Assembly: GCA_028277845.1 (NCBI GenBank)
Contig: JANQFL010000038.1
Coordinates: forward strand, 1 to 64,000
From: Sneathiellales bacterium
Lineage (GTDB): Bacteria > Pseudomonadota > Alphaproteobacteria > JANQFL01
Length of the DNA stretch: 64,000 nt
Direction of reading: 5' to 3'
In this document: positions 1-64,000 of the stretch, piece after piece
How the letters are laid out: every line of letters starts with the position of its first letter
Numbering within the stretch: the stretch's first letter is position 1
Position numbers and translations under genes: made by a program
Notes under the pieces: model-generated
The model's database searches: none
Seen by the model: the letters and a program-made list of their open reading frames with translations, nothing else
What the model was told of the DNA's origin: nothing

Positions 1-2619
1 ACGGTGCGCGGCAACGCCTTCCTGGTCGATCAGATCATCCGCGTGGTCTACGACACCGCCCGCACGGAGGTCTATCCCGTGCGCAACCCGACCGCCGGGG
101 AGCGTCTGTGCATCGCCGCCGTCGGCGGATACGGCCGCGGCGAACTGGCGCCGTTTTCCGACATCGATCTCTTGTTCCTGCTGCCCTACAAGCAGACCGC
201 CTGGGGCGAGCAGGTGGTCGAGTACGTGCTCTACATGCTGTGGGACATGGGCCTCAAGGTCGGCCACGCCACCCGCTCGGTCGACGACTGCGTGCGCCTG
301 GCGAAGTCCGACATCACCATCCGCACGGCGCTGCTGGAAGCCCGCTATCTGTGGGGCGAGCAGGCCCTGTTCGTCGATTTGCAGGCCCGCTTCGAAAAGG
401 ACGTGGTGGCGTCCACCGGCCCGGAATACGTGGAGAGCAAGCTCGAGGAGCGCGACCGGCGCCATCAGCGCATGGGTGATTCGCGCTATGTGGTCGAGCC
501 CAACATCAAGGAAGGCAAGGGCGGCCTGCGCGATCTGCACACCCTGTTCTGGATCGCCAAGTACCTCTACCGGGTCGAGGATATCTCCGGCCTGGTGTCG
601 GAAGGCGTGCTGACGGCCGACGAATACCGCACCTTCGTCAAGGCCCAGGAATTCCTCTGGACGGTGCGTTGCCAGTTGCATTACCTGACCAACCGGCCGG
701 AGGAACGCCTGACCTTCGACGTCCAGCCCGAACTGGCGCGCAAGCTGAAATATACCGACCGGGCCGGGTCGCGCGGGGTCGAGCGTTTCATGAAGCACTA
801 CTACCTGGTGGCCAAGGACGTCGGCGACCTGACCCGTATCTTCTGCGCCGCGCTGGAGGAGGAGCACCGCCGCAAGCCCCGCTTCCGCCTGCCCCGGTTC
901 GGCCTGGGCCGGCGCGAGGCCGACGGCTTCGTCATCACCGGCGAGCGGGTCAACGTGAAGTCGCCGGAAGAGTTCCTGGCCGACCCGGTGCGTATCCTCA
1001 AGCTGTTCAGCGTGGCCCAGGAACGCGACCTGGACATCCACCCCAACGCGCTGCGCCTGGTGCGCCAGAACCTGAACAAGGTGGACCGCAAGCTGCGTTC
1101 GAAGAAGGACGCGAACCGGCTGTTCCTGGACATGCTGTGTTCGCGCGACGACCCGGAAACCACCTTGCGGCGGCTGAACGAGGCGGGCGTGTTCGGCCGG
1201 TTCATCCCGGATTTCGGCCGCGTGGTGGCGCAAACCCAGCACGACATGTACCACGTCTACACGGTCGACGAGCACACCATCCGCGCCATCGGCATTCTGT
1301 CGAAGATCGAGGACGGCCGCCTCGCCGAGGACCACCCCCTGTCCGACGAGATCATCCACAAGGTGCTGTCGCGCGAAGTGCTCTACGTGGCGGTGCTGCT
1401 GCACGACATCGCCAAGGGCCGGGGCGGCGACCATTCGGTTTTGGGCGCCGAGGTGGCCGAGAAGCTTTGCCCGCGGCTCGGCTTCGACGCGGCCCAGACG
1501 GAGACGGTGGCCTGGCTGGTGCGGTATCACCTGGCCATGAGCGCGACCGCCTTCAAGCGCGACCTGGGCGATCCCAAGACCGTGGCCGATTTCGCCGCCC
1601 TGGTGCAAAGCCCGGAACGTCTGCGGCTTCTCCTGATCCTCACCGTCGTCGACATCCGCGCCGTCGGGCCGGGCGTCTGGAACGGCTGGAAGGGCCAGCT
1701 ACTGCGCGATCTCTATTACCTGGCCGAAGAGGTGCTTTCCGGCGGGCACGCGACCGCGGGACGCAGCCGCCGGGTGACGGCGGCCAAGGAGGAGTTGGCG
1801 GACCGTTTGAGCGATTGGACGCCGGAAGAGATCGAGGCCCATCTGGCGCGGGGTTACGATTCCTACTGGCTGTCCACCGACGCGGAAGGCCACGAACGCC
1901 ATGCCCGCATGATGCGCCAGGCCGACCGGGACAAGGCGCCGCTGACCATCATCACCCGCTCCGACCCGTTCCGCTCGGTGACCGAGCTCACGCTCTACAT
2001 TCCCGACCATCCCGGCTTGTTCGCCCAGGTGGTGGCGGCCATGGCGCTGTCGGGCGCCAACGTCGTCGTCGCCAAGATCCACACCACCACCGACGGCATG
2101 GCACTGGATACCTTCCTGATCCAGGATTTCGAGGGCCAGCCCTTCGACAAACCCAACAAGTCGGCCAAGTTGCGCGCCGCCATCGAGCGGGCGGTGTCCG
2201 GCGGCCTGCGGCCGCCGAGCGAACTGGCCAGCAAACAGTCCCATCTGCCCAAGCGGGCCGATGTGTTCCGGGTCGAGCCCTTGGTGCTGATCGACAACGC
2301 CGCCTCCAACACCCACACGGTGGTCGAGGTCAACGGCCGCGACCGCCCCGGCCTGTTGAGCGACGTCACCCGGGCGCTCTACGACCTCAACCTGTCCATT
2401 TCGTCCGCCCACATCGAAACCTACGGCGAGCGCGCCGTCGACGTGTTCTACGTCAAGGACCTGTTCGGCCTGAAAATCACCAACGACGGCAAGCTGGCCA
2501 AAATCAAGGACGGCCTGCTGGCCGCTGTCGGCGAGAAGAAATCCAGGGACAAGGCAACGAAAGGCCGCAAGGCGCGCAAAAAGGACAAGGCCGAACAACA
2601 CGCCGGGGCCGGCGTTTGA
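1..2619 (+). CDS. glnD: [Protein-PII] uridylyltransferase/uridylyl-removing enzyme GlnD (5' end outside window)
   Basis: Bifunctional nitrogen sensor that uridylylates PII proteins when glutamine is low and removes UMP when it is high. The visible 872 codons hold, in order, the nucleotidyltransferase motif GGYGRGELAPFSDIDLLFL near visible residue 41, the linker region, an HD domain with HDIAKGRGGDHS near residue 468, and two C-terminal ACT domains (NHPGLF-like segment DHPGLFAQ near 667 and RDRPGLLSD near 780) that bind glutamine. The C-terminus ends in a Lys-rich tail. The family is usually about 900-950 residues, so roughly 50-70 N-terminal residues lie upstream of the window. The frame is open from base 1, so the GTG at 4 need not be the start. 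It is followed by a tetR gene rather than by another nitrogen gene. Confidence 0.97.
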   Translation, partial: TVRGNAFLVDQIIRVVYDTARTEVYPVRNPTAGERLCIAAVGGYGRGELAPFSDIDLLFLLPYKQTAWGEQVVEYVLYMLWDMGLKVGHATRSVDDCVRLAKSDITIRTALLEARYLWGEQALFVDLQARFEKDVVASTGPEYVESKLEERDRRHQRMGDSRYVVEPNIKEGKGGLRDLHTLFWIAKYLYRVEDISGLVSEGVLTADEYRTFVKAQEFLWTVRCQLHYLTNRPEERLTFDVQPELARKLKYTDRAGSRGVERFMKHYYLVAKDVGDLTRIFCAALEEEHRRKPRFRLPRFGLGRREADGFVITGERVNVKSPEEFLADPVRILKLFSVAQERDLDIHPNALRLVRQNLNKVDRKLRSKKDANRLFLDMLCSRDDPETTLRRLNEAGVFGRFIPDFGRVVAQTQHDMYHVYTVDEHTIRAIGILSKIEDGRLAEDHPLSDEIIHKVLSREVLYVAVLLHDIAKGRGGDHSVLGAEVAEKLCPRLGFDAAQTETVAWLVRYHLAMSATAFKRDLGDPKTVADFAALVQSPERLRLLLILTVVDIRAVGPGVWNGWKGQLLRDLYYLAEEVLSGGHATAGRSRRVTAAKEELADRLSDWTPEEIEAHLARGYDSYWLSTDAEGHERHARMMRQADRDKAPLTIITRSDPFRSVTELTLYIPDHPGLFAQVVAAMALSGANVVVAKIHTTTDGMALDTFLIQDFEGQPFDKPNKSAKLRAAIERAVSGGLRPPSELASKQSHLPKRADVFRVEPLVLIDNAASNTHTVVEVNGRDRPGLLSDVTRALYDLNLSISSAHIETYGERAVDVFYVKDLFGLKITNDGKLAKIKDGLLAAVGEKKSRDKATKGRKARKKDKAEQHAGAGV

Positions 2620-2650
2620 GGGTCGTGTTGTCGTTGCAAAGAAATCGATG

Positions 2651-2678
2651 TTGACGAACTAGAACATTTTTCTAGAAT
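2651..2678 (+). promoter_or_regulatory. Candidate sigma70 promoter of the tetR gene
   Basis: TTGACG at 2651-2656 and TAGAAT at 2673-2678 are separated by 16 nt, close to the sigma70 consensus. The -10 element and spacer lie inside the palindrome at 2660-2700, the usual arrangement for TetR autorepression. Read by eye. Confidence 0.5.
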
Positions 2679-2700
2679 TCTACTCTAGAAAAATGTTCTA
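2660..2700. promoter_or_regulatory. Perfect 17-bp inverted repeat, probable TetR operator
   Basis: Left arm 2660-2676 (TAGAACATTTTTCTAGA) and right arm 2684-2700 are exact reverse complements with a 7-nt spacer. The AT-rich palindrome stands out in the GC-rich flanks. It overlaps the candidate -10 of the downstream tetR gene and ends 26 nt before its ATG. A terminator for glnD is an alternative, but there is no GC-rich stem or one-sided T tract. Confidence 0.65.
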
Positions 2701-2726
2701 CGGCCCGAAACTAGGATTGTTGTGCC

Positions 2727-3383
2727 ATGCCGTTCGACCCGACCGGCGGTGAAATCGGCGGAATATCCGCATCCTCTGCGGAAACCCGGACCCGTGTACT
2801 GGCCGCTGCACTGGATTGCTTTTCCGAACTGGGTTACGGCGCGACCCGGATCAATCACATCCAGCGCCGCTCCGGCGTCAGCGTCGGCAGCATCTATCAT
2901 CACTTCGGCACCAAGGACGGTGTGGCCCTGGCGCTGTACGACGAATGCCTCACCGCATACCGGTCGGGCCTGCTGGCGACGGTGGAAGCGGCCGACGGCG
3001 CGGAGGCGTTGATCCGCGACGCCATCGCCTGGCAGCTCGACTGGGCAGCGGCTGATCCCGCGCGGATGCGGTTTCTGCTCGGTATGCAACGGGACGAGCC
3101 ACTGGCCCGGGCGGACGGCGTGACGCGCCAGTCCAACGCCGCGTTCCTGCGCGCCCTGTTCGCCCTGCTTCTGCCCTACATGGCCGCCGGCCAGATCGCA
3201 TCGCTGCCGCCCGCCGTGCTGGCCGCCCAGATTGTCGGGCCGGCCCAGGAGCTGATCCGATATTGGCTGGCCGCGTCCGACCAGGTTGATCTCGGCGCCG
3301 CCCGGGACGCCCTGGCCGCCGCCGCCTGGCGCGCCCTGTGCGATCCGGCGGCGTCCCCCGAAGAACCCGCACATGTGTCATAA
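2727..3383 (+). CDS. TetR/AcrR family transcriptional regulator
   Basis: A 218-residue one-domain regulator with the TetR DNA-binding helix-turn-helix at residues about 13-62 (helix segments around TRTRVLAAALDCFSELG and the recognition helix VSVGSIYHHFGTKDGVA). The C-terminal ligand-binding half has no recognisable subfamily signature, so the inducer is unknown. The ATG at 2727 gives the normal family length. A perfect palindrome sits in its promoter, which suggests autoregulation. Its direct neighbour murJ starts 40 nt downstream on the same strand, so co-transcription is possible, although murJ is normally a housekeeping gene. Confidence 0.85.
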   Translation: MPFDPTGGEIGGISASSAETRTRVLAAALDCFSELGYGATRINHIQRRSGVSVGSIYHHFGTKDGVALALYDECLTAYRSGLLATVEAADGAEALIRDAIAWQLDWAAADPARMRFLLGMQRDEPLARADGVTRQSNAAFLRALFALLLPYMAAGQIASLPPAVLAAQIVGPAQELIRYWLAASDQVDLGAARDALAAAAWRALCDPAASPEEPAHVS

Positions 3384-3422
3384 GCCTTTATTCAGCCACG
3401 ATTTTCCGCTATCACGCCCGTC

Positions 3423-4988
3423 ATGAACCTGCTCCGGTCCGCGGCCACGGTGGGCGGCTACACCATGATCAGCCGCGTACTCGGTTTCGTCCGCGATATC
3501 CTCATCGCCGGCGTTCTCGGCGCCGGCATGACCGCCGACGCGTTCGTGGTCGCCTTCCGCCTGCCCAACCTGTTTCGCCGCCTGGTCGCCGAAGGTGCCT
3601 TCAGCGCCGCCTTCGTGCCCATGTTCGCCCAGAGACTGGAGGGCGACGGCCAGGCCAGGGCGCGGGACTTCGCCGAGCAGGTCTTCGCCGTCATGTTCTG
3701 GTCCCTTCTGGTCTTCACCATCGCCGCCGAGATCGCCATGCCCTGGGTGGTGCAGGCCCTGGCCGCCGGTTTCGCCGACCAGCCCGACAAATTCGACCTG
3801 ACCGTCGCCTACACCCGGATCACATTTCCCTATCTGCTGTGCATGGCGCTGGTGGCGCTGCTCGGCGGCATGCTCAACGCGGTCTACAAGTTCGCCGCCA
3901 TGGCGGCGGCGCCGATCCTGCTCAACGTCGTGCTGATTTCGTCTTTGCTACTCGGAGGTTGGGTTTTCGAGGCGCCGGGCACCTGGCTGGTGTGGGGCGT
4001 CACCCTCGCCGGCGTTGGACAACTCGTGTGGCTGCTGGTCGCCTGCGCCCGCGCCGGCATGGCGGTCAAGCTGACCCTGCCGCGCTGGAACGCCGATATC
4101 AAGCGGCTCTTGAAGCTGATGTTGCCCGGCGTGATCGGCGGCGGCGTCACGCAGATCAACATCGTCGTCGGTACCCTGATCGCCTCGTTCCTGGCCGAGG
4201 GCTCGGTGGCCTATCTCTATTACGCCGACCGGGTCTATCAACTGCCGCTCGGCGTGGTCGGGGTTGCCGTGGGCACGGCGCTGCTGCCCTTGCTCAGCCG
4301 CCAGATCCGCGCCGGTGACGAGGACGCGGCGATGGGCAGCCTCAACCGGGGCATGGAGCTCTCGTTGCTGCTGACCCTGCCCGCGGCGGCGGCCTTGCTG
4401 GTGATTTCCGATCCCATCGTCGCCGTGCTGTTCCAGCGTGGGCAGTTTTCCGCGGCCGACGCCCAGGCCACGGCACTGGCGCTGGTGGCCTTTTCCGCCG
4501 GCTTGCCGGCATACGTCCTGGTCAAGGTTTTCGCGCCGGGCTTTTTCGCCCGCTCCGACACCACCACGCCGGTGGTCCACGCCACCGTGGCCATGGCCGC
4601 GAACGTGGTGCTGTCGCTGATTCTGATCCGGGACTTCGCCCATGTGGGCATCGCCATGGCGACGGCGGCGTCGGCCTGGATCAACGTCGGCCTGCTGGCC
4701 TATTCGCTCAGGCGCCGGGGCCACCTTGCCCTGGACACCCGCCTGCGCCGCCGCCTGCCCCGTATCCTGGGTGCCAGTGCCTTGATGGCCGCCGTGCTGT
4801 GGGCATTGGCCGATGTGCTCACCGGCCCGCTCGGCGGCGGCGAAGCGCCCCGCATCGCCGCCCTGGTGGGACTGGTCGCGGCCGGATTGGCGTCATACGG
4901 GGTGCTGGCCCATGTTTCCGGCGCGGCGCGTCTGTCGGAGATCCGCGGCCTTGCCCGGCCGGCCCGATCCGGTCCACCAGCCGATTGA
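3423..4988 (+). CDS. murJ: Lipid II flippase MurJ (MviN family)
   Basis: Inner-membrane flippase that moves lipid II from the cytoplasmic to the periplasmic leaflet for peptidoglycan synthesis. The 521-residue protein starts with the family's typical N-terminus (NLLRSAATVGGYTMISRVLG, then FVRDILIA) and contains DAFVVAFRLPNLFRRLVAEG, both hallmarks of MurJ. About 14 hydrophobic segments alternate with short loops, and the conserved Arg/Asp residues of the central cavity lie in the first helices. Length matches the family (500-530). It lies between tetR and trpS on the same strand; glnD-murJ-trpS is a common alphaproteobacterial order. Confidence 0.95.
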   Translation: MNLLRSAATVGGYTMISRVLGFVRDILIAGVLGAGMTADAFVVAFRLPNLFRRLVAEGAFSAAFVPMFAQRLEGDGQARARDFAEQVFAVMFWSLLVFTIAAEIAMPWVVQALAAGFADQPDKFDLTVAYTRITFPYLLCMALVALLGGMLNAVYKFAAMAAAPILLNVVLISSLLLGGWVFEAPGTWLVWGVTLAGVGQLVWLLVACARAGMAVKLTLPRWNADIKRLLKLMLPGVIGGGVTQINIVVGTLIASFLAEGSVAYLYYADRVYQLPLGVVGVAVGTALLPLLSRQIRAGDEDAAMGSLNRGMELSLLLTLPAAAALLVISDPIVAVLFQRGQFSAADAQATALALVAFSAGLPAYVLVKVFAPGFFARSDTTTPVVHATVAMAANVVLSLILIRDFAHVGIAMATAASAWINVGLLAYSLRRRGHLALDTRLRRRLPRILGASALMAAVLWALADVLTGPLGGGEAPRIAALVGLVAAGLASYGVLAHVSGAARLSEIRGLARPARSGPPAD

Positions 4989-5100
4989 CGATGCCCAAGG
5001 CTTGACCCGTTGCCCGGCAGGGGCCATAACTCCGCCGCCTTACGGCCTGTCAAATTTCTAGCAATCCAACGGACACCGCGCGGTCCGTGTCGGGGGAACC

Positions 5101-6105
5101 ATGTCGAAGAATCGTATCTTTTCGGGCGTCCAGCCCACCGGGAACCTGCATCTGGGCAATTATCTCGGCGCGATTCGCAATTGGGTCCGCTTGCAGGCCG
5201 ATTTCGAATGCATTTACTGCGTCGTCGATCTGCACGCCATCACCATGCAGCAGGATCCGGAAGACCTGCGCCGCTCGACGCGGGAAGTGGCGGCCTGTCT
5301 GCTGGCCGCCGGCATCGACGCCAAGGACAGCATCCTGTTCAACCAGAGCCAGGTACATTACCACGCCGAACTGGCTTGGATTTTCAACTGCATCGCCCGC
5401 ATCGGCTGGCTCAACCGCATGACCCAGTTCAAGGAAAAGGCGGGCAAGAACCGGGAAAACGCCACCGTCGGCTTGTATGTCTACCCCAACCTGATGGCGG
5501 CCGACATCCTCGCCTACAAGGCGACCCACGTGCCGGTGGGAGATGACCAGAAACAGCACCTGGAACTGACCCGGGATATCGCCCAGTCGTTCAATTCGGC
5601 TTACGGCGTCGATTTCTTTCCGCTGACCGAACCGCTGATCCTGGGCGCGGCCACGCGCGTCATGTCGCTGCGGGACGGCTCGAAAAAGATGAGTAAGTCG
5701 GACCCGTCCGATTACTCCCGCATCAACCTGACCGATCCGGCCGATGAGATCGCCAAGAAGATCCGCAAGGCCCGCACCGATCCCGAGCCCCTGCCCGATT
5801 CGGTCGACGGCCTGAAAGACCGGCCGGAAGCGGAAAACCTGATGGGAATCTTCGCCGCGCTGGCGGACATCGACGTCGACGACGTGGTCAATCGCTTCGC
5901 CGGTGCGCCGTTTTCCAAGTTCAAGGAAGATTTGTCGGCCCTGTCCATCGATGTCCTGTCGCCCATCACGGCCGAAATGCGCCGCCTGATGGACGACCCC
6001 GGATACGTCGACGGCGTGCTGCGTGAGGGCGCCGAAAAGGCCTCCGAGATCGCCGAACCGATCGTCAAGGAAGCCCAGGATCTGATTGGTTTTTTGCGTC
6101 CCTGA
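5101..6105 (+). CDS. trpS: Tryptophanyl-tRNA synthetase
   Basis: Class I aminoacyl-tRNA synthetase that charges tRNA-Trp in the cytoplasm. The 334-residue protein has the HIGH-like signature in [13 protein letters not shown] near residue 11 and the KMSKS loop in [11 protein letters not shown] near residue 199, with the Rossmann core between them and a helical C-terminal domain. Length is normal for bacterial TrpRS. The ATG at 5101 follows GGGGGAAC-type purines, a reasonable ribosome site. The 112-nt gap after murJ shows no clear terminator. Confidence 0.97.
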
Positions 6106-6215
6106 GGCTCTCTGGCCCAACAACTTTTCCTTGATGGACGGGCCGTCCGCGCCCATGTGAAAACAAGGAAGATCGACGCGCCGGGCATCCGGTCCGGCGC
6201 CATCAGGGGGTACAC

Positions 6216-7184
6216 ATGTCGCGAATCACGGGCGAGGAACGTTTGCGCTTATCGGGCTGGAAGCCGGTCGTGCGCCGGTCGGCCGCACCCGTGGGCATCA
6301 TCGTGGCGGCCATCCTGTTGCTCTATTACCCCATCGGCATGGCCTGGGTGCACACCATCGACGACGACCCCGAATACACGGTGTCGGGCGAGGTGGCGCA
6401 GAACGCCAGCCGCTCGGTGGCCATCGCCGCCGAACTGATCGACCGGGAAATCAATCAGAACCGCTGGACCGCCAACGACCCGTTCTTCATGCCGTCCGCC
6501 GCCCTCGACAACATGCCCAACTTCCAGCAGGGCGTGATCGGCGCGCTGGCCCGCTTCGCCTTCGAACTGACCGACCAGATCGGCCGCACCCGTGGTTCGA
6601 GCCAGACCGATCCGGACCTGCAGGAAGCCGCCGGCCTGCTGCAATATTCCGGCACCAAATGGATCTGGGACCCGACGGTGGCCTTCTGGCCGACCGCAGC
6701 CTCGGAAAAACAGTACGAAAAGGCCCGCACGTCACTGCTGTCCTACAACGAACGGCTGGCCGGCGGCGGTGCGGTATTCGACCGCCGGGCCGACAATCTG
6801 CTGGCCACCATGGACCGCATGTCGGTCGACCTGGGGTCGTCCTCGGCCGTGTTGGACCGGCACATCGCCGAACATTCGGGCGACTTCATCGATACCCAAT
6901 CGGACGACGTGTTCTACAACATCAAGGGCCAGCTTTACGCCTATTACCTGTTGTGCCGGGAACTGGAGCACGACTTCGGCAACGTCATCGCCGAACGGGA
7001 ACTGGGCTCGGTCTGGTCGCAGATGCTCGACAGCCTGCGGCAGGCGGCAACGCTGGATCCGCTGGTGGTCATCAACTCCGAACCCGACGGCATCTGGTTT
7101 GCCAGTCACCTGTCGGCGCAGGGTTTTTACTTGCTGCGGGCGCGCACCCGGCTCAAGGAGATTTCCAATATCCTGCTGAAATAA
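6216..7184 (+). CDS. DUF2333 family membrane-anchored protein
   Basis: The 322-residue protein has one N-terminal transmembrane segment (about residues 24-44, APVGIIVAAILLLYYPIG) and a long soluble, probably periplasmic part that opens with VHTIDDDPEY. The overall sequence resembles the DUF2333 family, whose function is not known to me. The body is mostly helical, with NRWTANDPFFMPSAALDNMP and the conserved SGTKWIWDP as the most distinctive blocks. The ATG at 6216 is preceded by CAGGGGGT. It sits between trpS and a universal stress protein gene; neither neighbour explains its role. Confidence 0.75.
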   Translation: MSRITGEERLRLSGWKPVVRRSAAPVGIIVAAILLLYYPIGMAWVHTIDDDPEYTVSGEVAQNASRSVAIAAELIDREINQNRWTANDPFFMPSAALDNMPNFQQGVIGALARFAFELTDQIGRTRGSSQTDPDLQEAAGLLQYSGTKWIWDPTVAFWPTAASEKQYEKARTSLLSYNERLAGGGAVFDRRADNLLATMDRMSVDLGSSSAVLDRHIAEHSGDFIDTQSDDVFYNIKGQLYAYYLLCRELEHDFGNVIAERELGSVWSQMLDSLRQAATLDPLVVINSEPDGIWFASHLSAQGFYLLRARTRLKEISNILLK

Positions 7185-7210
7185 AAGGTCAATTTCCGTC
7201 ACGCTTGCTC

Positions 7211-7239
7211 TTGGCCTTTGCCTTGGGGCACGATATACG
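7211..7239 (+). promoter_or_regulatory. Possible promoter of the universal stress protein gene
   Basis: TTGGCC at 7211-7216 and TATACG at 7234-7239 are spaced by 17 nt, 28 nt before the ATG at 7268. The match is moderate and was found by eye. Confidence 0.35.
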
Positions 7240-7267
7240 GGCGGTTTCACGACGCAAGGACTCCTCG

Positions 7268-7759
7268 ATGACCGATCAGCCGGGAACCCTCTCCCACAAG
7301 CGCAACAAATTCCTCGCCGTACTGGACGCGACGCCCGAGTGCCGCGTGGCCATGCGGTTTGCCGCGCGCCGGGCGCAATCCACCGGTGGCGGCGTGGCGC
7401 TGCTGATGGTGGTCGAACCGCCGGACTTCCAGCACTGGATGGCGGTCGAGGACCAGATGCGCGAGGAGGCCCGCGAGGAAGCGGAGGAGATTCTGCAAGG
7501 CTTCGCCGCCGAAGTGCAGGACGAAACCGGTATCACGCCGGAACTGATCATCCGCGAAGGCCGCAAGCGCGAACAGTTGCTGGAGTTGATCGAGGAAGAC
7601 CCGTCGATCCGCATTCTCGTGCTGGCGGCCAGTGTCGGTTCCGAAGGTCCCGGTCCCCTGGTAACGGAGCTGGCGGGTGAAAGATCGGGGTCCATGGCCA
7701 TTCCGGTGACCGTGGTACCCGGCGGTCTCAGCGACCAGATGATCGACGAGCTGACTTAG
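7268..7759 (+). CDS. Universal stress protein (UspA family)
   Basis: A 163-residue cytoplasmic protein with a single Usp fold: an N-terminal strand (NKFLAVLDATPECRVAMRFAARRA), a middle helix rich in Glu/Arg, and the C-terminal half with ILVLAAS and the final strand MAIPVTVVPGG. The ATP-binding G-x2-G-x9-G(S/T) motif is only partly present (VGSEGPGPLVTELAGERSGS), so nucleotide binding is uncertain. The frame is open far upstream, but the ATG at 7268 with AAGGACT before it gives the family's normal N-terminus. It converges on the adenylate cyclase gene and overlaps its 3' end by 4 nt. Confidence 0.85.
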   Translation: MTDQPGTLSHKRNKFLAVLDATPECRVAMRFAARRAQSTGGGVALLMVVEPPDFQHWMAVEDQMREEAREEAEEILQGFAAEVQDETGITPELIIREGRKREQLLELIEEDPSIRILVLAASVGSEGPGPLVTELAGERSGSMAIPVTVVPGGLSDQMIDELT

Positions 7760-9015
7760 GAGCCCGCACCTTCCTCCGGCTCGGCCCGCTGCGCGTAGCT
7801 GGCCAGCGTGAACAGCTCCTGCGGTTCCTTGACGCCGCGCAGATCGCGCGACCCGATGGAAATCAGGTCGCCGGCGCAGGAACATCTCTTGAATTCCGAT
7901 GATGCCAGCACGGGGTGGCCCAGTTCGCCGCACAACGGCTCGATGCGGCTGACCAGATTGACGGCGGGACCGATGGCGGTGAAATCGAGCCGGTCCTGGG
8001 TGCCGATATTGCCGTAGATCACTTCGCCGGTATGCAGGGCGATGCCGGCATCCAGCCTGGATTTGCCGTCTTTTTGCCGCGCCTCGTTCAAGCTATCCAG
8101 GCTGCCGAGGGCGTCGACCGCGGCACACATGGCACAGTGGCAGGCGCCCTGCAGGTCGCCGCCGTCCAGTGGGAAAATGGCCAGGACGCCGTCGCCGATG
8201 AATTTCAGAACCTCGCCGCCGTGGCGGTGTACGGCGTTGACCATGCAGTCGAAATAGTCGTCCAGCGTGGCGATCACCGTTTCCGGGGGATGGGTATCGG
8301 CCATGGCGGTGAAACCGCGCAGATCGGAATACCAGATGGCGGCACGGATGGTTTCGCCCTGTGCCCGCTTGACCGTGCCCGCAAGCACCCGTTCGCCGGC
8401 GCCCTGGCCAAGATAGACCTGCAGCAATGTCTGCAGGGTGAAATACGACGACTCCAGTTCGAAGCGCATGGCCGCCAGGGGCATCAGTTCCTTGAGGCAG
8501 GTAACGTGGTCGTCCGAAAATCCTCCGGCGGCGTGGGTGGTCCAGGATATGTAATTGATCCGGTCATTGGAAAACTGCAAAGGCAAAGCGACATAATCGG
8601 TCGCGCCACGCTCTTTCAGTTCCTGCACCACCGGATAGGGCGGCGTTTCCGCAGTACCTTCCAGGCGGCAACGCACCATGGGTACGCCCTTGTGGATCTT
8701 GGCGACCGGGCTGCTGAGATAAGCGCTGCTTTCTTCGATGCCATGGGGACGCACGACTTCACGAACCCCTTCCTCGGTGCTCCATTGCAGATTGCGGGCA
8801 AAGAGCTGCGGATGAGTAGCAATGAGGCCGCACGAGGCGTGGTGCAGCGGCAGGCCGTCTTCCACCAGAAGGCGGCACAGACGGTCGAAAATCTTGGCCG
8901 CCGTCAGGCGTTGCGAGGCGGATCGCACTAGCCAGGCCGCGGCGGCCCGTTCGACGTGGACCCGTCCGGAGCCGGGTGCGACATCATAAGCGTTTGATTT
9001 TCGGCTATTTTCCAA
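7756..9015 (-). CDS. Class III adenylate cyclase with uncharacterised N-terminal domain
   Basis: A soluble 419-residue protein predicted to make cAMP from ATP. The catalytic domain occupies about residues 222-405: the metal-binding Asp residues are D231 (YSDLRGFT) and D275 (FIGDGVLAIF), the adenine-selecting pair is K271/D344 (LDFTAIG), and the transition-state pair is N353/R357 (NLVSRI), so the site looks complete. The first 200 residues have no transmembrane segment or domain I can name; the same kind of region (LCRLLVEDGLPLHHASCGL) precedes cyclase domains in other alphaproteobacteria and may be a sensor. The gene is divergent from nfuA and convergent with the Usp gene. Confidence 0.88.
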   Translation of the reverse strand: MENSRKSNAYDVAPGSGRVHVERAAAAWLVRSASQRLTAAKIFDRLCRLLVEDGLPLHHASCGLIATHPQLFARNLQWSTEEGVREVVRPHGIEESSAYLSSPVAKIHKGVPMVRCRLEGTAETPPYPVVQELKERGATDYVALPLQFSNDRINYISWTTHAAGGFSDDHVTCLKELMPLAAMRFELESSYFTLQTLLQVYLGQGAGERVLAGTVKRAQGETIRAAIWYSDLRGFTAMADTHPPETVIATLDDYFDCMVNAVHRHGGEVLKFIGDGVLAIFPLDGGDLQGACHCAMCAAVDALGSLDSLNEARQKDGKSRLDAGIALHTGEVIYGNIGTQDRLDFTAIGPAVNLVSRIEPLCGELGHPVLASSEFKRCSCAGDLISIGSRDLRGVKEPQELFTLASYAQRAEPEEGAGS

Positions 9016-9131
9016 TATGTCACCCGGTATGCACGTTATTCAGGGGCGCCATGCATCGTGTTCCGACGCTTGATCTCGGTGCCCGCCTTCTACAAATATA
9101 GGAACGTCGACAGGATTTCAGGAGAACCGCC

Positions 9132-9683
9132 ATGTTTATTCAAACCGAAGCGACGCCGAACCCGGCCACGCTCAAGTTCCTTCCGGGGTGCGAAGTGATG
9201 CCGTCGGGGTCCGCGAACATGGCCAGCGCCGATGAGGCCGAAGCCTCGCCGCTCGCGAAGCGGCTGTTTCAGGTCGAGGGCGTGACCAACGTCTATCTCG
9301 GCGCCGACTTCATTTCCGTCAGCAAGGGCGACGCCGAGTGGCATCACATCAAGCCGGCGGTTCTCGGCGTGATCATGGAACATTTCCAGGCCGGCCTGCC
9401 GGTGATGAACCAGGACGCGCCCGATACCGGCGGCAGTTCGATCGAAGACGGCGACAGCGATGTGGTCGTCCAGATCAAGGACCTGCTCGACACCCGCGTG
9501 CGCCCAGCCGTGGCCCAGGACGGCGGCGACATCACCTTCCACGGTTACGAAGACGGCATCGTCTTCCTGCACATGCAGGGCGCCTGCGCCGGCTGTCCCA
9601 GTTCGACGATGACGTTGAAGCACGGCATTGAAAACCTCCTGCGCCACTACATCCCCGAAGTAATGGAAGTACGGGCGATCTAA
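9132..9683 (+). CDS. nfuA: NifU-like Fe-S cluster scaffold/carrier (Nfu)
   Basis: A 183-residue carrier that delivers assembled 4Fe-4S clusters to target proteins. Residues 1-90 form the Nfu N-terminal domain (FIQTEATPNPATLKFLPG and TNVYLGADFISVSK) and residues about 108-180 the NifU C-terminal domain with the cluster-binding CAGCPSS, followed by TLKHGIENLLRHYIPEV. Both halves are complete and the length is normal. The ATG is preceded by TTTCAGGAGAACC, a good ribosome site. Fe-S clients encoded in this window include MiaB and the 38.8-kb Fe-S protein. Confidence 0.93.
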   Translation: MFIQTEATPNPATLKFLPGCEVMPSGSANMASADEAEASPLAKRLFQVEGVTNVYLGADFISVSKGDAEWHHIKPAVLGVIMEHFQAGLPVMNQDAPDTGGSSIEDGDSDVVVQIKDLLDTRVRPAVAQDGGDITFHGYEDGIVFLHMQGACAGCPSSTMTLKHGIENLLRHYIPEVMEVRAI

Positions 9684-9738
9684 CCAACACAAGATTGCGG
9701 ACGCCGGGGAAAAACCGGCGCCGCCGGGGACTGCGACA

Positions 9739-10806
9739 GTGGCGGCTCAGCCGGACATCAGGACCAGCGGGTTTGACAGGGCGGTATTGGCCGCCCTTGC
9801 GGTCATGATTCTGTCGCTCCTCGGATTGGCCGGTTGGACCGGCCTGACCGGGCAATCCATCCCGTCGATCGTCGCGGCCTGGGTGCCCAAGCCCGTGCCT
9901 GCCATACCGACCCCCGCGATCAAGCCGGTCGGTTGGGTCGTTTTGAAGGTGCCGCCGCGCATTCGCAAGGGTCCGGTGAAATTGGTGCTGGGCCAACCAC
10001 TGCCCGGTTTCGATCAATCCGTCACCTTGATCCGCGATGTCGACGCCCTGATGGGCAAGTTCGCCGCCATTGGCTACGACCTGGGCGCGGTCCGCAACAA
10101 AGGCCGCACGGTTCCCCGGGTTTACCTTTCCAGCCTGCCGGACGGGTTGCCCGACGTTCCGTCAGCCAAGCAACGCAAGCGGGCCTTTTTGCAGTCGATC
10201 CTGCCCCTGGTTCTGCAGGAAAACGATGTGGTGGCCAAGCAGCGCGACCAGTTGAAACGGGCCTTGGTAGCGGGACCGGCCATGACCGCGGCGCAGAAAG
10301 TCTGGCTCGGCAAACTGGCCAAGGCATACGGCGTTGACGACGGTGTCGGTGACGGCGCCGAGCTGTTGCGCCGGGTCGACACGGTGCCGCCGTCCCTCGC
10401 CCTGGCGCAGGCGGCCGAGGAATCCGGGTGGGGCCGTTCGCGCTTCGCCATGCAAGGGAATGCCGTGTTTGGGCAATGGACCTATAAGAAGGGCACGGGC
10501 CTGGTACCCACCCAGCGCGATACCGGAAAGCGTCATGAGGTCCGGGCGTTCGCCGATCTGCGCAGCTCGGTCGGTTCGTATCTGCGCAATCTGAACACCC
10601 ATTGGGCCTACAAGGATTTCCGCCAACGCCGGGCGGAACTCCGCGTAAACGGTGAACCCCTCACCGGCCTCAATCTTATTCCCACACTGACCCGGTATTC
10701 GGAGCGCGGCGAGAAGTATGTCGAGACCCTGCGCGGCATCATTTCCTACAACCGTCTGCATGAACTGGACAAGGCGCGCCTCAGCGACACGGCGACGCGG
10801 CTCTGA
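9739..10806 (+). CDS. Membrane-anchored Bax-type glucosaminidase (first of a tandem pair)
   Basis: A 355-residue protein with one N-terminal transmembrane helix (about residues 18-37, LAALAVMILSLLGLAGWTG) and a C-terminal peptidoglycan hydrolase domain of the Bax/FlgJ glucosaminidase type in the periplasm. The domain holds DTVPPSLALAQAAEESGWGRS, then FAMQGNAVFGQWTY and LNTHWAYKDFR; the Glu in AAEESGWG is the likely catalytic acid. It probably cleaves the GlcNAc side of the glycan chain. The ATG-less start at 9739 is GTG. The next gene is a clear paralogue with the same layout, so the pair arose by tandem duplication. Confidence 0.8.
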   Translation: MAAQPDIRTSGFDRAVLAALAVMILSLLGLAGWTGLTGQSIPSIVAAWVPKPVPAIPTPAIKPVGWVVLKVPPRIRKGPVKLVLGQPLPGFDQSVTLIRDVDALMGKFAAIGYDLGAVRNKGRTVPRVYLSSLPDGLPDVPSAKQRKRAFLQSILPLVLQENDVVAKQRDQLKRALVAGPAMTAAQKVWLGKLAKAYGVDDGVGDGAELLRRVDTVPPSLALAQAAEESGWGRSRFAMQGNAVFGQWTYKKGTGLVPTQRDTGKRHEVRAFADLRSSVGSYLRNLNTHWAYKDFRQRRAELRVNGEPLTGLNLIPTLTRYSERGEKYVETLRGIISYNRLHELDKARLSDTATRL

Positions 10807-10907
10807 CGGTTGTCATTTGGTACAAATTTTACACACCTCTTAAGACCCTCTTGGCACGACAGTGGTAGATACGGCCGTCGGTGGTTGCGGTTGGAGTGGA
10901 GGCGTAC

Positions 10908-11798
10908 GTGCCCAGGATCGACTGGCGGGCGTGGGTAAGTCCGAAGGATTTCGAAAGCACCGTTTTGGTATCGCTTGGTGCGATGGCGGTCGTTCTGATG
11001 GTGGCCGCCTCCCTGTCCGCCCGGAAGGACGAGCACTTGCCAACCATGAGCGCGCGGATGGCGGTGCACACAACCGTCGACGAACTTTCGCCGGACGAGA
11101 TCGGGCAGGTCAGGCGCACCGGTCGGGTGTCCGCCGTGACCGTGCGGCGTCTGCCGCCCGGGTGGGATGGCTCGCTGTCGCCGCCGCAGCGCAAGGCAGT
11201 GTTTGCGGCGGCGGTATTGCCACTGATCCTGGCGGAGAATACCCGTATTCGTGAGACGCGCCGGCGCATGATTGCCCTGCTTGGCTCGACCAACCGCCGT
11301 CCGGGCGACCAACGCTGGCTCACCTCATTGGCGAAGCGGTATGGCGTGGACGAGGGCGCTCTGTCCGAATTGACCCGCCGGGTCGATACCGTCCCGCCTT
11401 CGGTCGCGCTGACTCAGGCGGCCGTCGAATCGGCCTGGGGCACGTCCCGTTTCGCCATCGAAGGCAATGCGTTGTTCGGCCAATGGACGACCGCTTCGGG
11501 AACAGGGCTTGTCCCCAGCCTGCGGGACGCCGGGGCCAGTCACAAGGTTCGCAAATATCCCTCCCTGGCCCATTCAGTGGCGTCCTATATGCACAATCTG
11601 AACACCCATCGTGCCTACACGGGTTTCCGGGCCAGGCGCTGGTATGCCCGGCAGGCGCGCCGGTGGGTCGATGCGCACGACTATGCCGCCGATCTTGCCG
11701 CTTACTCGCAACGGCGCCAGCACTACGTCGATACCCTCCGGCGGGTCCTCAGGGACAACCGCATGACCGATTTCGATACGGTGCGGCTAAAGCCCTAG
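10908..11798 (+). CDS. Membrane-anchored Bax-type glucosaminidase (second of a tandem pair)
   Basis: A paralogue of the preceding gene, with 296 residues from the GTG at 10908, chosen because GGAGG lies at 10898-10902, 5 nt upstream; an in-frame GTG at 10881 would add nine residues without a ribosome site. A transmembrane helix (VLVSLGAMAVVLMVAASL) precedes a periplasmic domain with DTVPPSVALTQAAVESAWGTS, FAIEGNALFGQWT and LNTHRAYTGFRARR. The probable catalytic Glu is in AAVESAWG. The region before the domain (PPQRKAVFAAAVLPLILAEN) also matches its neighbour. It converges with and overlaps the deacetylase gene by 4 nt. Confidence 0.8.
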   Translation: MPRIDWRAWVSPKDFESTVLVSLGAMAVVLMVAASLSARKDEHLPTMSARMAVHTTVDELSPDEIGQVRRTGRVSAVTVRRLPPGWDGSLSPPQRKAVFAAAVLPLILAENTRIRETRRRMIALLGSTNRRPGDQRWLTSLAKRYGVDEGALSELTRRVDTVPPSVALTQAAVESAWGTSRFAIEGNALFGQWTTASGTGLVPSLRDAGASHKVRKYPSLAHSVASYMHNLNTHRAYTGFRARRWYARQARRWVDAHDYAADLAAYSQRRQHYVDTLRRVLRDNRMTDFDTVRLKP

Positions 11799-12847
11799 TT
11801 ATCCGGGACATAAAATTGCACGCCCAGCCAGCGCCAGCGCTGATCCGGTCCGGGCACGGTGCAGTTGATCCGGGCCCTTCCGCGCGGAAACGGGCTGTCC
11901 AGACGGATCTCGAAGCGCCGGTCACCCAAGCGTTCAATGCGCACGGGACCGCCATGGTGCGAGGAATAACAGGCCAACTGGCCGACGTTGGGCAGATCCT
12001 CGGCCAGCGTGAATCCAAAGGCCGGCGGATTGCGCTGCAGTGTCCGGTCGGGTGGCGTCACATCCGTGACACGGAACGGCGTGGCATTCACCGCCATGCG
12101 GAACCGGCGCAGGTCGCCATAGCGTTCGTTCATGGCCCAGCGCGGAAACCCGAACCGGTCCTCGCCCGGATACATCGCCCCGGAGTGCTGGCCGAACGCG
12201 GCGACAAAGCCAGCCTGGCTCACCGCCCGTTGCACGGCCGTACCGTATTCTCCGTAAGGATAGGCGAACAGCGTCGGCCGCTGGCTCAGTTCGCTGAGGA
12301 ACCGCTGGTTCGAGTGAATCAGTTCGCGGGCGTTGGCGGTATCGTCCAGCCGGGGCATGTGTGGATGGCTGCGGGTCTGGCTGCCGATGGTGACGCCGGC
12401 GGCGGCCAGTTCACGGATCTGATCCCATGACATATAACCGGCCAGACCTTTGTCGATGGCGTCGGTGGCGACGAACAGGGTGAAGGGCAAGTTGGCCGCG
12501 CGCAGCCTGGGCCAGGCTTCCCGGTATACGGACATGAAAGCGTCATCGATGGTGATCGCGACAGTACGGTCCGGCAGTGCCGTACCTTCCCGCATGCGCC
12601 GGACGATCTCGGGCAGCGGCAAAACGGAATATTTGCCCGATGTCAGTTCGGCGATGTGCGCCTCGAACTGTTCGATGCGGATGTTGGTCGACGGCGAATC
12701 GGACTCGCCGAACTTGTGATACATCACGACCGATGCCCAGTCGGCAGCCGGCGCGGGCATGGCTGCCGACACGACCGATGCCAATACGCTGACGGCAGCT
12801 ATCCCGCGAATCCAAACGAGCGGCGCCCAGCCTTTCCGATGTCGCAA
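11795..12847 (-). CDS. Exported polysaccharide deacetylase (NodB fold) with altered metal site
   Basis: A 350-residue protein with a signal peptide (cleavage probably after PAPA near residue 35) and a NodB-type deacetylase domain at about residues 38-235. Motif 1 is TIDDAF (D101, D102), the later motif is FAYPYGEY (about 194-201). Where the family normally has HxxxH metal ligands the sequence reads QTRSHPH, so the first His is Gln157; H161 and H163 remain. A further 110 residues after the domain (rich in FxFTLAEDLPNVGQLACYSS-type strands) are unassigned. Likely substrates are peptidoglycan or an exopolysaccharide. Opposite strand to two cell-wall hydrolases. Confidence 0.8.
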   Translation of the reverse strand: MRHRKGWAPLVWIRGIAAVSVLASVVSAAMPAPAADWASVVMYHKFGESDSPSTNIRIEQFEAHIAELTSGKYSVLPLPEIVRRMREGTALPDRTVAITIDDAFMSVYREAWPRLRAANLPFTLFVATDAIDKGLAGYMSWDQIRELAAAGVTIGSQTRSHPHMPRLDDTANARELIHSNQRFLSELSQRPTLFAYPYGEYGTAVQRAVSQAGFVAAFGQHSGAMYPGEDRFGFPRWAMNERYGDLRRFRMAVNATPFRVTDVTPPDRTLQRNPPAFGFTLAEDLPNVGQLACYSSHHGGPVRIERLGDRRFEIRLDSPFPRGRARINCTVPGPDQRWRWLGVQFYVPDN

Positions 12848-13087
12848 CTGCCTTGATCCCCTTCAAGCTTTACGCAGCGGTATTTGTAAGCCGATTCAAC
12901 GTCCGGTTAAAGCGTGTTTCCACCAGGGGTCGAGGCAGGATGCCAAGTGCCGAGCCCCTGCGCCGTGAGAACCCGCTTCTCCGAACGCCATCGTCGATGG
13001 GCCAGGGATGATACGGAAGTGACGATTCCGTGGCAAAACAGACCAAAGACGGCTAAAACGCGTGTACCGCGCCCATATGAGTACGCC

Positions 13088-13774
13088 ATGAAAATCCTGG
13101 CATTCGACACCGCCATGCAAGTGTGTTCGGCCGCCCTGGCCGACGGGCACATCATGCTTGCACAGCGTCACGAAACGCGTCAGCGCGGCCACGCCGAAGC
13201 CCTGATGCCGATGCTGGAGGATGTGCGCGCGGAAGCGGGCATGACATGGCCGGAATTGGATGCCATTTGCGTCACCATCGGGCCCGGGACTTTCACCGGC
13301 GTCCGGATCGGGCTGGCGGCGGCGCGCGGATTGGCTTTGGTGACGGGCGTACCGGTCATCGGGGTCACGACACTGGAAGCGATCGCCGCCGAAGCCGTCG
13401 TCTCCGGGGACACGGGACCCGCGTTCGTCGTGTGCATCGATGCGCGGCGCGGCCAGGTATACACTCAGACATATTCGCTGACGGGTTCAGACCGTTTCCA
13501 AGCGGATGATCGCCCGGCGGTATCCGACCCGGCGGACGTCGCGGCCGGCCTGACGGACGGCTTGACCGTGATCGGCAGCGGCGCGCATCTGGTGGAAGCG
13601 CACGCGGTCGATTTGCCTGCTGGCGCCGGGTTCCTTTCGCACCCGTCTCAACCGGATGCGCGTTCCATGATTCGTCTTGCCTGCGACCGGGGGGCAGGTT
13701 CGATGGCCGACGCACCTCCGGCCCCGCTCTATTTGCGGCCGCCCGATGCCAAACCGCCCGCCGCACCCAAATGA
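13088..13774 (+). CDS. tsaB: tRNA threonylcarbamoyladenosine biosynthesis protein TsaB
   Basis: Partner of TsaD in the complex that installs t6A37 on ANN-decoding tRNAs. The 228-residue protein has the ASKHA-fold N-terminus MKILAFDTAMQVCSAAL, the conserved RHAEAL-like block QRGHAEALMPML and VTIGPGTFTGVRIGLAAARG near residues 62-80. The open frame extends upstream to 12914, but the ATG at 13088 matches the family N-terminus. It overlaps rimI by 4 nt (ATGA), a common tsaB-rimI arrangement. Confidence 0.94.
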   Translation: MKILAFDTAMQVCSAALADGHIMLAQRHETRQRGHAEALMPMLEDVRAEAGMTWPELDAICVTIGPGTFTGVRIGLAAARGLALVTGVPVIGVTTLEAIAAEAVVSGDTGPAFVVCIDARRGQVYTQTYSLTGSDRFQADDRPAVSDPADVAAGLTDGLTVIGSGAHLVEAHAVDLPAGAGFLSHPSQPDARSMIRLACDRGAGSMADAPPAPLYLRPPDAKPPAAPK

Positions 13775-14244
13775 TCGGGGAAGAAAGCCAGATCTGGCAT
13801 ATTTCGTCCGTCGGCGCGGCCTATGCGCCGGTCATGGCAGCGCTGCACGCGGACAGTTTTGCCGATCCCTGGGACCGCGAGCATTTTTCCCAACTGTTGT
13901 CGACGCCGGGTGTGTTCGGGGGCATTGCCTCGTCCGCGCAGGACGCCGACCCGGTCGGGTTTTCCCTGTTTCGAATGGCGGCCGACGAATGCGAACTGAT
14001 CACTATCGGGGTCGTGCCGGCGTGCCGCCGGCAAGGCGTGGCGCGCGCCCTCCTGTCGGCTGGATTGCAGGCCGCGCAAACCGCGGGCGCAAAAGCCGTA
14101 TTCCTCGAGGTCGCCGAATCCAACACGGCGGCCCGCGCCGCTTATGACGATGCAGGCTTTACCGCCGTTGGCCGGCGCGAGCGCTATTACCAAACGGGCG
14201 GCGGCCGGCGCGAAGCCGCGATCGTCTTGCGACGGGATTTGTAG
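13771..14244 (+). CDS. rimI: Ribosomal-protein-alanine N-acetyltransferase RimI
   Basis: A 157-residue GNAT acetyltransferase; the family acetylates the N-terminal Ala of ribosomal protein S18. The acetyl-CoA-binding motif is GVVPACRRQGVARALLSAGL (residues about 87-106), followed by the AGAKAVFLEVAESNTAARAAYDDAGF segment that is typical of RimI, and RRERYYQTGG near the end. Start overlaps the tsaB stop, so the two are co-translated. Typical length 150-160. Confidence 0.9.
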   Translation: MIGEESQIWHISSVGAAYAPVMAALHADSFADPWDREHFSQLLSTPGVFGGIASSAQDADPVGFSLFRMAADECELITIGVVPACRRQGVARALLSAGLQAAQTAGAKAVFLEVAESNTAARAAYDDAGFTAVGRRERYYQTGGGRREAAIVLRRDL

Positions 14245-14489
14245 GCAGCCTGTGCAAATGCCGGCCTCTTCCGGTTTGGGCCAAATACCGGGTAATCCTG
14301 GCAATGATTGGGGAAATCTGGTCAAAATCCGATGCTCTTCAAATCAAAATCTAGACTACAAAGCAGAAAGACTGGAAAATACCTCTTAATCTACTATGCA
14401 AATCTTGAATTAGAGCAGTTTTTTATTGATGACTAGCCTTTGACCCAATATATATCGGGCAATGAATTTGTTTCGGAAGGCGGAATTAA

Positions 14490-14909
14490 ATGTCTGATAA
14501 AGTCAATCCTAGTGAGCTGCTTACTCTCACGGCACAGATCGTTGCGTCTCACGTCGGCAACAATTCCGTCGAAGTCAACGAATTGCCTCAGCTAATTCAG
14601 CAGGTCTATTCAACGATTGCTTCGGTCGGCAACTCCTCGGCGGCGACTTCGTCAGACAAGCCGCAGCCGGCCGTCCCGATCAAGAAGTCGGTGACACCGG
14701 AGTACATTGTGTGTCTCGAAGACGGCAAGAAGCTGAAAATGCTCAAACGCCACCTGAAAACCGCCTATAATATGACGCCGGAGGAGTATCGGGACCGTTG
14801 GGGATTGGCCCCCGACTACCCCATGGTGGCTCCCAACTACGCGGCGCAGCGGCGGGACTTGGCCAAGAAAATTGGTTTGGGGACTACCCGCCGTAAGCGC
14901 AAGCGGTAG
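14490..14909 (+). CDS. mucR: Ros/MucR family transcriptional regulator lacking one zinc ligand
   Basis: A 139-residue DNA-binding protein of the alphaproteobacterial Ros/MucR family, which acts as a global repressor and nucleoid-associated protein at AT-rich promoters. The N-terminal oligomerisation region (LTAQIVASHVGNNSVEVNELP) and the DNA-binding segment (VCLEDGKKLKMLKRHLKTAY, MTPEEYRDRWGL, YPMVAPNYA) are intact. The usual zinc ligands are C75, D78 and H88, but the expected fourth His is Ala92. A basic tail (TTRRKRKR) ends the protein. The 245-nt AT-rich upstream gap with many T-A steps is a plausible autoregulatory site. Confidence 0.92.
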   Translation: MSDKVNPSELLTLTAQIVASHVGNNSVEVNELPQLIQQVYSTIASVGNSSAATSSDKPQPAVPIKKSVTPEYIVCLEDGKKLKMLKRHLKTAYNMTPEEYRDRWGLAPDYPMVAPNYAAQRRDLAKKIGLGTTRRKRKR

Positions 14910-14925
14910 GTTCTTAATCAATTGA

Positions 14926-14944
14926 GGGCGCCAGACCTGCGCCC
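14926..14944 (+). promoter_or_regulatory. Small GC hairpin between mucR and fur
   Basis: GGGCGC at 14926-14931 pairs with GCGCCC at 14939-14944 across a 7-nt loop, 17 nt after the mucR stop. There is no T tract, so it is at most a weak terminator or mRNA-stability element. Confidence 0.3.
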
Positions 14945-14971
14945 GGTCGACAGTATCGAGGCGCTAGGGTA

Positions 14972-15388
14972 ATGACAGACAGCATCGAGAAACGGTGTAT
15001 CGAGCTCGGCATGCGCATGACCGAACAGCGGCGGGTTATCGCCGGTGTTTTGTCGGACGCCAATGATCATCCCGATGTGGAGGAGGTTTACCGGCGGTCA
15101 TCCGCCATTGACGCGAAAATCAGCATCGCGACGGTCTATCGCACCGTACGGATGTTCGAGGAAGCCGGTATTATCGACAGGCATGATTTTGGCGATGGCC
15201 GCGCCCGCTACGAGCCCGTTCCGGATGAACACCACGACCACTTGATCGACGTGCAGACCGGCAAGGTGATCGAATTCACCAATGATAAAGTCGAAAAACT
15301 TCAGCGTGAAATCGCGGCCGAGTTGGGCTACGAGCTGGTCGACCATCGTCTCGAATTGTACGGCGTGGCGTTGAAAAACAAGGGCTGA
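14972..15388 (+). CDS. fur: Fur family metalloregulator (Fur/Mur type)
   Basis: A 138-residue metal-sensing repressor. The winged-helix DNA-binding domain fills residues 1-80 (ISIATVYRTVRMFEEAGII is the recognition region) and the dimerisation domain the rest. The metal-binding cluster EHHDH is at 86-90. The structural CxxC zinc motifs of Escherichia coli Fur are absent, as is common in alphaproteobacterial Fur, which often responds mainly to manganese (Mur). Which metal it senses here cannot be told from the sequence. A second family member, Irr, lies at 37.5 kb. Start ATG at 14972 follows CTAGGGTA. Confidence 0.88.
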   Translation: MTDSIEKRCIELGMRMTEQRRVIAGVLSDANDHPDVEEVYRRSSAIDAKISIATVYRTVRMFEEAGIIDRHDFGDGRARYEPVPDEHHDHLIDVQTGKVIEFTNDKVEKLQREIAAELGYELVDHRLELYGVALKNKG

Positions 15389-15631
15389 TTCTGGGTGCCG
15401 ATGGTGAACCGGCATGGTTTTCGGGCCTAAATTACCGCGGTCGAATCCAAAAACACAAATATTTTCAAATAATTAACCCCGGCGACCCGATGCCCGCGCG
15501 TGGTCGCCTCGCGTGCTGGTTTTGTCGTTCTTGACTCCTTCCGCGCCGGTGCTAGTTTCGGTCACTCGTTCGCGCCCTCGTCGCCACGAAGGACCGGTCG
15601 GCATGGCTTGTGCCGACAGATAGAGAAGGCC

Positions 15632-16990
15632 TTGGCCAAGAAGCTATTCATCCAAACCTACGGCTGTCAGATGAACGTCTACGATTCCGCTCGCATGGCG
15701 GACGTTCTGACGCCTTTGGGATATGCCGCGTGCGACACGCCGTCCGCCGCGGACATGGTGATTCTCAACACCTGCCATATCCGGGAAAAAGCGGCGGAGA
15801 AGGTCTATTCCGAGCTGGGCCGGCTGCGTCTGTTGAAGGACGGGCGCCGTGAAGCGGGCGACGACATGGTGATCGCCGTTGCCGGCTGTGTCGCGCAGGC
15901 CGAGGGCGCCGAGATCATGCGCCGGGCGCCCTATGTCGATATCGTGTTCGGCCCGCAGTCCTATCACCGCCTGCCGGAGATGGTGGCCCGGGCCACGCGC
16001 GCGTCGGCGTCCAGCAAACGGGGCGTCCTGGACACCGACTTTCCGGTCGAATCGAAATTCGATCATTTGCCCGATGACAGCGCCGCGCGCGGCCCGTCCG
16101 CGTTTCTGACCGTGCAGGAAGGCTGCGACAAGTTTTGTACGTTCTGTGTCGTCCCCTACACCCGTGGCGCCGAGTTTTCCAGGCCGGTTGCCGACATTGA
16201 GGCCGAGGCCCGCCGTTTGGTCGAAGGCGGCGCACGGGAAATCACGTTATTGGGCCAAAACGTCAACGCCTACCACGGACCCGATGAAGCGGGTGACACC
16301 ACGTCCCTCGCCGCCTTGTTGCGCCGCCTGGCCCGGGTGGACGGCCTGGAGCGGCTGCGTTACACGACATCCCATCCGCTGGAAATGCAGGACGACCTGA
16401 TCGACGTTCATGGTTCCGAGGATAAGGTCATGCCCTACCTGCATTTGCCCGTGCAGTCTGGTTCCGACCGCATTTTGGAGGCCATGAACCGGCGCCACCG
16501 GGCTTCGGATTATTTGGCGATCATCGAAAAGCTGCGCCGCGCCCGCCCGGACATCGCCCTGTCCGGAGACTTCATCGTCGGATTTCCCGGCGAGACCGAT
16601 GCCGATTTCAACGACACCCTGTCGTTGGTTCGTGCGGTCAACTACACGCAGGCCTATTCGTTCAAGTACAGCGCCCGTCCCGGCACCCCGGCGGCGGAAC
16701 TGGCCGACACGGTTCCCGGGGACGTCAAGGCGGACCGGCTGGCGGCACTGCAGACCGTTCTCGATGGGCAGCAACAAGCGTTCAACCGTGCGTGCACCGG
16801 CCGCGACATGCCGGTGCTGCTGGACCGCGCCGGCCGTCGGCCGGGCCAGCTCGTCGGCCGCAGCCCGTACATGCAGGCCGTGTTCGTGGAGGCGCCGGAA
16901 TCGCGCCTCGGCACTGTCGCCTCCGTACGGATCGTGGACGGGCACGCCAACAGTCTCGCCGGCGTTCTCGACACCGCGGCGGCGGCCTGA
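15632..16990 (+). CDS. miaB: tRNA-2-methylthio-N6-dimethylallyladenosine synthase MiaB
   Basis: Radical-SAM methylthiotransferase that converts i6A37 to ms2i6A37 in tRNAs. The protein begins [24 protein letters not shown], with three N-terminal cluster cysteines (in [15 protein letters not shown] and AGCVAQAEG), the radical-SAM CxxxCxxC in [16 protein letters not shown], and a C-terminal TRAM domain. The frame is open to a GTG at 15500, but family N-termini start just before KKLFI; the TTG at 15632 behind GAGAAGG (rather close) fits best, and the TTG at 15608 is an alternative. It heads the run miaB-phoH-HD protein-ybeY-corC-lnt. Confidence 0.95.
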
Positions 16991-17017
16991 CGTCCAAATC
17001 AGCGAACGATCCATCCC

Positions 17018-18085
17018 GTGACACCCCCGACCACAGTCGATCAACAGACGCCTGCTTCCTCCCGTCCCGGAGGGGATGAAGACGCGCCTGCGAACGAGCC
17101 GGGCCTGGTCATCGAATTCAGCGACAACAATGTGGCGTCCGCCCTGTTCGGCGAGTTCGACAGCAATCTCGCCCGGATCGAGCAAAAGACGGGCGTGGTA
17201 CTGACGCCCAGGGGCAACAGGGTCGCCATTTCCGGCGAGGCCTCGGCCCGGGAACTGGCCCGCAGCGTACTGGAACAGTTGCAACAGCGTCTGACGCGCG
17301 GCCTCGACATCGGTCCGGGCGACGTGGACGGCGCGATCCGCATCGCCGAACACGCGCAAAGCAGCGATTCGCCGGACGCGGCGCGCTCGATCGACGACGT
17401 CACCATCCGCACCCGCAAACGGGTGATCACGCCGCGAACGGGGGTGCAAACCCAATACGTGCGGGACCTGATGGAGCGGGAACTGGTGTTCGCGCTGGGA
17501 CCGGCCGGAACGGGCAAGACGTACCTCGCCGCGGCCATGGCGGTCTCCATGTTCCTGTCCGGTCAGGTGGACCGGATCATCCTGTCGCGCCCGGCCGTGG
17601 AAGCCGGCGAGCGGTTGGGGTTCCTGCCCGGCGACATGCGGGACAAAGTCGATCCCTATCTGCGGCCGCTTTATGACGCGCTCTACGACATGCTGCCGGC
17701 GGACCGGGTGGCCAAACACCTGGAAAACGGCGAAATCGAGATCGCGCCTTTGGCCTTTATGCGCGGCCGGACACTGGCCAATGCCTTCGTCATCGTCGAC
17801 GAAGCGCAGAACACCACGCCCGTGCAGATGAAAATGTTGTTAACCAGGTTGGGTGAAAATTCCCGTATGGTTGTGACCGGGGACCTCAGTCAGGTCGATT
17901 TGCCGAAAGGCGTACCCTCCGGTCTGCGCGACGCGGTCGATACACTGCGGCCGATCGACGAGGTGTCGGTCGTCCGCTTTTCGGACGCCGATGTCGTGCG
18001 TCATGCGTTGGTGACGCGTATTGTGCGGGCCTATGATGCCCGCGAGCGTAAGGTGAAACAGGATCATTCGGTCGAGGACCGCTGA
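17018..18085 (+). CDS. ybeZ: PhoH-like ATPase (YbeZ)
   Basis: A 355-residue cytoplasmic P-loop ATPase linked to rRNA maturation through its partner YbeY. Residues about 25-115 form a KH-like N-terminal region; the PhoH domain follows, with Walker A GPAGTGKT near residue 163 and Walker B FVIVDEAQNTTP near 258. Start is GTG at 17018. The stop overlaps the ATG of the HD gene by 1 nt (TGATG), so translation is probably coupled, and ybeY lies two genes downstream as in many bacteria. Confidence 0.93.
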   Translation: MTPPTTVDQQTPASSRPGGDEDAPANEPGLVIEFSDNNVASALFGEFDSNLARIEQKTGVVLTPRGNRVAISGEASARELARSVLEQLQQRLTRGLDIGPGDVDGAIRIAEHAQSSDSPDAARSIDDVTIRTRKRVITPRTGVQTQYVRDLMERELVFALGPAGTGKTYLAAAMAVSMFLSGQVDRIILSRPAVEAGERLGFLPGDMRDKVDPYLRPLYDALYDMLPADRVAKHLENGEIEIAPLAFMRGRTLANAFVIVDEAQNTTPVQMKMLLTRLGENSRMVVTGDLSQVDLPKGVPSGLRDAVDTLRPIDEVSVVRFSDADVVRHALVTRIVRAYDARERKVKQDHSVEDR

Positions 18086-20430
18086 TGAACGTTGAACCAA
18101 AAGAGCAAGACGAGGCGTCCGACCTCCAGAAGGCGCGCCAGCTGCTGACGGCCACCGCGATCCGCGCCTTGTCGGAGGACGGCTGGAACCGGGCGCGGCC
18201 GTGGCTCGACCTTCCCGTCCTCTTGGTCTTCCTCGCGGTCATGACCGTCGTCATGGCGCCGTCGTGGTTCGGCTCCCATCCCGTTCCGCCGATCAACTCC
18301 ATCGCCGCGCAAACCATCCGGGCCGAACGCGATCTGCTGGTCGAGGACAAGGCGACCACGGAACTGAGCCGCACCCAGGCGGCGCAATCGGTATTGCCCG
18401 TCTATACCTATGACCCCGATCTTTATTTCGAGATCGGCGAGAAGATCTATGCCGCCGTGGAAGCCATGAGCGCCCGCAAGGCGGATGGGACCATGAAGCC
18501 GCAGGAGCGCCAGGAGGCGTTTGCCGCCGATATCGGCCGGCCGGTCAACGGCACCACGTTCGCCCTGATCGAGAAACTCGAGCAGCCGGGGGATTTGGCG
18601 GTGGCGCTCAATTTCTTCATCAACATCGTGCTCGACCGTTTGGTGGTGTCCGCGCGGACCGATCTGCCGACGCGGAGCGGCCTGCAGATTCACACCCTGC
18701 TCGATGATTCGAAGCGGCCGTTCTACAGCCTCAGCAGCATCCTCGATCTCAAACAGGTCCAGCGCATGATCCGCGCCCGGGCCGGCGATGCCCCTTACGG
18801 CGCGTCGCGGATCGTCCGGACCTGGGTCCTCGATACGGCAACCAAACTGGTGCGGCCGAACTTCACGCCCAACCCGCGGGCAACCGAGGAAGACCGCAAG
18901 GCGAGCCGCGATGCCGTCGAACCGGTCTATGTCCGCATCAACCAGGGCGAAGTGCTGGTCCGAGAAGGCGACCGGGTCACGACGGCGATCCAGGACCGCA
19001 TCCGTTTGCACAACGAAGGCCTGGAACAACGCGCGCCGTGGGGCGAGGCCATCGCCTTCACCGTGCTTCTGGTCGCGCTGATCCTGCTGGGCGGGGCTTT
19101 CTTCCGCGGTGCCAAACAGCCGTTCCGGTTGGGCCGCAAGGCGGCCTATCTGTCGTTGTCGGTGGTGGCCGTGACGGCGCTGCTCAGCGTCGGCGTCTAC
19201 TTCGCCGGCCGTGGCCTCGCCGAAGGCCTGTCGATCAGCGCCGAGATCGCGCCGTTGATGATGCCGGTGGCGCTGGTCACCGTGCTGATTTCGCTCCTGA
19301 TCGATTCCCGCACCAGTCTGTTGGCGGGCATCGGCCTGGTTTTGGTCTTGACCTACCGGGTCGATGGCGACGGCTGGCTGATCACCTATTTCACCGCGGG
19401 CATCCTGGCCGCCGGCGTGATCGCCCGGCAGTGCCGGCGGCGGAGCGATTTGCTCAAGGCGGGTTTGGCCGTCGGTCTGGTGCAGGCCGCCATGGTGCCG
19501 GTGGTCACGGTTCTCGGCGGCCAGGGTCTCGATACGGCCGTGTTGCCCGCCCTGGCCTTTGCCGTCACGTCCGGGGCGTTGGTCGCCATCTGCACCACCG
19601 GACTGCTGCCGTTGCTCGAGCACGTGTTTGACGAAGCCACGGATATGCGCCTGCTCGAACTGGCCTCCGCCGACAATCCGCTTCTCAAGCAACTCGCCTT
19701 GCGGTCGCCTGGAACCTATTACCACTCGGTCATGATCGGCAATCTGGCCGAGGCCGCAGCCGACGCCATCGGCAGTAACGCACTGCAGTGCCGGGTGATG
19801 GCGCTCTATCATGATCTCGGAAAAATGCGCCGGCCGAGTTACTTCGCCGAAAACCAGCGGGGCGGCAACATTCACGACCGGCTGCCGCCGGAACTGTCGG
19901 CGCGGATCATCTTCGCTCACATCAAGGACGGCATCGATATCGCCCGCAAACACCGCTTGGGGCGGGTCATCATCGACGCCATTACACAACACCAGGGCAC
20001 CACCCTGCTGCGCGTCTTCCACATGAAAGCCGTGGAGCGCGCCAAGGACACCGGCGAAACGGTCAATGAACGGGAATTCCGTTATCCCGGCCCGCGGCCG
20101 CGCACCAAGGAAGCGGGTATTCTGCTGCTGGCCGATTCGGTCGAAGCGGCGACCCGTGCCCTGAAAGATCCCGCCCCCAAGGATGTGCAGAACCGGGTCA
20201 AGGCGATCATCGACGAAAAAGTCGCGGACCATCAACTGGACGAATGCGCCCTGACGCTGTCCGATCTGGCCCGGCTGGAAGCGGCGTTTACCCGCGTTCT
20301 GACCCTCGGCGTCTACCACAGCCGAATCGAATATCCACCGACTCCCAAACTGGCAGCAGGCCAAGACCTTCAATCTCATGAACATATCGATCTTGATCGA
20401 AGACGCGGCGTGGCAAAACGACCTTCCTGA
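18085..20430 (+). CDS. 7TM-HD phosphohydrolase (PgpH/YqfF-like)
   Basis: A 781-residue membrane protein. A helix near residues 45-65 leads into an extracytoplasmic domain to about residue 310, followed by about seven transmembrane segments (320-520) and a cytoplasmic HD domain with H548 region HSVMIGNLAEAA and HDLGKM near 575, then IITQHQGT-like and LLLADSVEAATR motifs. The layout matches 7TMR-HD proteins; in Firmicutes and Listeria PgpH hydrolyses c-di-AMP. Whether this one acts on c-di-AMP is not shown. The gene lies between phoH and ybeY as in Firmicutes. Its last 53 nt overlap ybeY. Confidence 0.9.
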   Translation: MNVEPKEQDEASDLQKARQLLTATAIRALSEDGWNRARPWLDLPVLLVFLAVMTVVMAPSWFGSHPVPPINSIAAQTIRAERDLLVEDKATTELSRTQAAQSVLPVYTYDPDLYFEIGEKIYAAVEAMSARKADGTMKPQERQEAFAADIGRPVNGTTFALIEKLEQPGDLAVALNFFINIVLDRLVVSARTDLPTRSGLQIHTLLDDSKRPFYSLSSILDLKQVQRMIRARAGDAPYGASRIVRTWVLDTATKLVRPNFTPNPRATEEDRKASRDAVEPVYVRINQGEVLVREGDRVTTAIQDRIRLHNEGLEQRAPWGEAIAFTVLLVALILLGGAFFRGAKQPFRLGRKAAYLSLSVVAVTALLSVGVYFAGRGLAEGLSISAEIAPLMMPVALVTVLISLLIDSRTSLLAGIGLVLVLTYRVDGDGWLITYFTAGILAAGVIARQCRRRSDLLKAGLAVGLVQAAMVPVVTVLGGQGLDTAVLPALAFAVTSGALVAICTTGLLPLLEHVFDEATDMRLLELASADNPLLKQLALRSPGTYYHSVMIGNLAEAAADAIGSNALQCRVMALYHDLGKMRRPSYFAENQRGGNIHDRLPPELSARIIFAHIKDGIDIARKHRLGRVIIDAITQHQGTTLLRVFHMKAVERAKDTGETVNEREFRYPGPRPRTKEAGILLLADSVEAATRALKDPAPKDVQNRVKAIIDEKVADHQLDECALTLSDLARLEAAFTRVLTLGVYHSRIEYPPTPKLAAGQDLQSHEHIDLDRRRGVAKRPS

Positions 20431-20887
20431 CCCGGATGCGGTCTGCCGTGATGCGGCAATGGCGGCATTGCTGGCCGGCACGGCCGCCCTGCCCGATGAT
20501 ACGGAACTCTCGATCATGTTGACCGGTGACGAACACATCCGGTCCCTCAACAAACAGTTTCGAGGCAAGGATACGCCGACCAACGTGTTGGCGTTCCCCG
20601 CCATCGACGGCGACGTGTACGCCGCGGCGCAGACGGCCGTTGCGGGTGTGCCGTTTTTATTGGGCGATGTCGTCCTGGCGCACGGTGTCGTGGTGCGCGA
20701 AGCGACGGATCAGGCCAAGTCCCTGACAGACCATTTCAGCCACTTGGTGATCCACGGGGTTCTCCATCTGCTCGGTCATGACCATATGAATGACAATGAT
20801 GCAGACCACATGGAGTCACTGGAAACCGGCATTCTCGCGAAATTGGGGATCGCCGACCCTTACCGGATGAGTGCCGAACCCTCATGA
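20378..20887 (+). CDS. ybeY: Endoribonuclease YbeY
   Basis: Zinc-dependent single-strand endoribonuclease that processes the 3' end of 16S rRNA and takes part in late ribosome quality control. The 169-residue protein has the family signature HGVLHLLGHDH, with zinc ligands H126, H130 and H136, preceded by RGKDTPTNVLAFP and LGDVVLA. The ATG at 20378 lies inside the end of the upstream HD gene (53-nt overlap in another frame); the next possible starts would cut conserved N-terminal sequence. The stop overlaps the corC start (ATGA). Confidence 0.95.
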   Translation: MNISILIEDAAWQNDLPDPDAVCRDAAMAALLAGTAALPDDTELSIMLTGDEHIRSLNKQFRGKDTPTNVLAFPAIDGDVYAAAQTAVAGVPFLLGDVVLAHGVVVREATDQAKSLTDHFSHLVIHGVLHLLGHDHMNDNDADHMESLETGILAKLGIADPYRMSAEPS

Positions 20888-21840
20888 ACGAAGACCCTTC
20901 CTCCAGACGCGTGTGGTCGCAGGACCACAATCCTTCCGAGCAGACTTCGGACGAGCCGCAATTTCTCAGCGCCTTTCGTGATTGGCTCAAAGGCCTGGGT
21001 GTCGGGCGCAACGGCGAAGCCAATTTGCGCGAAAGCCTGGAGGAGTTGATCGACGACTATCAACAGGAAGTCGCCCCGATCGATCCGGAAGAGCGGCTGA
21101 TGCTGCTGAACATTCTCAATTTCGGCGATCTCAAGGTCCGCGAAGTCATGGTGCCTCGGGCCGATATCGTCGCCCTGGACATCACAACGGCGTTGGATGC
21201 CGTGGTTGACCTGTTCGTCAATGCCAGCCATTCCCGCATACCGGTATTCCGCGGCTCGCTCGACGACGTTGTCGGCATGATCCACATCAAGGATCTGATC
21301 CGTTTCTGGGGTCACAGCGAATCATTCAGCCTGGAGACCATCGTGCGCGAAGTCATCTTCGTGCCGCCGTCCATGCCGGTGTCGGCACTGCTGCTGCAAA
21401 TGCGCGCGAGCCGGGTTCACATGGCCCTGGTGATCGACGAATACGGCGGCGTCGACGGGTTGGTGACCATCGAAGACCTGGTCGAGGAAATCGTCGGAGA
21501 GATTCAGGACGAACACGACGTCGTCGAAGGTCCGTTGCTGGTCGAAAATTCCGACGGGTCGTACGATGCCGATGCGCGGGCCGAAATCGAAGAACTTGAA
21601 CACCTTGTAGGATGCGATCTGTTGCCGGAAGACCGCGAGGAAGAAGTCGACACGCTCGGCGGCCTTGTCTTTTCGCTTCTCGGAAGGGTTCCGCAGCGTG
21701 GCGAAGTCATTGGCCATCCCTGCGGTTTGGAATTCGAAGTGGTCGAAGCGGATCCGCGGCGGATCAAGCGCCTGCGCGTTCGGGCGGCGCCATCCGGGCG
21801 CCGTGTGTCCGACAGCGCCGTACATGATCAGCCCAAATAG
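20884..21840 (+). CDS. corC: CBS-domain CorC/TlyC family protein
   Basis: A 318-residue cytoplasmic protein with two CBS domains (about residues 80-200, starting VREVMVPRADIVALDITT) and a C-terminal CorC_HlyC domain (about 215-300). The family is associated with magnesium/cobalt transport; the adenine-nucleotide-binding CBS pair is probably regulatory. The DUF21 membrane domain found in some relatives is absent, as in E. coli CorC/YbeX. Position between ybeY and lnt matches the classic ybeZ-ybeY-corC-lnt order. Confidence 0.93.
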   Translation: MNEDPSSRRVWSQDHNPSEQTSDEPQFLSAFRDWLKGLGVGRNGEANLRESLEELIDDYQQEVAPIDPEERLMLLNILNFGDLKVREVMVPRADIVALDITTALDAVVDLFVNASHSRIPVFRGSLDDVVGMIHIKDLIRFWGHSESFSLETIVREVIFVPPSMPVSALLLQMRASRVHMALVIDEYGGVDGLVTIEDLVEEIVGEIQDEHDVVEGPLLVENSDGSYDADARAEIEELEHLVGCDLLPEDREEEVDTLGGLVFSLLGRVPQRGEVIGHPCGLEFEVVEADPRRIKRLRVRAAPSGRRVSDSAVHDQPK

Positions 21841-21855
21841 CCGTGTCGTCCGGGT

Positions 21856-23445
21856 ATGGATAGGGGTTCGACGGGCCGCCTGACTCGCGTCGCCGCGTGG
21901 CTGTCCGCCTTGACCGGCTGGCGCCGCATTTTGACCGCCTTTCTAATCGGCGCGTGCGCCGCTTTGGCGTTGCCGCCCATTCATGCCGTACCGCTGGCCT
22001 TCGTTGCCTTTACGGGTCTGATTTGGTTGCTGGATGGCGCCGGCGGCGGCCGCACGCGGTTCCTCATCGGTTGGGCGTTCGGCCTGGGATATTTTGTCAC
22101 CGGACTCTACTGGACCGGACTTTCCATGCTCGTGGATGCCGGCCGGTTCGCCGCGTTCCTGCCTTTGGCCATTCTCGGCCTGCCATCGGTGTTGGCCATA
22201 TACAGTGGTTTGGCCACGCTCGCCGCGGGTTGGATCGCGCCGCACGGCCCGGGCCGTGTGGCGGCTCTGGCGGCCACATGGACGGCGGCCGAGTTTTTAC
22301 GGGGCACCCTTTTTACAGGGTTTCCTTGGAACGCCGTTGGTTACATGTGGTCGGTCACCGATGGTGCCCTGCAGGTGGCGTCGCTCATTGGCGTCCTCGG
22401 ATTGACGGCCGTCACGGTCTGGGTGGCGGCCGCGCCGGCTCTTCTGATCAACCGACCGATCGGCAACTGGCAGGCCGCCGGCGCGGCGGGATTGTCGCTT
22501 GCGTTGCTGATGGCCGGTTATGGCCGGCTGGTTTCGGCGCCGTCTTTTGACCGGCTGGACTATGCGGACGGCGTGCGATTGCGCGTCGTACAGCCCAACA
22601 TTCCACAAAAACTCAAATGGCACCGCGACCACAGGGATAGGAATCTGATGCGTCATGTGCAGCTCAGCACCCAGCCTGCCGAGCAGCCAGTCACACACGT
22701 TATTTGGCCCGAAGCCGCCATTCCGTTTTTCATTGGCAACGATGCAACCCGCCGGCAAATCGTTGCGTCGATCGTGCCGCCCGGCGGCCAGGTGTTGACC
22801 GGCGTGCCGCGGCGAAGCCCGTCGGATCAGCCGGGCATCCGGATCTGGAACAGTCTTGTCGGGATCGACGAACGGGCGAACACCACGTTCACTTACGACA
22901 AAGAGCACCTGGTGCCGTTCGGCGAATATCTTCCGCTGCGTTCCGTGCTGTCGAGCCTGGGCCTCGATAAGCTGGCCGTGGGCGCCGTCGACTATTCCTC
23001 CGGCGCCCGCGGGCTCGTCCCGGTGAAAACCAAAGGCTTGCCCCCGTTCCGCGCCTTGATTTGTTACGAAGCCATATTCCCGGATGAAATAGCCGGTCGC
23101 GAACGGCCCGCCTGGCTGCTCAACGTGACCAATGATGCCTGGTTCGGCGACAGTTCCGGTCCGTATCAGCACTTTGCCATGACGCGTATGCGCGCGGTGG
23201 AGCAGGGCCTGCCGTTGGTGAGGGCGGCCAATACGGGCATCTCCGCCCTGGTCGACCCTTACGGCCGCGTCATGTCCCGACTCGGCATCGGCGTGGAGGG
23301 CGTAATCGACGGAAACCTGCCAAATCCACTGACGCATCGGCCTCTCTTCCTTCAGGGCGGCCGCTACGCTTGGATTGCGATGGTTGTGTTTTTAATTTTT
23401 GTTTCAGTATTCGCGAGAAAAACGATGAAATACGAAGATATATGA
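21856..23445 (+). CDS. lnt: Apolipoprotein N-acyltransferase Lnt
   Basis: Inner-membrane enzyme that adds the third acyl chain to lipoproteins. The 529-residue protein has six or more N-terminal transmembrane segments (to about residue 225) and a periplasmic nitrilase-fold domain. The catalytic triad can be placed in WPEAAIPFF (Glu), YDKEHLVPFGEYLP (Lys) and ALICYEAIFPDE (Cys), followed by NVTNDAWFGDSSGPYQH. A last transmembrane segment near 508-523 anchors the C-terminus. It starts 15 nt after corC and closes that operon. Confidence 0.96.
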   Translation: MDRGSTGRLTRVAAWLSALTGWRRILTAFLIGACAALALPPIHAVPLAFVAFTGLIWLLDGAGGGRTRFLIGWAFGLGYFVTGLYWTGLSMLVDAGRFAAFLPLAILGLPSVLAIYSGLATLAAGWIAPHGPGRVAALAATWTAAEFLRGTLFTGFPWNAVGYMWSVTDGALQVASLIGVLGLTAVTVWVAAAPALLINRPIGNWQAAGAAGLSLALLMAGYGRLVSAPSFDRLDYADGVRLRVVQPNIPQKLKWHRDHRDRNLMRHVQLSTQPAEQPVTHVIWPEAAIPFFIGNDATRRQIVASIVPPGGQVLTGVPRRSPSDQPGIRIWNSLVGIDERANTTFTYDKEHLVPFGEYLPLRSVLSSLGLDKLAVGAVDYSSGARGLVPVKTKGLPPFRALICYEAIFPDEIAGRERPAWLLNVTNDAWFGDSSGPYQHFAMTRMRAVEQGLPLVRAANTGISALVDPYGRVMSRLGIGVEGVIDGNLPNPLTHRPLFLQGGRYAWIAMVVFLIFVSVFARKTMKYEDI

Positions 23446-23518
23446 GCGTGGAAAAGCGATCAATCTTATCGTTGAATTTCCTTTGTTAATCTTCGCGCTA
23501 AATAATCAGCGCGTTTAC

Positions 23519-23536
23519 ACTATATTCCTATATAGT
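23519..23536. promoter_or_regulatory. AT-rich palindrome between lnt and the xre gene
   Basis: ACTATAT at 23519-23525 and ATATAGT at 23530-23536 are perfect reverse complements around a 4-nt centre. It lies in a 266-nt AT-rich gap, about 175 nt before the xre start, and could be an operator for the XRE protein. A weak GC stem (CGCGCT 23494-23499 with AGCGCG 23508-23513) just upstream may end lnt transcription. TTGACC at 23585-23590 could be a -35 element, with no good -10 at the right distance. Confidence 0.4.
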
Positions 23537-23711
23537 ATCTGTGGTTTTTTCTTGTGTTGAGTTGCTATTATTGAGTGTTTTTGCTTGACCAAAACATCTA
23601 TTACATTGTAAATAGTTAGTATAGAAGTTTCGTCCATGGGTGCGCCCAAGCACGCAAACCCTATGCCGAACGGCGAAACGATAAAGAGTGTGCAAGTAGA
23701 AAGGGTGAGTT

Positions 23712-24140
23712 TTGGCTGCAAATCCCAATCCAATCGACATACATGTTGGAAGCCGGGTTCGGCTGCGCCGCACGCTTCTTGGCATGAGCCAGGAAAAGCT
23801 GGGCGAGGCGTTGAATCTGACATTCCAGCAAATCCAGAAATACGAACGCGGCGCCAATCGGATCGGATCAAGCCGGTTGTATCAATTGGCCAATATTCTT
23901 GACGTTCCGGTATCGTTCTTCTTCGACGATATGCCTGAGGGCGTTTCCGGCCAGCACCGGTTGGGTCTGTCGGAAGGCGAGGCTCCGTCGTTCGAACAGG
24001 AGAATCTATCGCGACGCGAGACCCTTGAACTGGTCCGCGCGTACTACCGCATTCCTGATTCTTCCGTGCGCAAACGGGTGTTTGAGTTGGTCAAGGCCGT
24101 TGGCGGTCCCGCCTCGGCTGGAGACGAGTACGACGGCTGA
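23712..24140 (+). CDS. XRE-family transcriptional regulator upstream of metK
   Basis: A 142-residue regulator with an HTH_3/Cro-type domain at residues about 13-68 (RVRLRRTLLGMSQEKLGEAL, then FQQIQKYERGANRIGSSRLYQLANILDVPVSFFF). The tail contains SRRETLELVRAYYRI, a segment recurrent in alphaproteobacterial members of this group. The start is TTG at 23712 with GAAAGGGTGAG ahead of it; no ATG or GTG gives an intact N-terminus. An efficient terminator follows, so it is probably a separate unit from metK. It may regulate itself or metK; no target is proven. Confidence 0.88.
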   Translation: MAANPNPIDIHVGSRVRLRRTLLGMSQEKLGEALNLTFQQIQKYERGANRIGSSRLYQLANILDVPVSFFFDDMPEGVSGQHRLGLSEGEAPSFEQENLSRRETLELVRAYYRIPDSSVRKRVFELVKAVGGPASAGDEYDG

Positions 24141-24160
24141 CCGGACGAACACGCAGAACA

Positions 24161-24195
24161 AAAAGCGCCGCGGTCACTTTCGCGGCGTTTTTTTT
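24161..24195 (+). terminator. Rho-independent terminator after xre
   Basis: CGCCGCG at 24166-24172 pairs with CGCGGCG at 24181-24187 over an 8-nt loop, followed by eight T at 24188-24195 and preceded by four A. The stop codon is 20 nt upstream. Confidence 0.9.
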
Positions 24196-24392
24196 GTGCC
24201 TGGTTCAAACATATAAAGATTCTTTTATATTTTGGTCCCATATTTTCTTGACCACATCGATGCCGCTTGGCTAAAGATCACCCCGGTTGCGGAATTCGGT
24301 CGGTTGCTCATTGGCGTGGCGCACATCGCAGCCAGCCGGTCGACATCCGGTATGGCCCGTATCGATCCGCCTAAGTCCCGAAAGGAAGCACA

Positions 24393-25562
24393 GTGTCCCG
24401 AGCCGATTATCTGTTTACCAGCGAATCCGTATCCGAGGGTCATCCCGACAAAATTTGCGACCGCATTTCCGATGCCGTTGTCGACCTCTATCTGTCATCG
24501 GAGGCCGAGGCCCGCGTGGCGGTGGAAACCCTGACGACGACCAATTTGATCGTCCTGGCCGGCGAGGTGCGCGGCCCCGCGACCATCACACCGGAACTGC
24601 TGGAAGAAACGGCACGATCGTGCGTGCGCGATATCGGCTACGAACAGGACGGATTCCATTGGAAAAAAGCAGACGTGCAGGTGCATGTGCACTCCCAGTC
24701 GGCCGATATCGCCATGGGGGTGGATGCCGCCGGCAACAAGGACGAAGGGGCCGGCGATCAGGGTATCATGTTCGGTTACGCCTGCCGGGAAACCGAAGCC
24801 TTCATGCCGGCGCCCATCCACCTGTCCCACAAAATCCTGCGCAACATGGCGGAAGCCCGCCATTCGGGCGCGGAACCGGGCTTGGCGCCGGACTCCAAAA
24901 GCCAGGTCACGCTGGTTTACGAAAACGGCAAACCGGTTCGGGCAAAGTCCGTCGTCGTATCGACGCAACACGCCGAGAACCTGAGTCAGGACGATGTGCG
25001 CGAAATCGTCCGTCCTTATGTGCTCAATGCCCTGCCGGACGGCTGGATGTGCGAAGAGGACGAGTTCTACGTCAATCCCACCGGTAATTTCGTCATCGGC
25101 GGACCTGACGGTGACGCCGGTTTGACCGGCCGTAAGATCATTGTCGACACGTACGGTGGGGCCGCACCGCACGGTGGTGGCGCCTTTTCCGGAAAGGATC
25201 CGACCAAGGTCGACCGGTCGGCCGCCTACGCCGCGCGCTATCTGGCCAAAAACGTGGTCGCCGCCGGCCTGGCCGACAAATGCACGATCCAACTGGCCTA
25301 CGCCATCGGCGTATCCAAACCATTGTCGCTGTATTGCGATCTCGGCGGAACGGGCCAGGTCGACGAGAGGAAACTGGAAGACACCCTGCTGGACATCATG
25401 AATCTGACGCCCCGCGGGATCCGCGAGCATCTTTCGCTGAACAATCCGATCTACGCCCGTACGGCGGCATACGGACATTTCGGCCGCGATCCCGAAGCCG
25501 ACGGCGGGTTCTCTTGGGAACGCGTGGATCTGGCCGACGACCTGAAATCGGCATTTGCCTGA
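24393..25562 (+). CDS. metK: S-adenosylmethionine synthetase
   Basis: Makes S-adenosylmethionine from methionine and ATP; cytoplasmic tetramer. The 389-residue protein starts [23 protein letters not shown]-like (family signature), has [13 protein letters not shown] near residue 117 and [16 protein letters not shown] near 262, the glycine-rich phosphate-binding loop. Start is GTG at 24393 behind AAAGGAAGC. A 197-nt leader lies between the upstream terminator and the start; no SAM riboswitch was recognised in it. trmB overlaps the 3' end. Confidence 0.97.
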
Positions 25563-26307
25563 CGATAAAGCCATATCGAACACGGCGTCCGGCCCGGTAA
25601 AACGCCAGTTTTACGGCCGCCGCCAGGGCCACACACTGAGAAAAAGCCGCCGGGCGCTGGTGGAATCTCGGCTCGAATCGCTGTCTGTCATGGGGTCGGG
25701 CGGGGGCGATTCGCGTGTCGATTTGGACCGTCTATACCCCTTTCCGGTACGGGAGTTCTGGCTCGAAATCGGATTCGGTGGCGGCGAACATCTTTTAGCG
25801 CAGGCATCGGCCAATCCCGATGTCGGCATGATCGGCTGCGAACCGTTTATCAACGGGGTCGCAGGCCTGCTTGCCCAGGCGGACGCACGGGGGATCCGCA
25901 ACATCCGCGTTCATCCCGACGATGCCAGGGATTTGCTCGACGTCCTGCCTGATGGCGCGCTGGACCGGGTTTTCATTCTGTTTCCCGATCCCTGGCCCAA
26001 GACGCGGCACCACAGGCGCCGCATTGTCACCATGGAAACCCTCGATGCCCTGGCACGGGTCATGAAGCGCGGCGCCGAGTTGCGGCTGGCGACCGACCAC
26101 ACGGACTACGGCCATTGGATGCTGGCGCATATTCAGCGGCATTCCGCGTTTGCCTGGATGGCGGAATCCGCGGACGACTGGACCACGCGCACGGGCGACT
26201 GGCCGCCCACCCGCTACGAGGCTAAGGCATTGAAACAGGGGGAGGAATGCCTCTATCTGAGGATCCGGCGGGACGGGCGCGAACGGGTCGTGGAAAAAAC
26301 CACTTGA
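25555..26307 (+). CDS. trmB: tRNA (guanine-N7-)-methyltransferase TrmB
   Basis: SAM-dependent methyltransferase that makes m7G46 in tRNA. The 250-residue protein contains [17 protein letters not shown] at the N-terminus, the SAM-binding [11 protein letters not shown] near residue 69, and the family hallmark [15 protein letters not shown] near 143. It starts with TTG at 25555, overlapping metK by 8 nt; no better-placed start retains the N-terminal signature. Coupled to metK, which makes its cosubstrate. Confidence 0.94.
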
Positions 26308-26395
26308 AGCCTCGGGTTCGATACCTATTATCGCTGTAAGTCGATTTGCGCTGTTGGCTCTTTCTCAATTCAAAACTCGGATACGATGAAGGCGG

Positions 26396-26416
26396 TGGGC
26401 CAGCGGCCCATTTTTT
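26396..26416 (+). terminator. Terminator or attenuator ahead of rimP
   Basis: TGGGCC at 26396-26401 pairs with GGCCCA at 26405-26410 over a 3-nt loop, followed by six T at 26411-26416. It lies 89 nt after trmB and 46 nt before rimP, so it either ends the metK-trmB unit or attenuates the rimP-nusA operon. Confidence 0.7.
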
Positions 26417-26462
26417 GTTGCCTGTATCGTTGTTAGAGCTTAGAGCGCGAAAGCCGCAATTC

Positions 26463-26954
26463 ATGGACCCGGTACGCGAAGTTGAACGGATCATCACGCC
26501 GTCGCTTGAGGCGATGGGCTATACCGTCGTTCGCGTCAAGGTCATCGGTGCTTCGCCACCGGTTCTGCAGATCATGGCGGAACAGACCGCCGACGGATCG
26601 ATGACCGTGGATGACTGCGCCGAAGTGAGCCGTGCCGTGTCGGCGCTGCTCGACGTCGAGGACCCCATCGCGGGGCCCTACAATTTGGAAGTGAGTTCGC
26701 CGGGTCTCGACCGGCCGCTGGTGCGTTTGGACGATTTCGAACGCTTTGCCGGTTTCGAAGCCAAGATCGAACTCAAACAGCCTCTGAACGACCGCAAACG
26801 CTATCGCGGCCGGTTGAAGGGGATCGCGGACGGCGACGTCCAATTGGAATTCGAAGGCAACGACGTCGCGTTGCCTTATGACAGTATCGACGGAGCCAAA
26901 CTGGTCATTACGGACGACCTGATCGCGGCTTCGTTGAAGGAACGACAATCGTAA
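26463..26954 (+). CDS. rimP: Ribosome maturation factor RimP
   Basis: Assembly factor of the 30S subunit. The 163-residue protein has the N-terminal domain (VEREI-like EVERIITPSLEAMGYTVVRVKV) with YNLEVSSPGLDRPL at about residues 76-89, and the SH3-like C-terminal domain with KRYRGRLKGI. The open frame extends upstream to 26346, but the ATG at 26463 gives the family N-terminus. First gene of the nusA-infB operon. Confidence 0.94.
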   Translation: MDPVREVERIITPSLEAMGYTVVRVKVIGASPPVLQIMAEQTADGSMTVDDCAEVSRAVSALLDVEDPIAGPYNLEVSSPGLDRPLVRLDDFERFAGFEAKIELKQPLNDRKRYRGRLKGIADGDVQLEFEGNDVALPYDSIDGAKLVITDDLIAASLKERQS

Positions 26955-26967
26955 TCGGACTGGTGGG

Positions 26968-28572
26968 ATGGAAACCGCAACAACCTTGAACCCGCAGGAA
27001 CTTCTGCAAGTCGCCGATGCCGTCGCCCGCGAGAAGGCGATCGCCCAGGACATCGTGCTCGAAGCCATGGAAGAGGCGATCCAGAAGGCGGCCCGCGCCA
27101 AGTACGGCGTCGAGCATGAAATCCGTGCGGAAATCGACCGCCGGTCCGGCGAGATCCGCCTGGCCCGCCTGATGGAAGTGGTCGAGGCCGTCGAGAACGA
27201 CTACACGGAAATTGCCCTGACCGATGCGCGGGAGCGCAATCCCGACGCCCAGGTCGGCGACTTTATTTCAGATGCCTTGCCGCCCATCGATTTCGGCCGT
27301 GTGGCCGCGCAAACGGCGAAGCAAGTCATTGTGCAGAAAGTGCGCGACGCCGAGCGCGAACGCCAATACGGCGAATACAAGGACCGCATCGGCGAAGTGG
27401 TCAGCGGTCTGATCAAGCGTGTCGAATACGGCAACCTGACCGTCGATTTAAGCCGCGCCGAAGCGGTTCTGCGCCGGGACGAACTGCTGCCGCGGGAAAG
27501 CTTCCGCCAGGGTGATCGGGTGCGGGCCTATATCTACGACGTGCGCCGCGAACAGCGTGGGCCGCAGATTTTCCTCTCGCGCACCCACCCGCAGTTCATG
27601 GCCAAGCTGTTCGCCCAGGAAGTGCCGGAAATCTACGACGGCATCATCGAGATCAAGTCCGTCGCCCGCGACCCGGGCAGCCGGGCCAAGATTGCGGTGC
27701 TCAGCAATGACTCCAGCATCGATCCCGTAGGCGCCTGCGTCGGCATGCGCGGCAGCCGCGTTCAGGCGGTCGTCAGCGAGCTGCAGGGTGAGAAGATCGA
27801 TATCATCCAGTGGTCGCCCGATCCGGCGACGTTCATCGTCAACGCCCTGGCGCCGGCCGAGGTGGCCAAGGTGGTGCTTGACGAAGAAGCCATGCGGATC
27901 GAGGTCGTGGTGCCCGACGAGCAGCTCTCGCTGGCCATCGGCCGACGCGGACAGAACGTCCGTTTGGCGTCGCAGCTCACCGGCTGGGATATCGATATCC
28001 TGACCGAAGAGGAAGAATCGGAAAAACGCCAGGAAGAATTCCGGCGGCGCAGCCAGCAGTTTGTCGATGCCCTCGACGTGGACGATGTCATCGCCCATTT
28101 GCTGGTGGCCGAAGGTTTCACCTCGGTCGAGGAAGTGGCTTACGTTCCGATCGAGGAACTGCTCAGCATCGAAGGCTTTGACGAGGACCTGGCCACCGAG
28201 CTTGGCCGTCGCGCGCGGGAATATCTGGAAAGCGAAGCCAGCCGTTTGAATGAAAAGCGGCGCGAATTGCAGGTCGACGACGATGTGGCCGCGATCGATG
28301 CGCTCACGCCGGAAATGCTGGTGGCGCTGGGCGAGGCCGGAATCAAGACGCTTGACGATCTGGCCGACCTGGCGAGCGACGAACTGTATGACGCGGAAGA
28401 AGGGATCCTGAAGAACTTCGGCCTGAACGAGGACGAAGCCAACGCCATTATCATGGCGGCCCGAGCCCACTGGTTCGAGGATGAAGAGGCGGCGCCCGAC
28501 GCCGCGGGGGAAACGGCCGAAGAGGCCGGTGCCGATGCTGAAGGAGCCGGTGATCCGCCGGCTGCCGGCTGA
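26968..28572 (+). CDS. nusA: Transcription termination/antitermination factor NusA
   Basis: RNA-polymerase-bound factor affecting pausing, termination and antitermination. The 534-residue protein carries the N-terminal polymerase-binding domain (1-130), an S1 domain (about 135-200), two KH domains (about 230-345, with VGACVGMRGSRVQAVVSEL and LAIGRRGQNVRLASQLTGW) and two C-terminal acidic repeats (about 365-510, each with a helix-hairpin-helix) as in other Proteobacteria. Begins 13 nt after rimP. Confidence 0.97.
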   Translation: METATTLNPQELLQVADAVAREKAIAQDIVLEAMEEAIQKAARAKYGVEHEIRAEIDRRSGEIRLARLMEVVEAVENDYTEIALTDARERNPDAQVGDFISDALPPIDFGRVAAQTAKQVIVQKVRDAERERQYGEYKDRIGEVVSGLIKRVEYGNLTVDLSRAEAVLRRDELLPRESFRQGDRVRAYIYDVRREQRGPQIFLSRTHPQFMAKLFAQEVPEIYDGIIEIKSVARDPGSRAKIAVLSNDSSIDPVGACVGMRGSRVQAVVSELQGEKIDIIQWSPDPATFIVNALAPAEVAKVVLDEEAMRIEVVVPDEQLSLAIGRRGQNVRLASQLTGWDIDILTEEEESEKRQEEFRRRSQQFVDALDVDDVIAHLLVAEGFTSVEEVAYVPIEELLSIEGFDEDLATELGRRAREYLESEASRLNEKRRELQVDDDVAAIDALTPEMLVALGEAGIKTLDDLADLASDELYDAEEGILKNFGLNEDEANAIIMAARAHWFEDEEAAPDAAGETAEEAGADAEGAGDPPAAG

Positions 28573-28597
28573 AGCGGGTGCGAAGGATGTACCCGTC

Positions 28598-29239
28598 ATG
28601 TCAGCGGCAAACGGAAGCCAGTCTCATCATCTGACAGTTCGTGAAAACGAACGGCGGTGTATTGCGACGGGATTAACCAGGCCCAAGGCGGAGATGATCC
28701 GCTTCGTGTTGGGTCCGGAAGATGCCGTATTTGCGGATATCGCGGGTAAACTGCCGGGCCGTGGCATGTGGGTGACCGCGAGCCGCGGGGCGGTGGAAAC
28801 GGCGGTGGCCAAGCGGCGGTTCCATTACGCAGCGCGCCGGCCCGTCACGGTGGGGCCGGATCTGGTCGTGCAGCTCGAAGACATGCTGGCCCGCAGATGC
28901 TGCGACATTCTTGGTCTGGCGCGCCGGGCCGGAGAAATGACCGCCGGTTTCGAGAAAGTCAAAGCCGTTTTGGCGGGCGGTACGGCGGGATGTCTGATCA
29001 CTGCCGCCGATGCCGCCGCCGACGGTCGGGATAAATTACGCCGTATGGCGCAATCGATCCCGCACGTTACGGAATTGTCCGGCGCCGAATTGAGTTTGGC
29101 CATAGGGCGGGAAAATGTGGTACATGCTGCCCTCACGCGCGGGAAACTGAACGATCGGTTCCTGGCGGAGATCAAGCGGCTTGTGGGTTTTAGATCATCG
29201 GATCCGGTTGTCGGGTCCAGCGAGTTGGAGCAGGTATGA
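28598..29239 (+). CDS. YlxR-type RNA-binding protein fused to an L7Ae-like domain
   Basis: A 213-residue protein between nusA and infB. The N-terminal DUF448/YlxR domain (about residues 17-90) shows [19 protein letters not shown] and [14 protein letters not shown]; the C-terminal part (about 105-190) is an L7Ae/YlxQ-like domain ([42 protein letters not shown]). In alphaproteobacteria these occur as one fused gene. The ATG at 28598 follows AAGGA; the upstream open frame overlaps nusA and is not needed. Likely role in RNA binding/ribosome function; precise job unknown. Overlaps infB by 4 nt. Confidence 0.9.
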
Positions 29240-31842
29240 GCGAAGCGAATGATTCGGACGGCAAGAAGTCGCTGACCCTTTCGCGTCCGCGGCGGTTGGA
29301 GTTGAAGAAAACTGTCGAAACCGGACAGGTACGGCAGAGCTTTAGCCATGGCCGGAGCAAATCGGTCACCGTTGAAGTCCGTAAGAAGCGGACGTTCACC
29401 CGTAAGGGCGGCGAGTTTTCCGAATCGCAGGCACCCCAGCCGGAGGAAATTCCGCAGGAACCTGTTGCCGAGCCCGAAGCGAAGAAGCCCGAAGAGGACG
29501 ATGATTCGAAGCCGCGGGTTGTTCTGCGCTCCCTGACCGGCGACGAAAAGGCGGCGCGGGCACGCGCGCTGGCCGATTCCAAGAAGGCGGCTGCTGAAGC
29601 CCGCGTGCGGGCGGAAGAGGAAGCCAAGATCCGCGCCGAGGAAGAAGCCAAGCGCAAGAAGGAAGAGGAAGAAGCCGCCAGGCGCGCCGCGGAAGAAGAA
29701 GAACGCAAGCGGGTAGAGGACGAAGCCCGGCGCAAGGCCGAAGACGATGCGGCGCGGCGCCAGGAGGAAGAACAGAAACAAACGGAAACCGTTGAGGAAA
29801 CCAAGCCGGACGCCGAGGCGGCCAAGGCGAAAGACGCGAAGCCTGCCAAAGCGGATGACGACAAGGACGCGCGGGCCAAGGCCAAGAAGCCTGGGCGGCA
29901 AGGTGACAAGGCCAAACCGGCGGCAACCCGCCGCGATGGGCCGCGCCGCCGCGGCGGCAAGCTGACCATCGACCAGGCTTTGGCCGACGAGGACCGGCAG
30001 CGCAGCCTGGCCTCGGTGCGCCGTGCCCGTGAACGCGAAAAACGGGCGATGCGCGAAGCATCGCATCAACCGCCCAGCAAGGTCGTGCGGGACGTGGTGT
30101 TGCCCGAATCCATTACGGTCCAGGAGCTGGCCAACCGCATGGCCGAGCGGGCCGTCGATGTCATCAAGGAATTGATGAAAATGGGCGTCATGGCCAACTT
30201 CCAACAGACCATCGACGCCGATACGGCGGAACTGGTGGTTTCGGAGTTTGGCCACCGGGTCAAACGCGTGACCGAAGCCGATGTGGAACAGGACCTTCTG
30301 GATACCACCGAGGACGATCCGGGCTCTCTGGAGTCACGGGCGCCGGTGGTCACCGTCATGGGCCATGTCGATCACGGCAAGACGTCGTTGCTCGACGCCT
30401 TGCGCCAGACCGACGTGGCCGGCGGCGAAGCCGGCGGCATCACCCAGCACATCGGCGCGTACCAGGTGGAAACGCCGAGCGGTCACAAAATCACGTTCAT
30501 CGACACGCCGGGCCACGCCGCGTTCTCGTCCATGCGGGCGCGCGGTGCCAAGGTGACGGATATCGTCATTCTGGTCGTGGCCGCCGACGACGGCATCATG
30601 CCGCAGACGGTGGAGGCCATCAGCCATGCCAAGGCCGCCGAGGTTCCGATCATCGTCGCCATCAACAAGATGGACAAACCCGAAGCCGACCCCAATCGTG
30701 TCCGCAATGAATTGCTGCAGCACGAAATCGTCGTCGAAGGCATGGGCGGCGAAGTGCTGGACGTGGAAGTTTCGGCCATCCAGAAAACCGGTCTGGACAA
30801 GCTGGAGGAGGCCATCATCCTGCAGTCCGAACTGCTGGAGCTGAAGGCCAATCCCGAGCGGACGGCGGAGGGTACCATCGTCGAGGCCAAGCTCGAAAGG
30901 GGCCGTGGTTCGGTCGCAACCGTCCTGGTCACGCGCGGGACGGTGCGGCAGGGCGACGTCTTCGTCGCCGGTGCCGAATGGGGCCGGGTGCGTGCCTTGA
31001 TCGACGATCACGGCCGCCAGGTCAAGGAAGCCGGACCGGCGACCCCCGTCGAAGTGCTCGGTTTTCAGGGCACGCCCGAGGCGGGCGACGATTTCACTGT
31101 GGTCGAAAGCGAATCGCGGGCGCGGGAGGTGTCGGAGTTCCGCCAACGGCGCTTGCGGCAAAGCCGGACGTCGCTGTCGGGCCGCGGGTCCATCGAGCAG
31201 ATGTTCTCGCAAATCCAGGCCGGCGAGGTCAACGAGTTGCCGGTCGTCATCAAATCCGACGTCCAGGGTTCGACCGAAGCCATCATCGGCGCGGCCGAGA
31301 AGCTTGGCACCGACGAAGTATCCGTGCGCGTGCTGCATGGCGGCGTCGGCGGCATCAACGAATCCGACATCACACTCGCCAAGGCCAGCAACGCCTTGGT
31401 GATCGGCTTCAATGTCCGCGCCAACAAGCAGGCGAAGGACCTGGCCGAAGCCGAGGAAGTGGACATCCGGTACTATTCGGTCATCTACGACGTGATCGAC
31501 GCCATGAAAGGCATGCTCAGCGGCATGCTCAAGCCCGAGATCAAGGAGACCTTCATCGGCAACGCCGAAATCCGCGAAGTGTTCTCGGTCTCCAAAGTGG
31601 GCAAGGTGGCCGGTTGCCTGGTCACCGACGGGATCGTCCGGCGCGGCGCCGGGGTCCGTCTGTTGCGCGACAACGTGGTGGTGCACGAAGGCAAGCTGTC
31701 GACGCTCAAGCGCTTCAAGGACGACGTCAAGGAAGTGCGCCAGGGCACCGAATGCGGCATGTCGTTCGAAAACTACCACGACATCCAGGTCGGCGACGTG
31801 ATCGAGGCCTTCGAAGTGGAAGAGGTGGCGCGCGAGCTCTGA
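29236..31842 (+). CDS. infB: Translation initiation factor IF-2
   Basis: GTPase that brings initiator fMet-tRNA to the 30S subunit. The 868-residue protein begins with an alphaproteobacterial IF2-associated segment, then a long charged Glu/Lys/Ala-rich stretch (about residues 70-240, predicted coiled coil), an IF2_N domain, and the G domain with [14 protein letters not shown] near 375, DTPGHAAF near 422 and NKMD near 476. Two further barrel domains and the C-terminal tRNA-binding domain complete it. The ATG overlaps the stop of the YlxR gene. Confidence 0.97.
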
Positions 31843-31864
31843 CGCGCCCGCTCATGTTGACACT

Positions 31865-31893
31865 GGGGCGGGTTCAATCCCGCCCCTTGTTTT
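31865..31893 (+). terminator. GC-rich hairpin after infB
   Basis: GGGGCGGG at 31865-31872 pairs with CCCGCCCC at 31879-31886 over a 6-nt loop, followed by TTGTTTT. It lies between infB and rbfA and looks like a terminator or partial attenuator within the operon. Confidence 0.75.
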
Positions 31894-31911
31894 CGGGATC
31901 TTGAGGACATC

Positions 31912-32325
31912 ATGACACGAAACAAGCGTGCAGGCCGTCCCGCCAGCCAGCGGCAGTTGCGTGTGGGCGAGGAACTCCGCCACGCCATCGCCCAGGTTCT
32001 GGCCCGCGGCGAAATCCGGGACCCGGACCTCGACGGCGTCGCCGTCACGGTGACGGAAGTCCGTGCCTCGCCCGACCTGCGCAACGCCACCGCCTTCGTG
32101 ACGCCGCTGGGCGGACACAACGCGGAGACGGTGGTCACGGCGCTGAACCGTTGCGCCGGCTGGCTGCGGGGCCAGGTCACGCACTTGGTGCACCTCAAAT
32201 TTTCACCCCGGCTGCGCTTCGAGCAGGACCTGTCGTTCGACGCGGCCAGCCGGGTCGATGCCATTCTGAAGGAGCCGAGCGTCGCCGCCGATCTGACCGA
32301 CGAGGACGACCGCGATGGGGCGTAG
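31912..32325 (+). CDS. rbfA: Ribosome-binding factor A
   Basis: A KH-type 30S maturation factor that helps process 16S rRNA. The 137-residue protein has the typical RQLRVGEELRHAIAQVLARGEIRDP N-terminus (shown here in part) and LRFEQDLSFDAASRVDAIL near the end. Normal length. It overlaps truB by 11 nt, so the two are translationally linked. Confidence 0.94.
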   Translation: MTRNKRAGRPASQRQLRVGEELRHAIAQVLARGEIRDPDLDGVAVTVTEVRASPDLRNATAFVTPLGGHNAETVVTALNRCAGWLRGQVTHLVHLKFSPRLRFEQDLSFDAASRVDAILKEPSVAADLTDEDDRDGA

Positions 32326-33211
32326 GCGCAAGGGCCGCCCCCTCAATGGCTGGCTGGTCATCGACAAGGACGGCGGCATGACGTCGGCCCAGGTGGTCTC
32401 GAAAGTGCGGTCCGTCACCCAGGCGGCCAAGGCCGGGCATGCCGGGACGCTCGATCCCATGGCCACCGGCGTTTTGCCCATCGCCTTGGGCGAAGCGACG
32501 AAGTCCATGCCGTACGTGCTGCATGGGGATAAATCCTACGAATTCACCGGCCGGTGGGGCGAGGCGCGTGATACCGACGACATCGACGGCGTCATTGTCG
32601 ACACCAGCCCGGTGCGGCCCACGCCCGAGCAAATCAACCTGGCATTGCAACAGTTCGTCGGCGAAATTCAACAAGTGCCGCCCGCCTATTCCGCTGTCAA
32701 AGTGCAGGGCAGGCGCGCCTATGATTTGGCGCGGCAGGGAGAAGTCCCTGAACTGCAAGCCAGAACCGTCGTCGTCGACCGGTTCGAATTGATCGACTGC
32801 GCGAACGAAGACGAAGCCCGGTTCGTGGTGGACTGCGGAACGGGCACCTACGTCCGCGCCTTGATCAAGGATTTGGCCGTGACTTTGAAAACCGTTGGTT
32901 GTGTTTCCAGCCTGCGGCGAACACGGTCCGGACCCTTCACGGAAGGCGATGCGATTTCTGTGGATAAACTGGCGGAGCTATGGCAGAGTGCGCCGCCTGA
33001 CGAGATCCTGCTACCGGTCGAGACCGCGCTGGTCGACATCCCGGCTCTGGCCCTGACCGGTCCTCAAGCAGACCGTTTGCGTAACGGGCAGGCTATTCGC
33101 GTCATCGGCATCGAAAACGGAACAGTGTGTGCCACACATGAGGGCAGACCTGTTGCGATTGCGCATGTCGAGGCCGAGGACGTCCAACCGGTACGCGTGT
33201 TCAACCTTTAA
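32315..33211 (+). CDS. truB: tRNA pseudouridine-55 synthase TruB
   Basis: Makes pseudouridine 55 in the T loop of tRNAs. The 298-residue protein starts NGWLVIDKDGGMTSAQVV and holds the catalytic Asp in AGHAGTLDPMATGVLPIALG near residue 48, plus GTYVRALIKDLA near 181. A C-terminal PUA-like region follows. In the rbfA-truB-rpsO-pnp order usual for Proteobacteria. Confidence 0.96.
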   Translation: MGRRRKGRPLNGWLVIDKDGGMTSAQVVSKVRSVTQAAKAGHAGTLDPMATGVLPIALGEATKSMPYVLHGDKSYEFTGRWGEARDTDDIDGVIVDTSPVRPTPEQINLALQQFVGEIQQVPPAYSAVKVQGRRAYDLARQGEVPELQARTVVVDRFELIDCANEDEARFVVDCGTGTYVRALIKDLAVTLKTVGCVSSLRRTRSGPFTEGDAISVDKLAELWQSAPPDEILLPVETALVDIPALALTGPQADRLRNGQAIRVIGIENGTVCATHEGRPVAIAHVEAEDVQPVRVFNL

Positions 33212-33228
33212 TGTGATTGGAGAGCACG

Positions 33229-33498
33229 ATGTCGATTGCCGCTGAGCGGAAGAAAGAACTGATTGAAGAATATGGCCGCGAACCCGGAGACACGGGTTCG
33301 CCGGAAGTTCAGGTCGCGGTCCTGACGGAACGCATTGTCAACCTGACGGAGCACTTCAAGGAACACAAGAAGGACCTGCATTCGCGCCGTGGCCTGTTGA
33401 AAATGGTCAGCCAGCGCCGCCGCCTTCTCGACTACCTGAAGGGCAAGGACGAAGACCGTTACACGAAGCTGATCAAAAGCCTGGGTCTACGGAAATAG
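33229..33498 (+). CDS. rpsO: 30S ribosomal protein S15
   Basis: The 89-residue primary 16S rRNA-binding protein. Recognised by [41 protein letters not shown] and the tail [14 protein letters not shown]. The ATG at 33229 has GGAGAG at 33219-33224; an upstream in-frame GTG was not used. Followed by structured RNA before pnp. Confidence 0.97.
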
Positions 33499-33523
33499 GC
33501 AATCCATCGACATCGTGGACATG

Positions 33524-33545
33524 CCGGCGCCCGGTTTGGCGCCGG
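33524..33545 (+). terminator. Hairpin after rpsO
   Basis: CCGGCGCC at 33524-33531 pairs with GGCGCCGG at 33538-33545 over a 6-nt loop, 26 nt after the rpsO stop. No T tract follows, so partial termination or RNA processing is possible. Confidence 0.5.
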
Positions 33546-33610
33546 TCCATTCGGATTGCGGCGGGTTTGCGGAACGCACCTGCCGCCGTTCGTGTTTGAA
33601 GACAGTTTGG

Positions 33611-33719
33611 GCCGCCGCGCCGTAAGCGTGCGGCGGCGGTTAAACGGATAGAACTCATGCAAAAGGGGCACGGCGCCGAAAGGTCGGCAACGGTCCCGGG
33701 ACCCGCATAGGGCGGGACC
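33611..33719 (+). promoter_or_regulatory. Structured pnp leader: two further hairpins
   Basis: GCCGCCGC (33611-33618) pairs with GCGGCGGC (33630-33637), and GGTCCCG (33692-33698) pairs with CGGGACC (33713-33719); the latter includes the palindrome GGTCCCGGGACC. The last stem ends 20 nt before the pnp ATG. In E. coli a leader stem-loop cut by RNase III mediates PNPase autoregulation; a similar role here is inference. Confidence 0.45.
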
Positions 33720-33739
33720 CGAACATCGAAGGAATGGAA

Positions 33740-35875
33740 ATGTTCGATATTCATCGTAAGGAAATCACCTGGGGCGGCCGCAAGCTCGTCCTGGAAACCG
33801 GTAAAATCGCCCGTCAAGCGGATGCCGCCGTGCTGGCCACCTATGGCGAGACCACGGTGCTGTGCACCGCCGTCGCCCAGAAGGCCCCGCGGCCGGGCGT
33901 CGACTTTTTCCCGCTGACGGTCAATTACCAGGAAAAGACATTCGCCGCCGGCAAGATTCCAGGCGGCTTTTTTAAACGCGAAGGCCGGCCGGCCGAAAAG
34001 GAAACCCTGACTTCGCGTCTCATCGACCGGCCGATCCGGCCGCTGTTCGCCGACGGCTTCCGCAACGAGACCCAGGTCATCTGTACGGTCTTGAGCCACG
34101 ACCTGGAAAACGATCCCGACATCGTCGCCATGGTCGGCGCCTCCGCCGCCCTGACCCTGTCGGGCATCCCCTTCCTCGGCCCGATCGGCGCCGCCCGGAT
34201 CGGGTACATCGACGGCGAATACGTTCTGAACCCGCAGGCCGACGAACTGTCGTCGAGCCAGCTCGACCTGGTCGTCGCCGGGACCCAGGACGCCGTCATG
34301 ATGGTCGAATCGGAAGCCCACGAGCTGTCCGAAGACGTCATGCTCGGTGCCGTCATGTACGGCTTCAAGGAATTCCAGCCGGTCATCGACATGATCATCG
34401 ACCTGGCCGAGGCCTGCGCCAAGACGCCGTGGGACGTGCCGGAATCGGATACCCCCGAGGAACTGGCCGGCAAGATCGACGAGAAGTACGGCGCCGATCT
34501 GCGGGCCGCCTACCAGGAACGGGTCAAGCAGACCCGCACCGACAAGCTGGCGGAAATCAAGACCCGGGCGATCGAGGAACTGGGCGAGGAAGAGTACGAA
34601 GCGACCCACGTTTCAGACAAGATCAAGAGCCTGGAAAAGAAAATCGTCCGCGGCAGTATTCTCGACACCGGCGAGCGTATCGACGGCCGGACCACCACAC
34701 AGGTGCGTCCGATCGTCAGCGAAGTCGGCGTTCTGCCCCGCACCCACGGTGCCGCCCTGTTCACCCGCGGTGAAACCCAGGCGCTGGTGGTCACCACGCT
34801 GGGCACCGGCCAGGACGAGCAGATCATCGACGCCCTCGAGGGCGAATACCGCGAGCACTTCATGCTGCACTACAATTTCCCGCCCTATTCGGTCGGCGAG
34901 GCGTCGTTCCTGCGCTCTCCGGGCCGGCGGGAAATCGGTCACGGCAAGCTGGCGTGGCGGGCGGTGCATCCGCTGCTGCCGACCAAGGAAGAGTTCCCGT
35001 ACACCATGCGGGTGGTTTCGGAAATTACCGAATCCAACGGCTCGTCCTCCATGGCCACGGTTTGCGGCACCTCGCTGTCCCTGATGGATGCCGGCGTGCC
35101 GCTGAAGCGGCCGGTCGCCGGTATCGCCATGGGCCTGATCCTGGAAGACTCGGGCTATGCCGTGTTGTCCGATATCCTCGGCGACGAAGACCATCTCGGC
35201 GACATGGACTTCAAGGTGGCCGGCACCGAGGAAGGCGTCACCAGCCTGCAGATGGACATCAAGATCGCCGGTATCAACGAGGAGATCATGAAGAACGCCC
35301 TGGCCCAGGCCAAGGACGGACGCCTGCACATCCTCGGCGAAATGGCCAAGGCGCTGTCGGAGGGCCGCGAGACGGTCAACGCCAACGCGCCGCGCATCAC
35401 GACGATCCAGATTCCGCGCGACAAGATCCGCGAAGTCATCGGCACCGGCGGCAAGGTCATCCGCGAGATCACCGAGGAAACTGGCACCAAGATCGACATC
35501 GAGGACGACGGCACCATCAAGGTGGCCTCGACCGATGCCGCCGCCACCGACAAGGCGATCGACTGGATCAAGGGTATCGTCGCCGAGCCGGAAGTCGGCG
35601 TGATCTACAACGGAAAGGTGGTCAAGGTCGTCGACTTCGGTGCCTTCGTGAACTTCCTCGGCGCCCGTGACGGCCTGGTGCACATCAGCGAACTGGCGCC
35701 GCGCCGGGTCGGCAAGGTGACCGACGTGGTCAATGAAGGCGACAAGGTCAAGGTCAAGGTCCTCGGTATCGACGATCGCGGCAAAGTGCGTTTGAGCATG
35801 AAGGTCGTCGATCAGGAAACCGGTGAGGAAATCACGCCGGAGAAACCGCAAAAAGACGGCGATAGGGAAGATTGA
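33740..35875 (+). CDS. pnp: Polyribonucleotide nucleotidyltransferase (PNPase)
   Basis: 3'-5' phosphorolytic exoribonuclease of the RNA degradosome. The 711-residue protein has two RNase PH domains (about 10-225 and 310-540, with [22 protein letters not shown] and [15 protein letters not shown]), the helical linker, a KH domain ([20 protein letters not shown] near 560) and an S1 domain ([19 protein letters not shown] near 620). I chose the ATG at 33740 rather than 33734 because AAGGAATGGA then lies at normal distance and the family N-terminus is MFxIHRKE. Confidence 0.97.
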
Positions 35876-35881
35876 CCGGGC

Positions 35882-35910
35882 GGGGCGCCTCGGCGCCCCC
35901 TCTCTTCCTG
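35882..35910 (+). terminator. Terminator after pnp
   Basis: GGGGCGCC at 35882-35889 pairs with GGCGCCCC at 35892-35899 with a 2-nt loop, followed by a T/C-rich stretch. It starts 7 nt after the pnp stop. Confidence 0.7.
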
Positions 35911-35933
35911 TTGAAGTCGGACCATATGGAAGG

Positions 35934-35965
35934 CCGTGGACATTGCGTTATATCGTTGTCCACGG
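35934..35965. promoter_or_regulatory. Perfect 9-bp inverted repeat ahead of the flavin oxidoreductase gene
   Basis: CCGTGGACA at 35934-35942 and TGTCCACGG at 35957-35965 flank a 14-nt AT-rich centre. It lies 65-96 nt before the ATG at 36030, where an operator or leader hairpin would sit. The binding protein is unknown. Confidence 0.45.
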
Positions 35966-36029
35966 GTGATTGACCGTATACGCGCAGGGGCGAGATCCTT
36001 TAAGGGCTGCGGCCTGGGAGACGACGAAA

Positions 36030-37430
36030 ATGACCAGTCTTGTCAATCCGGTGGTGATGTCCGGGCGCGAGGTTCTGCCGTTGATCGAGGGCGGCAAGGG
36101 TGTCTCCATCTCCACCGGGCAGAGCTCGGGAGCTTGGGCGGCCGCCGGTGGCATGGGCACGTTTTCGGCCGTCAACGCCGACAGCTACGACGAAAACGGC
36201 AAGCTGATCCTGCAATCCTACCAGGGCAAGACCCGCAAGGAACGCCATGAGGAATTGATCGCCTATGCCATCCGCGGTGGCATTGCGCAGGCCCGCATCG
36301 CCCACGACGTGGCCGGTGGCCAGGGCGGCATCCATATGAACGTTTTGTGGGAGATGGGCGGCGCCGAGCGGGTATTGCGCGGCGTGCTGGAAGGTGCCAA
36401 GGGCCTGGTGCACGGCGTCACCTGCGGTGCCGGCATGCCCTATAAGCTGAGCGAACTGGCGGCCGAATACGGCGTTCACTACTACCCGATCATTTCCTCG
36501 GCCCGGGCGTTCCGCGCCTTGTGGAAGCGGGCCTATCACAAGTTTTCCGACCTGATGGGTGGCGTCGTCTACGAGGATCCCTGGCGCGCCGGCGGCCACA
36601 ACGGCCTGTCCAATTCGGAAGACCCGCGCAATCCGGAAGATCCGTTTCCGCGGGTTCTGGCGCTGCGCAAGATCATGCGCGAGTTCGGCCTCGACAACGT
36701 GCCGATCATCATGGCCGGCGGCGTCTGGTATCTGCGCGAGTGGCGCGACTGGATCAACAACGCCGAACTCGGGCCCATCGCGTTTCAGTTCGGCACCCGG
36801 CCGTTGCTGACCAAGGAAAGCCCCATATCGGATGCCTGGAAGCGGAAACTTCTGTCGCTCAAGAAGGGCGACATTCTGCTCAACCGGTTCAGTCCGACGG
36901 GTTTTTGGTCGTCCGGCGTACGCAACGAGTTTCTGCGCGAACTGGAGGAGCGCCACGACCGGCAGTTGGCCTATACGACGGAACCTCTGGGCGAGCACCA
37001 GGCGGAGTTTCCCGTCGGCGCCCGCAAGCGCATGGTCTTTCTCACGCCCAGCGACAAGGAACTGGCCGAAAGCTGGTCGGCGCAGGGATTCACCGAACCC
37101 TTGAAGACACCCGATTCGACCCTGATGTTCGTGACCCCGGAGAAGGCCCAGGAAATCCGGCAGGATCAGATCGACTGCATGGGCTGCCTGTCCCAGTGCC
37201 TGTTCTCCAACTGGGCGGACAACGAGGCCGCGACGTCGGGCAAACGGGCCGATCCGCGCAGCTTCTGCATCCAGAAGACGTTGCAGGACATCGCCCATTC
37301 CGACGAAGTGGATCACAACCTGATGTTTGCCGGCCATGCGGCGTATCGCTTTGCCGACGATCCGTTCTATTCAAACGGTTTTATTCCATCGGTAAAACAA
37401 CTGGTCGAACGTATTGTGACCGGGGATTGA
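36030..37430 (+). CDS. Nitronate monooxygenase-family flavoprotein with a C-terminal cysteine cluster
   Basis: A 466-residue TIM-barrel flavoprotein of the 2-nitropropane dioxygenase/nitronate monooxygenase superfamily. The FMN-barrel features include GVTCGAGMPYKLSELA (about residues 131-146), VPIIMAGGVW (about 227) and FQFGTRPL. It is longer than typical family members, and its C-terminal part carries C383, C386 and C390 (CMGCLSQC) plus C413, which could hold a Fe-S cluster. Substrate cannot be inferred. The ATG at 36030 has GGGAG 9 nt upstream; an ATG at 35970 would add 20 residues. A strong terminator follows, then irr. Confidence 0.75.
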   Translation: MTSLVNPVVMSGREVLPLIEGGKGVSISTGQSSGAWAAAGGMGTFSAVNADSYDENGKLILQSYQGKTRKERHEELIAYAIRGGIAQARIAHDVAGGQGGIHMNVLWEMGGAERVLRGVLEGAKGLVHGVTCGAGMPYKLSELAAEYGVHYYPIISSARAFRALWKRAYHKFSDLMGGVVYEDPWRAGGHNGLSNSEDPRNPEDPFPRVLALRKIMREFGLDNVPIIMAGGVWYLREWRDWINNAELGPIAFQFGTRPLLTKESPISDAWKRKLLSLKKGDILLNRFSPTGFWSSGVRNEFLRELEERHDRQLAYTTEPLGEHQAEFPVGARKRMVFLTPSDKELAESWSAQGFTEPLKTPDSTLMFVTPEKAQEIRQDQIDCMGCLSQCLFSNWADNEAATSGKRADPRSFCIQKTLQDIAHSDEVDHNLMFAGHAAYRFADDPFYSNGFIPSVKQLVERIVTGD

Positions 37431-37463
37431 GCGGATAAGCGGTCAATCACTTTGGAACAATTA

Positions 37464-37492
37464 AAAAAAATCGTCTAGCGCACGATTTTTTT
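37464..37492. terminator. Bidirectional-looking terminator between the flavoprotein gene and irr
   Basis: AAAAAAATCGT at 37464-37474 pairs with ACGATTTTTTT at 37482-37492 over a 7-nt loop; short GAAC/GTTC arms flank it. The T run also forms part of the candidate irr promoter (TTGTTC at 37491-37496, TTATCT at 37515-37520). Confidence 0.75.
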
Positions 37493-37521
37493 GTTCAAAT
37501 CGGAAAAAATCCCCTTATCTT

Positions 37522-37947
37522 ATGGGGATGATGCGTAACCGACCTTTCACCGATATCCTGGCTCGTCTGCGAACGGCCGGACTGCGGCCGACGCGGCAGC
37601 GCCTGGCTTTGGGGAAGCTGCTTTTTGCCGACGGCAACCGCCACGTGACGGCCGAAATGCTGCACGAGGAAGCGGTCGACAACAAGATCCAGGTGTCGCT
37701 GGCGACCGTCTATAATACCCTCAACCAGTTCACCGATGCCGGATTGCTGCGCGAAGTGGTCGTTGAATCGGGCCGGTCCTACTTCGACACCAACACCAGC
37801 GAGCATCACCACATCTTCCACGTCGACAATGGCGCACTGGAGGATTTGTCCGACGACTCCATGCGCCTGGTGGAGTTGCCGGTATTGCCGGAAGGCACGC
37901 AGTTGGAGCGCGTCGACATCGTTATCCGGGTTCGGAACTCGAACTAA
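37522..37947 (+). CDS. irr: Iron response regulator Irr (Fur superfamily)
   Basis: A 141-residue heme-responsive iron regulator of alphaproteobacteria; in Rhizobiales Irr represses or activates genes under iron limitation through ICE boxes. Recognised by LRPTRQRLALGKLLF, the recognition helix VSLATVYNTLNQFTDAGLL, and the diagnostic His run at H95-H97 (SEHHHIFH). The Bradyrhizobium-type N-terminal heme regulatory motif is absent, as in Rhizobium. No ribosome site precedes the ATG at 37522; ATGs at 37528 and 37531 are equally possible and the transcript may be nearly leaderless. Rubrerythrin follows. Confidence 0.9.
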   Translation: MGMMRNRPFTDILARLRTAGLRPTRQRLALGKLLFADGNRHVTAEMLHEEAVDNKIQVSLATVYNTLNQFTDAGLLREVVVESGRSYFDTNTSEHHHIFHVDNGALEDLSDDSMRLVELPVLPEGTQLERVDIVIRVRNSN

Positions 37948-37990
37948 TTTGATAACGATTTTCAATCTCTTAAATCATAAATTAAATTTG

Positions 37991-38029
37991 TTCTAAACTG
38001 TTGACCGGGGCAGTACGTGTGCCTATATT
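37991..38029 (+). promoter_or_regulatory. Strong promoter of rubrerythrin with an Irr-box-like half site
   Basis: TTGACC at 38001-38006 and TATATT at 38024-38029 are exactly 17 nt apart, the best sigma70-like promoter seen in the window. Just upstream, TTCTAAA at 37991-37997 equals the right half of the ICE consensus (TTTAGAA-N3-TTCTAAA); the left half is a poor match (about 4 of 7). About 100 nt of leader then precede the ATG at 38131. Confidence 0.6.
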
Positions 38030-38130
38030 GACGGTGTGGCGCTGGCGAAACGCGGCGATAATGCTGTGATCGCCGGTGCTCGGCGATCTCATTCGTTTGA
38101 TTAGACATTACCCGTCAACAGGAGGACCTC

Positions 38131-38550
38131 ATGCCGTCATTAGCGGGCACGAAAACCGAACAAAATCTGAAAGACGCGTTCGCCGGCGAAAGCCAGGCCA
38201 ACCGCCGCTATCTCTATTTCGCCCAGAAGGCCGACATCGAAGGCTACAACGATGTCGCCGCCGTGTTCCGTTCGACCGCCGAAGGCGAAACCGGCCATGC
38301 CCATGGCCATCTGGAATATCTGGAAGAAACCGGTGATCCGGCGACCGGCGAACCGATCGGCGATACCTCGGCCAATCTGAAGGCGTCCATCGCCGGCGAG
38401 ACCCACGAATACACCGACATGTACCCGAGCATGGCCAAGGCCGCCCGGGACGAAGGGTTCGACGAAATCGCCGATTGGTTCGAAACCCTCGCCAAGGCGG
38501 AAAAGAGTCACGCCGGCCGCTTCCAGAAAGCGCTCGACACGATGGAATAA
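38131..38550 (+). CDS. Rubrerythrin without rubredoxin domain
   Basis: A 139-residue diiron peroxidase of the rubrerythrin family that reduces hydrogen peroxide. Four-helix-bundle ligands are visible: E20 (GESQANRRY), E53 and H56 (EGETGHAHGH), E90/E93 (GETHEYTDMY), E124 and H127 (AEKSHAGRF). The C-terminal rubredoxin domain of classical rubrerythrins is missing, so electrons must come from another protein. AGGAGG at 38120-38125 is a near-perfect ribosome site. It follows irr and precedes a Fe-S protein gene and a DUF3501 gene. Confidence 0.93.
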   Translation: MPSLAGTKTEQNLKDAFAGESQANRRYLYFAQKADIEGYNDVAAVFRSTAEGETGHAHGHLEYLEETGDPATGEPIGDTSANLKASIAGETHEYTDMYPSMAKAARDEGFDEIADWFETLAKAEKSHAGRFQKALDTME

Positions 38551-38587
38551 CCGGGCCGGTCCGATCCGGACACACCCGTACCGACGT

Positions 38588-38637
38588 TCGAACCGTTCGG
38601 TTCGACATGGCAACCGGGGTTCATAGCCCCGGTTGCC
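38588..38637 (+). terminator. Two inverted repeats after rubrerythrin
   Basis: TCGAACCG (38588-38595) pairs with CGGTTCGA (38598-38605), and GGCAACCGGGG (38609-38619) pairs with CCCCGGTTGCC (38627-38637), both perfect. There is no T tract, so the second stem may be an intrinsic partial terminator or an RNA-stability stem that sets a high rubrerythrin to downstream-gene ratio. Confidence 0.5.
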
Positions 38638-38760
38638 CCACTCTCCGAGTTTGATTTGCCTGGCCCGTTTGTCGGGGTACCCAGTACCGCGCACCGTGCG
38701 TGTGGGCCATCGCAATCTAAGGGGCACACAAACCGGTGCCGCAACGAAAAGAGGGCCATT

Positions 38761-40098
38761 ATGCGTGAAGGCAGTCTCGAAGCCCCCGTCCGTCATCCGT
38801 TGGATTGGAACAATCCCGAGTTTTATGACGCCGAAAAGATCGATGAAGAACTTCGGCGCGTCTTCGATATCTGCCACGGCTGCCGGCGCTGCTTCAATCT
38901 GTGCGACAGCTTTCCCCGGCTGTTCGATCTGATCGACGAATCGGACACGGGCGAACTGGACTCGGTCTCAAGCGACAATTTCGGCCCCGTCGTTGACGCC
39001 TGCACCCTGTGCGACCTGTGCTTCATGACCAAGTGCCCCTATGTTCCGCCGCACGAATTCAACCTCGATTTTCCGCACCTGATGCTGCGATACCGGGCGG
39101 CGCAGCACCGCCAGGGCAAAACGACCTTCGCCGCGAAACAACTCAGCCGGACCGACCGCAACGGCAAGCTGGCCGGCCTGGCGCCGGGCCTGGCCAACTG
39201 GGCCGGCAAAACGGGCAACGGCCTGACCCGGCCGGTCATGGAATCCGCCATCGGCATCGATCGGGAAGCCCATCTGCCCAAGTTTCACGGCAAGACCTTC
39301 GTCGCCCGGTCGAAATCCGGCGGCCCGGCCGTCAATACCGATGCGCCGGCGCATGGCCGCAAGGCCGTGATCTACTCCACCTGTTTCGTCAACTACAACA
39401 ATCCCGGCATCGGCGAAGCCGCGCGCGCGGTTCTGGCCAGGAACGGCGTCGAGACCGAAGTGGTGCATCCGGCCTGCTGCGGCATGCCGCTCCTCGAACA
39501 CGGCGACATTGGCGCCGTGGCGGACCGGGCGCGCAAGGTGTCGGCCGAACTGATACCGTGGATTGACAAGGGCTATGACGTCATCGCCCTGGTACCGTCC
39601 TGCGCCTTGATGCTGAAATTCGAGTGGCCCCTGATCCTGCCCGGCGACCAGACCGTGAAGACATTGGCCCAGGCGACGTTCGATATCAGCGAATACGTCG
39701 TTGACATCGCCAAAAAGGAAGGCCTGGCGGATGGCATGCAGGCGCTCGACGGCGGCACGGCGCTGCATTTGGCGTGCCATGCCCGGGCCCAGAACATGGG
39801 GCCGAAGGCGGCGGAAATGCTGCGGCTGATCCCTGAAGCCGATGTCGCCGTCATCGATCGCTGCTCCGGCCACGGCGGTTCCTGGGGCATCATGAAGGAC
39901 AATTTCCAGACAGCCCTCAAGGTCGGCAAGCCCGTTGCCCGCCAGGCCGCCAAGGCGGGTAAGGCATTCGTCGCCTCGGAATGCCCGTTGGCCGGCGACC
40001 ACATTTTGCAGGGCATGGAACGGCTGGATACGGAGGTATCCGTCGAGCAGGCCCACCACCCCATTGAACTAGTGGCCAGAGCCTACGGGCTGGCGTAA
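38761..40098 (+). CDS. GlpC/HdrB-like Fe-S oxidoreductase (rubrerythrin-associated)
   Basis: A 445-residue cytoplasmic Fe-S protein. N-terminal cluster motifs are C38-C41-C44-C48 (CHGCRRCFNLC) and C81-C84-C87-C92 (CTLCDLCFMTKC; last spacing is four rather than three). Two CCG-type cysteine-rich regions follow: C208...C239-C240-G (HPACCGMPLLEHGD) and C339...C368-S369-G370, where Ser replaces the second Cys. The layout matches anaerobic glycerol-3-phosphate dehydrogenase subunit C and heterodisulfide reductase-like proteins, but no glpA/glpB partner is present. It lies between rubrerythrin and DUF3501 and is a candidate electron donor to rubrerythrin. ATG at 38761; earlier frame overlaps the hairpin region. 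Confidence 0.85.
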   Translation: MREGSLEAPVRHPLDWNNPEFYDAEKIDEELRRVFDICHGCRRCFNLCDSFPRLFDLIDESDTGELDSVSSDNFGPVVDACTLCDLCFMTKCPYVPPHEFNLDFPHLMLRYRAAQHRQGKTTFAAKQLSRTDRNGKLAGLAPGLANWAGKTGNGLTRPVMESAIGIDREAHLPKFHGKTFVARSKSGGPAVNTDAPAHGRKAVIYSTCFVNYNNPGIGEAARAVLARNGVETEVVHPACCGMPLLEHGDIGAVADRARKVSAELIPWIDKGYDVIALVPSCALMLKFEWPLILPGDQTVKTLAQATFDISEYVVDIAKKEGLADGMQALDGGTALHLACHARAQNMGPKAAEMLRLIPEADVAVIDRCSGHGGSWGIMKDNFQTALKVGKPVARQAAKAGKAFVASECPLAGDHILQGMERLDTEVSVEQAHHPIELVARAYGLA

Positions 40099-40116
40099 AA
40101 GGCAAAGCAGTACGTT

Positions 40117-40725
40117 ATGTCCATGACCATCGACACCGCCATGAAACATGAAATCACCCGCGACGACATTCTGCCTCTGGCGGAATACGAAGCCATCCGC
40201 AGCGAAAAGCGCGGCGAACTGATCGCGCAGAAAAGAAGCCGCCGCGTCGCGGTCGGTCCCTATGCCACCTTCTATTTCGAAAATTACGACACCATGTGGT
40301 GGCAGATCCACGAAATGCTGCGCATCGAGAAAGGCGGCGAAGAGCAGATCGCCGACGAACTGGCGGCATACAACCCGCTCATTCCCAACGGCCGCGACCT
40401 GGTCGCCACGGTCATGTTCGAGATCGAAGATCCGGAGCGGCGCAATGTCATCCTGCGTGGGCTGGGGGGTGTCGAGGACTGCATCGAAATGCGCATCGGC
40501 GACGATGTCATTGCCGCCTGGTCGGAACAGGACGTGGAACGCACCAAGGAAGACGGCAAAACGTCGTCCATTCACTTCGTGCATTTCGACCTGACCGGCG
40601 AACAGGTGACCGCTTTCCGCGACCCGTCCGTCACGGTGATCCTGGGTATCAGTCATGAAAACTACGGTCATATGGCGGTGCTGCCGCCGGTCACCCGGGA
40701 CAGTCTTGGCCACGATCTGGATTAG
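40117..40725 (+). CDS. DUF3501 family protein
   Basis: A 202-residue soluble protein of a family with no function I know. Distinctive segments are RDDILPLAEYEAIRSEKRGELIAQKRSRRV (first 20: RDDILPLAEYEAIRSEKRGE), FYFENYDTMWWQIHEMLRIE and FVHFDLTGEQVTAFRD. No cysteines that could bind a cluster in a motif and no membrane segment are visible. It starts 18 nt after the Fe-S protein and is clearly in its operon. I recall the rubrerythrin/Fe-S protein/DUF3501 trio as recurring in Proteobacteria but cannot check that here. Confidence 0.8.
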   Translation: MSMTIDTAMKHEITRDDILPLAEYEAIRSEKRGELIAQKRSRRVAVGPYATFYFENYDTMWWQIHEMLRIEKGGEEQIADELAAYNPLIPNGRDLVATVMFEIEDPERRNVILRGLGGVEDCIEMRIGDDVIAAWSEQDVERTKEDGKTSSIHFVHFDLTGEQVTAFRDPSVTVILGISHENYGHMAVLPPVTRDSLGHDLD

Positions 40726-40734
40726 GCCGTTTCG

Positions 40735-41247
40735 TCAGTCGACTTCTTCATCCGGATACAGGCCCCAAAGGTCACTGCGCTTGGCCCAGCCGCGAAAGCC
40801 CGACGTCTGCACCTGGCACCATTCGCCGCGGCAATAGCGCAGGCGGCAGATGACACCGGGTTCGGCCATGAACGCCGGTTCCATGGATATGCCGGGTTGC
40901 TTGTAGAACGTGCGGGTGTCGCCGTGCACCACCACGGTACGCCGGCCCGACAGCAGGCTTTTATGGACCCAGCCCTCCGCACCGTCGATGTCGCGGATTT
41001 TGCGCCACAGCTCGTATTCGGCGATGACCTCGACCGGCAATCCCCGGCGCACGAACCGCCAGGCCACCGGATAGCGTACGCCCGGGCCGGTCCGGACATT
41101 CACCCGGTCGGAGCCAAGGGACACGAATCGCGGTGTTTTGCCGGCATTCGCCGAAGTCACGCCGTAGCCGGCTATTACGAGTGCGGCCAGTGCCGAGGTG
41201 ATGAAGGCGTTCAGCAGGTTCCGAAATATCCAAGTCATAGGTGCCAT
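40735..41247 (-). CDS. Exported SH3-domain protein
   Basis: A 170-residue protein with a signal peptide ending near SANAG (about residue 35) and two bacterial SH3-like repeats: the first (VNVRTGPGVRYPVAWRFVRRGLPVEV, about 49-70 onward) ends in EGWVHKSLLSG, the second in RGWAKRSDLWGLYP. Such proteins often target cell-wall components. The ATG at 41247 or 41238 could be used. It is convergent with the DUF3501 gene (9-nt gap) and divergent from the dehydrogenase. Confidence 0.8.
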   Translation of the reverse strand: MAPMTWIFRNLLNAFITSALAALVIAGYGVTSANAGKTPRFVSLGSDRVNVRTGPGVRYPVAWRFVRRGLPVEVIAEYELWRKIRDIDGAEGWVHKSLLSGRRTVVVHGDTRTFYKQPGISMEPAFMAEPGVICRLRYCRGEWCQVQTSGFRGWAKRSDLWGLYPDEEVD

Positions 41248-41566
41248 GGTGTCTTGGCGTGTTCCGCGCCGTCAAAATGGACGGCGATCCGGCCCGCCAA
41301 TGGAATTCCCATGAATCCGGTTATGCCGTTAACCATCGGTGCGGGTCAAGGTGGTGCGGAATTCGGAACCTACGGGCAGAAGAATCGCGAGAGTCAATTG
41401 TCTCGTTGTCATTCATTTGTTAGACAACGGATGCAACTGTGTGGCTGATACCGGCGGAACGTCGCGCGCCTGGCCACGCCAAGGGGGTCGGACCGGAAAC
41501 CGGTGCATTCGATCCCTTCGATTTTGTTTATGCCGCACGCGGTAGCCGTTCTTTGGAGTTGGCCGA
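41248..41566. other. Intergenic region between the SH3 gene and the dehydrogenase
   Basis: A 319-nt divergent intergenic region with no gene I can support. It holds one inverted repeat, CGTTGTC (41404-41410) and GACAACG (41423-41429), 138 nt upstream of the dehydrogenase ATG, which could be an operator. I see no good promoter or terminator. Confidence 0.5.
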
Positions 41567-42553
41567 ATGACGAAAAAGAAACCCCTAGTCATCGTCACGC
41601 GCAAACTACCGGATGTGATCGAAACCCGGATGATGGAGCTGTTCGACACGCGGCTGAACGTGGACGACAAGCCCATGAGCCACGCCGACCTGATCGAGGC
41701 GGTCAAAGTGGCCGACGTGCTGGTGCCCACCGTGACCGACCGCATCGACAGCGGTATTCTTTCGCAAGCCAATCCCGACCTGCGGCTGATCGCCAGCTTC
41801 GGCACCGGCGTCGACCATGTCGACCTGGCCTCGGCGCGCCAGCGCGGCATTACCGTCACCAACACGCCGGGCGTCCTGACCGAGGACACGGCCGACATGA
41901 CCATGGCGTTGATCCTGGCCGTGCCGCGCCGCCTGGCCGAAGGGGTGCGCCTGATGCGCGGCGGCGATTGGGAGGGCTGGTCGCCGACCCACATGCTGGG
42001 CCACCGCATCTGGGGCAAGCGCCTCGGCATCATCGGCATGGGCCGGATCGGCAGTGCCGTCGCCCGCCGGGCCAAGGCCTTCGGCCTCTCCATCCACTAC
42101 CACAACCGCCACCGGGTGTCGGAGGAGCTGGAACGCGAGTTGGAGGCGACCTATTGGGAGAGCCTCGACCAGATGCTGGCCCGCATGGACATCATCTCGG
42201 TCAACTGCCCCCATACGCCGGCGACCTATCACCTGCTGTCGGCCCGGCGCCTCAAGCTGCTGCGCCGCGACGCCTACATCGTCAACACCTCCCGCGGCGA
42301 GGTGATCGACGAAAACGCCCTGACCCGCATGCTGCGGGCCGAGGAACTGTCGGGTGCCGGCCTCGACGTCTTCGAACACGAACCTGCGGTCAATCCGAAA
42401 CTGATGGAACTGGACAACGTCGTCCTGCTGCCCCACATGGGCTCCGCCACCATCGAAGGCCGCGTCGACATGGGCGAGAAGGTCATCATCAACATCAAGA
42501 CCTTCATCGACGGCCACACCCCGCCCGACCGGGTGCTGGAAGGGTTGCTGTAA
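41567..42553 (+). CDS. D-2-hydroxyacid dehydrogenase (glyoxylate/hydroxypyruvate reductase type)
   Basis: A 328-residue NAD(P)H-dependent reductase of 2-oxoacids. The Rossmann GxGxxG is in IIGMGRIGSAVARRAKAFG near residue 160. Catalytic residues can be placed: Arg in NTSRGEVIDENAL (near 244), Glu in FEHEPAVNPKL (near 269) and His in LLPHMGSATIEGR (near 292). Sequence is closest in style to alphaproteobacterial glyoxylate reductase (GyaR); exact substrate uncertain. Good ribosome site (TTGGAGTTGG). Stands alone between divergent and unrelated genes. Confidence 0.88.
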   Translation: MTKKKPLVIVTRKLPDVIETRMMELFDTRLNVDDKPMSHADLIEAVKVADVLVPTVTDRIDSGILSQANPDLRLIASFGTGVDHVDLASARQRGITVTNTPGVLTEDTADMTMALILAVPRRLAEGVRLMRGGDWEGWSPTHMLGHRIWGKRLGIIGMGRIGSAVARRAKAFGLSIHYHNRHRVSEELERELEATYWESLDQMLARMDIISVNCPHTPATYHLLSARRLKLLRRDAYIVNTSRGEVIDENALTRMLRAEELSGAGLDVFEHEPAVNPKLMELDNVVLLPHMGSATIEGRVDMGEKVIINIKTFIDGHTPPDRVLEGLL

Positions 42554-42609
42554 ATCCACTGATCCGGATTCGGTTCGGTAGACTCGATTCATAAAGTTAA
42601 ATCTTGAAT

Positions 42610-42629
42610 GTAATTACGTTCGTAATTAC
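42610..42629. promoter_or_regulatory. Paired palindromes ahead of the toxin-antitoxin pair
   Basis: GTAATTAC occurs at 42610-42617 and again at 42622-42629, separated by GTTC. Each copy is self-complementary, so the whole 20 bp is nearly symmetric. It lies 33 nt before the antitoxin GTG and is a likely operator for the AbrB-type protein. Confidence 0.6.
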
Positions 42630-42661
42630 CTTGATGAAGTACATGCGATTGGAGGCTGGCG

Positions 42662-42907
42662 GTGAAAGTCGAAAAGGGCATTCGAATCAACACGAAGCTG
42701 CGGGCGCTCGGGAATTCCCGCGCCATTCCACTGACGCGAGACGTCATGCAAGCGGCGGGTTTCGATCCCGATCAGCCGGTTACGATCGAGGTTTCCGACG
42801 GGGAACTGCATGTCACTAAAGCAGACAGTGTCTATGCACGCGGCATGGAAATCGGCAAACGTTTGGAAAGCCGTTACGCTCAGACATTCAAGCGATTGGC
42901 CAAGTGA
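42662..42907 (+). CDS. AbrB/MazE-like antitoxin
   Basis: An 81-residue SpoVT/AbrB-fold protein: KLRALGNSRAIPLTRDVMQAAGF is a diverged version of the usual ...GNSRAVRIPK... swapped-hairpin strand, followed by VTIEVSDGELHVTKA. The C-terminal 30 residues probably bind and inhibit the toxin. Start is GTG at 42662 with GGAGG at 42651-42655. The stop overlaps the Doc gene's GTG by 4 nt (GTGA), typical of toxin-antitoxin operons. Expected to bind the paired palindromes just upstream. Confidence 0.85.
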   Translation: MKVEKGIRINTKLRALGNSRAIPLTRDVMQAAGFDPDQPVTIEVSDGELHVTKADSVYARGMEIGKRLESRYAQTFKRLAK

Positions 42908-43323
42908 TCGACGACATCAGGTTTCCGACTGTTGAACTTCTTAAATCGTTACACGAACGACAGATTGAATACTTCGGTGGCTCGCCAGGGATTCGTGACG
43001 AAGGTGCTTTGGAAGCCGCTATTGTTCGAGCGCGGCAATTCCTTGCCTACGAATCCGAGAAACAAGTGACCCTGTTCGAACTGGCGGCCGCTGTCGGTAC
43101 GTCCATTTGCCGGCATCGTCATCCATTTGTCGATGGGAACAAACGCATGGGCTTCATGGTGATCGCCCTGATGCTCGAGTTGAACGGCCATGTTCTCGAT
43201 GTCGCCGAGATGGATGCTGCCGAGAAAATGGAGCGCCTGGCTGCTGGAGAAATCTCCGAACAAACTCTGTCGAACTGGATCGCCGGCAACAGCTATCGAG
43301 CTAAGGACTCGGACCGAGTCTGA
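42904..43323 (+). CDS. Doc-type toxin (Fic fold)
   Basis: A 139-residue death-on-curing family protein. The Fic/Doc active-site loop is HPFVDGNKRMG (H73-G83), matching HxFx(D/N)xNKR of Doc; Doc of phage P1 phosphorylates EF-Tu and stops translation. The N-terminal GGSPGIRDEGALEAAIVRARQ and the LFELAAAVG segment are also typical. Start GTG at 42904 overlaps the antitoxin stop. Doc usually pairs with Phd; here the partner has an AbrB fold. Confidence 0.9.
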   Translation: MIDDIRFPTVELLKSLHERQIEYFGGSPGIRDEGALEAAIVRARQFLAYESEKQVTLFELAAAVGTSICRHRHPFVDGNKRMGFMVIALMLELNGHVLDVAEMDAAEKMERLAAGEISEQTLSNWIAGNSYRAKDSDRV

Positions 43324-43334
43324 TTGACTGTATT

Positions 43335-44129
43335 CTATGCCGCGTGGGCCGACAGATCGGTGATGGTGGCTTGCGGGCCGCACAGGGCGCAGGCCGGGTC
43401 GGGCTTGACGCGCACGGTGCGGAAGTTGGCGGAGAGCGCGTCGTAGATCAGCAAACGGCCCGACATACTGTCGCCGATGTCAAGAATTTCCTTAACAATT
43501 TCAGTGGCTTGCAGGCTGCCCATGGTGCCGGCGATCATGCCGAGCACGCCGGCTTCGGCGCACGACGGGGCGACGTCGGGCGGCGGTGGTGCATGGAAGA
43601 CGCAGCGATAGCACGGGTTGGCGCCGCCCAGGTGCGCCCGGTAGGTCGACAGCTGGCCGTCGAATTGCAGTATGGCCGACGACACCAGGGTGCGGCCCGT
43701 CAGGAAACACGCATCGTTGACCAGGAACCGCGTGGTGAAGTTGTCGCTGCCGTCGGCAACGATGTCGTATTGCGAGATCAGCGCCCGGGCATTGTCGGCG
43801 GTCAGGCGCTCGGTATGTTCGATCACCTCCACGTCCGGATTGATGGCGGCCACGGCGTCCTTGGCGCTGCTGGTCTTGGGGTCGCCGACCCGGTCGCTGG
43901 CGTGAATGATCTGGCGTTGCAGGTTGGACAGAGAGACCACGTCGTCGTCGATCACGCCGATGGTGCCGACGCCCGCGGCCGCAAGGTACATGATGACGGG
44001 CGAGCCCAAACCGCCGGCCCCGACCACCAGCACCTTGGCCTTGAGCAGGGCCTGCTGTCCGGCGCCACCCACCTCGCGCAGGATGATGTGCCGGGCATAG
44101 CGTTCAAGCTGCCAGTCGTTGAGGCTCAC
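43335..44129 (-). CDS. moeB: E1-like adenylyltransferase (MoeB/ThiF family)
   Basis: A 264-residue enzyme that activates the C-terminus of a ubiquitin-like sulfur carrier (MoaD, ThiS or similar) with ATP. Visible: nucleotide loop GAGGLGSP (38-44), DDDVVSLSNLQRQ (61-73), catalytic D130 (DGSDNFTTRF), and the zinc pairs C173/C176 (CYRC) and C247/C250 (CALC); C190 is the likely thioester/acyl-disulfide Cys. No rhodanese domain is fused. MoeB versus ThiF cannot be decided. Last gene of the coaBC-dut-rrf2-cysK run, 34 nt after cysK. Confidence 0.88.
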   Translation of the reverse strand: MSLNDWQLERYARHIILREVGGAGQQALLKAKVLVVGAGGLGSPVIMYLAAAGVGTIGVIDDDVVSLSNLQRQIIHASDRVGDPKTSSAKDAVAAINPDVEVIEHTERLTADNARALISQYDIVADGSDNFTTRFLVNDACFLTGRTLVSSAILQFDGQLSTYRAHLGGANPCYRCVFHAPPPPDVAPSCAEAGVLGMIAGTMGSLQATEIVKEILDIGDSMSGRLLIYDALSANFRTVRVKPDPACALCGPQATITDLSAHAA

Positions 44130-44163
44130 GGATACGCCACTCCTACGTTCGGCTGCCGACCCG

Positions 44164-45147
<984 letters not shown>

Positions 45148-45213
45148 CGCATGGTGCCGTCCCAGCGGTCGGGCAAATTGTTGTTTCGTCGTCCGTTGAT
45201 GGTTTGCCGACCG

Positions 45214-45666
45214 TCAAATGGTGAAGTCGGGCCGTTCCGCGACGGCATTCTTAATACCGCATTCACGGGCCTCGCGGCAAAGGTCTTCCAGATTGATCTT
45301 GTCGAGCCGTTCCATGGCGTCGTTGCGGACCTGGTGCCAGAGCGGCCGCACGACGGTCCGTCCCAGGTCCGACATGGTGCGTTCGTCACTGTATTCTTCC
45401 TCGTCGGCGGCCTCGATCACGCGGATGACTTCTCCAACGCTGATACGGCGGCGCTCCCGCGCCAGGGTGTAGCCGCCGCGCGGACCGCGTACGCCCTTGA
45501 GGATGCCGGCCCGCACCAGTTGCTGCATGACCTGCTCCAGGTAGCGCTGTGGTATGCCCTGGCGCTTGGTGATGTCCTTTGACTGCACCGGTTCGGGCCG
45601 GGCGTTGTAGGCCACGTCGACCACGGCCTCGAGGGCATAGAGCATTTTCTTCGGCATCTGCAGCAT
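45214..45666 (-). CDS. Rrf2 family regulator upstream of cysK
   Basis: A 150-residue winged-helix regulator of the Rrf2 family (KKMLYALEAVVDVAYNA, then QRYLEQVMQQLVRAGILKGVRGPRGGYTLARE). The three-Cys cluster of IscR/NsrR is absent; only a Cys pair C-x5-C occurs near the C-terminus (EDLCREARECG). That, and its place directly before cysK, recalls CymR of Firmicutes, which senses cysteine status by binding CysK. The target is therefore probably cysteine metabolism, by inference. It starts 23 nt before the dut stop region on the same strand. Confidence 0.85.
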   Translation of the reverse strand: MLQMPKKMLYALEAVVDVAYNARPEPVQSKDITKRQGIPQRYLEQVMQQLVRAGILKGVRGPRGGYTLARERRRISVGEVIRVIEAADEEEYSDERTMSDLGRTVVRPLWHQVRNDAMERLDKINLEDLCREARECGIKNAVAERPDFTI

Positions 45667-45689
45667 GAAGATCTTCCCGCTTTTTCTGG

Positions 45690-46139
45690 TTATGTCCCGG
45701 TCGAGCCGAAGCCGCCGCCGCCGCGGCCGGTCTCGTCGAGGGTGTCTCTTTCTCGCAAAGTCACCTGGGTCACCGGCGCCACCACCATCTGGGCGATCCG
45801 GTCGCCGCGTTTGATAACGAACGGTGCGTCGCCATGATTGATGAGAATGACGCCGACTTCGCCGCGGTAATCGGCGTCGATGGTGCCGGGGCTGTTGAGC
45901 ACGGTCACCCCGTGGCGCAAGGCCAGTCCCGAACGCGGCCGGATCTGCGCCTCCAGGCCCGGCGGCAGCGCCATCGCCAGGCCGGTGGGAACCAACGCGT
46001 GCGTGCCGGGTTCGATCGTGACGTCCGCGTCAACGGCGGCCGGCAGGTCCATGCCGGCGCTGTCGGCGGTTTCGTAATCCGGCAAGGGCAAACCCGCACC
46101 ATGCGGCAGCCGGGAAACGGCGACGGTGGGGCGGGTCAT
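45690..46139 (-). CDS. dut: dUTP diphosphatase
   Basis: Trimeric dUTPase that removes dUTP and supplies dUMP. The 149-residue protein has all five motifs: [39 protein letters not shown] and the C-terminal [10 protein letters not shown]. The open frame extends upstream inside coaBC, but the ATG at 46139 gives the normal length and overlaps the coaBC stop (ATGA). The coaBC-dut pair is a common proteobacterial arrangement. Confidence 0.96.
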
Positions 46140-47365
46140 TCGGCCGCGTCGCGTTTGCCGTTGAGATGACCGGCAATGGTTTCGGCCAGCCGTTCGGCCA
46201 CCGCGGCCTTGCTCATGGTGGGCCAGTCGACGACGCCGTCGGCGCCGACCAGATGGACCGTGTTGTTGTCGCCACCGAACGTGCCCGTTCCGGCGCTGAC
46301 ATCGTTGGCGACGATCCAGTCGCACAGTTTGCGTTTGCGTTTGTCCATGGCGTTGTCGATGACGTTTTCGGTTTCGGCGGCAAACCCCACGACCAGGGCC
46401 GGCCGGTTCGGGCCGGGTTTGCTCAGGGTGGCCAGGATGTCCGGGTTCTCGACGAGCGACAGGGCAGGCGGCGCCGCGCCCGCAGACTTCTTCATTTTCT
46501 GTCCGGCCTCGTCGGCGATGCGCCAGTCGGACACGGCGGCGGCGCAGATCGCCACGTCGGCCGGCAGGGCGGCCTCGCACGCCGCCAGCATGTCGCGCGC
46601 CGATTCCACATGGACGGCCTGAACCCCCGCAGGGACCGTTTCGGCGGTCGGACCGGTGACCAGCACCGTTTCCGCGCCCAGGTTTGCGACCGCCCGCGCG
46701 ATCGCATGGCCCTGCTTGCCGGACGAATGATTGCTGAGGTAGCGCACCGGGTCGATGGCTTCCCGGGTCGGACCCGACGTGATCAGGACCTTGCGGCCGG
46801 CCAGAAGTCCGGCGCCGCCCAGCTTGTCCGCCACCGCGTCGACGATTTCGGAGGCCTCGACCATGCGGCCCGGCCCGGTTTCGCCGCAGGCCAGATCGCC
46901 GGCGGCCGGTCCGACGCGGGCGACACCGTCGGCCTCCAGGGTCTGTACGCTGCGTTGGGTCGCCGGATGGCTCCACATTTCCACGTTCATGGCGGGCGCG
47001 ATCAAGACCGGCTTGTCTGTCGCCAACAGGGCCGTGGTGGCCAGGTTTCCGGCCAGGCCCGCCGCCATCTTGGCCATCAGGTCGGCTGTGGCGGGGGCGA
47101 CGACCAGCAGGTCGGCTTCCCGGGACAGGCGGATATGACCCATTTCGGCTTCGTCGGTCAGGGAAAAGAGGTCTTGATAGACTTTGTCTCCGGACAGGGC
47201 GGCCACCGACAGGGGCGTGACGAACTCGGCGCCGGCCCTGGTCAGGATGCAGCGCACGCCGGCGCCTTCATCCTGCAGGCGGCGGATCAGTTCGAGGCAT
47301 TTATAGGCGGCTATTCCGCCGCCGATGATCAAAAGTATGCGTTTGCCGTTGAGGCGCATGCCCAT
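46136..47365 (-). CDS. coaBC: Phosphopantothenoylcysteine decarboxylase/phosphopantothenate-cysteine ligase
   Basis: Bifunctional coenzyme A pathway enzyme. Residues 1-180 are the FMN-dependent CoaC domain ([17 protein letters not shown], the PAMNVEMW motif and a lid Cys in [12 protein letters not shown]); residues about 190-405 the CoaB ligase ([26 protein letters not shown]). The 409-residue length is normal. It consumes cysteine made by cysK encoded three genes downstream. Confidence 0.95.
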
Positions 47366-47451
47366 ATCCAGGTTTTACGATGAAATGGTGTGAATAAGGT
47401 ATTCATCCAGGGGGTCCGCCGCAAGCACCCAATTTTCCAATCGGCGGCGCG

Positions 47452-48996
47452 TCAGACCTTGAGCAGGAGAATGGCGAGCAAAATGGCGATGATCCACAGC
47501 GCGGAGGCCGCCGGCCAGTTGCGTCGTTTGCGCTCTTCCCCCAGGCGTTTGAGGGAATCGGGATGCAGAGCCACGCCCGACGTCAACATGCGGTCCATGG
47601 TCTTTTCCGCATTGTCGATCAGGGCCGGCAGCCGCTGGGCGATTTCCGCGGCCTGGCTGGCGGCATCGCGCAGGCGGGCTTCCGGGCCGAGATTGTCCAG
47701 CATCCACTCCTCGATGGTCGGCCGCGCCACCTCCCAAAAATTGATTTCCGGGTCCAGGCTGCGGGCGACACCCTCGGCCGTTACCATGGTCTTCTGCAGC
47801 AGCAGCAGGTGCGTCTGGGTTTCCATGGAGAAATCCTCGGTCACCTGGAACAGCTGGGCCAGCAACCGGCCGATGGATATCTCGTTGACGGCGCGGCCGA
47901 GGATCGGCTCGCCGATGGAGCGGCAGGCCTGGGCGAAGGCATCCACCGACTTGCTGGCGGGCACATAGCCCGCCTCGAAATGCACTTCCGCCGCGCGGCG
48001 GTAGTCGCCCGACAGAAACGCCAGCAGCATCTCCGCCATGAATCGCCGGGTCGCCTTGTCCAGACGGCCCATGATGCCGAAATCGACGGCCGCCAGAGTG
48101 CCGTCGGCCTCGACGAACAGATTGCCGTGATGCATGTCCGCGTGGAAAAAGCCGTCCCGCAGGGCCTGTTTGAGAAAGACCTGGATCACTTCGGCGGCGG
48201 TTGCCTTGCGGTCGATGTCCGCGGCCTCCAAGCCGTCCAGGTCGTCGATGGACGTGCCGGTGATGCGTTCCACCGTCAACACCCGTTTGGCGGTGCGGGG
48301 CCAGTCGACGGCGGGCACATGAAATTCCGTATCGCCGGAGAAGTTTTCGCCCAGCTCCGACGCGGCCGCGGCTTCCATGCGCAGGTCCATTTCCAGGGCG
48401 ACCCATTCGGCCAGGGCCTCGACCACCTCCACCGGTTTCAGCCGCCGCAGGGGCGGATAGAACCGCTCCGCCAGCCGGGCCAGCCAGTAGAACAGGTCCA
48501 GGTCCTTCTTGAACGCGGCTTCGATGCCGGGGCGCAGGATTTTGACGGCGACGTCGCGGCCGTCATCGGTGACGGCAAAATGGACCTGGGCGATGGAAGC
48601 CGCCGCCACGGGCGTGTCCTCGAACGACGAAAACAGGTCCGCAATGGGGGCGCCCAGCGCGGTTTCCACGGCGCCGCGGGCGTCACGGGCCGGAAAGGCC
48701 GGCAAGCGGTCGCGTAAGGCACCCAAATCGATGGCCACGTCCTCGCCGACCAGGTCCGCCCGGACCGACAGCGCCTGGCCCAGCTTGATGAAACTGGGCC
48801 CCAGTTCCTGAAACGCCGCCGCAATGCGCTGGCCCGGCCGCTTGTCGGACGAGCCCGTGCGGCGGCTGAGGACCTTCGCCGCCCAGCGCACCGACGCCGG
48901 CGCGTCGAAATCCTGCACCGGGGACAGGGCGTCATGCTTGCCGAGAATGCGGGCGATGTGCAGCAGCCGGACGAGATTTCTGACAGTGCGGATCAT
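47452..48996 (-). CDS. ubiB: Ubiquinone biosynthesis kinase-like protein UbiB
   Basis: Atypical ADCK/ABC1-family kinase-like ATPase needed for ubiquinone biosynthesis. The 514-residue protein has the family motif FIKLGQALSVRADLVGED (KxGQ) near residue 70, the alanine-rich loop AAASIAQVH, NLFVEADGTLAAVDFGIMG (catalytic N and D) and a C-terminal transmembrane helix (ALWIIAILLAILLL). It starts 6 nt after ubiE on the same strand. Confidence 0.95.
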   Translation of the reverse strand: MIRTVRNLVRLLHIARILGKHDALSPVQDFDAPASVRWAAKVLSRRTGSSDKRPGQRIAAAFQELGPSFIKLGQALSVRADLVGEDVAIDLGALRDRLPAFPARDARGAVETALGAPIADLFSSFEDTPVAAASIAQVHFAVTDDGRDVAVKILRPGIEAAFKKDLDLFYWLARLAERFYPPLRRLKPVEVVEALAEWVALEMDLRMEAAAASELGENFSGDTEFHVPAVDWPRTAKRVLTVERITGTSIDDLDGLEAADIDRKATAAEVIQVFLKQALRDGFFHADMHHGNLFVEADGTLAAVDFGIMGRLDKATRRFMAEMLLAFLSGDYRRAAEVHFEAGYVPASKSVDAFAQACRSIGEPILGRAVNEISIGRLLAQLFQVTEDFSMETQTHLLLLQKTMVTAEGVARSLDPEINFWEVARPTIEEWMLDNLGPEARLRDAASQAAEIAQRLPALIDNAEKTMDRMLTSGVALHPDSLKRLGEERKRRNWPAASALWIIAILLAILLLKV

Positions 48997-49002
48997 GGCG
49001 GA

Positions 49003-49773
49003 TCAAATGCGCCAGGCCGAATGCAGGGCGGCGATGCCGCCGGACAGGTTGCGGTAGCTTGCCCGGCCGAAGCCGGCGTCGCGGATCATGGCCGCGAACG
49101 TATCCTGGTCGGGAAACCGGCGGATGCTTTCCACCAGGTATTGATAGGCCTCCCGGTCGTCGGCGACCGTGGCGCCGATCCACGGCAGCACCTTGAACGA
49201 GAAGGTGTCGTAAAGGCCGGCCAGGCCGGGCAGAACGAAATGGCTGAATTCGAGGCAAAGGAACCGCCCGCCGGTCTTCAGCACGCGCCGGGCCTCGCTC
49301 AGCGCCCGGTCGATATGGGTCACGTTGCGGATGCCGAAGGCGATGGTGTAGGCGTCCACTGATTTGTCGGGTAGGGGCAGGGCCTCGGCGTTGCCGCAAA
49401 CCCACTCGATCGGATGCAGCATGCCCCGGTCGATGCACGCGTCGCGGCCGACCGAGATCATCGCCGCGTTGATGTCGCATACCGTGACCCGGCCGCCGCC
49501 GTCGAGGCGGTCGAGGAAGCGCCGCGCGATGTCGCCGGTGCCGCCGGCCACATCCAGCAGATGCATGCCCGGCCGGGGCGCCAGCCAGTCGATCATGCCG
49601 TCCTTCCACAGCCGGTGAATGCCGCCCGACATCAGGTCGTTCATCAGGTCGTATTGCGGCGCCACGCTGTCGAACACGCCGCGCACCAGCGACGCCTTGT
49701 CCGCCTCGGCGACGGACCGGAAGCCGAAATGCGTTTCCTTGGATTTCTCTTCAACCGACATGGCCGCGACCAT
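49003..49773 (-). CDS. ubiE: Ubiquinone/menaquinone C-methyltransferase UbiE
   Basis: SAM-dependent methyltransferase of ubiquinone (and, where present, menaquinone) synthesis. The 256-residue protein carries [18 protein letters not shown], the SAM loop [17 protein letters not shown], and [31 protein letters not shown] (three UbiE signatures). The real start may be the ATG four codons in ([15 protein letters not shown]). Divergent from mutM with a 35-nt gap. Confidence 0.95.
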
Positions 49774-49808
49774 AGCGCTTCGCCGCGCGACACGCTACCG
49801 TGCGCGCC

Positions 49809-50660
49809 ATGCCTGAGCTGCCCGAAGTTGAGACCGTTTGTCGCGGCCTGGGCCCTCATCTGGAGGGCCAGGTCCTGACCCGCGTCGAGCAAAACATACC
49901 GGCCCTGCGCTTTCCGTTTCCCGACCGTTTCGCCGATCGCCTGACGGGCCGCACCGTGACGGCGGTCCGCCGCCGGGCCAAGTACATATTGATGGACCTG
50001 GACAACGACGAGACGGTCATCGCCCATCTCGGCATGTCCGGCCGCATGTTCATCTTCGATGATGAACACCACGAACGCGGCAAGCACGACCATGTGGTGA
50101 TGCAGACCGGCCGCGGCGAAACGGTGATTTTCAACGACGCCCGTCGGTTCGGCCTGATGACGCTGTGTCCGACGGCGGGGCTCGAAGAGCATAAATTGTT
50201 ACGCGACATCGGACCGGAACCCTTGGGCAACGGCTTCAACGGTCCATACTTCACCGAAACGCTGCGGGGCCGGAAGACGCCGATCAAGGCGGCGCTGCTG
50301 GACCAGAAGGTGGTCGCCGGTGTCGGCAACATCTATGCCTGCGAAGCCTTGTACCGGGCCCGGATTTCACCCCGGCGCCTGGCCGCGTCCGTGGCCGGCC
50401 GGCGTGCGGAACGCCTGGCGGCGGCGGTCAAGGCGGTGCTGATCGACGCCATCGAGGCCGGCGGATCCAGCCTGCGCGACTATGTTCAGGCGAGCGGCGA
50501 ACTGGGCTATTTCCAGCACCGGTTTGCCGTTTACGACCGGGAAGGCGAGCCTTGCCCCGACTGTCCGAAAACGGCGGATTCAGGCGCAAAACCGTGCACC
50601 GTCAAACGAATCGTACAATCCGGCCGGTCGACGTTTTACTGCCCCACCCTGCAACGGTGA
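49809..50660 (+). CDS. mutM: Formamidopyrimidine-DNA glycosylase MutM with altered zinc finger
   Basis: Base-excision repair enzyme that removes 8-oxoguanine and cuts the abasic site. The 283-residue protein starts [15 protein letters not shown] after Met; the catalytic Pro2 and Glu3 fix the ATG at 49809 rather than the upstream GTG at 49800. The helix-two-turn-helix [24 protein letters not shown] is intact. The C-terminal finger differs from CxxC-x16-CxxC: it reads CPDC, then an insertion with a third Cys (GAKPC), QSGRSTFYC and ends CPTLQR, with Leu in place of the last Cys. Confidence 0.93.
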
Positions 50661-50765
50661 CACACCAGAAGCCTTTGCCAAAGCGATCCCGGGCCGCTAT
50701 ACGAAGGGTCGCTTTTTGACCGCCCGCGCCAATCGGGCGATGAGAGATACCCGGGAGCCGAACCA

Positions 50766-51542
50766 ATGGCCTATGAAAACATCCTCGTGGAAACCCGCGG
50801 CCCGGTGGGCCTGATCACCCTGAACCGGCCCGAGGCGCTGAACGCCCTGTGCGCCGCGTTGATCGACGAATTGGGTCAGGCGCTCGACGATTTCGAAGAC
50901 GACGCCGCCATCGGGGCCATCGTCTTGACCGGCAGCGACAAGGCGTTCGCCGCAGGCGCCGACATCAAGGAAATGCAGGAAAAGACGTTCATGGACGTCT
51001 ACAAGCAGGACTTCATCACGTCGGGTTGGGAGCGGGTCGCCCACTGCCGCAAACCGGTGATCGCGGCCGTGGCCGGCTACGCCCTGGGCGGCGGCTGTGA
51101 AATGGCCATGATGTGCGATTTCATTCTGGCGGCGGACAGCGCCAGGTTCGGCCAGCCCGAAATCAAGCTGGGCACCATTCCCGGCGCGGGCGGCACCCAG
51201 CGCCTGACCCGGTTCGTCGGCAAATCGAAGGCGATGGAGATGGTTTTGACCGGCCGCATGATGGATGCCGACGAGGCCGAGCGGTCCGGGCTGGTCAGCC
51301 GCATCGTACCCGCCGACGACCTGATCGATGAAGCGGTCAATGTCGCCAAGTCCATCGCGGAGCTGTCCGGCCCCATCGTCATGATGGCGAAGGAATCCGT
51401 GAACCGGGCCTACGAAACCACTCTGCGGGAAGGTGTCCTGTTCGAGCGGCGCGTCTTTCATTCGTCGTTCGCGGCGGAAGATCGTGTCGAAGGCATGTCG
51501 GCTTTCGTCGAGAAACGCAAACCGCAATTCAAGAACAAGTAA
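50766..51542 (+). CDS. Enoyl-CoA hydratase
   Basis: Crotonase-fold enzyme hydrating 2-enoyl-CoA in beta-oxidation. The 258-residue protein has the oxyanion-hole segments [11 protein letters not shown] and [19 protein letters not shown], and both catalytic Glu positions ([18 protein letters not shown] and [13 protein letters not shown]). Very close to the short-chain enoyl-CoA hydratase (FadB1/EchA8) subgroup. Start ATG behind CCGGGAGCC. Stands between mutM and rpsT. Confidence 0.92.
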
Positions 51543-51673
51543 TGGTTGGTTAACGGCGGCGGCGGGAAGGCGCGCGAAATCGGCAAAAACGGCGTTGAAT
51601 CCGTGTTGACGGCATGCCTGGACAAGGCTATAAACCCGCCTTCGATTTTCCTTTGAACTCAGGTTTTAGCTTC

Positions 51674-51940
51674 ATGGCTCATCATAAATCAGCCAAGAAA
51701 CGCATTCGCCGGAACGAAGCGCGCGCCGCCGTCAACGGTGCCCGCCGCAGCCGGGTCCGCACCTACATCCGCAAGGTCGAGGAAGCCATCGCCTCCGGCG
51801 ATCAGGCATCGGCGCGCGAAGCGTTGCGTCAGGCCCAGCCGGAAATGGCGCGCGCCGCCAACCGGGGTGTGTTCAAGTCCAACACCATGTCGCGCAAGGT
51901 GTCGCGCTTGTCGGCACGGGTGAACGCGATGTCCGCCTGA
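51674..51940 (+). CDS. rpsT: 30S ribosomal protein S20
   Basis: An 88-residue basic protein binding 16S rRNA. Recognised by [20 protein letters not shown] and the C-terminal [25 protein letters not shown]. The upstream open frame (from 51614) is ignored because family members start MAxxKSAxKR. Followed by a strong terminator. Confidence 0.96.
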
Positions 51941-51965
51941 TACCGTCGGACAATGTGTTTCGAAG

Positions 51966-51990
51966 GGCCGCGCCGAGCGCGGCCTTTTTT
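51966..51990 (+). terminator. Terminator after rpsT
   Basis: GGCCGCGC at 51966-51973 pairs with GCGCGGCC at 51977-51984 over CGA, followed by six T at 51985-51990. Starts 26 nt after the rpsT stop. Confidence 0.92.
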
Positions 51991-52615
51991 GTGCCCGCGT
52001 CCGTGTTGGCGGTCGCGGCGAAACGCGTCGGGGACGTGACCGCCAATTGTCACCAAACTGATTCATTTCGGTGATGCCGGATTCAACATATTGTGTTGCC
52101 CAATCGGTCAAGGAATAGAGGGGTGCATTTTTTTCGGCGTTCTCTTTTCAGTCCTATTGCATGGGTCCTGACCTGGGATTAGTCTGTATCGCGAGCGGGC
52201 AATCCGCGGGGCCAGTAAGTCCTTTTCAAATAGTAGTAAGTTGATTATTGACGGCTTTATTGTAAAAAGCCGAGGGCTGGACGCTTGCCCAAAATAAAAA
52301 TCTCCTTTTGCAATAAAAGGGGAACAAAGAGCCGGCCGATTTCCAAATAGAAATTTGCCGGCGGTGTAGTTGAAACAGGTCGAGAGACACGTGCCGGGGG
52401 GCTGCGTTTTGATCCTTAGTGGGAATTTCCGCGGATTGCGAGACGCTTTGTTTTTGCGTCTTGATCACTGTTCCGACGGCGGGCGGACCGGTGCGGGCGA
52501 ACCGCGACTCCCGACAAGCACATTCCCTTCGTTTTCGGTGCCGTGTTTTATCAGCACCCGTTTTTGATTTTCAATTTATTGGCTTCGCAGAACGCGGAGT
52601 GGTCGGACACCATAG
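51991..52615. other. Hairpin-rich gap upstream of dnaA (dnaA leader/possible replication-control region)
   Basis: A 625-nt region with no gene I can support, richer in A and T than its surroundings. Four inverted repeats lie in a row: CGGCTTT/AAAGCCG (52252-52258, 52266-52272); CCTTTT/AAAAGG (52304-52309, 52315-52320); an 11-of-13 bp imperfect pair of arms at 52331-52343 and 52350-52362; and AGACGC/GCGTCT (52441-52446, 52456-52461). No good match to the DnaA box TTATCCACA was found on either strand, so origin function is unproven. A long dnaA 5' UTR is the simplest reading. Confidence 0.5.
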
Positions 52616-54019
52616 ATGCTCGAATTGTCAGCGGAACTTAACGAAGAAACAAAAATCAAATGGGACCGGGTCCGGAGCAGATTGCGTGCGGAATTCGGTG
52701 AGGCGACGTTCAACAGTTGGCTGAAGTCGCTCGACTTGGTCAGCATGCGCGACAACAAGGTCATGATGACCGTGCCGACGCGGTTTATGCGCGATTGGGT
52801 GGTCAGTCATTACGCCGACCGTGTGCGGGATTTGTGGCAGGAGGAAGTGCCGGACCTGCAATCCGTCGATATCCATGTCAAACCGGCCGAATACGCCAAG
52901 CGCGAAACGCCCATGTCGGCCGCGGAGAGCAAGGTCGCGGCGCAGGTCGCCGAAGCGGCGCCGGGGCAAAGCGGCAGCGAAGACGGCCAGGTCGTCGGCT
53001 CCCGCCTTGACCCGCGCTTCACCTTCGACAATTTCGTCGTTGGCAAATCGAATGAACTGGCCTACGCCGCCGCGCGCCGCACGGCTGAATCGTCCATGGT
53101 GACGTTCAATCCGCTGTTCATTTACGGCCCCGTCGGATTGGGCAAAACGCACTTGATGCATTCCATCGCGCATCATATTTGCGAGCGCAATCCCGACCGC
53201 AAGGTGATTTATCTGTCGGCCGAGAAGTTCATGTACCAGTTCATCCGGGCGCTGCGTTACAAGGACACGATGGCGTTCAAGCAACAGTTCCGCTCGGTCG
53301 ACGTGCTGATGATCGACGACGTGCAGTTCATTTCGGGCAAGGATTCGACCCAGGAAGAGTTCTTCCACACCTTCAACGCGCTGGTTGACCAGAACCGCCA
53401 GATCATCATTTCCGGTGACCGGTCACCGACCGATCTCGAAGGCATCGAGGAACGCATGCGTTCGCGCCTCGGCTGGGGTCTGGTGGCCGACATTCATCCG
53501 ACGGACTACGAATTGCGCCTCGGGATCCTCCAGTCCAAGGCCGAGCAGGCCGGCTGCAAGGAGATCCCGCAACGGGTGCTCGAGTTCCTGGCCCACCGCA
53601 TTACTTCGAACGTGCGGGAGCTGGAAGGCGCCTTGAACCGGGTGCTGGCCTACTCGAACCTGGTCGGGCGGCCGATCACTTTGGAAACCACGCAAGAGGT
53701 GCTGCAGGACCTGCTGCGGGCCAACGACCGGCGTGTCACGATCGAGGAAATCCAGAAACGGGTGGCGGAGCATTTCAACATCCGCCTGGCCGATATGTAC
53801 TCGGCCCGCCGGGCCCGGGCCGTCGCCCGGCCGCGCCAGGTCGCCATGTATCTGGCCAAGCAACTGACCTCGCGGTCGCTGCCGGAAATCGGCCGCAAGT
53901 TCGGTGGCCGGGATCATACGACGGTGATGCACGCCGTGCGCAAAGTCGAGGAATTGCGGGAAACCGACTCGGCTTTCGCGGATGATCTCAACCTGCTCAG
54001 GCGGATGCTCGAAACCTGA
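52616..54019 (+). CDS. dnaA: Chromosomal replication initiator protein DnaA
   Basis: AAA+ initiator that binds DnaA boxes and melts oriC. The 467-residue protein has N-terminal domain I (ATFNSWLKSLDLVSM), a variable linker, the AAA+ domain with Walker A GPVGLGKTH near residue 167 and Walker B VLMIDDVQFISGK near 230, and domain IV with the DnaA signature RSLPEIGRKFGGRDHTTVMHAVRKVE. The ATG at 52616 follows GGACACCATAG without a strong ribosome site. Leads the dnaA-dnaN-recF-gyrB cluster. Confidence 0.97.
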   Translation: MLELSAELNEETKIKWDRVRSRLRAEFGEATFNSWLKSLDLVSMRDNKVMMTVPTRFMRDWVVSHYADRVRDLWQEEVPDLQSVDIHVKPAEYAKRETPMSAAESKVAAQVAEAAPGQSGSEDGQVVGSRLDPRFTFDNFVVGKSNELAYAAARRTAESSMVTFNPLFIYGPVGLGKTHLMHSIAHHICERNPDRKVIYLSAEKFMYQFIRALRYKDTMAFKQQFRSVDVLMIDDVQFISGKDSTQEEFFHTFNALVDQNRQIIISGDRSPTDLEGIEERMRSRLGWGLVADIHPTDYELRLGILQSKAEQAGCKEIPQRVLEFLAHRITSNVRELEGALNRVLAYSNLVGRPITLETTQEVLQDLLRANDRRVTIEEIQKRVAEHFNIRLADMYSARRARAVARPRQVAMYLAKQLTSRSLPEIGRKFGGRDHTTVMHAVRKVEELRETDSAFADDLNLLRRMLET

Positions 54020-54256
54020 CCCGAGGCCCCCGGGTCTCAAGCCGTAAGTCCTTGCGGGTGCGGCGCTTTTCTTCGCTGTTCCGGCTTTTTGACCGCGTGC
54101 GCAACGCTGGCGGAACCAAATCCCTTGTGCTATGGTCTCCGACCGGCTCGTGGCAGGTTCTTATGGCGTGTGAGCGCCGGGATTTTGCCATATTTTCCTC
54201 GCCGCGACGGATCATCCGATCCGGATCCCAAAACATATCAGACGTGCAGTGAGGCC

Positions 54257-55375
54257 ATGAAACTGACCATAGAACGCGCCGCTCTTTTGTCGGCACTCGG
54301 ACACGCCCAAAGTGTTGTCGAACGGCGCAATACTATTCCTATTCTTTCGAACGTTCTGGTCTCGGCGGCGAACGGACAACTCAGCCTGACGGCAACCGAC
54401 TTGGATATGGACATCGTCGAACGGGCGCAGGCCGATGTCGGCCAGGAAGGCACGACGACGGTTCCGGCGCACACGTTCTACGACATCGTGCGTAAACTGC
54501 CGGACGGTTCCCAGGTCGAGCTGACGTTCAGCGGCGAGGACAGCCGGATGACCATGCAGGCGGGCCGCTCCAAGTTCGCCTTGTCGTGCCTGCCCAAAGA
54601 GGATTTTCCGGCCATGTCGGAAGGGGATCTGCCGCACCGTTTCGTCATGGCGGCGGACGAGATCAAGCGTATCGTCGACAAGACACGCTTCGCCATCTCC
54701 ACCGAGGAAACCCGCTACTACCTCAATGGCATCTATCTGCACGCAGCGGAAGAAAACGGCCGCAAGACCTTGCGCGCCGTGGCCACCGACGGCCACAGGC
54801 TGGCCCAGGCCGACATGCCGCTGCCGTCGGGTGCCGACGGCATGCCGGGCATCATCGTACCGCGCAAGGCCATTGCCGAACTGCGTAAGCTGGTCGACGA
54901 TGTGGAAGGCGAAGTGACCGTCAGCCTCAGCGACAACAAAATCCGCTTTTCCTTCGACGACCTTGTGCTGACGTCCAAATTGATCGACGGCACGTTCCCG
55001 GATTATGAACGGGTCATTCCGGCGGGCAACGACAAGCTGCTGGAAGTGGACGCACATGTGTTCGCCGAAGCGGTCGACCGCGTCTCGACCATTTCCACCG
55101 AAAAATCCCGCGCCATCAAGCTGACGCTGGAGAAGGACAATCTCGTATTGTCCGCCACCAGTCCCGATGCCGGTTCGGCGACGGAGGAAATCCCGGTCAG
55201 CTATGACGCGGAGGCGCTGGAGGTCGGGTTCAATTCGCGTTACCTGCTCGATATCACCGGGTTGATCGAAGGCGACAATGCCCGTGCACTGATGTCGGAC
55301 GCGGCGTCGCCGACCATGATCAAGGACAGTGCCGACGACGATGTTCTGTTCGTTGTCATGCCGATGCGGGTTTGA
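54257..55375 (+). CDS. dnaN: DNA polymerase III beta sliding clamp
   Basis: Dimeric sliding clamp of 372 residues with three clamp-fold domains. It starts KLTIERAALLSALGHAQSVVERRNTIPIL and ends with the family's VLFVVMPMRV. The open frame extends upstream to 54089, but the ATG at 54257 behind GTGAGGCC gives the normal N-terminus. The 237-nt gap after dnaA shows no clear terminator. Confidence 0.97.
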   Translation: MKLTIERAALLSALGHAQSVVERRNTIPILSNVLVSAANGQLSLTATDLDMDIVERAQADVGQEGTTTVPAHTFYDIVRKLPDGSQVELTFSGEDSRMTMQAGRSKFALSCLPKEDFPAMSEGDLPHRFVMAADEIKRIVDKTRFAISTEETRYYLNGIYLHAAEENGRKTLRAVATDGHRLAQADMPLPSGADGMPGIIVPRKAIAELRKLVDDVEGEVTVSLSDNKIRFSFDDLVLTSKLIDGTFPDYERVIPAGNDKLLEVDAHVFAEAVDRVSTISTEKSRAIKLTLEKDNLVLSATSPDAGSATEEIPVSYDAEALEVGFNSRYLLDITGLIEGDNARALMSDAASPTMIKDSADDDVLFVVMPMRV

Positions 55376-55470
55376 TCCGCTTGCGGCGGCGGCGCTGAAC
55401 GGCCGTCCGTAACGGCGGCATGCGGATACTTCCGCTGCCGGGTACGGTGCCTCATGACGAAGGAGTATCG

Positions 55471-59138
<3,668 letters not shown>

Positions 59139-59139
59139 C

Positions 59140-59490
59140 ATGACGGTCGATTACGACGGGCGTTCGTTCGTTGCCGTCGCCAATTCCGAATCCGGCGAGG
59201 TCGGCGACGGTACGGTGTTTCACTACCGTCAGGACGGCGATCTTGTATGGGCGGACTATGCCGGCGGCGATATTCGCCGCGGCCATCTTGTTGCCACGGT
59301 TGACGGTCAGGGTTGCCTCGACATGCGCTATCACCATGTCAACCAGGCCGGCGACCTGATGACCGGCGTCTGCCGCACGACACCGGAAGCCTTGCCGGAC
59401 GGCCGTCTGCGTCTGCACGAGACGTGGCGCTGGACCAGTGGGGACCGGTCGGCGGGCACGTCGGTGCTGGAAGAAACCGGCGGCAAGTAG
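59140..59490 (+). CDS. Small conserved protein linked to gyrB
   Basis: A 116-residue protein starting 1 nt after gyrB. It looks like one compact beta-rich domain: FVAVANSESGEVGDGTVFHYRQ, LVWADYAGGDIRRGHLVATVD, LDMRYHHVNQAGDLMTGVCR and RLRLHETWRWTSGDRSAGTSV. Homologous sequences are, as far as I recall, sometimes labelled N-acetylglutamate synthase, but no GNAT acetyl-CoA motif is present, so that label is not supported here. Function unknown; a lipocalin-like fold is possible. Probably co-translated with gyrB. Confidence 0.72.
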   Translation: MTVDYDGRSFVAVANSESGEVGDGTVFHYRQDGDLVWADYAGGDIRRGHLVATVDGQGCLDMRYHHVNQAGDLMTGVCRTTPEALPDGRLRLHETWRWTSGDRSAGTSVLEETGGK

Positions 59491-59509
59491 GATGCCTGCG
59501 TAGGGGCCG

Positions 59510-61498
59510 ATGAATACGAAGAAACCGCCAGCCAAGCGAAAGAAGCCCAAGAAACCCGCCAAATCCGAACAGACCCTGTTCATGCGGCTGGTCAATTGGG
59601 GCGGGACGCTGTTGATCTGGAGCTTCATCGGCCTGGCCGTCATCATGGCCTACTACGCCTACGACTTGCCCAGCCTGGACCGGTTGGAGGCCGGATTCGA
59701 GCGTGAGCCCCGGGTGACCATACTGGCCCGTGACGGCAGCGAATTGTCCAGTTTCGGCGGGCACTACGGTCGGCCGGTCCCGCTCGGCGAAGTCCCGCCG
59801 ACCCTCGTCAACGCCGTGATCGCCACGGAAGACCGGCGCTTCTACCGCCACTTCGGCCTCGATGTATTCGGCCTGACCCGGGCCATGATCAGCAACGTGA
59901 AGGCCGGCCGGGTGGTGCAGGGCGGCAGCACGGTGACCCAGCAACTGGCCAAGAACGTCTGGCTGACGCCGGAACGCACCATCAAGCGCAAGGTGCAGGA
60001 GTTGCTGCTCGCTCTTTGGCTGGAGAAACGCTTCAGCAAGGACCAGATCCTCGAGCTTTATCTCAACCGGGTCTATCTCGGCGCCGGGACCTATGGCGCC
60101 GATGCCGCCGCCCGGCGCTATTTCGGCAAGTCGGTCCGCCGCATCAACCTGGCCGAATCGGCGATGCTGGCGGGTTTGCTCAAGGCGCCCAGCCGCTATT
60201 CGCCGGTGACCGATCTCAAGCGCGCACGGGAACGGGCCTCCCAGGTGCTCGAAAACATGGTGCGGTCGGGATACATTTCCCAGGCCCAGGCCAAGCTGGC
60301 GCGGCAGCGTCCGGCCGGGCTCGTCGCCCACGGCACCCGGGCGCGCAATGCCCGGTATTTCACAGACTGGATCGTCAACCGGCTGGACTCCTTCATCGGG
60401 CCGGTCGAGACCGACCTGGTGATCGTGACCACGCTGGATCCGGGTTTGCAGATCGCCGCCGAACGGGCCATCGAACAGTCATTGGCGGGTGAGGGAAGGA
60501 AACGCCGCGCGGACCAGGGGGCCCTGCTGGCCATGACCACGGGCGGCGCCGTGCGCGCCATGGTCGGTGGCCGCAGCTACGGCAAGAGCCAATACAATCG
60601 CGCGGTCTCGGCCCGGCGCCAGTCCGGTTCGGCGTTCAAGCTGTTCGTCTACCTGGCGGGCCTGGAAGCGGGCTATCGGCCGTCCGACCTGTGGGTCGAC
60701 AAGCCCATCAACATCAAAGGCTGGAAGCCCGGCAATTATTCCGGCCGTTACGCCGGACAGGTCACCATGCGTCAGGCCTTCGCCAAGTCGATCAATACGG
60801 TGGCGGTGCAGGTGGCCGAGAAGGTCGGGCGGGCGCAGGTGATCGACGCGGCCCGGCGCATGGGCGTGCGCGGCAAGCTGGCGCCCCATCCGTCGTTGGC
60901 CCTCGGCGTCGCCGACGTCAGCATGCTGGAAATGGTGACGGCCTACGCCGCGGTGGCCAACGGTGGCCGCAGCGTGCTGCCGCACGGCATCAACGAGATC
61001 CGCGACGGCGCGGGCAACGTATTGTACCGCCGCAGCGGCGGTGGCGGCGGCCGGGTGATCGCGGCGTCCAAGGCGGCCCGGCTGGCCGACATGATGGGCA
61101 CGGTGATCACCGAAGGCACCGGCCGCTCGGCCCGCCTCGGACGTCCCGCCGCCGGCAAGACCGGGACCAGCCAGGAATTCCGCGACGCCTGGTTCGTCGG
61201 CTTCACGTCCGATCTGGTCGCCGGCGTGTGGTACGGCAACGACGATGCATCGCCGATGAAGAAGGTCACCGGCGGCGGCATGCCGGCCAGGACCTGGAAG
61301 CAGTTCATGACCACCGCCCACGCCGGCCGCGACCCGGCGCCGCTCGCAGCCTCGGCCATACCCCTTGAGGAAGGGGCCAAAAGCCTGTGGAGCAAAATCG
61401 TTGAGCGCTTTGGCGGCGGTGTCACCGTGGGCGGTTCGAAGTCGTCGGAATCAAGCGTAAGGCGTGACGGTGACGAGGTGCTGCTGGAACGGCGTTAG
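59510..61498 (+). CDS. Class A penicillin-binding protein (transglycosylase/transpeptidase)
   Basis: Bifunctional peptidoglycan synthase of 662 residues. A Lys/Pro-rich cytoplasmic tail precedes one transmembrane helix (about 34-52). The GT51 transglycosylase domain has ATEDRRFYRHFG, QGGSTVTQQLAKN and ELYLNRVYLGAGTYG; the transpeptidase domain has the SxxK in SGSAFKLF (near residue 375), SIN near 427 and KTGTS near 550. The size and motif set fit the PBP1a/PBP1c-like short class. Converges with the MFS gene, overlapping 4 nt. Confidence 0.93.
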   Translation: MNTKKPPAKRKKPKKPAKSEQTLFMRLVNWGGTLLIWSFIGLAVIMAYYAYDLPSLDRLEAGFEREPRVTILARDGSELSSFGGHYGRPVPLGEVPPTLVNAVIATEDRRFYRHFGLDVFGLTRAMISNVKAGRVVQGGSTVTQQLAKNVWLTPERTIKRKVQELLLALWLEKRFSKDQILELYLNRVYLGAGTYGADAAARRYFGKSVRRINLAESAMLAGLLKAPSRYSPVTDLKRARERASQVLENMVRSGYISQAQAKLARQRPAGLVAHGTRARNARYFTDWIVNRLDSFIGPVETDLVIVTTLDPGLQIAAERAIEQSLAGEGRKRRADQGALLAMTTGGAVRAMVGGRSYGKSQYNRAVSARRQSGSAFKLFVYLAGLEAGYRPSDLWVDKPINIKGWKPGNYSGRYAGQVTMRQAFAKSINTVAVQVAEKVGRAQVIDAARRMGVRGKLAPHPSLALGVADVSMLEMVTAYAAVANGGRSVLPHGINEIRDGAGNVLYRRSGGGGGRVIAASKAARLADMMGTVITEGTGRSARLGRPAAGKTGTSQEFRDAWFVGFTSDLVAGVWYGNDDASPMKKVTGGGMPARTWKQFMTTAHAGRDPAPLAASAIPLEEGAKSLWSKIVERFGGGVTVGGSKSSESSVRRDGDEVLLERR

Positions 61499-62691
61499 GC
61501 TTTCGCGCGTCCCACCAGGATCGCATAGGCACCAAAGGCCAGGATGCCCATGACCCCGATCGCGGTGGCCATGGGGACCTGGGTGCCGTCGTGAAACTGC
61601 CCGACGCCGATGCCCACCAGGGCGGCGAATGCGAACTGAATGAAGCCGAGAAACGCCGCCGCCGTCCCGGCCATGTGGGGAAACGGCACCAGGGCGCCGG
61701 TCTGGGATTGCGGCATGACCTTGCCCAGGCCGATCATGAACACGACCATCGGCGCCATGACCGCCGCGATGTGATCGACCCGGGACCAGGCCAGGATCAG
61801 CATGGCCGCGCACGCGAGGGCCGTCAGTCCGATCCCGATCTGCAGAACGCGTTCCGGATCGAGCCACCCGGTCATCCGGCCGGACAAAAAGGTGCCGGCC
61901 ATATAGCCGAACACGGCCAGCGCGAAGTAATAACCGAAATGCTGTTGCTTGACCGCGAACACCTCGATCAGCACGAAGGACGAGCCGGAGATAAAGCTGA
62001 ACAAAGCGGCGTAACACAGGCAGCAGGTCAGGGCGTACCCCATGTAGCGGCGGTGGCGCAGCAACGTGGCGAAATTGCTCAGCATGCGGCCGGGTTTGAT
62101 GGCGTGCTGGTCCTTCTGGGCCAGGGATTCGGCCAGCAGGCGCCAGACCACAAAAAGAAACACGAAACCGTAAAGGCCGAGGAAGATGAAATTGCTTTCC
62201 CAGCCGAACCACACGGTCAGGTAGCTGCCGATCACCGGGGCGATCGCCGGCGCCAGGCCCATGGCGGTGCCGATATAGGACATGGCGCGGGCCGCACCCT
62301 CGCGGCCGTACAGGTCGCGCACGATAGCCCGGCCGATCACGGCGCCGGCGCAGGCGCCGATCGCCTGTAGAACACGGAACACGATCAGCGCCTCGATCGA
62401 CCAGGCCAGCGCACAGGCGATGCCGGCCATGCCGTAAATCGTCAGACCGATCATCAGCACCGGTTTGCGCCCGAACCGGTCGGACAGCGAACCGAAAACC
62501 AGCTGGCACACGGCGAAGGTGAAGATGAACCCGCTCAGGGTCAGCTGCACGTCGCCCGGCGTGGCCTCGAACGCCCGGGTCATGGTCGGCAGGGACGCCA
62601 GATACATGTCGGTCGACATGGGCCCCGACGCCACGAGGGCGGCCAGCAACAGGGTCAAACCAAGGGTTTCAGGGCGCAGCATGCGGTCCAT
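61495..62691 (-). CDS. Bcr/CflA-type MFS drug exporter
   Basis: A 398-residue inner-membrane exporter with 12 hydrophobic segments. The N-terminus MSTDMYLASLPTMTRAF and the loop GSLSDRFGRKPVLMIGLTIY (MFS motif A) match the Bcr/CflA multidrug subgroup, whose known substrates include bicyclomycin, sulfonamides or chloramphenicol. The substrate here is not predictable. Last 4 nt overlap the PBP gene on the other strand. Confidence 0.9.
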   Translation of the reverse strand: MDRMLRPETLGLTLLLAALVASGPMSTDMYLASLPTMTRAFEATPGDVQLTLSGFIFTFAVCQLVFGSLSDRFGRKPVLMIGLTIYGMAGIACALAWSIEALIVFRVLQAIGACAGAVIGRAIVRDLYGREGAARAMSYIGTAMGLAPAIAPVIGSYLTVWFGWESNFIFLGLYGFVFLFVVWRLLAESLAQKDQHAIKPGRMLSNFATLLRHRRYMGYALTCCLCYAALFSFISGSSFVLIEVFAVKQQHFGYYFALAVFGYMAGTFLSGRMTGWLDPERVLQIGIGLTALACAAMLILAWSRVDHIAAVMAPMVVFMIGLGKVMPQSQTGALVPFPHMAGTAAAFLGFIQFAFAALVGIGVGQFHDGTQVPMATAIGVMGILAFGAYAILVGRAKA

Positions 62692-62802
62692 CGGTCAGGG
62701 CGGAGGGGCGGCGGTGAAACCCGTTTGTAGGGGCCGCGGACACGAATGACAAATGCCCAGGGCGCATGGCGCTGCGCGCCCCGGACATGCAGCGCCGTGA
62801 CG

Positions 62803-63507
62803 TCAGCCGTAGCGATGCAGGCTCAAACCGTGCAAGCGGAGCCACTTTTGCGGCCGCTTGTAGCCCGGCCGCAGGCGCGAGACGATGGCCCAGAAGCGGG
62901 TGCTGTGGTTCATTTCCACCAAGTGGGCGCATTCGTGCGCGACCACGTAATCGATGACGTCCTCGCCGGCCAGCACCAGGCGCCAGGAAAACGACAACAC
63001 GCCGTCGTGGGTGCAACTGCCCCAACGGCTGCGGGCATCGTGCAAACGGATTCGCCGTATCGGCCGTTCGATCTGCTGTGCATAGGCATGGGCGCGGGAC
63101 GAAATCTCCTCGCGGGCCTGGCGTTTCAGCCAGTCGGTCAGCCGGCGCGGCAGATGGGCGGCGTCGCCGGCCACCCAGATGGTGTCGTCTTCGCGCCAGA
63201 CCGGCCCCAGACCGGCCGGGCCGCGTAGCGCGCCATAGTGGCGCACGGTGTGCTCCACACCCTTGAACGGCACGGCCGCGCCGTCGGCGAAATCCACCCG
63301 CGGCGGCAGCTCGGCGATCTGTTCGACCAGCCAGTCGTGTTTTTCCTCGATAAAGCGCAGGCCTTCGGCCTTGCTGGCCCGCTGCGGCAGCACCAGAACG
63401 ACGTCGCCGCTGGCCATGTCGACCCGCAGTGTCATGTATCTGGCCCGCTTCGAGCGGCGAATGACGATGGGGGTTTCGTGTTCGCCTATGGTCAGTGCTG
63501 CTGGCAT
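62803..63507 (-). CDS. YgjP-type zinc metallopeptidase (DUF45/SprT-like)
   Basis: A 234-residue protein of the M48-related YgjP (DUF45) family. The zinc motif is HECAHLVEMNHS (HExxH variant HECAH) near residue 186, with the third ligand region FWAIVSRLRPGYK. WGSCTHDGVLSFSWRLVLA upstream is another family block. No signal peptide, so probably cytoplasmic. Physiological role of the family is not established to my knowledge. Confidence 0.88.
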   Translation of the reverse strand: MPAALTIGEHETPIVIRRSKRARYMTLRVDMASGDVVLVLPQRASKAEGLRFIEEKHDWLVEQIAELPPRVDFADGAAVPFKGVEHTVRHYGALRGPAGLGPVWREDDTIWVAGDAAHLPRRLTDWLKRQAREEISSRAHAYAQQIERPIRRIRLHDARSRWGSCTHDGVLSFSWRLVLAGEDVIDYVVAHECAHLVEMNHSTRFWAIVSRLRPGYKRPQKWLRLHGLSLHRYG

Positions 63508-63677
63508 CTGAAGTTCGAATTCAATCAGCTATGTTCGAAATCGAAAAACGTTTTGGCGAATGTCAACAAACTGTCCTAAAGTTGTCATCTATCGTCATTA
63601 GGTTGCCCGCCGACCTGAGTCTTGCATGACGAATGCACAGATAATCAATGATTCATGACAGCGAGAGGTACATTACT

Positions 63678-64000
63678 ATGAAAGGGCAAAAAACACTCGT
63701 CGCCCTGACGGCCGCCGCCGCGTTCGGTCTGGCCGCCGGTCAGGCCGGTGCCGTGACCGAAATCCAGTGGTGGCATGCCATGGGCGGCACCAACGGCGAA
63801 CGCGTCAACAAAATCGCCGCCGACTTTAACGCGACCCAGTCCGAATACAAAGTCGTCCCGGCGTTCAAAGGCAACTACACCGAGACCATGACGGCGGCGA
63901 TCGCGGCCTTCCGGGCCAAGAAGCAGCCGCACATCGTGCAGGTCTTCGAAGTGGGCACCGCGACCATGATGGCCGCCGAGGGCGCCGTCTATCCCATCGA
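63678..64000 (+). CDS. ugpB: ABC transporter substrate-binding protein, UgpB-like (3' end outside window)
   Basis: The first 107 codons of a periplasmic binding protein. A signal peptide (KGQKTLVALTAAAAFGLAAGQAGA, given in part) is followed by VTEIQWWHAMGGTNGERVNKI and HIVQVFEVGTATMMAAEGAVYPI, which match sn-glycerol-3-phosphate-binding UgpB. The ligand and the rest of the transporter lie beyond the window, so the substrate is a family-level guess. ATG at 63678 follows GAGAGGTAC. Confidence 0.85.
   Translation, partial: MKGQKTLVALTAAAAFGLAAGQAGAVTEIQWWHAMGGTNGERVNKIAADFNATQSEYKVVPAFKGNYTETMTAAIAAFRAKKQPHIVQVFEVGTATMMAAEGAVYPI

Follow-up and report, generated by a model that had tools for sequence, protein, structure and literature searches.

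The gene at positions 36030 to 37430 of the window, the whole 64,000-nucleotide stretch of the Sneathiellales bacterium contig JANQFL010000038.1 that was analysed, carries a nitronate monooxygenase (NMO) family label that misleads. Its 466-residue product is very probably an acyl-ACP dehydrogenase/isomerase with FMN and a [4Fe-4S] cluster which, like FabX of Helicobacter pylori, would replace FabA in the synthesis of unsaturated fatty acids (UFA). This reading is built on the match to FabX in sequence, structural model and corresponding residues, on conservation, on the lack of overlap with FabA in both genome samples examined, on alternation with fabA-fabB on the chromosome and on the FAS-II gene set of the host; the cluster, substrate, reaction, isomerisation and electron acceptor are predictions, with the chemical steps taken from FabX.

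Similarity of the window protein to H. pylori FabX

The mechanically called open reading frame opens earlier, at TTG 35970; from the start used here (Table 1) the protein has 466 residues, whereas 22 NMO/FabK-like paralogues from this class have 305-344, in keeping with the original prediction that it is longer than usual. PF03060 (NMO) matches residues 128-463 with 55.2 bits, above the gathering score of 28, and the protein is thus a member of the NMO superfamily. Among the best 80 of 571 confirmed loci, the best named relatives belong to Rhodospirillales and other Alphaproteobacteria, with protein identities of up to 73%. We refer to the window protein and its homologues of this length as the long form.

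The best match among PDB sequences is FabX (1.6e-23), while the first FabK appears at 0.0011; the matched H. pylori sequence was deposited under the title '2-nitropropane dioxygenase'. An AlphaFold2 model of the 466-residue protein (pLDDT 92.9, pTM 0.91) aligns with FabX (PDB 7E1Q) at Z 40.1 and an rmsd of 2.7 over 354 residues of the 366-residue chain, with 28% identity in the structural alignment. The second-best structural family is FabK, whose best match reaches Z 30.7 over 301 residues, some 10 Z units lower. The suspicion, voiced with the original prediction, that the family label is misleading is borne out.

Sections of the FabX paper (PMC8626469) describe an FMN enzyme of the NMO family that carries its [4Fe-4S] cluster on C300, C304, C308 and C320, with H182 as the catalytic residue, S273 as the partner of H182 and Met24 as an FMN contact. 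The enzyme is presented there as the acyl-ACP dehydrogenase/isomerase of UFA synthesis in H. pylori, an organism given as lacking fabA; oxygen is said to be needed as acceptor, the cluster to be oxygen-sensitive, and the occurrence of FabX to be mostly in microaerophilic or anaerobic bacteria (PMC8626469).

Like FabX (HP0773), the window protein is an NMO-type FMN barrel. The catalytic His is kept, in all 169 distinct long-form sequences, and so are the four aligned cysteines and most of the FMN-contacting positions; most, though not all, of the ACP-binding positions agree as well. The FMN contacts N99, E175, Q240, F339 and G341 of FabX correspond to N104, E182, Q253, F433 and G435, each invariant in 68 of 68 long forms. 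The equivalent of S273, S288, is Ser in the same 68 sequences and in 20/20 of the shorter FabX-like proteins (short forms) described below, but in only 1 of the 22 NMO paralogues. At the ACP-binding positions, K152 and R160 correspond to R159 and R167 in 68/68 long forms, the R167 column being a gap in all 22 NMO paralogues, and the column of R164, which holds K171 in the window protein, is basic in 61 of 68 (Lys in 50, Arg in 11). The column of T130, a further ACP-binding residue of FabX, has Tyr in 64 and Phe in 4 of the 68 sequences, with Tyr138 in the window protein.

Table 1. Window positions of the long-form gene, of codons and segments discussed in the text and of neighbouring genes.
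Feature	Positions	Strand	Basis or remark
Long-form FabX-like CDS (466 aa; family label NMO)	36030..37430	+	ATG 36030, TGA 37428-37430
Lys23 codon, at the FabX Met24 position (FMN contact)	36096..36098	+	alignment
Segment R159...R167...K171, aligned with ACP-binding K152/R160/R164 of FabX	36504..36542	+	alignment
His190 codon (equivalent of FabX H182, the catalytic His)	36597..36599	+	alignment
Alpha/beta insert of ~70 residues (311-383 in the model) that separates the barrel from the Cys motif	36960..37178	+	
Cys383-x2-Cys386-x3-Cys390, predicted cluster ligands (FabX C300, C304, C308)	37176..37199	+	alignment
Cys413, predicted fourth ligand (FabX C320)	37266..37268	+	combined and profile alignments
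F433-A434-G435, aligned with FMN-contacting F339-T340-G341 of FabX	37326..37334	+	alignment
pnp (polynucleotide phosphorylase; presumed name), upstream neighbour	33734..35875	+	
irr (IrrA), downstream neighbour	37522..37947	+	NF045678, 204.7 bits, cut-off 150
Rubrerythrin-like protein (short), irr-rbr-glpC-like-DUF3501 block	38131..38550	+	
GlpC-like Fe-S protein with two CCG stretches, block as above	38764..40098	+	start uncertain; mechanical ORF from 38656
DUF3501 protein, same block	40117..40725	+	

Four conserved C-terminal cysteines

The original prediction proposed that C383, C386, C390 and C413 could hold an Fe-S cluster that ordinary NMOs do not have. All four cysteines are found at these positions in the protein and coincide with the [4Fe-4S] ligands of FabX. 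They are kept in 68/68 distinct homologues of 47-73% identity, drawn from 68 of the 133 class genomes with the gene, and are invariant in 169/169 distinct sequences (186 rows matching the family profile at E <= 1e-100, a line that fragments did not reach); the proposal that they should be conserved among close homologues of this length therefore holds. The 22 NMO/FabK-like class paralogues (30 loci picked, 8 dropped where the ORF taken did not match the family) have no Cys in any of the four aligned columns. On the strength of these alignments, the four residues are likely to bind an Fe-S cluster. Their spacing in the window protein, C-x2-C-x3-C-x22-C, differs from the C-x3-C-x3-C-x11-C of FabX. 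The FabX ligand equivalent to C386 is described as the one of the four that tolerates replacement (PMC8626469). A fifth cysteine, C132 (36423-36425), is kept in 167 of the 169 long forms and is Ser in the other two.

The long form as a distinct subfamily

The long form is a distinct long FabX-like subfamily. The position of the FMN-contacting Met24 of FabX is Lys in 169/169 long forms, whereas all 20 short forms and all 22 NMO paralogues have Met there. FabX has no counterpart of the insert that follows the barrel, and neither do 18 of the 20 short forms examined, the remaining two being divergent and poorly aligned here. When modelled alone, the 73-residue insert gave a pLDDT of 94.1 and a pTM of 0.73. 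It found no match with Foldseek at E <= 0.001 and none with VIA-align at Z >= 5 among 417 chains (best 2.4), and Pfam returned scattered weak matches only, no family being hit by more than 2 of 46 members; a missing fold match does not establish the fold of the insert as new. Lys23 and the insert could mean that electron transfer or substrate differs from that of FabX.

With 466 residues compared with the 363 of FabX, 28% identity, the extra ~70-residue insert, Lys23 for Met24, Tyr138 for T130 and a different cysteine spacing, the window protein falls outside FabX in the narrow sense, that is, the 363-residue architecture without insert, the C-x3-C-x3-C-x11-C motif and the more than 50% identity to HP0773 that served as the criterion of the published census, as set out in sections of that paper (PMC8626469). 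Most likely, judging by analogy, it works like FabX all the same. The long form is also found in other organisms than FabX, namely in Alphaproteobacteria and a Mariprofundus-like group.

A tree was rebuilt from 20 of the 68 long forms, 18 short forms, FabX and 16 of the 22 confirmed paralogues, leaving out two divergent relatives (L239, L240) in which not all Cys columns align. The long form, short forms and FabX together were separated from the NMO paralogues at 100/100, and the long form was one group at 100/100. In an earlier tree, whose five outgroup rows (picked with L259) all failed the NMO family match, the long form was one group at 81/87. Long branches lead to FabX and to the long form in the trees, and the program warns of long-branch joins; in the rebuilt tree the short forms and FabX do not form one group, and no firm branching order of the long form and the two short types emerges.

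Distribution of the long form and FabA

We compared the occurrence of the long form and FabA in 241 genomes of the class that are at least 90% complete. The long form was present in 133 and FabA in 92 (89 over the TIGR01749 cut-off and three at 214-232 bits, just under it), with both in none and neither in 16. Counting one genome for each of the first 118 families gave 66 with the long form, 43 with FabA, none with both and nine with neither. In a phylum sample of 299 genomes, which has class genomes in common with the 241, the long form occurs in 74, a short form in 41, FabA in 166 and none of them in 18, and neither form overlaps FabA. The occurrence of FabA in 0/133 and 0/74 long-form genomes of the class and phylum samples, respectively, is a correlation among genomes that are not independent and may share ancestry; kinship is addressed only by the one-genome-per-family count and by two families with both states (f107 and f78, below).

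Both genes are missing from 16 class genomes, which measure 0.7-2.0 Mb and gave no long-form profile match at 1e-5; two of them have an FA_desaturase-family gene. Named carriers of the long form, by record title among the best 80 of 571 loci, include Azospirillum, Roseomonas, Paramagnetospirillum and Skermanella, and several of the named hosts are presumably aerobes.

Outside the class, the long form was found in 42 of the 74 phylum genomes, 39 of them in family f150 and three in f169. The f150 proteins are up to 94% identical to that of a metagenome-assembled genome (MAG) titled Mariprofundus. This MAG and f150 (L183, L200, L204-L223) belong to another class, and the proteins compared from this group have 67-71% identity with that of the window. 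Such identity is high for a different class and may reflect either horizontal transfer or inheritance from a remote common ancestor.

Either the long form or fabA-fabB beside pnp and irr

In the window, the long-form gene lies downstream of a gene that we take to be pnp, and irr starts 91 bp beyond its end on the same strand, so that the adjacency to irr noted earlier is confirmed. Its generality was assessed in loci with enough flank, from the best 80 of 571 named loci and from 40 of the 133 class loci, the latter chosen mainly for divergence. Directly upstream, pnp was found in 49/75 named and 20/40 class loci; irr was directly downstream (within 700 bp) in 26/74 named and 10/39 class loci, in a search with the window's own Irr at 1e-8 that may miss diverged copies. 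The full series of pnp, long form, irr, rubrerythrin, GlpC-like and DUF3501 genes in one direction is seen in 7/40 class loci and 14 of those best 80 named loci, many of the others being short stretches.

The corresponding place was examined in 20 of the 92 FabA loci, mostly the best-scoring ones; ten proteins from four loci served to verify which genes these are. In 14 of the 20, fabA and irr are divergent with fabB alongside, within 0.5 kb in 13 and at 1.5 kb in one, and fabI was seen in 12 of these 14; no irr was seen in the other six, of which one or more are short contigs. Five of the 14 (L100, L101, L104, L105, L110) have the order pnp>(fabI<)fabB<fabA<irr>, compared with pnp>nmo>irr> for the long form. 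The irr-rubrerythrin-GlpC-like-DUF3501 block (37522-40725 in the window) recurs in loci of either type, with fabA or with the long form.

Two families contain both states. In f107, one genome (L282) has pnp>nmo>irr>rbr>, and in another (L281) fabA and fabB lie directly downstream of pnp and in its direction, on a contig that ends before the irr side. In f78, one genome (L280) has fabI-fabB-fabA beside irr and no pnp within 16 kb, and in the other (L283) pnp is the neighbour of the long form and no irr was seen. Of the two, f107 alone shows a change at the same place. Because fabA-fabB stands beside irr in FabA-type relatives, this place marks genes of UFA synthesis, and the position of the long form before irr is thereby explained without a role in iron sensing.

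Fatty acid synthesis genes of the host

The host genome, which is 98.5% complete, contains a single match to the FabA/FabZ family, FabZ, and FabA was not found in it. FabI is present at 58% identity, and the only match to alphaproteobacterial FabB at E <= 1e-20 is FabF, so that FabB was not found either. This FAS-II context resembles that of H. pylori, for which sections of the FabX paper list FabZ, FabI and FabF and neither FabA nor FabB (PMC8626469). Four further genes of the host score over the cut-off of the FA_desaturase family, one of which looks AlkB-like when read by eye; given these genes, a second, oxygen-dependent route of desaturation may also exist.

Proposed reaction and alternative assignments

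FabA has an unrelated hot-dog fold and no redox cofactor. It has in common with the long form the predicted product, cis-3-decenoyl-ACP, and the chromosomal place, with a mutually exclusive distribution; the substrate from which it starts is hydroxyacyl-ACP (PMC8626469). By analogy with FabX, ACP loaded with a medium-length saturated acyl chain, decanoyl in the case of H. pylori, would dock on the basic residues R159, R167 and K171; His190 and FMN would take two hydrogens to give trans-2-enoyl-ACP, which would isomerise to the cis-3 form in the tunnel, and the cluster on C383, C386, C390 and C413 would accept one electron from FMN. FabF would then elongate the cis-3 product, the double bond being retained into membrane lipids.

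Three other assignments were considered and rejected on the basis of family score, the cysteines of the paralogues, FabA exclusion and the irr counts. FabK and NMO-type proteins (PF03060, TIGR03151) share the fold, the FMN site and the catalytic His with the window protein but lack its four-Cys subdomain and insert, and at position 23 the 22/22 class paralogues have Met; FabK is its second-best structural family. Yet a FabK-type, NAD(P)H-dependent enoyl-ACP reductase of saturated chain elongation is a highly improbable identity for it: the TIGR03151 (FabK) match of 33.5 bits is far under the curated cut-off of 453.1, the host already has FabI, and a reductase would leave the exclusion with FabA unexplained. 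That the protein is a true nitronate monooxygenase, or a quinone reductase, detoxifying nitro compounds or quinones agrees with its PF03060 score but is scarcely credible, since the four cysteines are missing from 22/22 NMO-like paralogues, which also differ at R167 and, in all but one, at S288, seven other host proteins match TIGR03151 at 1e-15, and a dispensable detoxifier would not be expected to exclude FabA in 133/133 genomes.

The original prediction had also read an iron- or redox-linked role from the position before irr. A functional tie to Irr would suit the close, same-strand spacing of the two genes, the rubrerythrin and GlpC-like Fe-S protein in the neighbouring block and the possible sensitivity of an Fe-S enzyme to iron status. 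We nevertheless consider it very unlikely, as irr is adjacent in a minority of long-form loci and its neighbour in 14/20 FabA loci is fabA-fabB, FabA not being an Fe-S enzyme. The proposed neighbourhood analysis thus confirmed the adjacency itself, and gave it meaning as a place of UFA genes rather than as a sign of an iron role.

Against the preferred FabX-like acyl-ACP dehydrogenase/isomerase stand the 28% identity, the different cysteine spacing and the change of T130 to Tyr, as well as the oxygen dependence of FabX and its mostly microaerophilic or anaerobic hosts, compared with several presumably aerobic hosts of the long form. A tentative and rather doubtful extension is that long-form proteins constitute a FabX type of their own, one that does without molecular oxygen as acceptor. 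Lys23, the altered cluster loop and the extra domain would then re-tune FMN and the cluster and give a protein or quinone acceptor a place to dock, which would ease the tension between an oxygen-using FabX and aerobic hosts. If this were so, aerobic, microaerophilic and phototrophic Alphaproteobacteria and Mariprofundus-like iron oxidisers would make UFA by dehydrogenation, with electrons passed onward rather than released as superoxide.

In 66 of 118 class families, at one genome each, FabA is missing and the mislabelled gene is the obvious candidate for producing unsaturated membrane lipids. If the replacement of FabA by a FabX-like enzyme is correct, it would explain UFA synthesis in these organisms, make one step of membrane synthesis iron-dependent and put right an annotation that misleads in much of a bacterial class. 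It would also provide a clear-cut example of a single chromosomal place that is occupied by one or the other of two unrelated enzymes.

Related proteins and short forms

UfaA (NGO1024) of Neisseria gonorrhoeae belongs to the same superfamily as the window protein and, going by the title of an article by Isabella and Clark from 2011, is said to be relevant to bacteria without FabA. Searches of open-licence literature turned up no report of the role proposed here in Alphaproteobacteria; Isabella & Clark 2011 and Bi et al. 2016 lie outside that scope and may mention homologues. As stated in portions of one paper, the gonococcal homologue UfaA is needed for anaerobic UFA synthesis and its electron acceptor is unknown (PMC11300592), and portions of another raise the same possibility for Ralstonia (PMC4549310).

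In the 299 phylum genomes, short FabX-like matches scored 59-121 bits, mostly over the barrel only. Of the 20 short forms examined from the 41 matches, 18 have all four cysteines aligned, with three residues between the first two in eight, as in FabX, and five in the other ten; our guess is that those with C-x5-C-x3-C-x12-C are of the UfaA type. The two relatives left out of the tree, from two phylum genomes, are proteins of ~415-425 residues on a long branch, with several C-terminal cysteines in another arrangement.

Follow-up and report, generated by a model that had tools for sequence, protein, structure and literature searches.

Does a rubrerythrin gene that directly follows the iron regulator gene irr belong to a peroxide-reducing system under the control of Irr, and what would its two companion genes contribute? 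This question is raised by the 64,000-nucleotide stretch of DNA from a Sneathiellales bacterium that was analysed here (the window), for which the earlier note, made from the sequence alone, had proposed an iron-controlled chain in which an Fe-S protein feeds electrons to a rubrerythrin in place of rubredoxin, with a DUF3501 protein as a third component. As it had claimed, the four genes lie on one strand, and the trio of rubrerythrin (RBR), Fe-S protein (RFO) and DUF3501 genes (38131-40725) stands directly 3' of irr. This observation is confirmed, and the interpretation built on it was, as a whole, partly supported.

Table 1. Features of the irr-rbr locus, in window coordinates.
Feature	Position	Strand	Basis
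irr	37522-37947	+	NCBIfam IrrA (NF045678), 204.7 bits against a cut-off of 150
rbr	38131-38550	+	PF02915, 2e-30; aerobic-type rubrerythrin, diiron four-helix domain only
RFO (CCG-type Fe-S protein)	38761-40098	+	PF02754 (CCG)
DUF3501 gene	40117-40725	+	PF12007, 2e-58
rbr promoter, TTGACC-17-TATATT	38001-38029	+	starts 3 nt past the Irr box
Irr box upstream of the rbr promoter	37981-37997		11/14 against TTTAGAAnnnTTCTAAA; most relatives have a box at the corresponding place
Weak Irr-box-like site upstream of irr	37451-37467		11/14; window sequence alone

The trio and the published rubrerythrin system

The aerobic-type rubrerythrin system RBR-RFO-DUF3501 was described by Cardenas et al. in 2016, who found the three families together in 185 genomes, named RFO and proposed that it compensates for the loss of the rubredoxin domain (PMC5114695). 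The same trio was reported in mitochondria in a 2020 study, where several protist lineages were found to carry it and its presence in the last eukaryotic common ancestor was inferred (PMC7050145). The window locus has a rubredoxin-less RBR of the sulerythrin/4di0 group, an adjoining RFO of COG0247 type and an adjoining DUF3501 gene, and it agrees with the 2016 system in families, gene order, adjacency and the missing rubredoxin domain of RBR. The window trio is therefore a member of this published system, and neither the trio nor the idea of a relay through the Fe-S protein is new. What distinguishes the window locus is that irr and an Irr box belong to it, whereas the 2016 account is silent on regulation (PMC5114695).

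Loci containing DUF3501 and at least 2.6 kb of upstream sequence were surveyed (n = 114). The earlier note had named rarity of rubrerythrin beside DUF3501 and this Fe-S protein as the outcome that would speak against it, and the opposite was found: rbr was present in 113 of the 114 loci and both partners adjoined it in 112, a count that, because the loci were found via DUF3501, says how often DUF3501 has its partners and not the reverse. The median gap between RFO and DUF3501 was 35 nt. The exceptions to the trio were L083, where rbr is followed directly by DUF3501 without RFO, and L101, where DUF3501 stands alone; RBR with DUF3501 and no RFO was also reported for Thermoproteales (PMC5114695). 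At L037 (8037-10787), an NMO gene abuts an RFO gene missing its first 189 residues and DUF3501 is broken, which marks either a decayed locus or an assembly join. DUF3501 was absent from the viral contig collection and was found on plasmids only in four Burkholderia replicons. Natural RFO-DUF3501 fusions have been reported for Nitrosomonas; three long open frames in L168-L170 that resembled such fusions were rejected as out-of-frame readings of GC-rich sequence.

Several further elements were seen in the window. Between rbr and RFO, within a gap of 210 nt, lies a strong inverted repeat without a T run, GGCAACCGGGG...CCCCGGTTGCC (38608-38637), which might govern the relative amounts of rbr and RFO transcript, and the rbr leader holds a nine-pair hairpin, GATCGCCGGTGCTCGGCGATC (38068-38088). 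A Fur-box-like stretch, GATAACGATTTTCAATCTC (37950-37968), was spotted by eye between irr and the Irr box. Directly 5' of irr lies a gene for an NMO/COG2070-like flavoprotein with a C-terminal CxxCxxxC...C motif (35970-37430), a possible partner or electron donor of the system; as electron donor it was set aside, since it adjoins irr in just 20 of 60 irr-linked loci.

RBR, RFO and the DUF3501 protein

The RBR matches PF02915 and, as noted earlier, has no rubredoxin domain; a genome-wide search found no rubredoxin either. Its di-iron ligand pattern, read from the sequence, is E20, E53/H56, E90/E93 and E124/H127, and the nearest solved structures are 9onm, 4di0 (the Burkholderia pseudomallei rubrerythrin) and sulerythrin (1j30). 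The protein belongs to a single-domain rubrerythrin clade together with sulerythrin and the ferriperoxin of Hydrogenobacter thermophilus, which is a proven peroxidase whose mutant cannot grow aerobically (PMC3317640); the RFO gene of H. thermophilus lies elsewhere in its genome (PMC5114695). Peroxide reduction by the window RBR is predicted by analogy with ferriperoxin, the one relative for which it has been demonstrated.

The description of the Fe-S protein as one without glycerol-phosphate dehydrogenase partners held up. RFO scored below both GlpC equivalog cut-offs (187.9 against 278 bits and 112 against 279.9 bits) and GlpB, the nearest such partner, was missing from the genome in a genome-wide search. 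RFO contains 15 cysteines, all of them invariant in 61/61 homologues, arranged as two four-cysteine ferredoxin-type motifs followed by C208/C239-C240/C281 and C339/C368/C408. Neither of these last two repeats is a complete CCG motif of the form C-CC-CxxC used to recognise HdrB, and none of their cysteines stands in a CxxC. In HdrB the five-cysteine motif holds non-cubane clusters; the incomplete repeats of RFO make disulphide chemistry unlikely and favour a relay role. The predicted structure (pLDDT 93.6) resembles LutA, mycobacterial EtfD (412 aligned columns) and HdrB. RFO thus has the CCG fold in common with GlpC, LutA, EtfD and HdrB, and its N-terminal 4Fe-4S motifs are as in GlpC and EtfD, but its operon lacks a GlpA/GlpB, Lut or Hdr partner and its CCG repeats are incomplete.

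A role of RFO as electron relay to RBR is plausible, and it fits the 15 invariant cysteines, the EtfD/LutA/HdrB-like fold and the rubredoxin-less genome. Alternatively, RBR may receive its electrons from ferredoxin or ferredoxin:NADPH reductase (FNR), while RFO and DUF3501 serve the system in another way, for example in repair or loading of the diiron site or in iron disposal. Ferriperoxin, active in vitro with NADPH and FNR alone (PMC3317640), points in this direction and implies that RFO is not chemically obligatory. The lineages that pair RBR with DUF3501 in the absence of RFO (PMC5114695; L083) and the incomplete CCG repeats also speak for this alternative. The near-universal co-localisation of RFO with a rubredoxin-less RBR and a fold that is that of quinone- and ETF-linked electron-transfer proteins favour the relay, however, and we regard the alternative as rather unlikely.

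The DUF3501 protein was modelled with a pLDDT of 93.3, and its sole significant structural match was 3fjv from Burkholderia pseudomallei, which has the same fold (TM 0.82-0.93, 33-36% identity) and for which the depositors gave no function or ligand. Among DUF3501 homologues there was no invariant cysteine; the conserved residues include F54, E55, Q63, E66, M67, E81, E102 and R142. The function cannot be read from the fold, and the protein is perhaps an adaptor or assembly factor.

Irr and its box at the rbr promoter

The regulator beside the trio belongs to the Irr(A) family of the Fur superfamily and, with 65.8 bits against a cut-off of 146 on the Fur equivalog model, is not a canonical Fur. 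It has no cysteine and carries the haem-binding HxH motif within SEHHHIFH. Among 66 trio-linked Irr proteins, 60 have HHH and the other 6 HxH, while the haem-regulatory CP motif, which belongs to B. japonicum-type Irr only and is not required of all Irr, was found in none, so that haem is probably sensed via the HxH site. Of the 108 loci with enough sequence, beta- and gammaproteobacterial loci counted in, 62 have an irr gene preceding the trio. According to a review, Irr is found, with few exceptions, in alphaproteobacteria only, and its haem-free form binds the box and represses or activates depending on box position (PMC7762939). The known Irr regulon of R. sphaeroides and rhizobia (mbfA, ccpA, bfr) has the regulator family and the box in common with the window locus and includes rubrerythrin-like and peroxidase genes, but these are different genes from those of the window (PMC3413700, PMC7762939); MbfA, a membrane-bound iron exporter that includes a rubrerythrin-like domain, is a protein distinct from the window RBR.

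The strong promoter proposed in front of rbr was present, while the Irr-box-like "half site" described with it in fact matches 11 of the 14 positions of the published Irr box TTTAGAAnnnTTCTAAA. The window box beats 98% of shuffles (p = 0.02) and is weak when taken alone, as the genome has 50 sites with at most three mismatches, whereas the reversed control gives 68; of the 50, however, a pair lies 530 bp apart, at irr and at rbr. The site becomes convincing through comparison with relatives. The rbr upstream regions of 88 alphaproteobacterial loci were scored against TTTAGAAnnnTTCTAAA, and the box beat 95% of shuffles in 56/64 irr-linked loci (window included; mean 11.9 of 14 positions) and in 8/24 loci without linked irr. 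Two of these 8 have irr 2.5 kb away, and others are from Methylocystis and its kin. A TTGAC sequence followed the box within 8 nt in 56/60 loci, against a background of 5.9%, and the commonest gap was 3 nt (35/60). An ICE/Irr box thus stands at the rbr promoter of the window and is conserved in its relatives.

We also searched 28 alphaproteobacterial genomes for boxes with at most one mismatch and found 35, compared with 13 for the backward pattern. Sixteen were at the rbr promoter, and 7 of the other 19 were at genes for defence against peroxide or iron oxidation, namely katG (L204), catalases (katA; L216, L221 and L205), a peroxiredoxin (L214) and dps (L231 and L234); the remaining sites, about a dozen, are as many as expected by chance. 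In L221, L205, L214, L231 and L234, as judged by eye, the box is followed after 4-5 nt by the -35 element and after a further ~17 nt by the -10 element, as at rbr. Elsewhere in the window genome, no peroxide gene was found beside a box (boxes with two mismatches, and some with three). In L208 (1501-1517; genome G038), a perfect Irr box has the same spacing to TTGACG and precedes genes that, by reading of the sequence, encode a small membrane protein and a truncated-globin-like protein.

The rbr upstream regions of beta- and gammaproteobacterial genomes without linked irr were intended as a negative control. However, a related palindrome, often TTTAGACnnnGTCTAAA, was found in 16/27 of these regions, mostly after the -10 element, and TTTAGACnnnGTCTAAA was confined to genomes whose Irr-like regulator belongs to none of the named Irr families. 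Within the 200 bp upstream of rbr it was seen at or after the -10 element in L129, L172-L177, L181, L183, L184 and L187. Because the controls carried the box, co-occurrence with the regulator was tested. The window Irr was used to search 25 genomes without linked irr, mostly beta- and gammaproteobacterial, and an Irr-like regulator was found in 17 (E <= 1e-26), including two alphaproteobacteria whose Irr is unlinked, while 8 had canonical Fur only. The box was present at rbr in 14/17 genomes with the regulator and in 0/8 without it (Fisher p = 1.5e-4, relatedness ignored). On the IrrA model the gammaproteobacterial regulators reach 130-142 bits, a little short of the cut-off of 150, and in the tree the Irr-like regulators form one clade with alphaproteobacterial Irr (100/100), far from Fur, with the gammaproteobacterial members together (100/99).

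Probable direction of control and its meaning for Irr

Across Proteobacteria the trio sits behind a predicted Irr-type binding site, and this is apparently new: we found no published account of Irr control of the trio, although the 2006 Irr regulon work, which lay outside our search, may hold part of one. We consider it fairly probable that the aerobic-type RBR, RFO and DUF3501 system is under the direct control of the adjacent Irr, most likely acting as a repressor. Regulation by Irr, which senses haem-iron status, is probable, and the link to an iron regulator made in the earlier note is strongly supported by the conserved boxes, their fixed spacing and the co-occurrence of Irr-like regulators. 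Since the targets of Irr are peroxide genes, however, "iron-controlled" alone is likely only half of the regulation, and from the same targets we infer peroxide itself as a signal. At low levels of haem and iron, apo-Irr would occupy the box beside the -35 element and most likely repress the operon; haem (that is, sufficient iron), and probably also peroxide, would remove Irr so that the operon is made. The diiron site of RBR would then reduce H2O2 to water, RFO would relay electrons to it through two ferredoxin-type clusters and its CCG-type domain, in place of the missing rubredoxin, and DUF3501 would be an accessory part.

Two other readings of the box have to be weighed against repression. 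The trio might merely neighbour irr and the box be a chance AT-rich match, as the 11/14 match and a genome count not above the reversed control would allow; most relatives, however, have the box at the same place and at a fixed distance from the -35 element, and the box accompanies the regulator even where the two are not linked, so that the comparative data already contradict this reading, which we hold to be highly improbable. A box held at a fixed distance upstream of the -35 element might also serve activation; the operon would then be expressed under iron shortage, to scavenge peroxide in cells unable to spare haem for catalase. With its centre near -47 and its spacing tightly fixed, the box has a geometry typical of activators, and direct activation is common for Irr (PMC7762939). 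Yet RBR and RFO are iron-rich, a poor fit with synthesis under iron shortage, and the sister promoters have the geometry of repression, with the box between the -35 and -10 elements at katA (L216), two boxes flanking the -10 element at katG (L204 1456-1517, genome G008; TTAGAATAATTCTAA and TTTAGAGAGATTCTAAA) and the box after the -10 element at gammaproteobacterial rbr. In R. sphaeroides, Irr binds directly at two oxidative-stress genes, mbfA and ccpA, and iron limitation induces both more strongly when Irr is absent; the ccpA box, ~40 nt before the start site, has a similar geometry to that at rbr (PMC3413700). These promoters and the R. sphaeroides results lead us to favour repression and to consider activation rather improbable.

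Overall, these results suggest that Irr acts at the trio as a peroxide-defence switch. The Irr box ties the trio to peroxide defence through a regulon and not through homology alone, and its conservation offers an immediate experimental handle on the trio, with irr mutants, haem and peroxide. It also suggests that Irr, mostly described as an iron regulator of alphaproteobacteria, has a part in peroxide defence and relatives beyond that class. More tentatively, and with somewhat less than even confidence, Irr-type regulators may be an ancient proteobacterial peroxide-defence switch parallel to PerR, with a beta- and gammaproteobacterial sister clade that uses a slightly different box, TTTAGACnnnGTCTAAA, with the trio as the core target and with catalases, peroxiredoxin and Dps added as targets in some alphaproteobacteria. 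If this is true, the role of Irr in iron uptake known from rhizobia would be derived.
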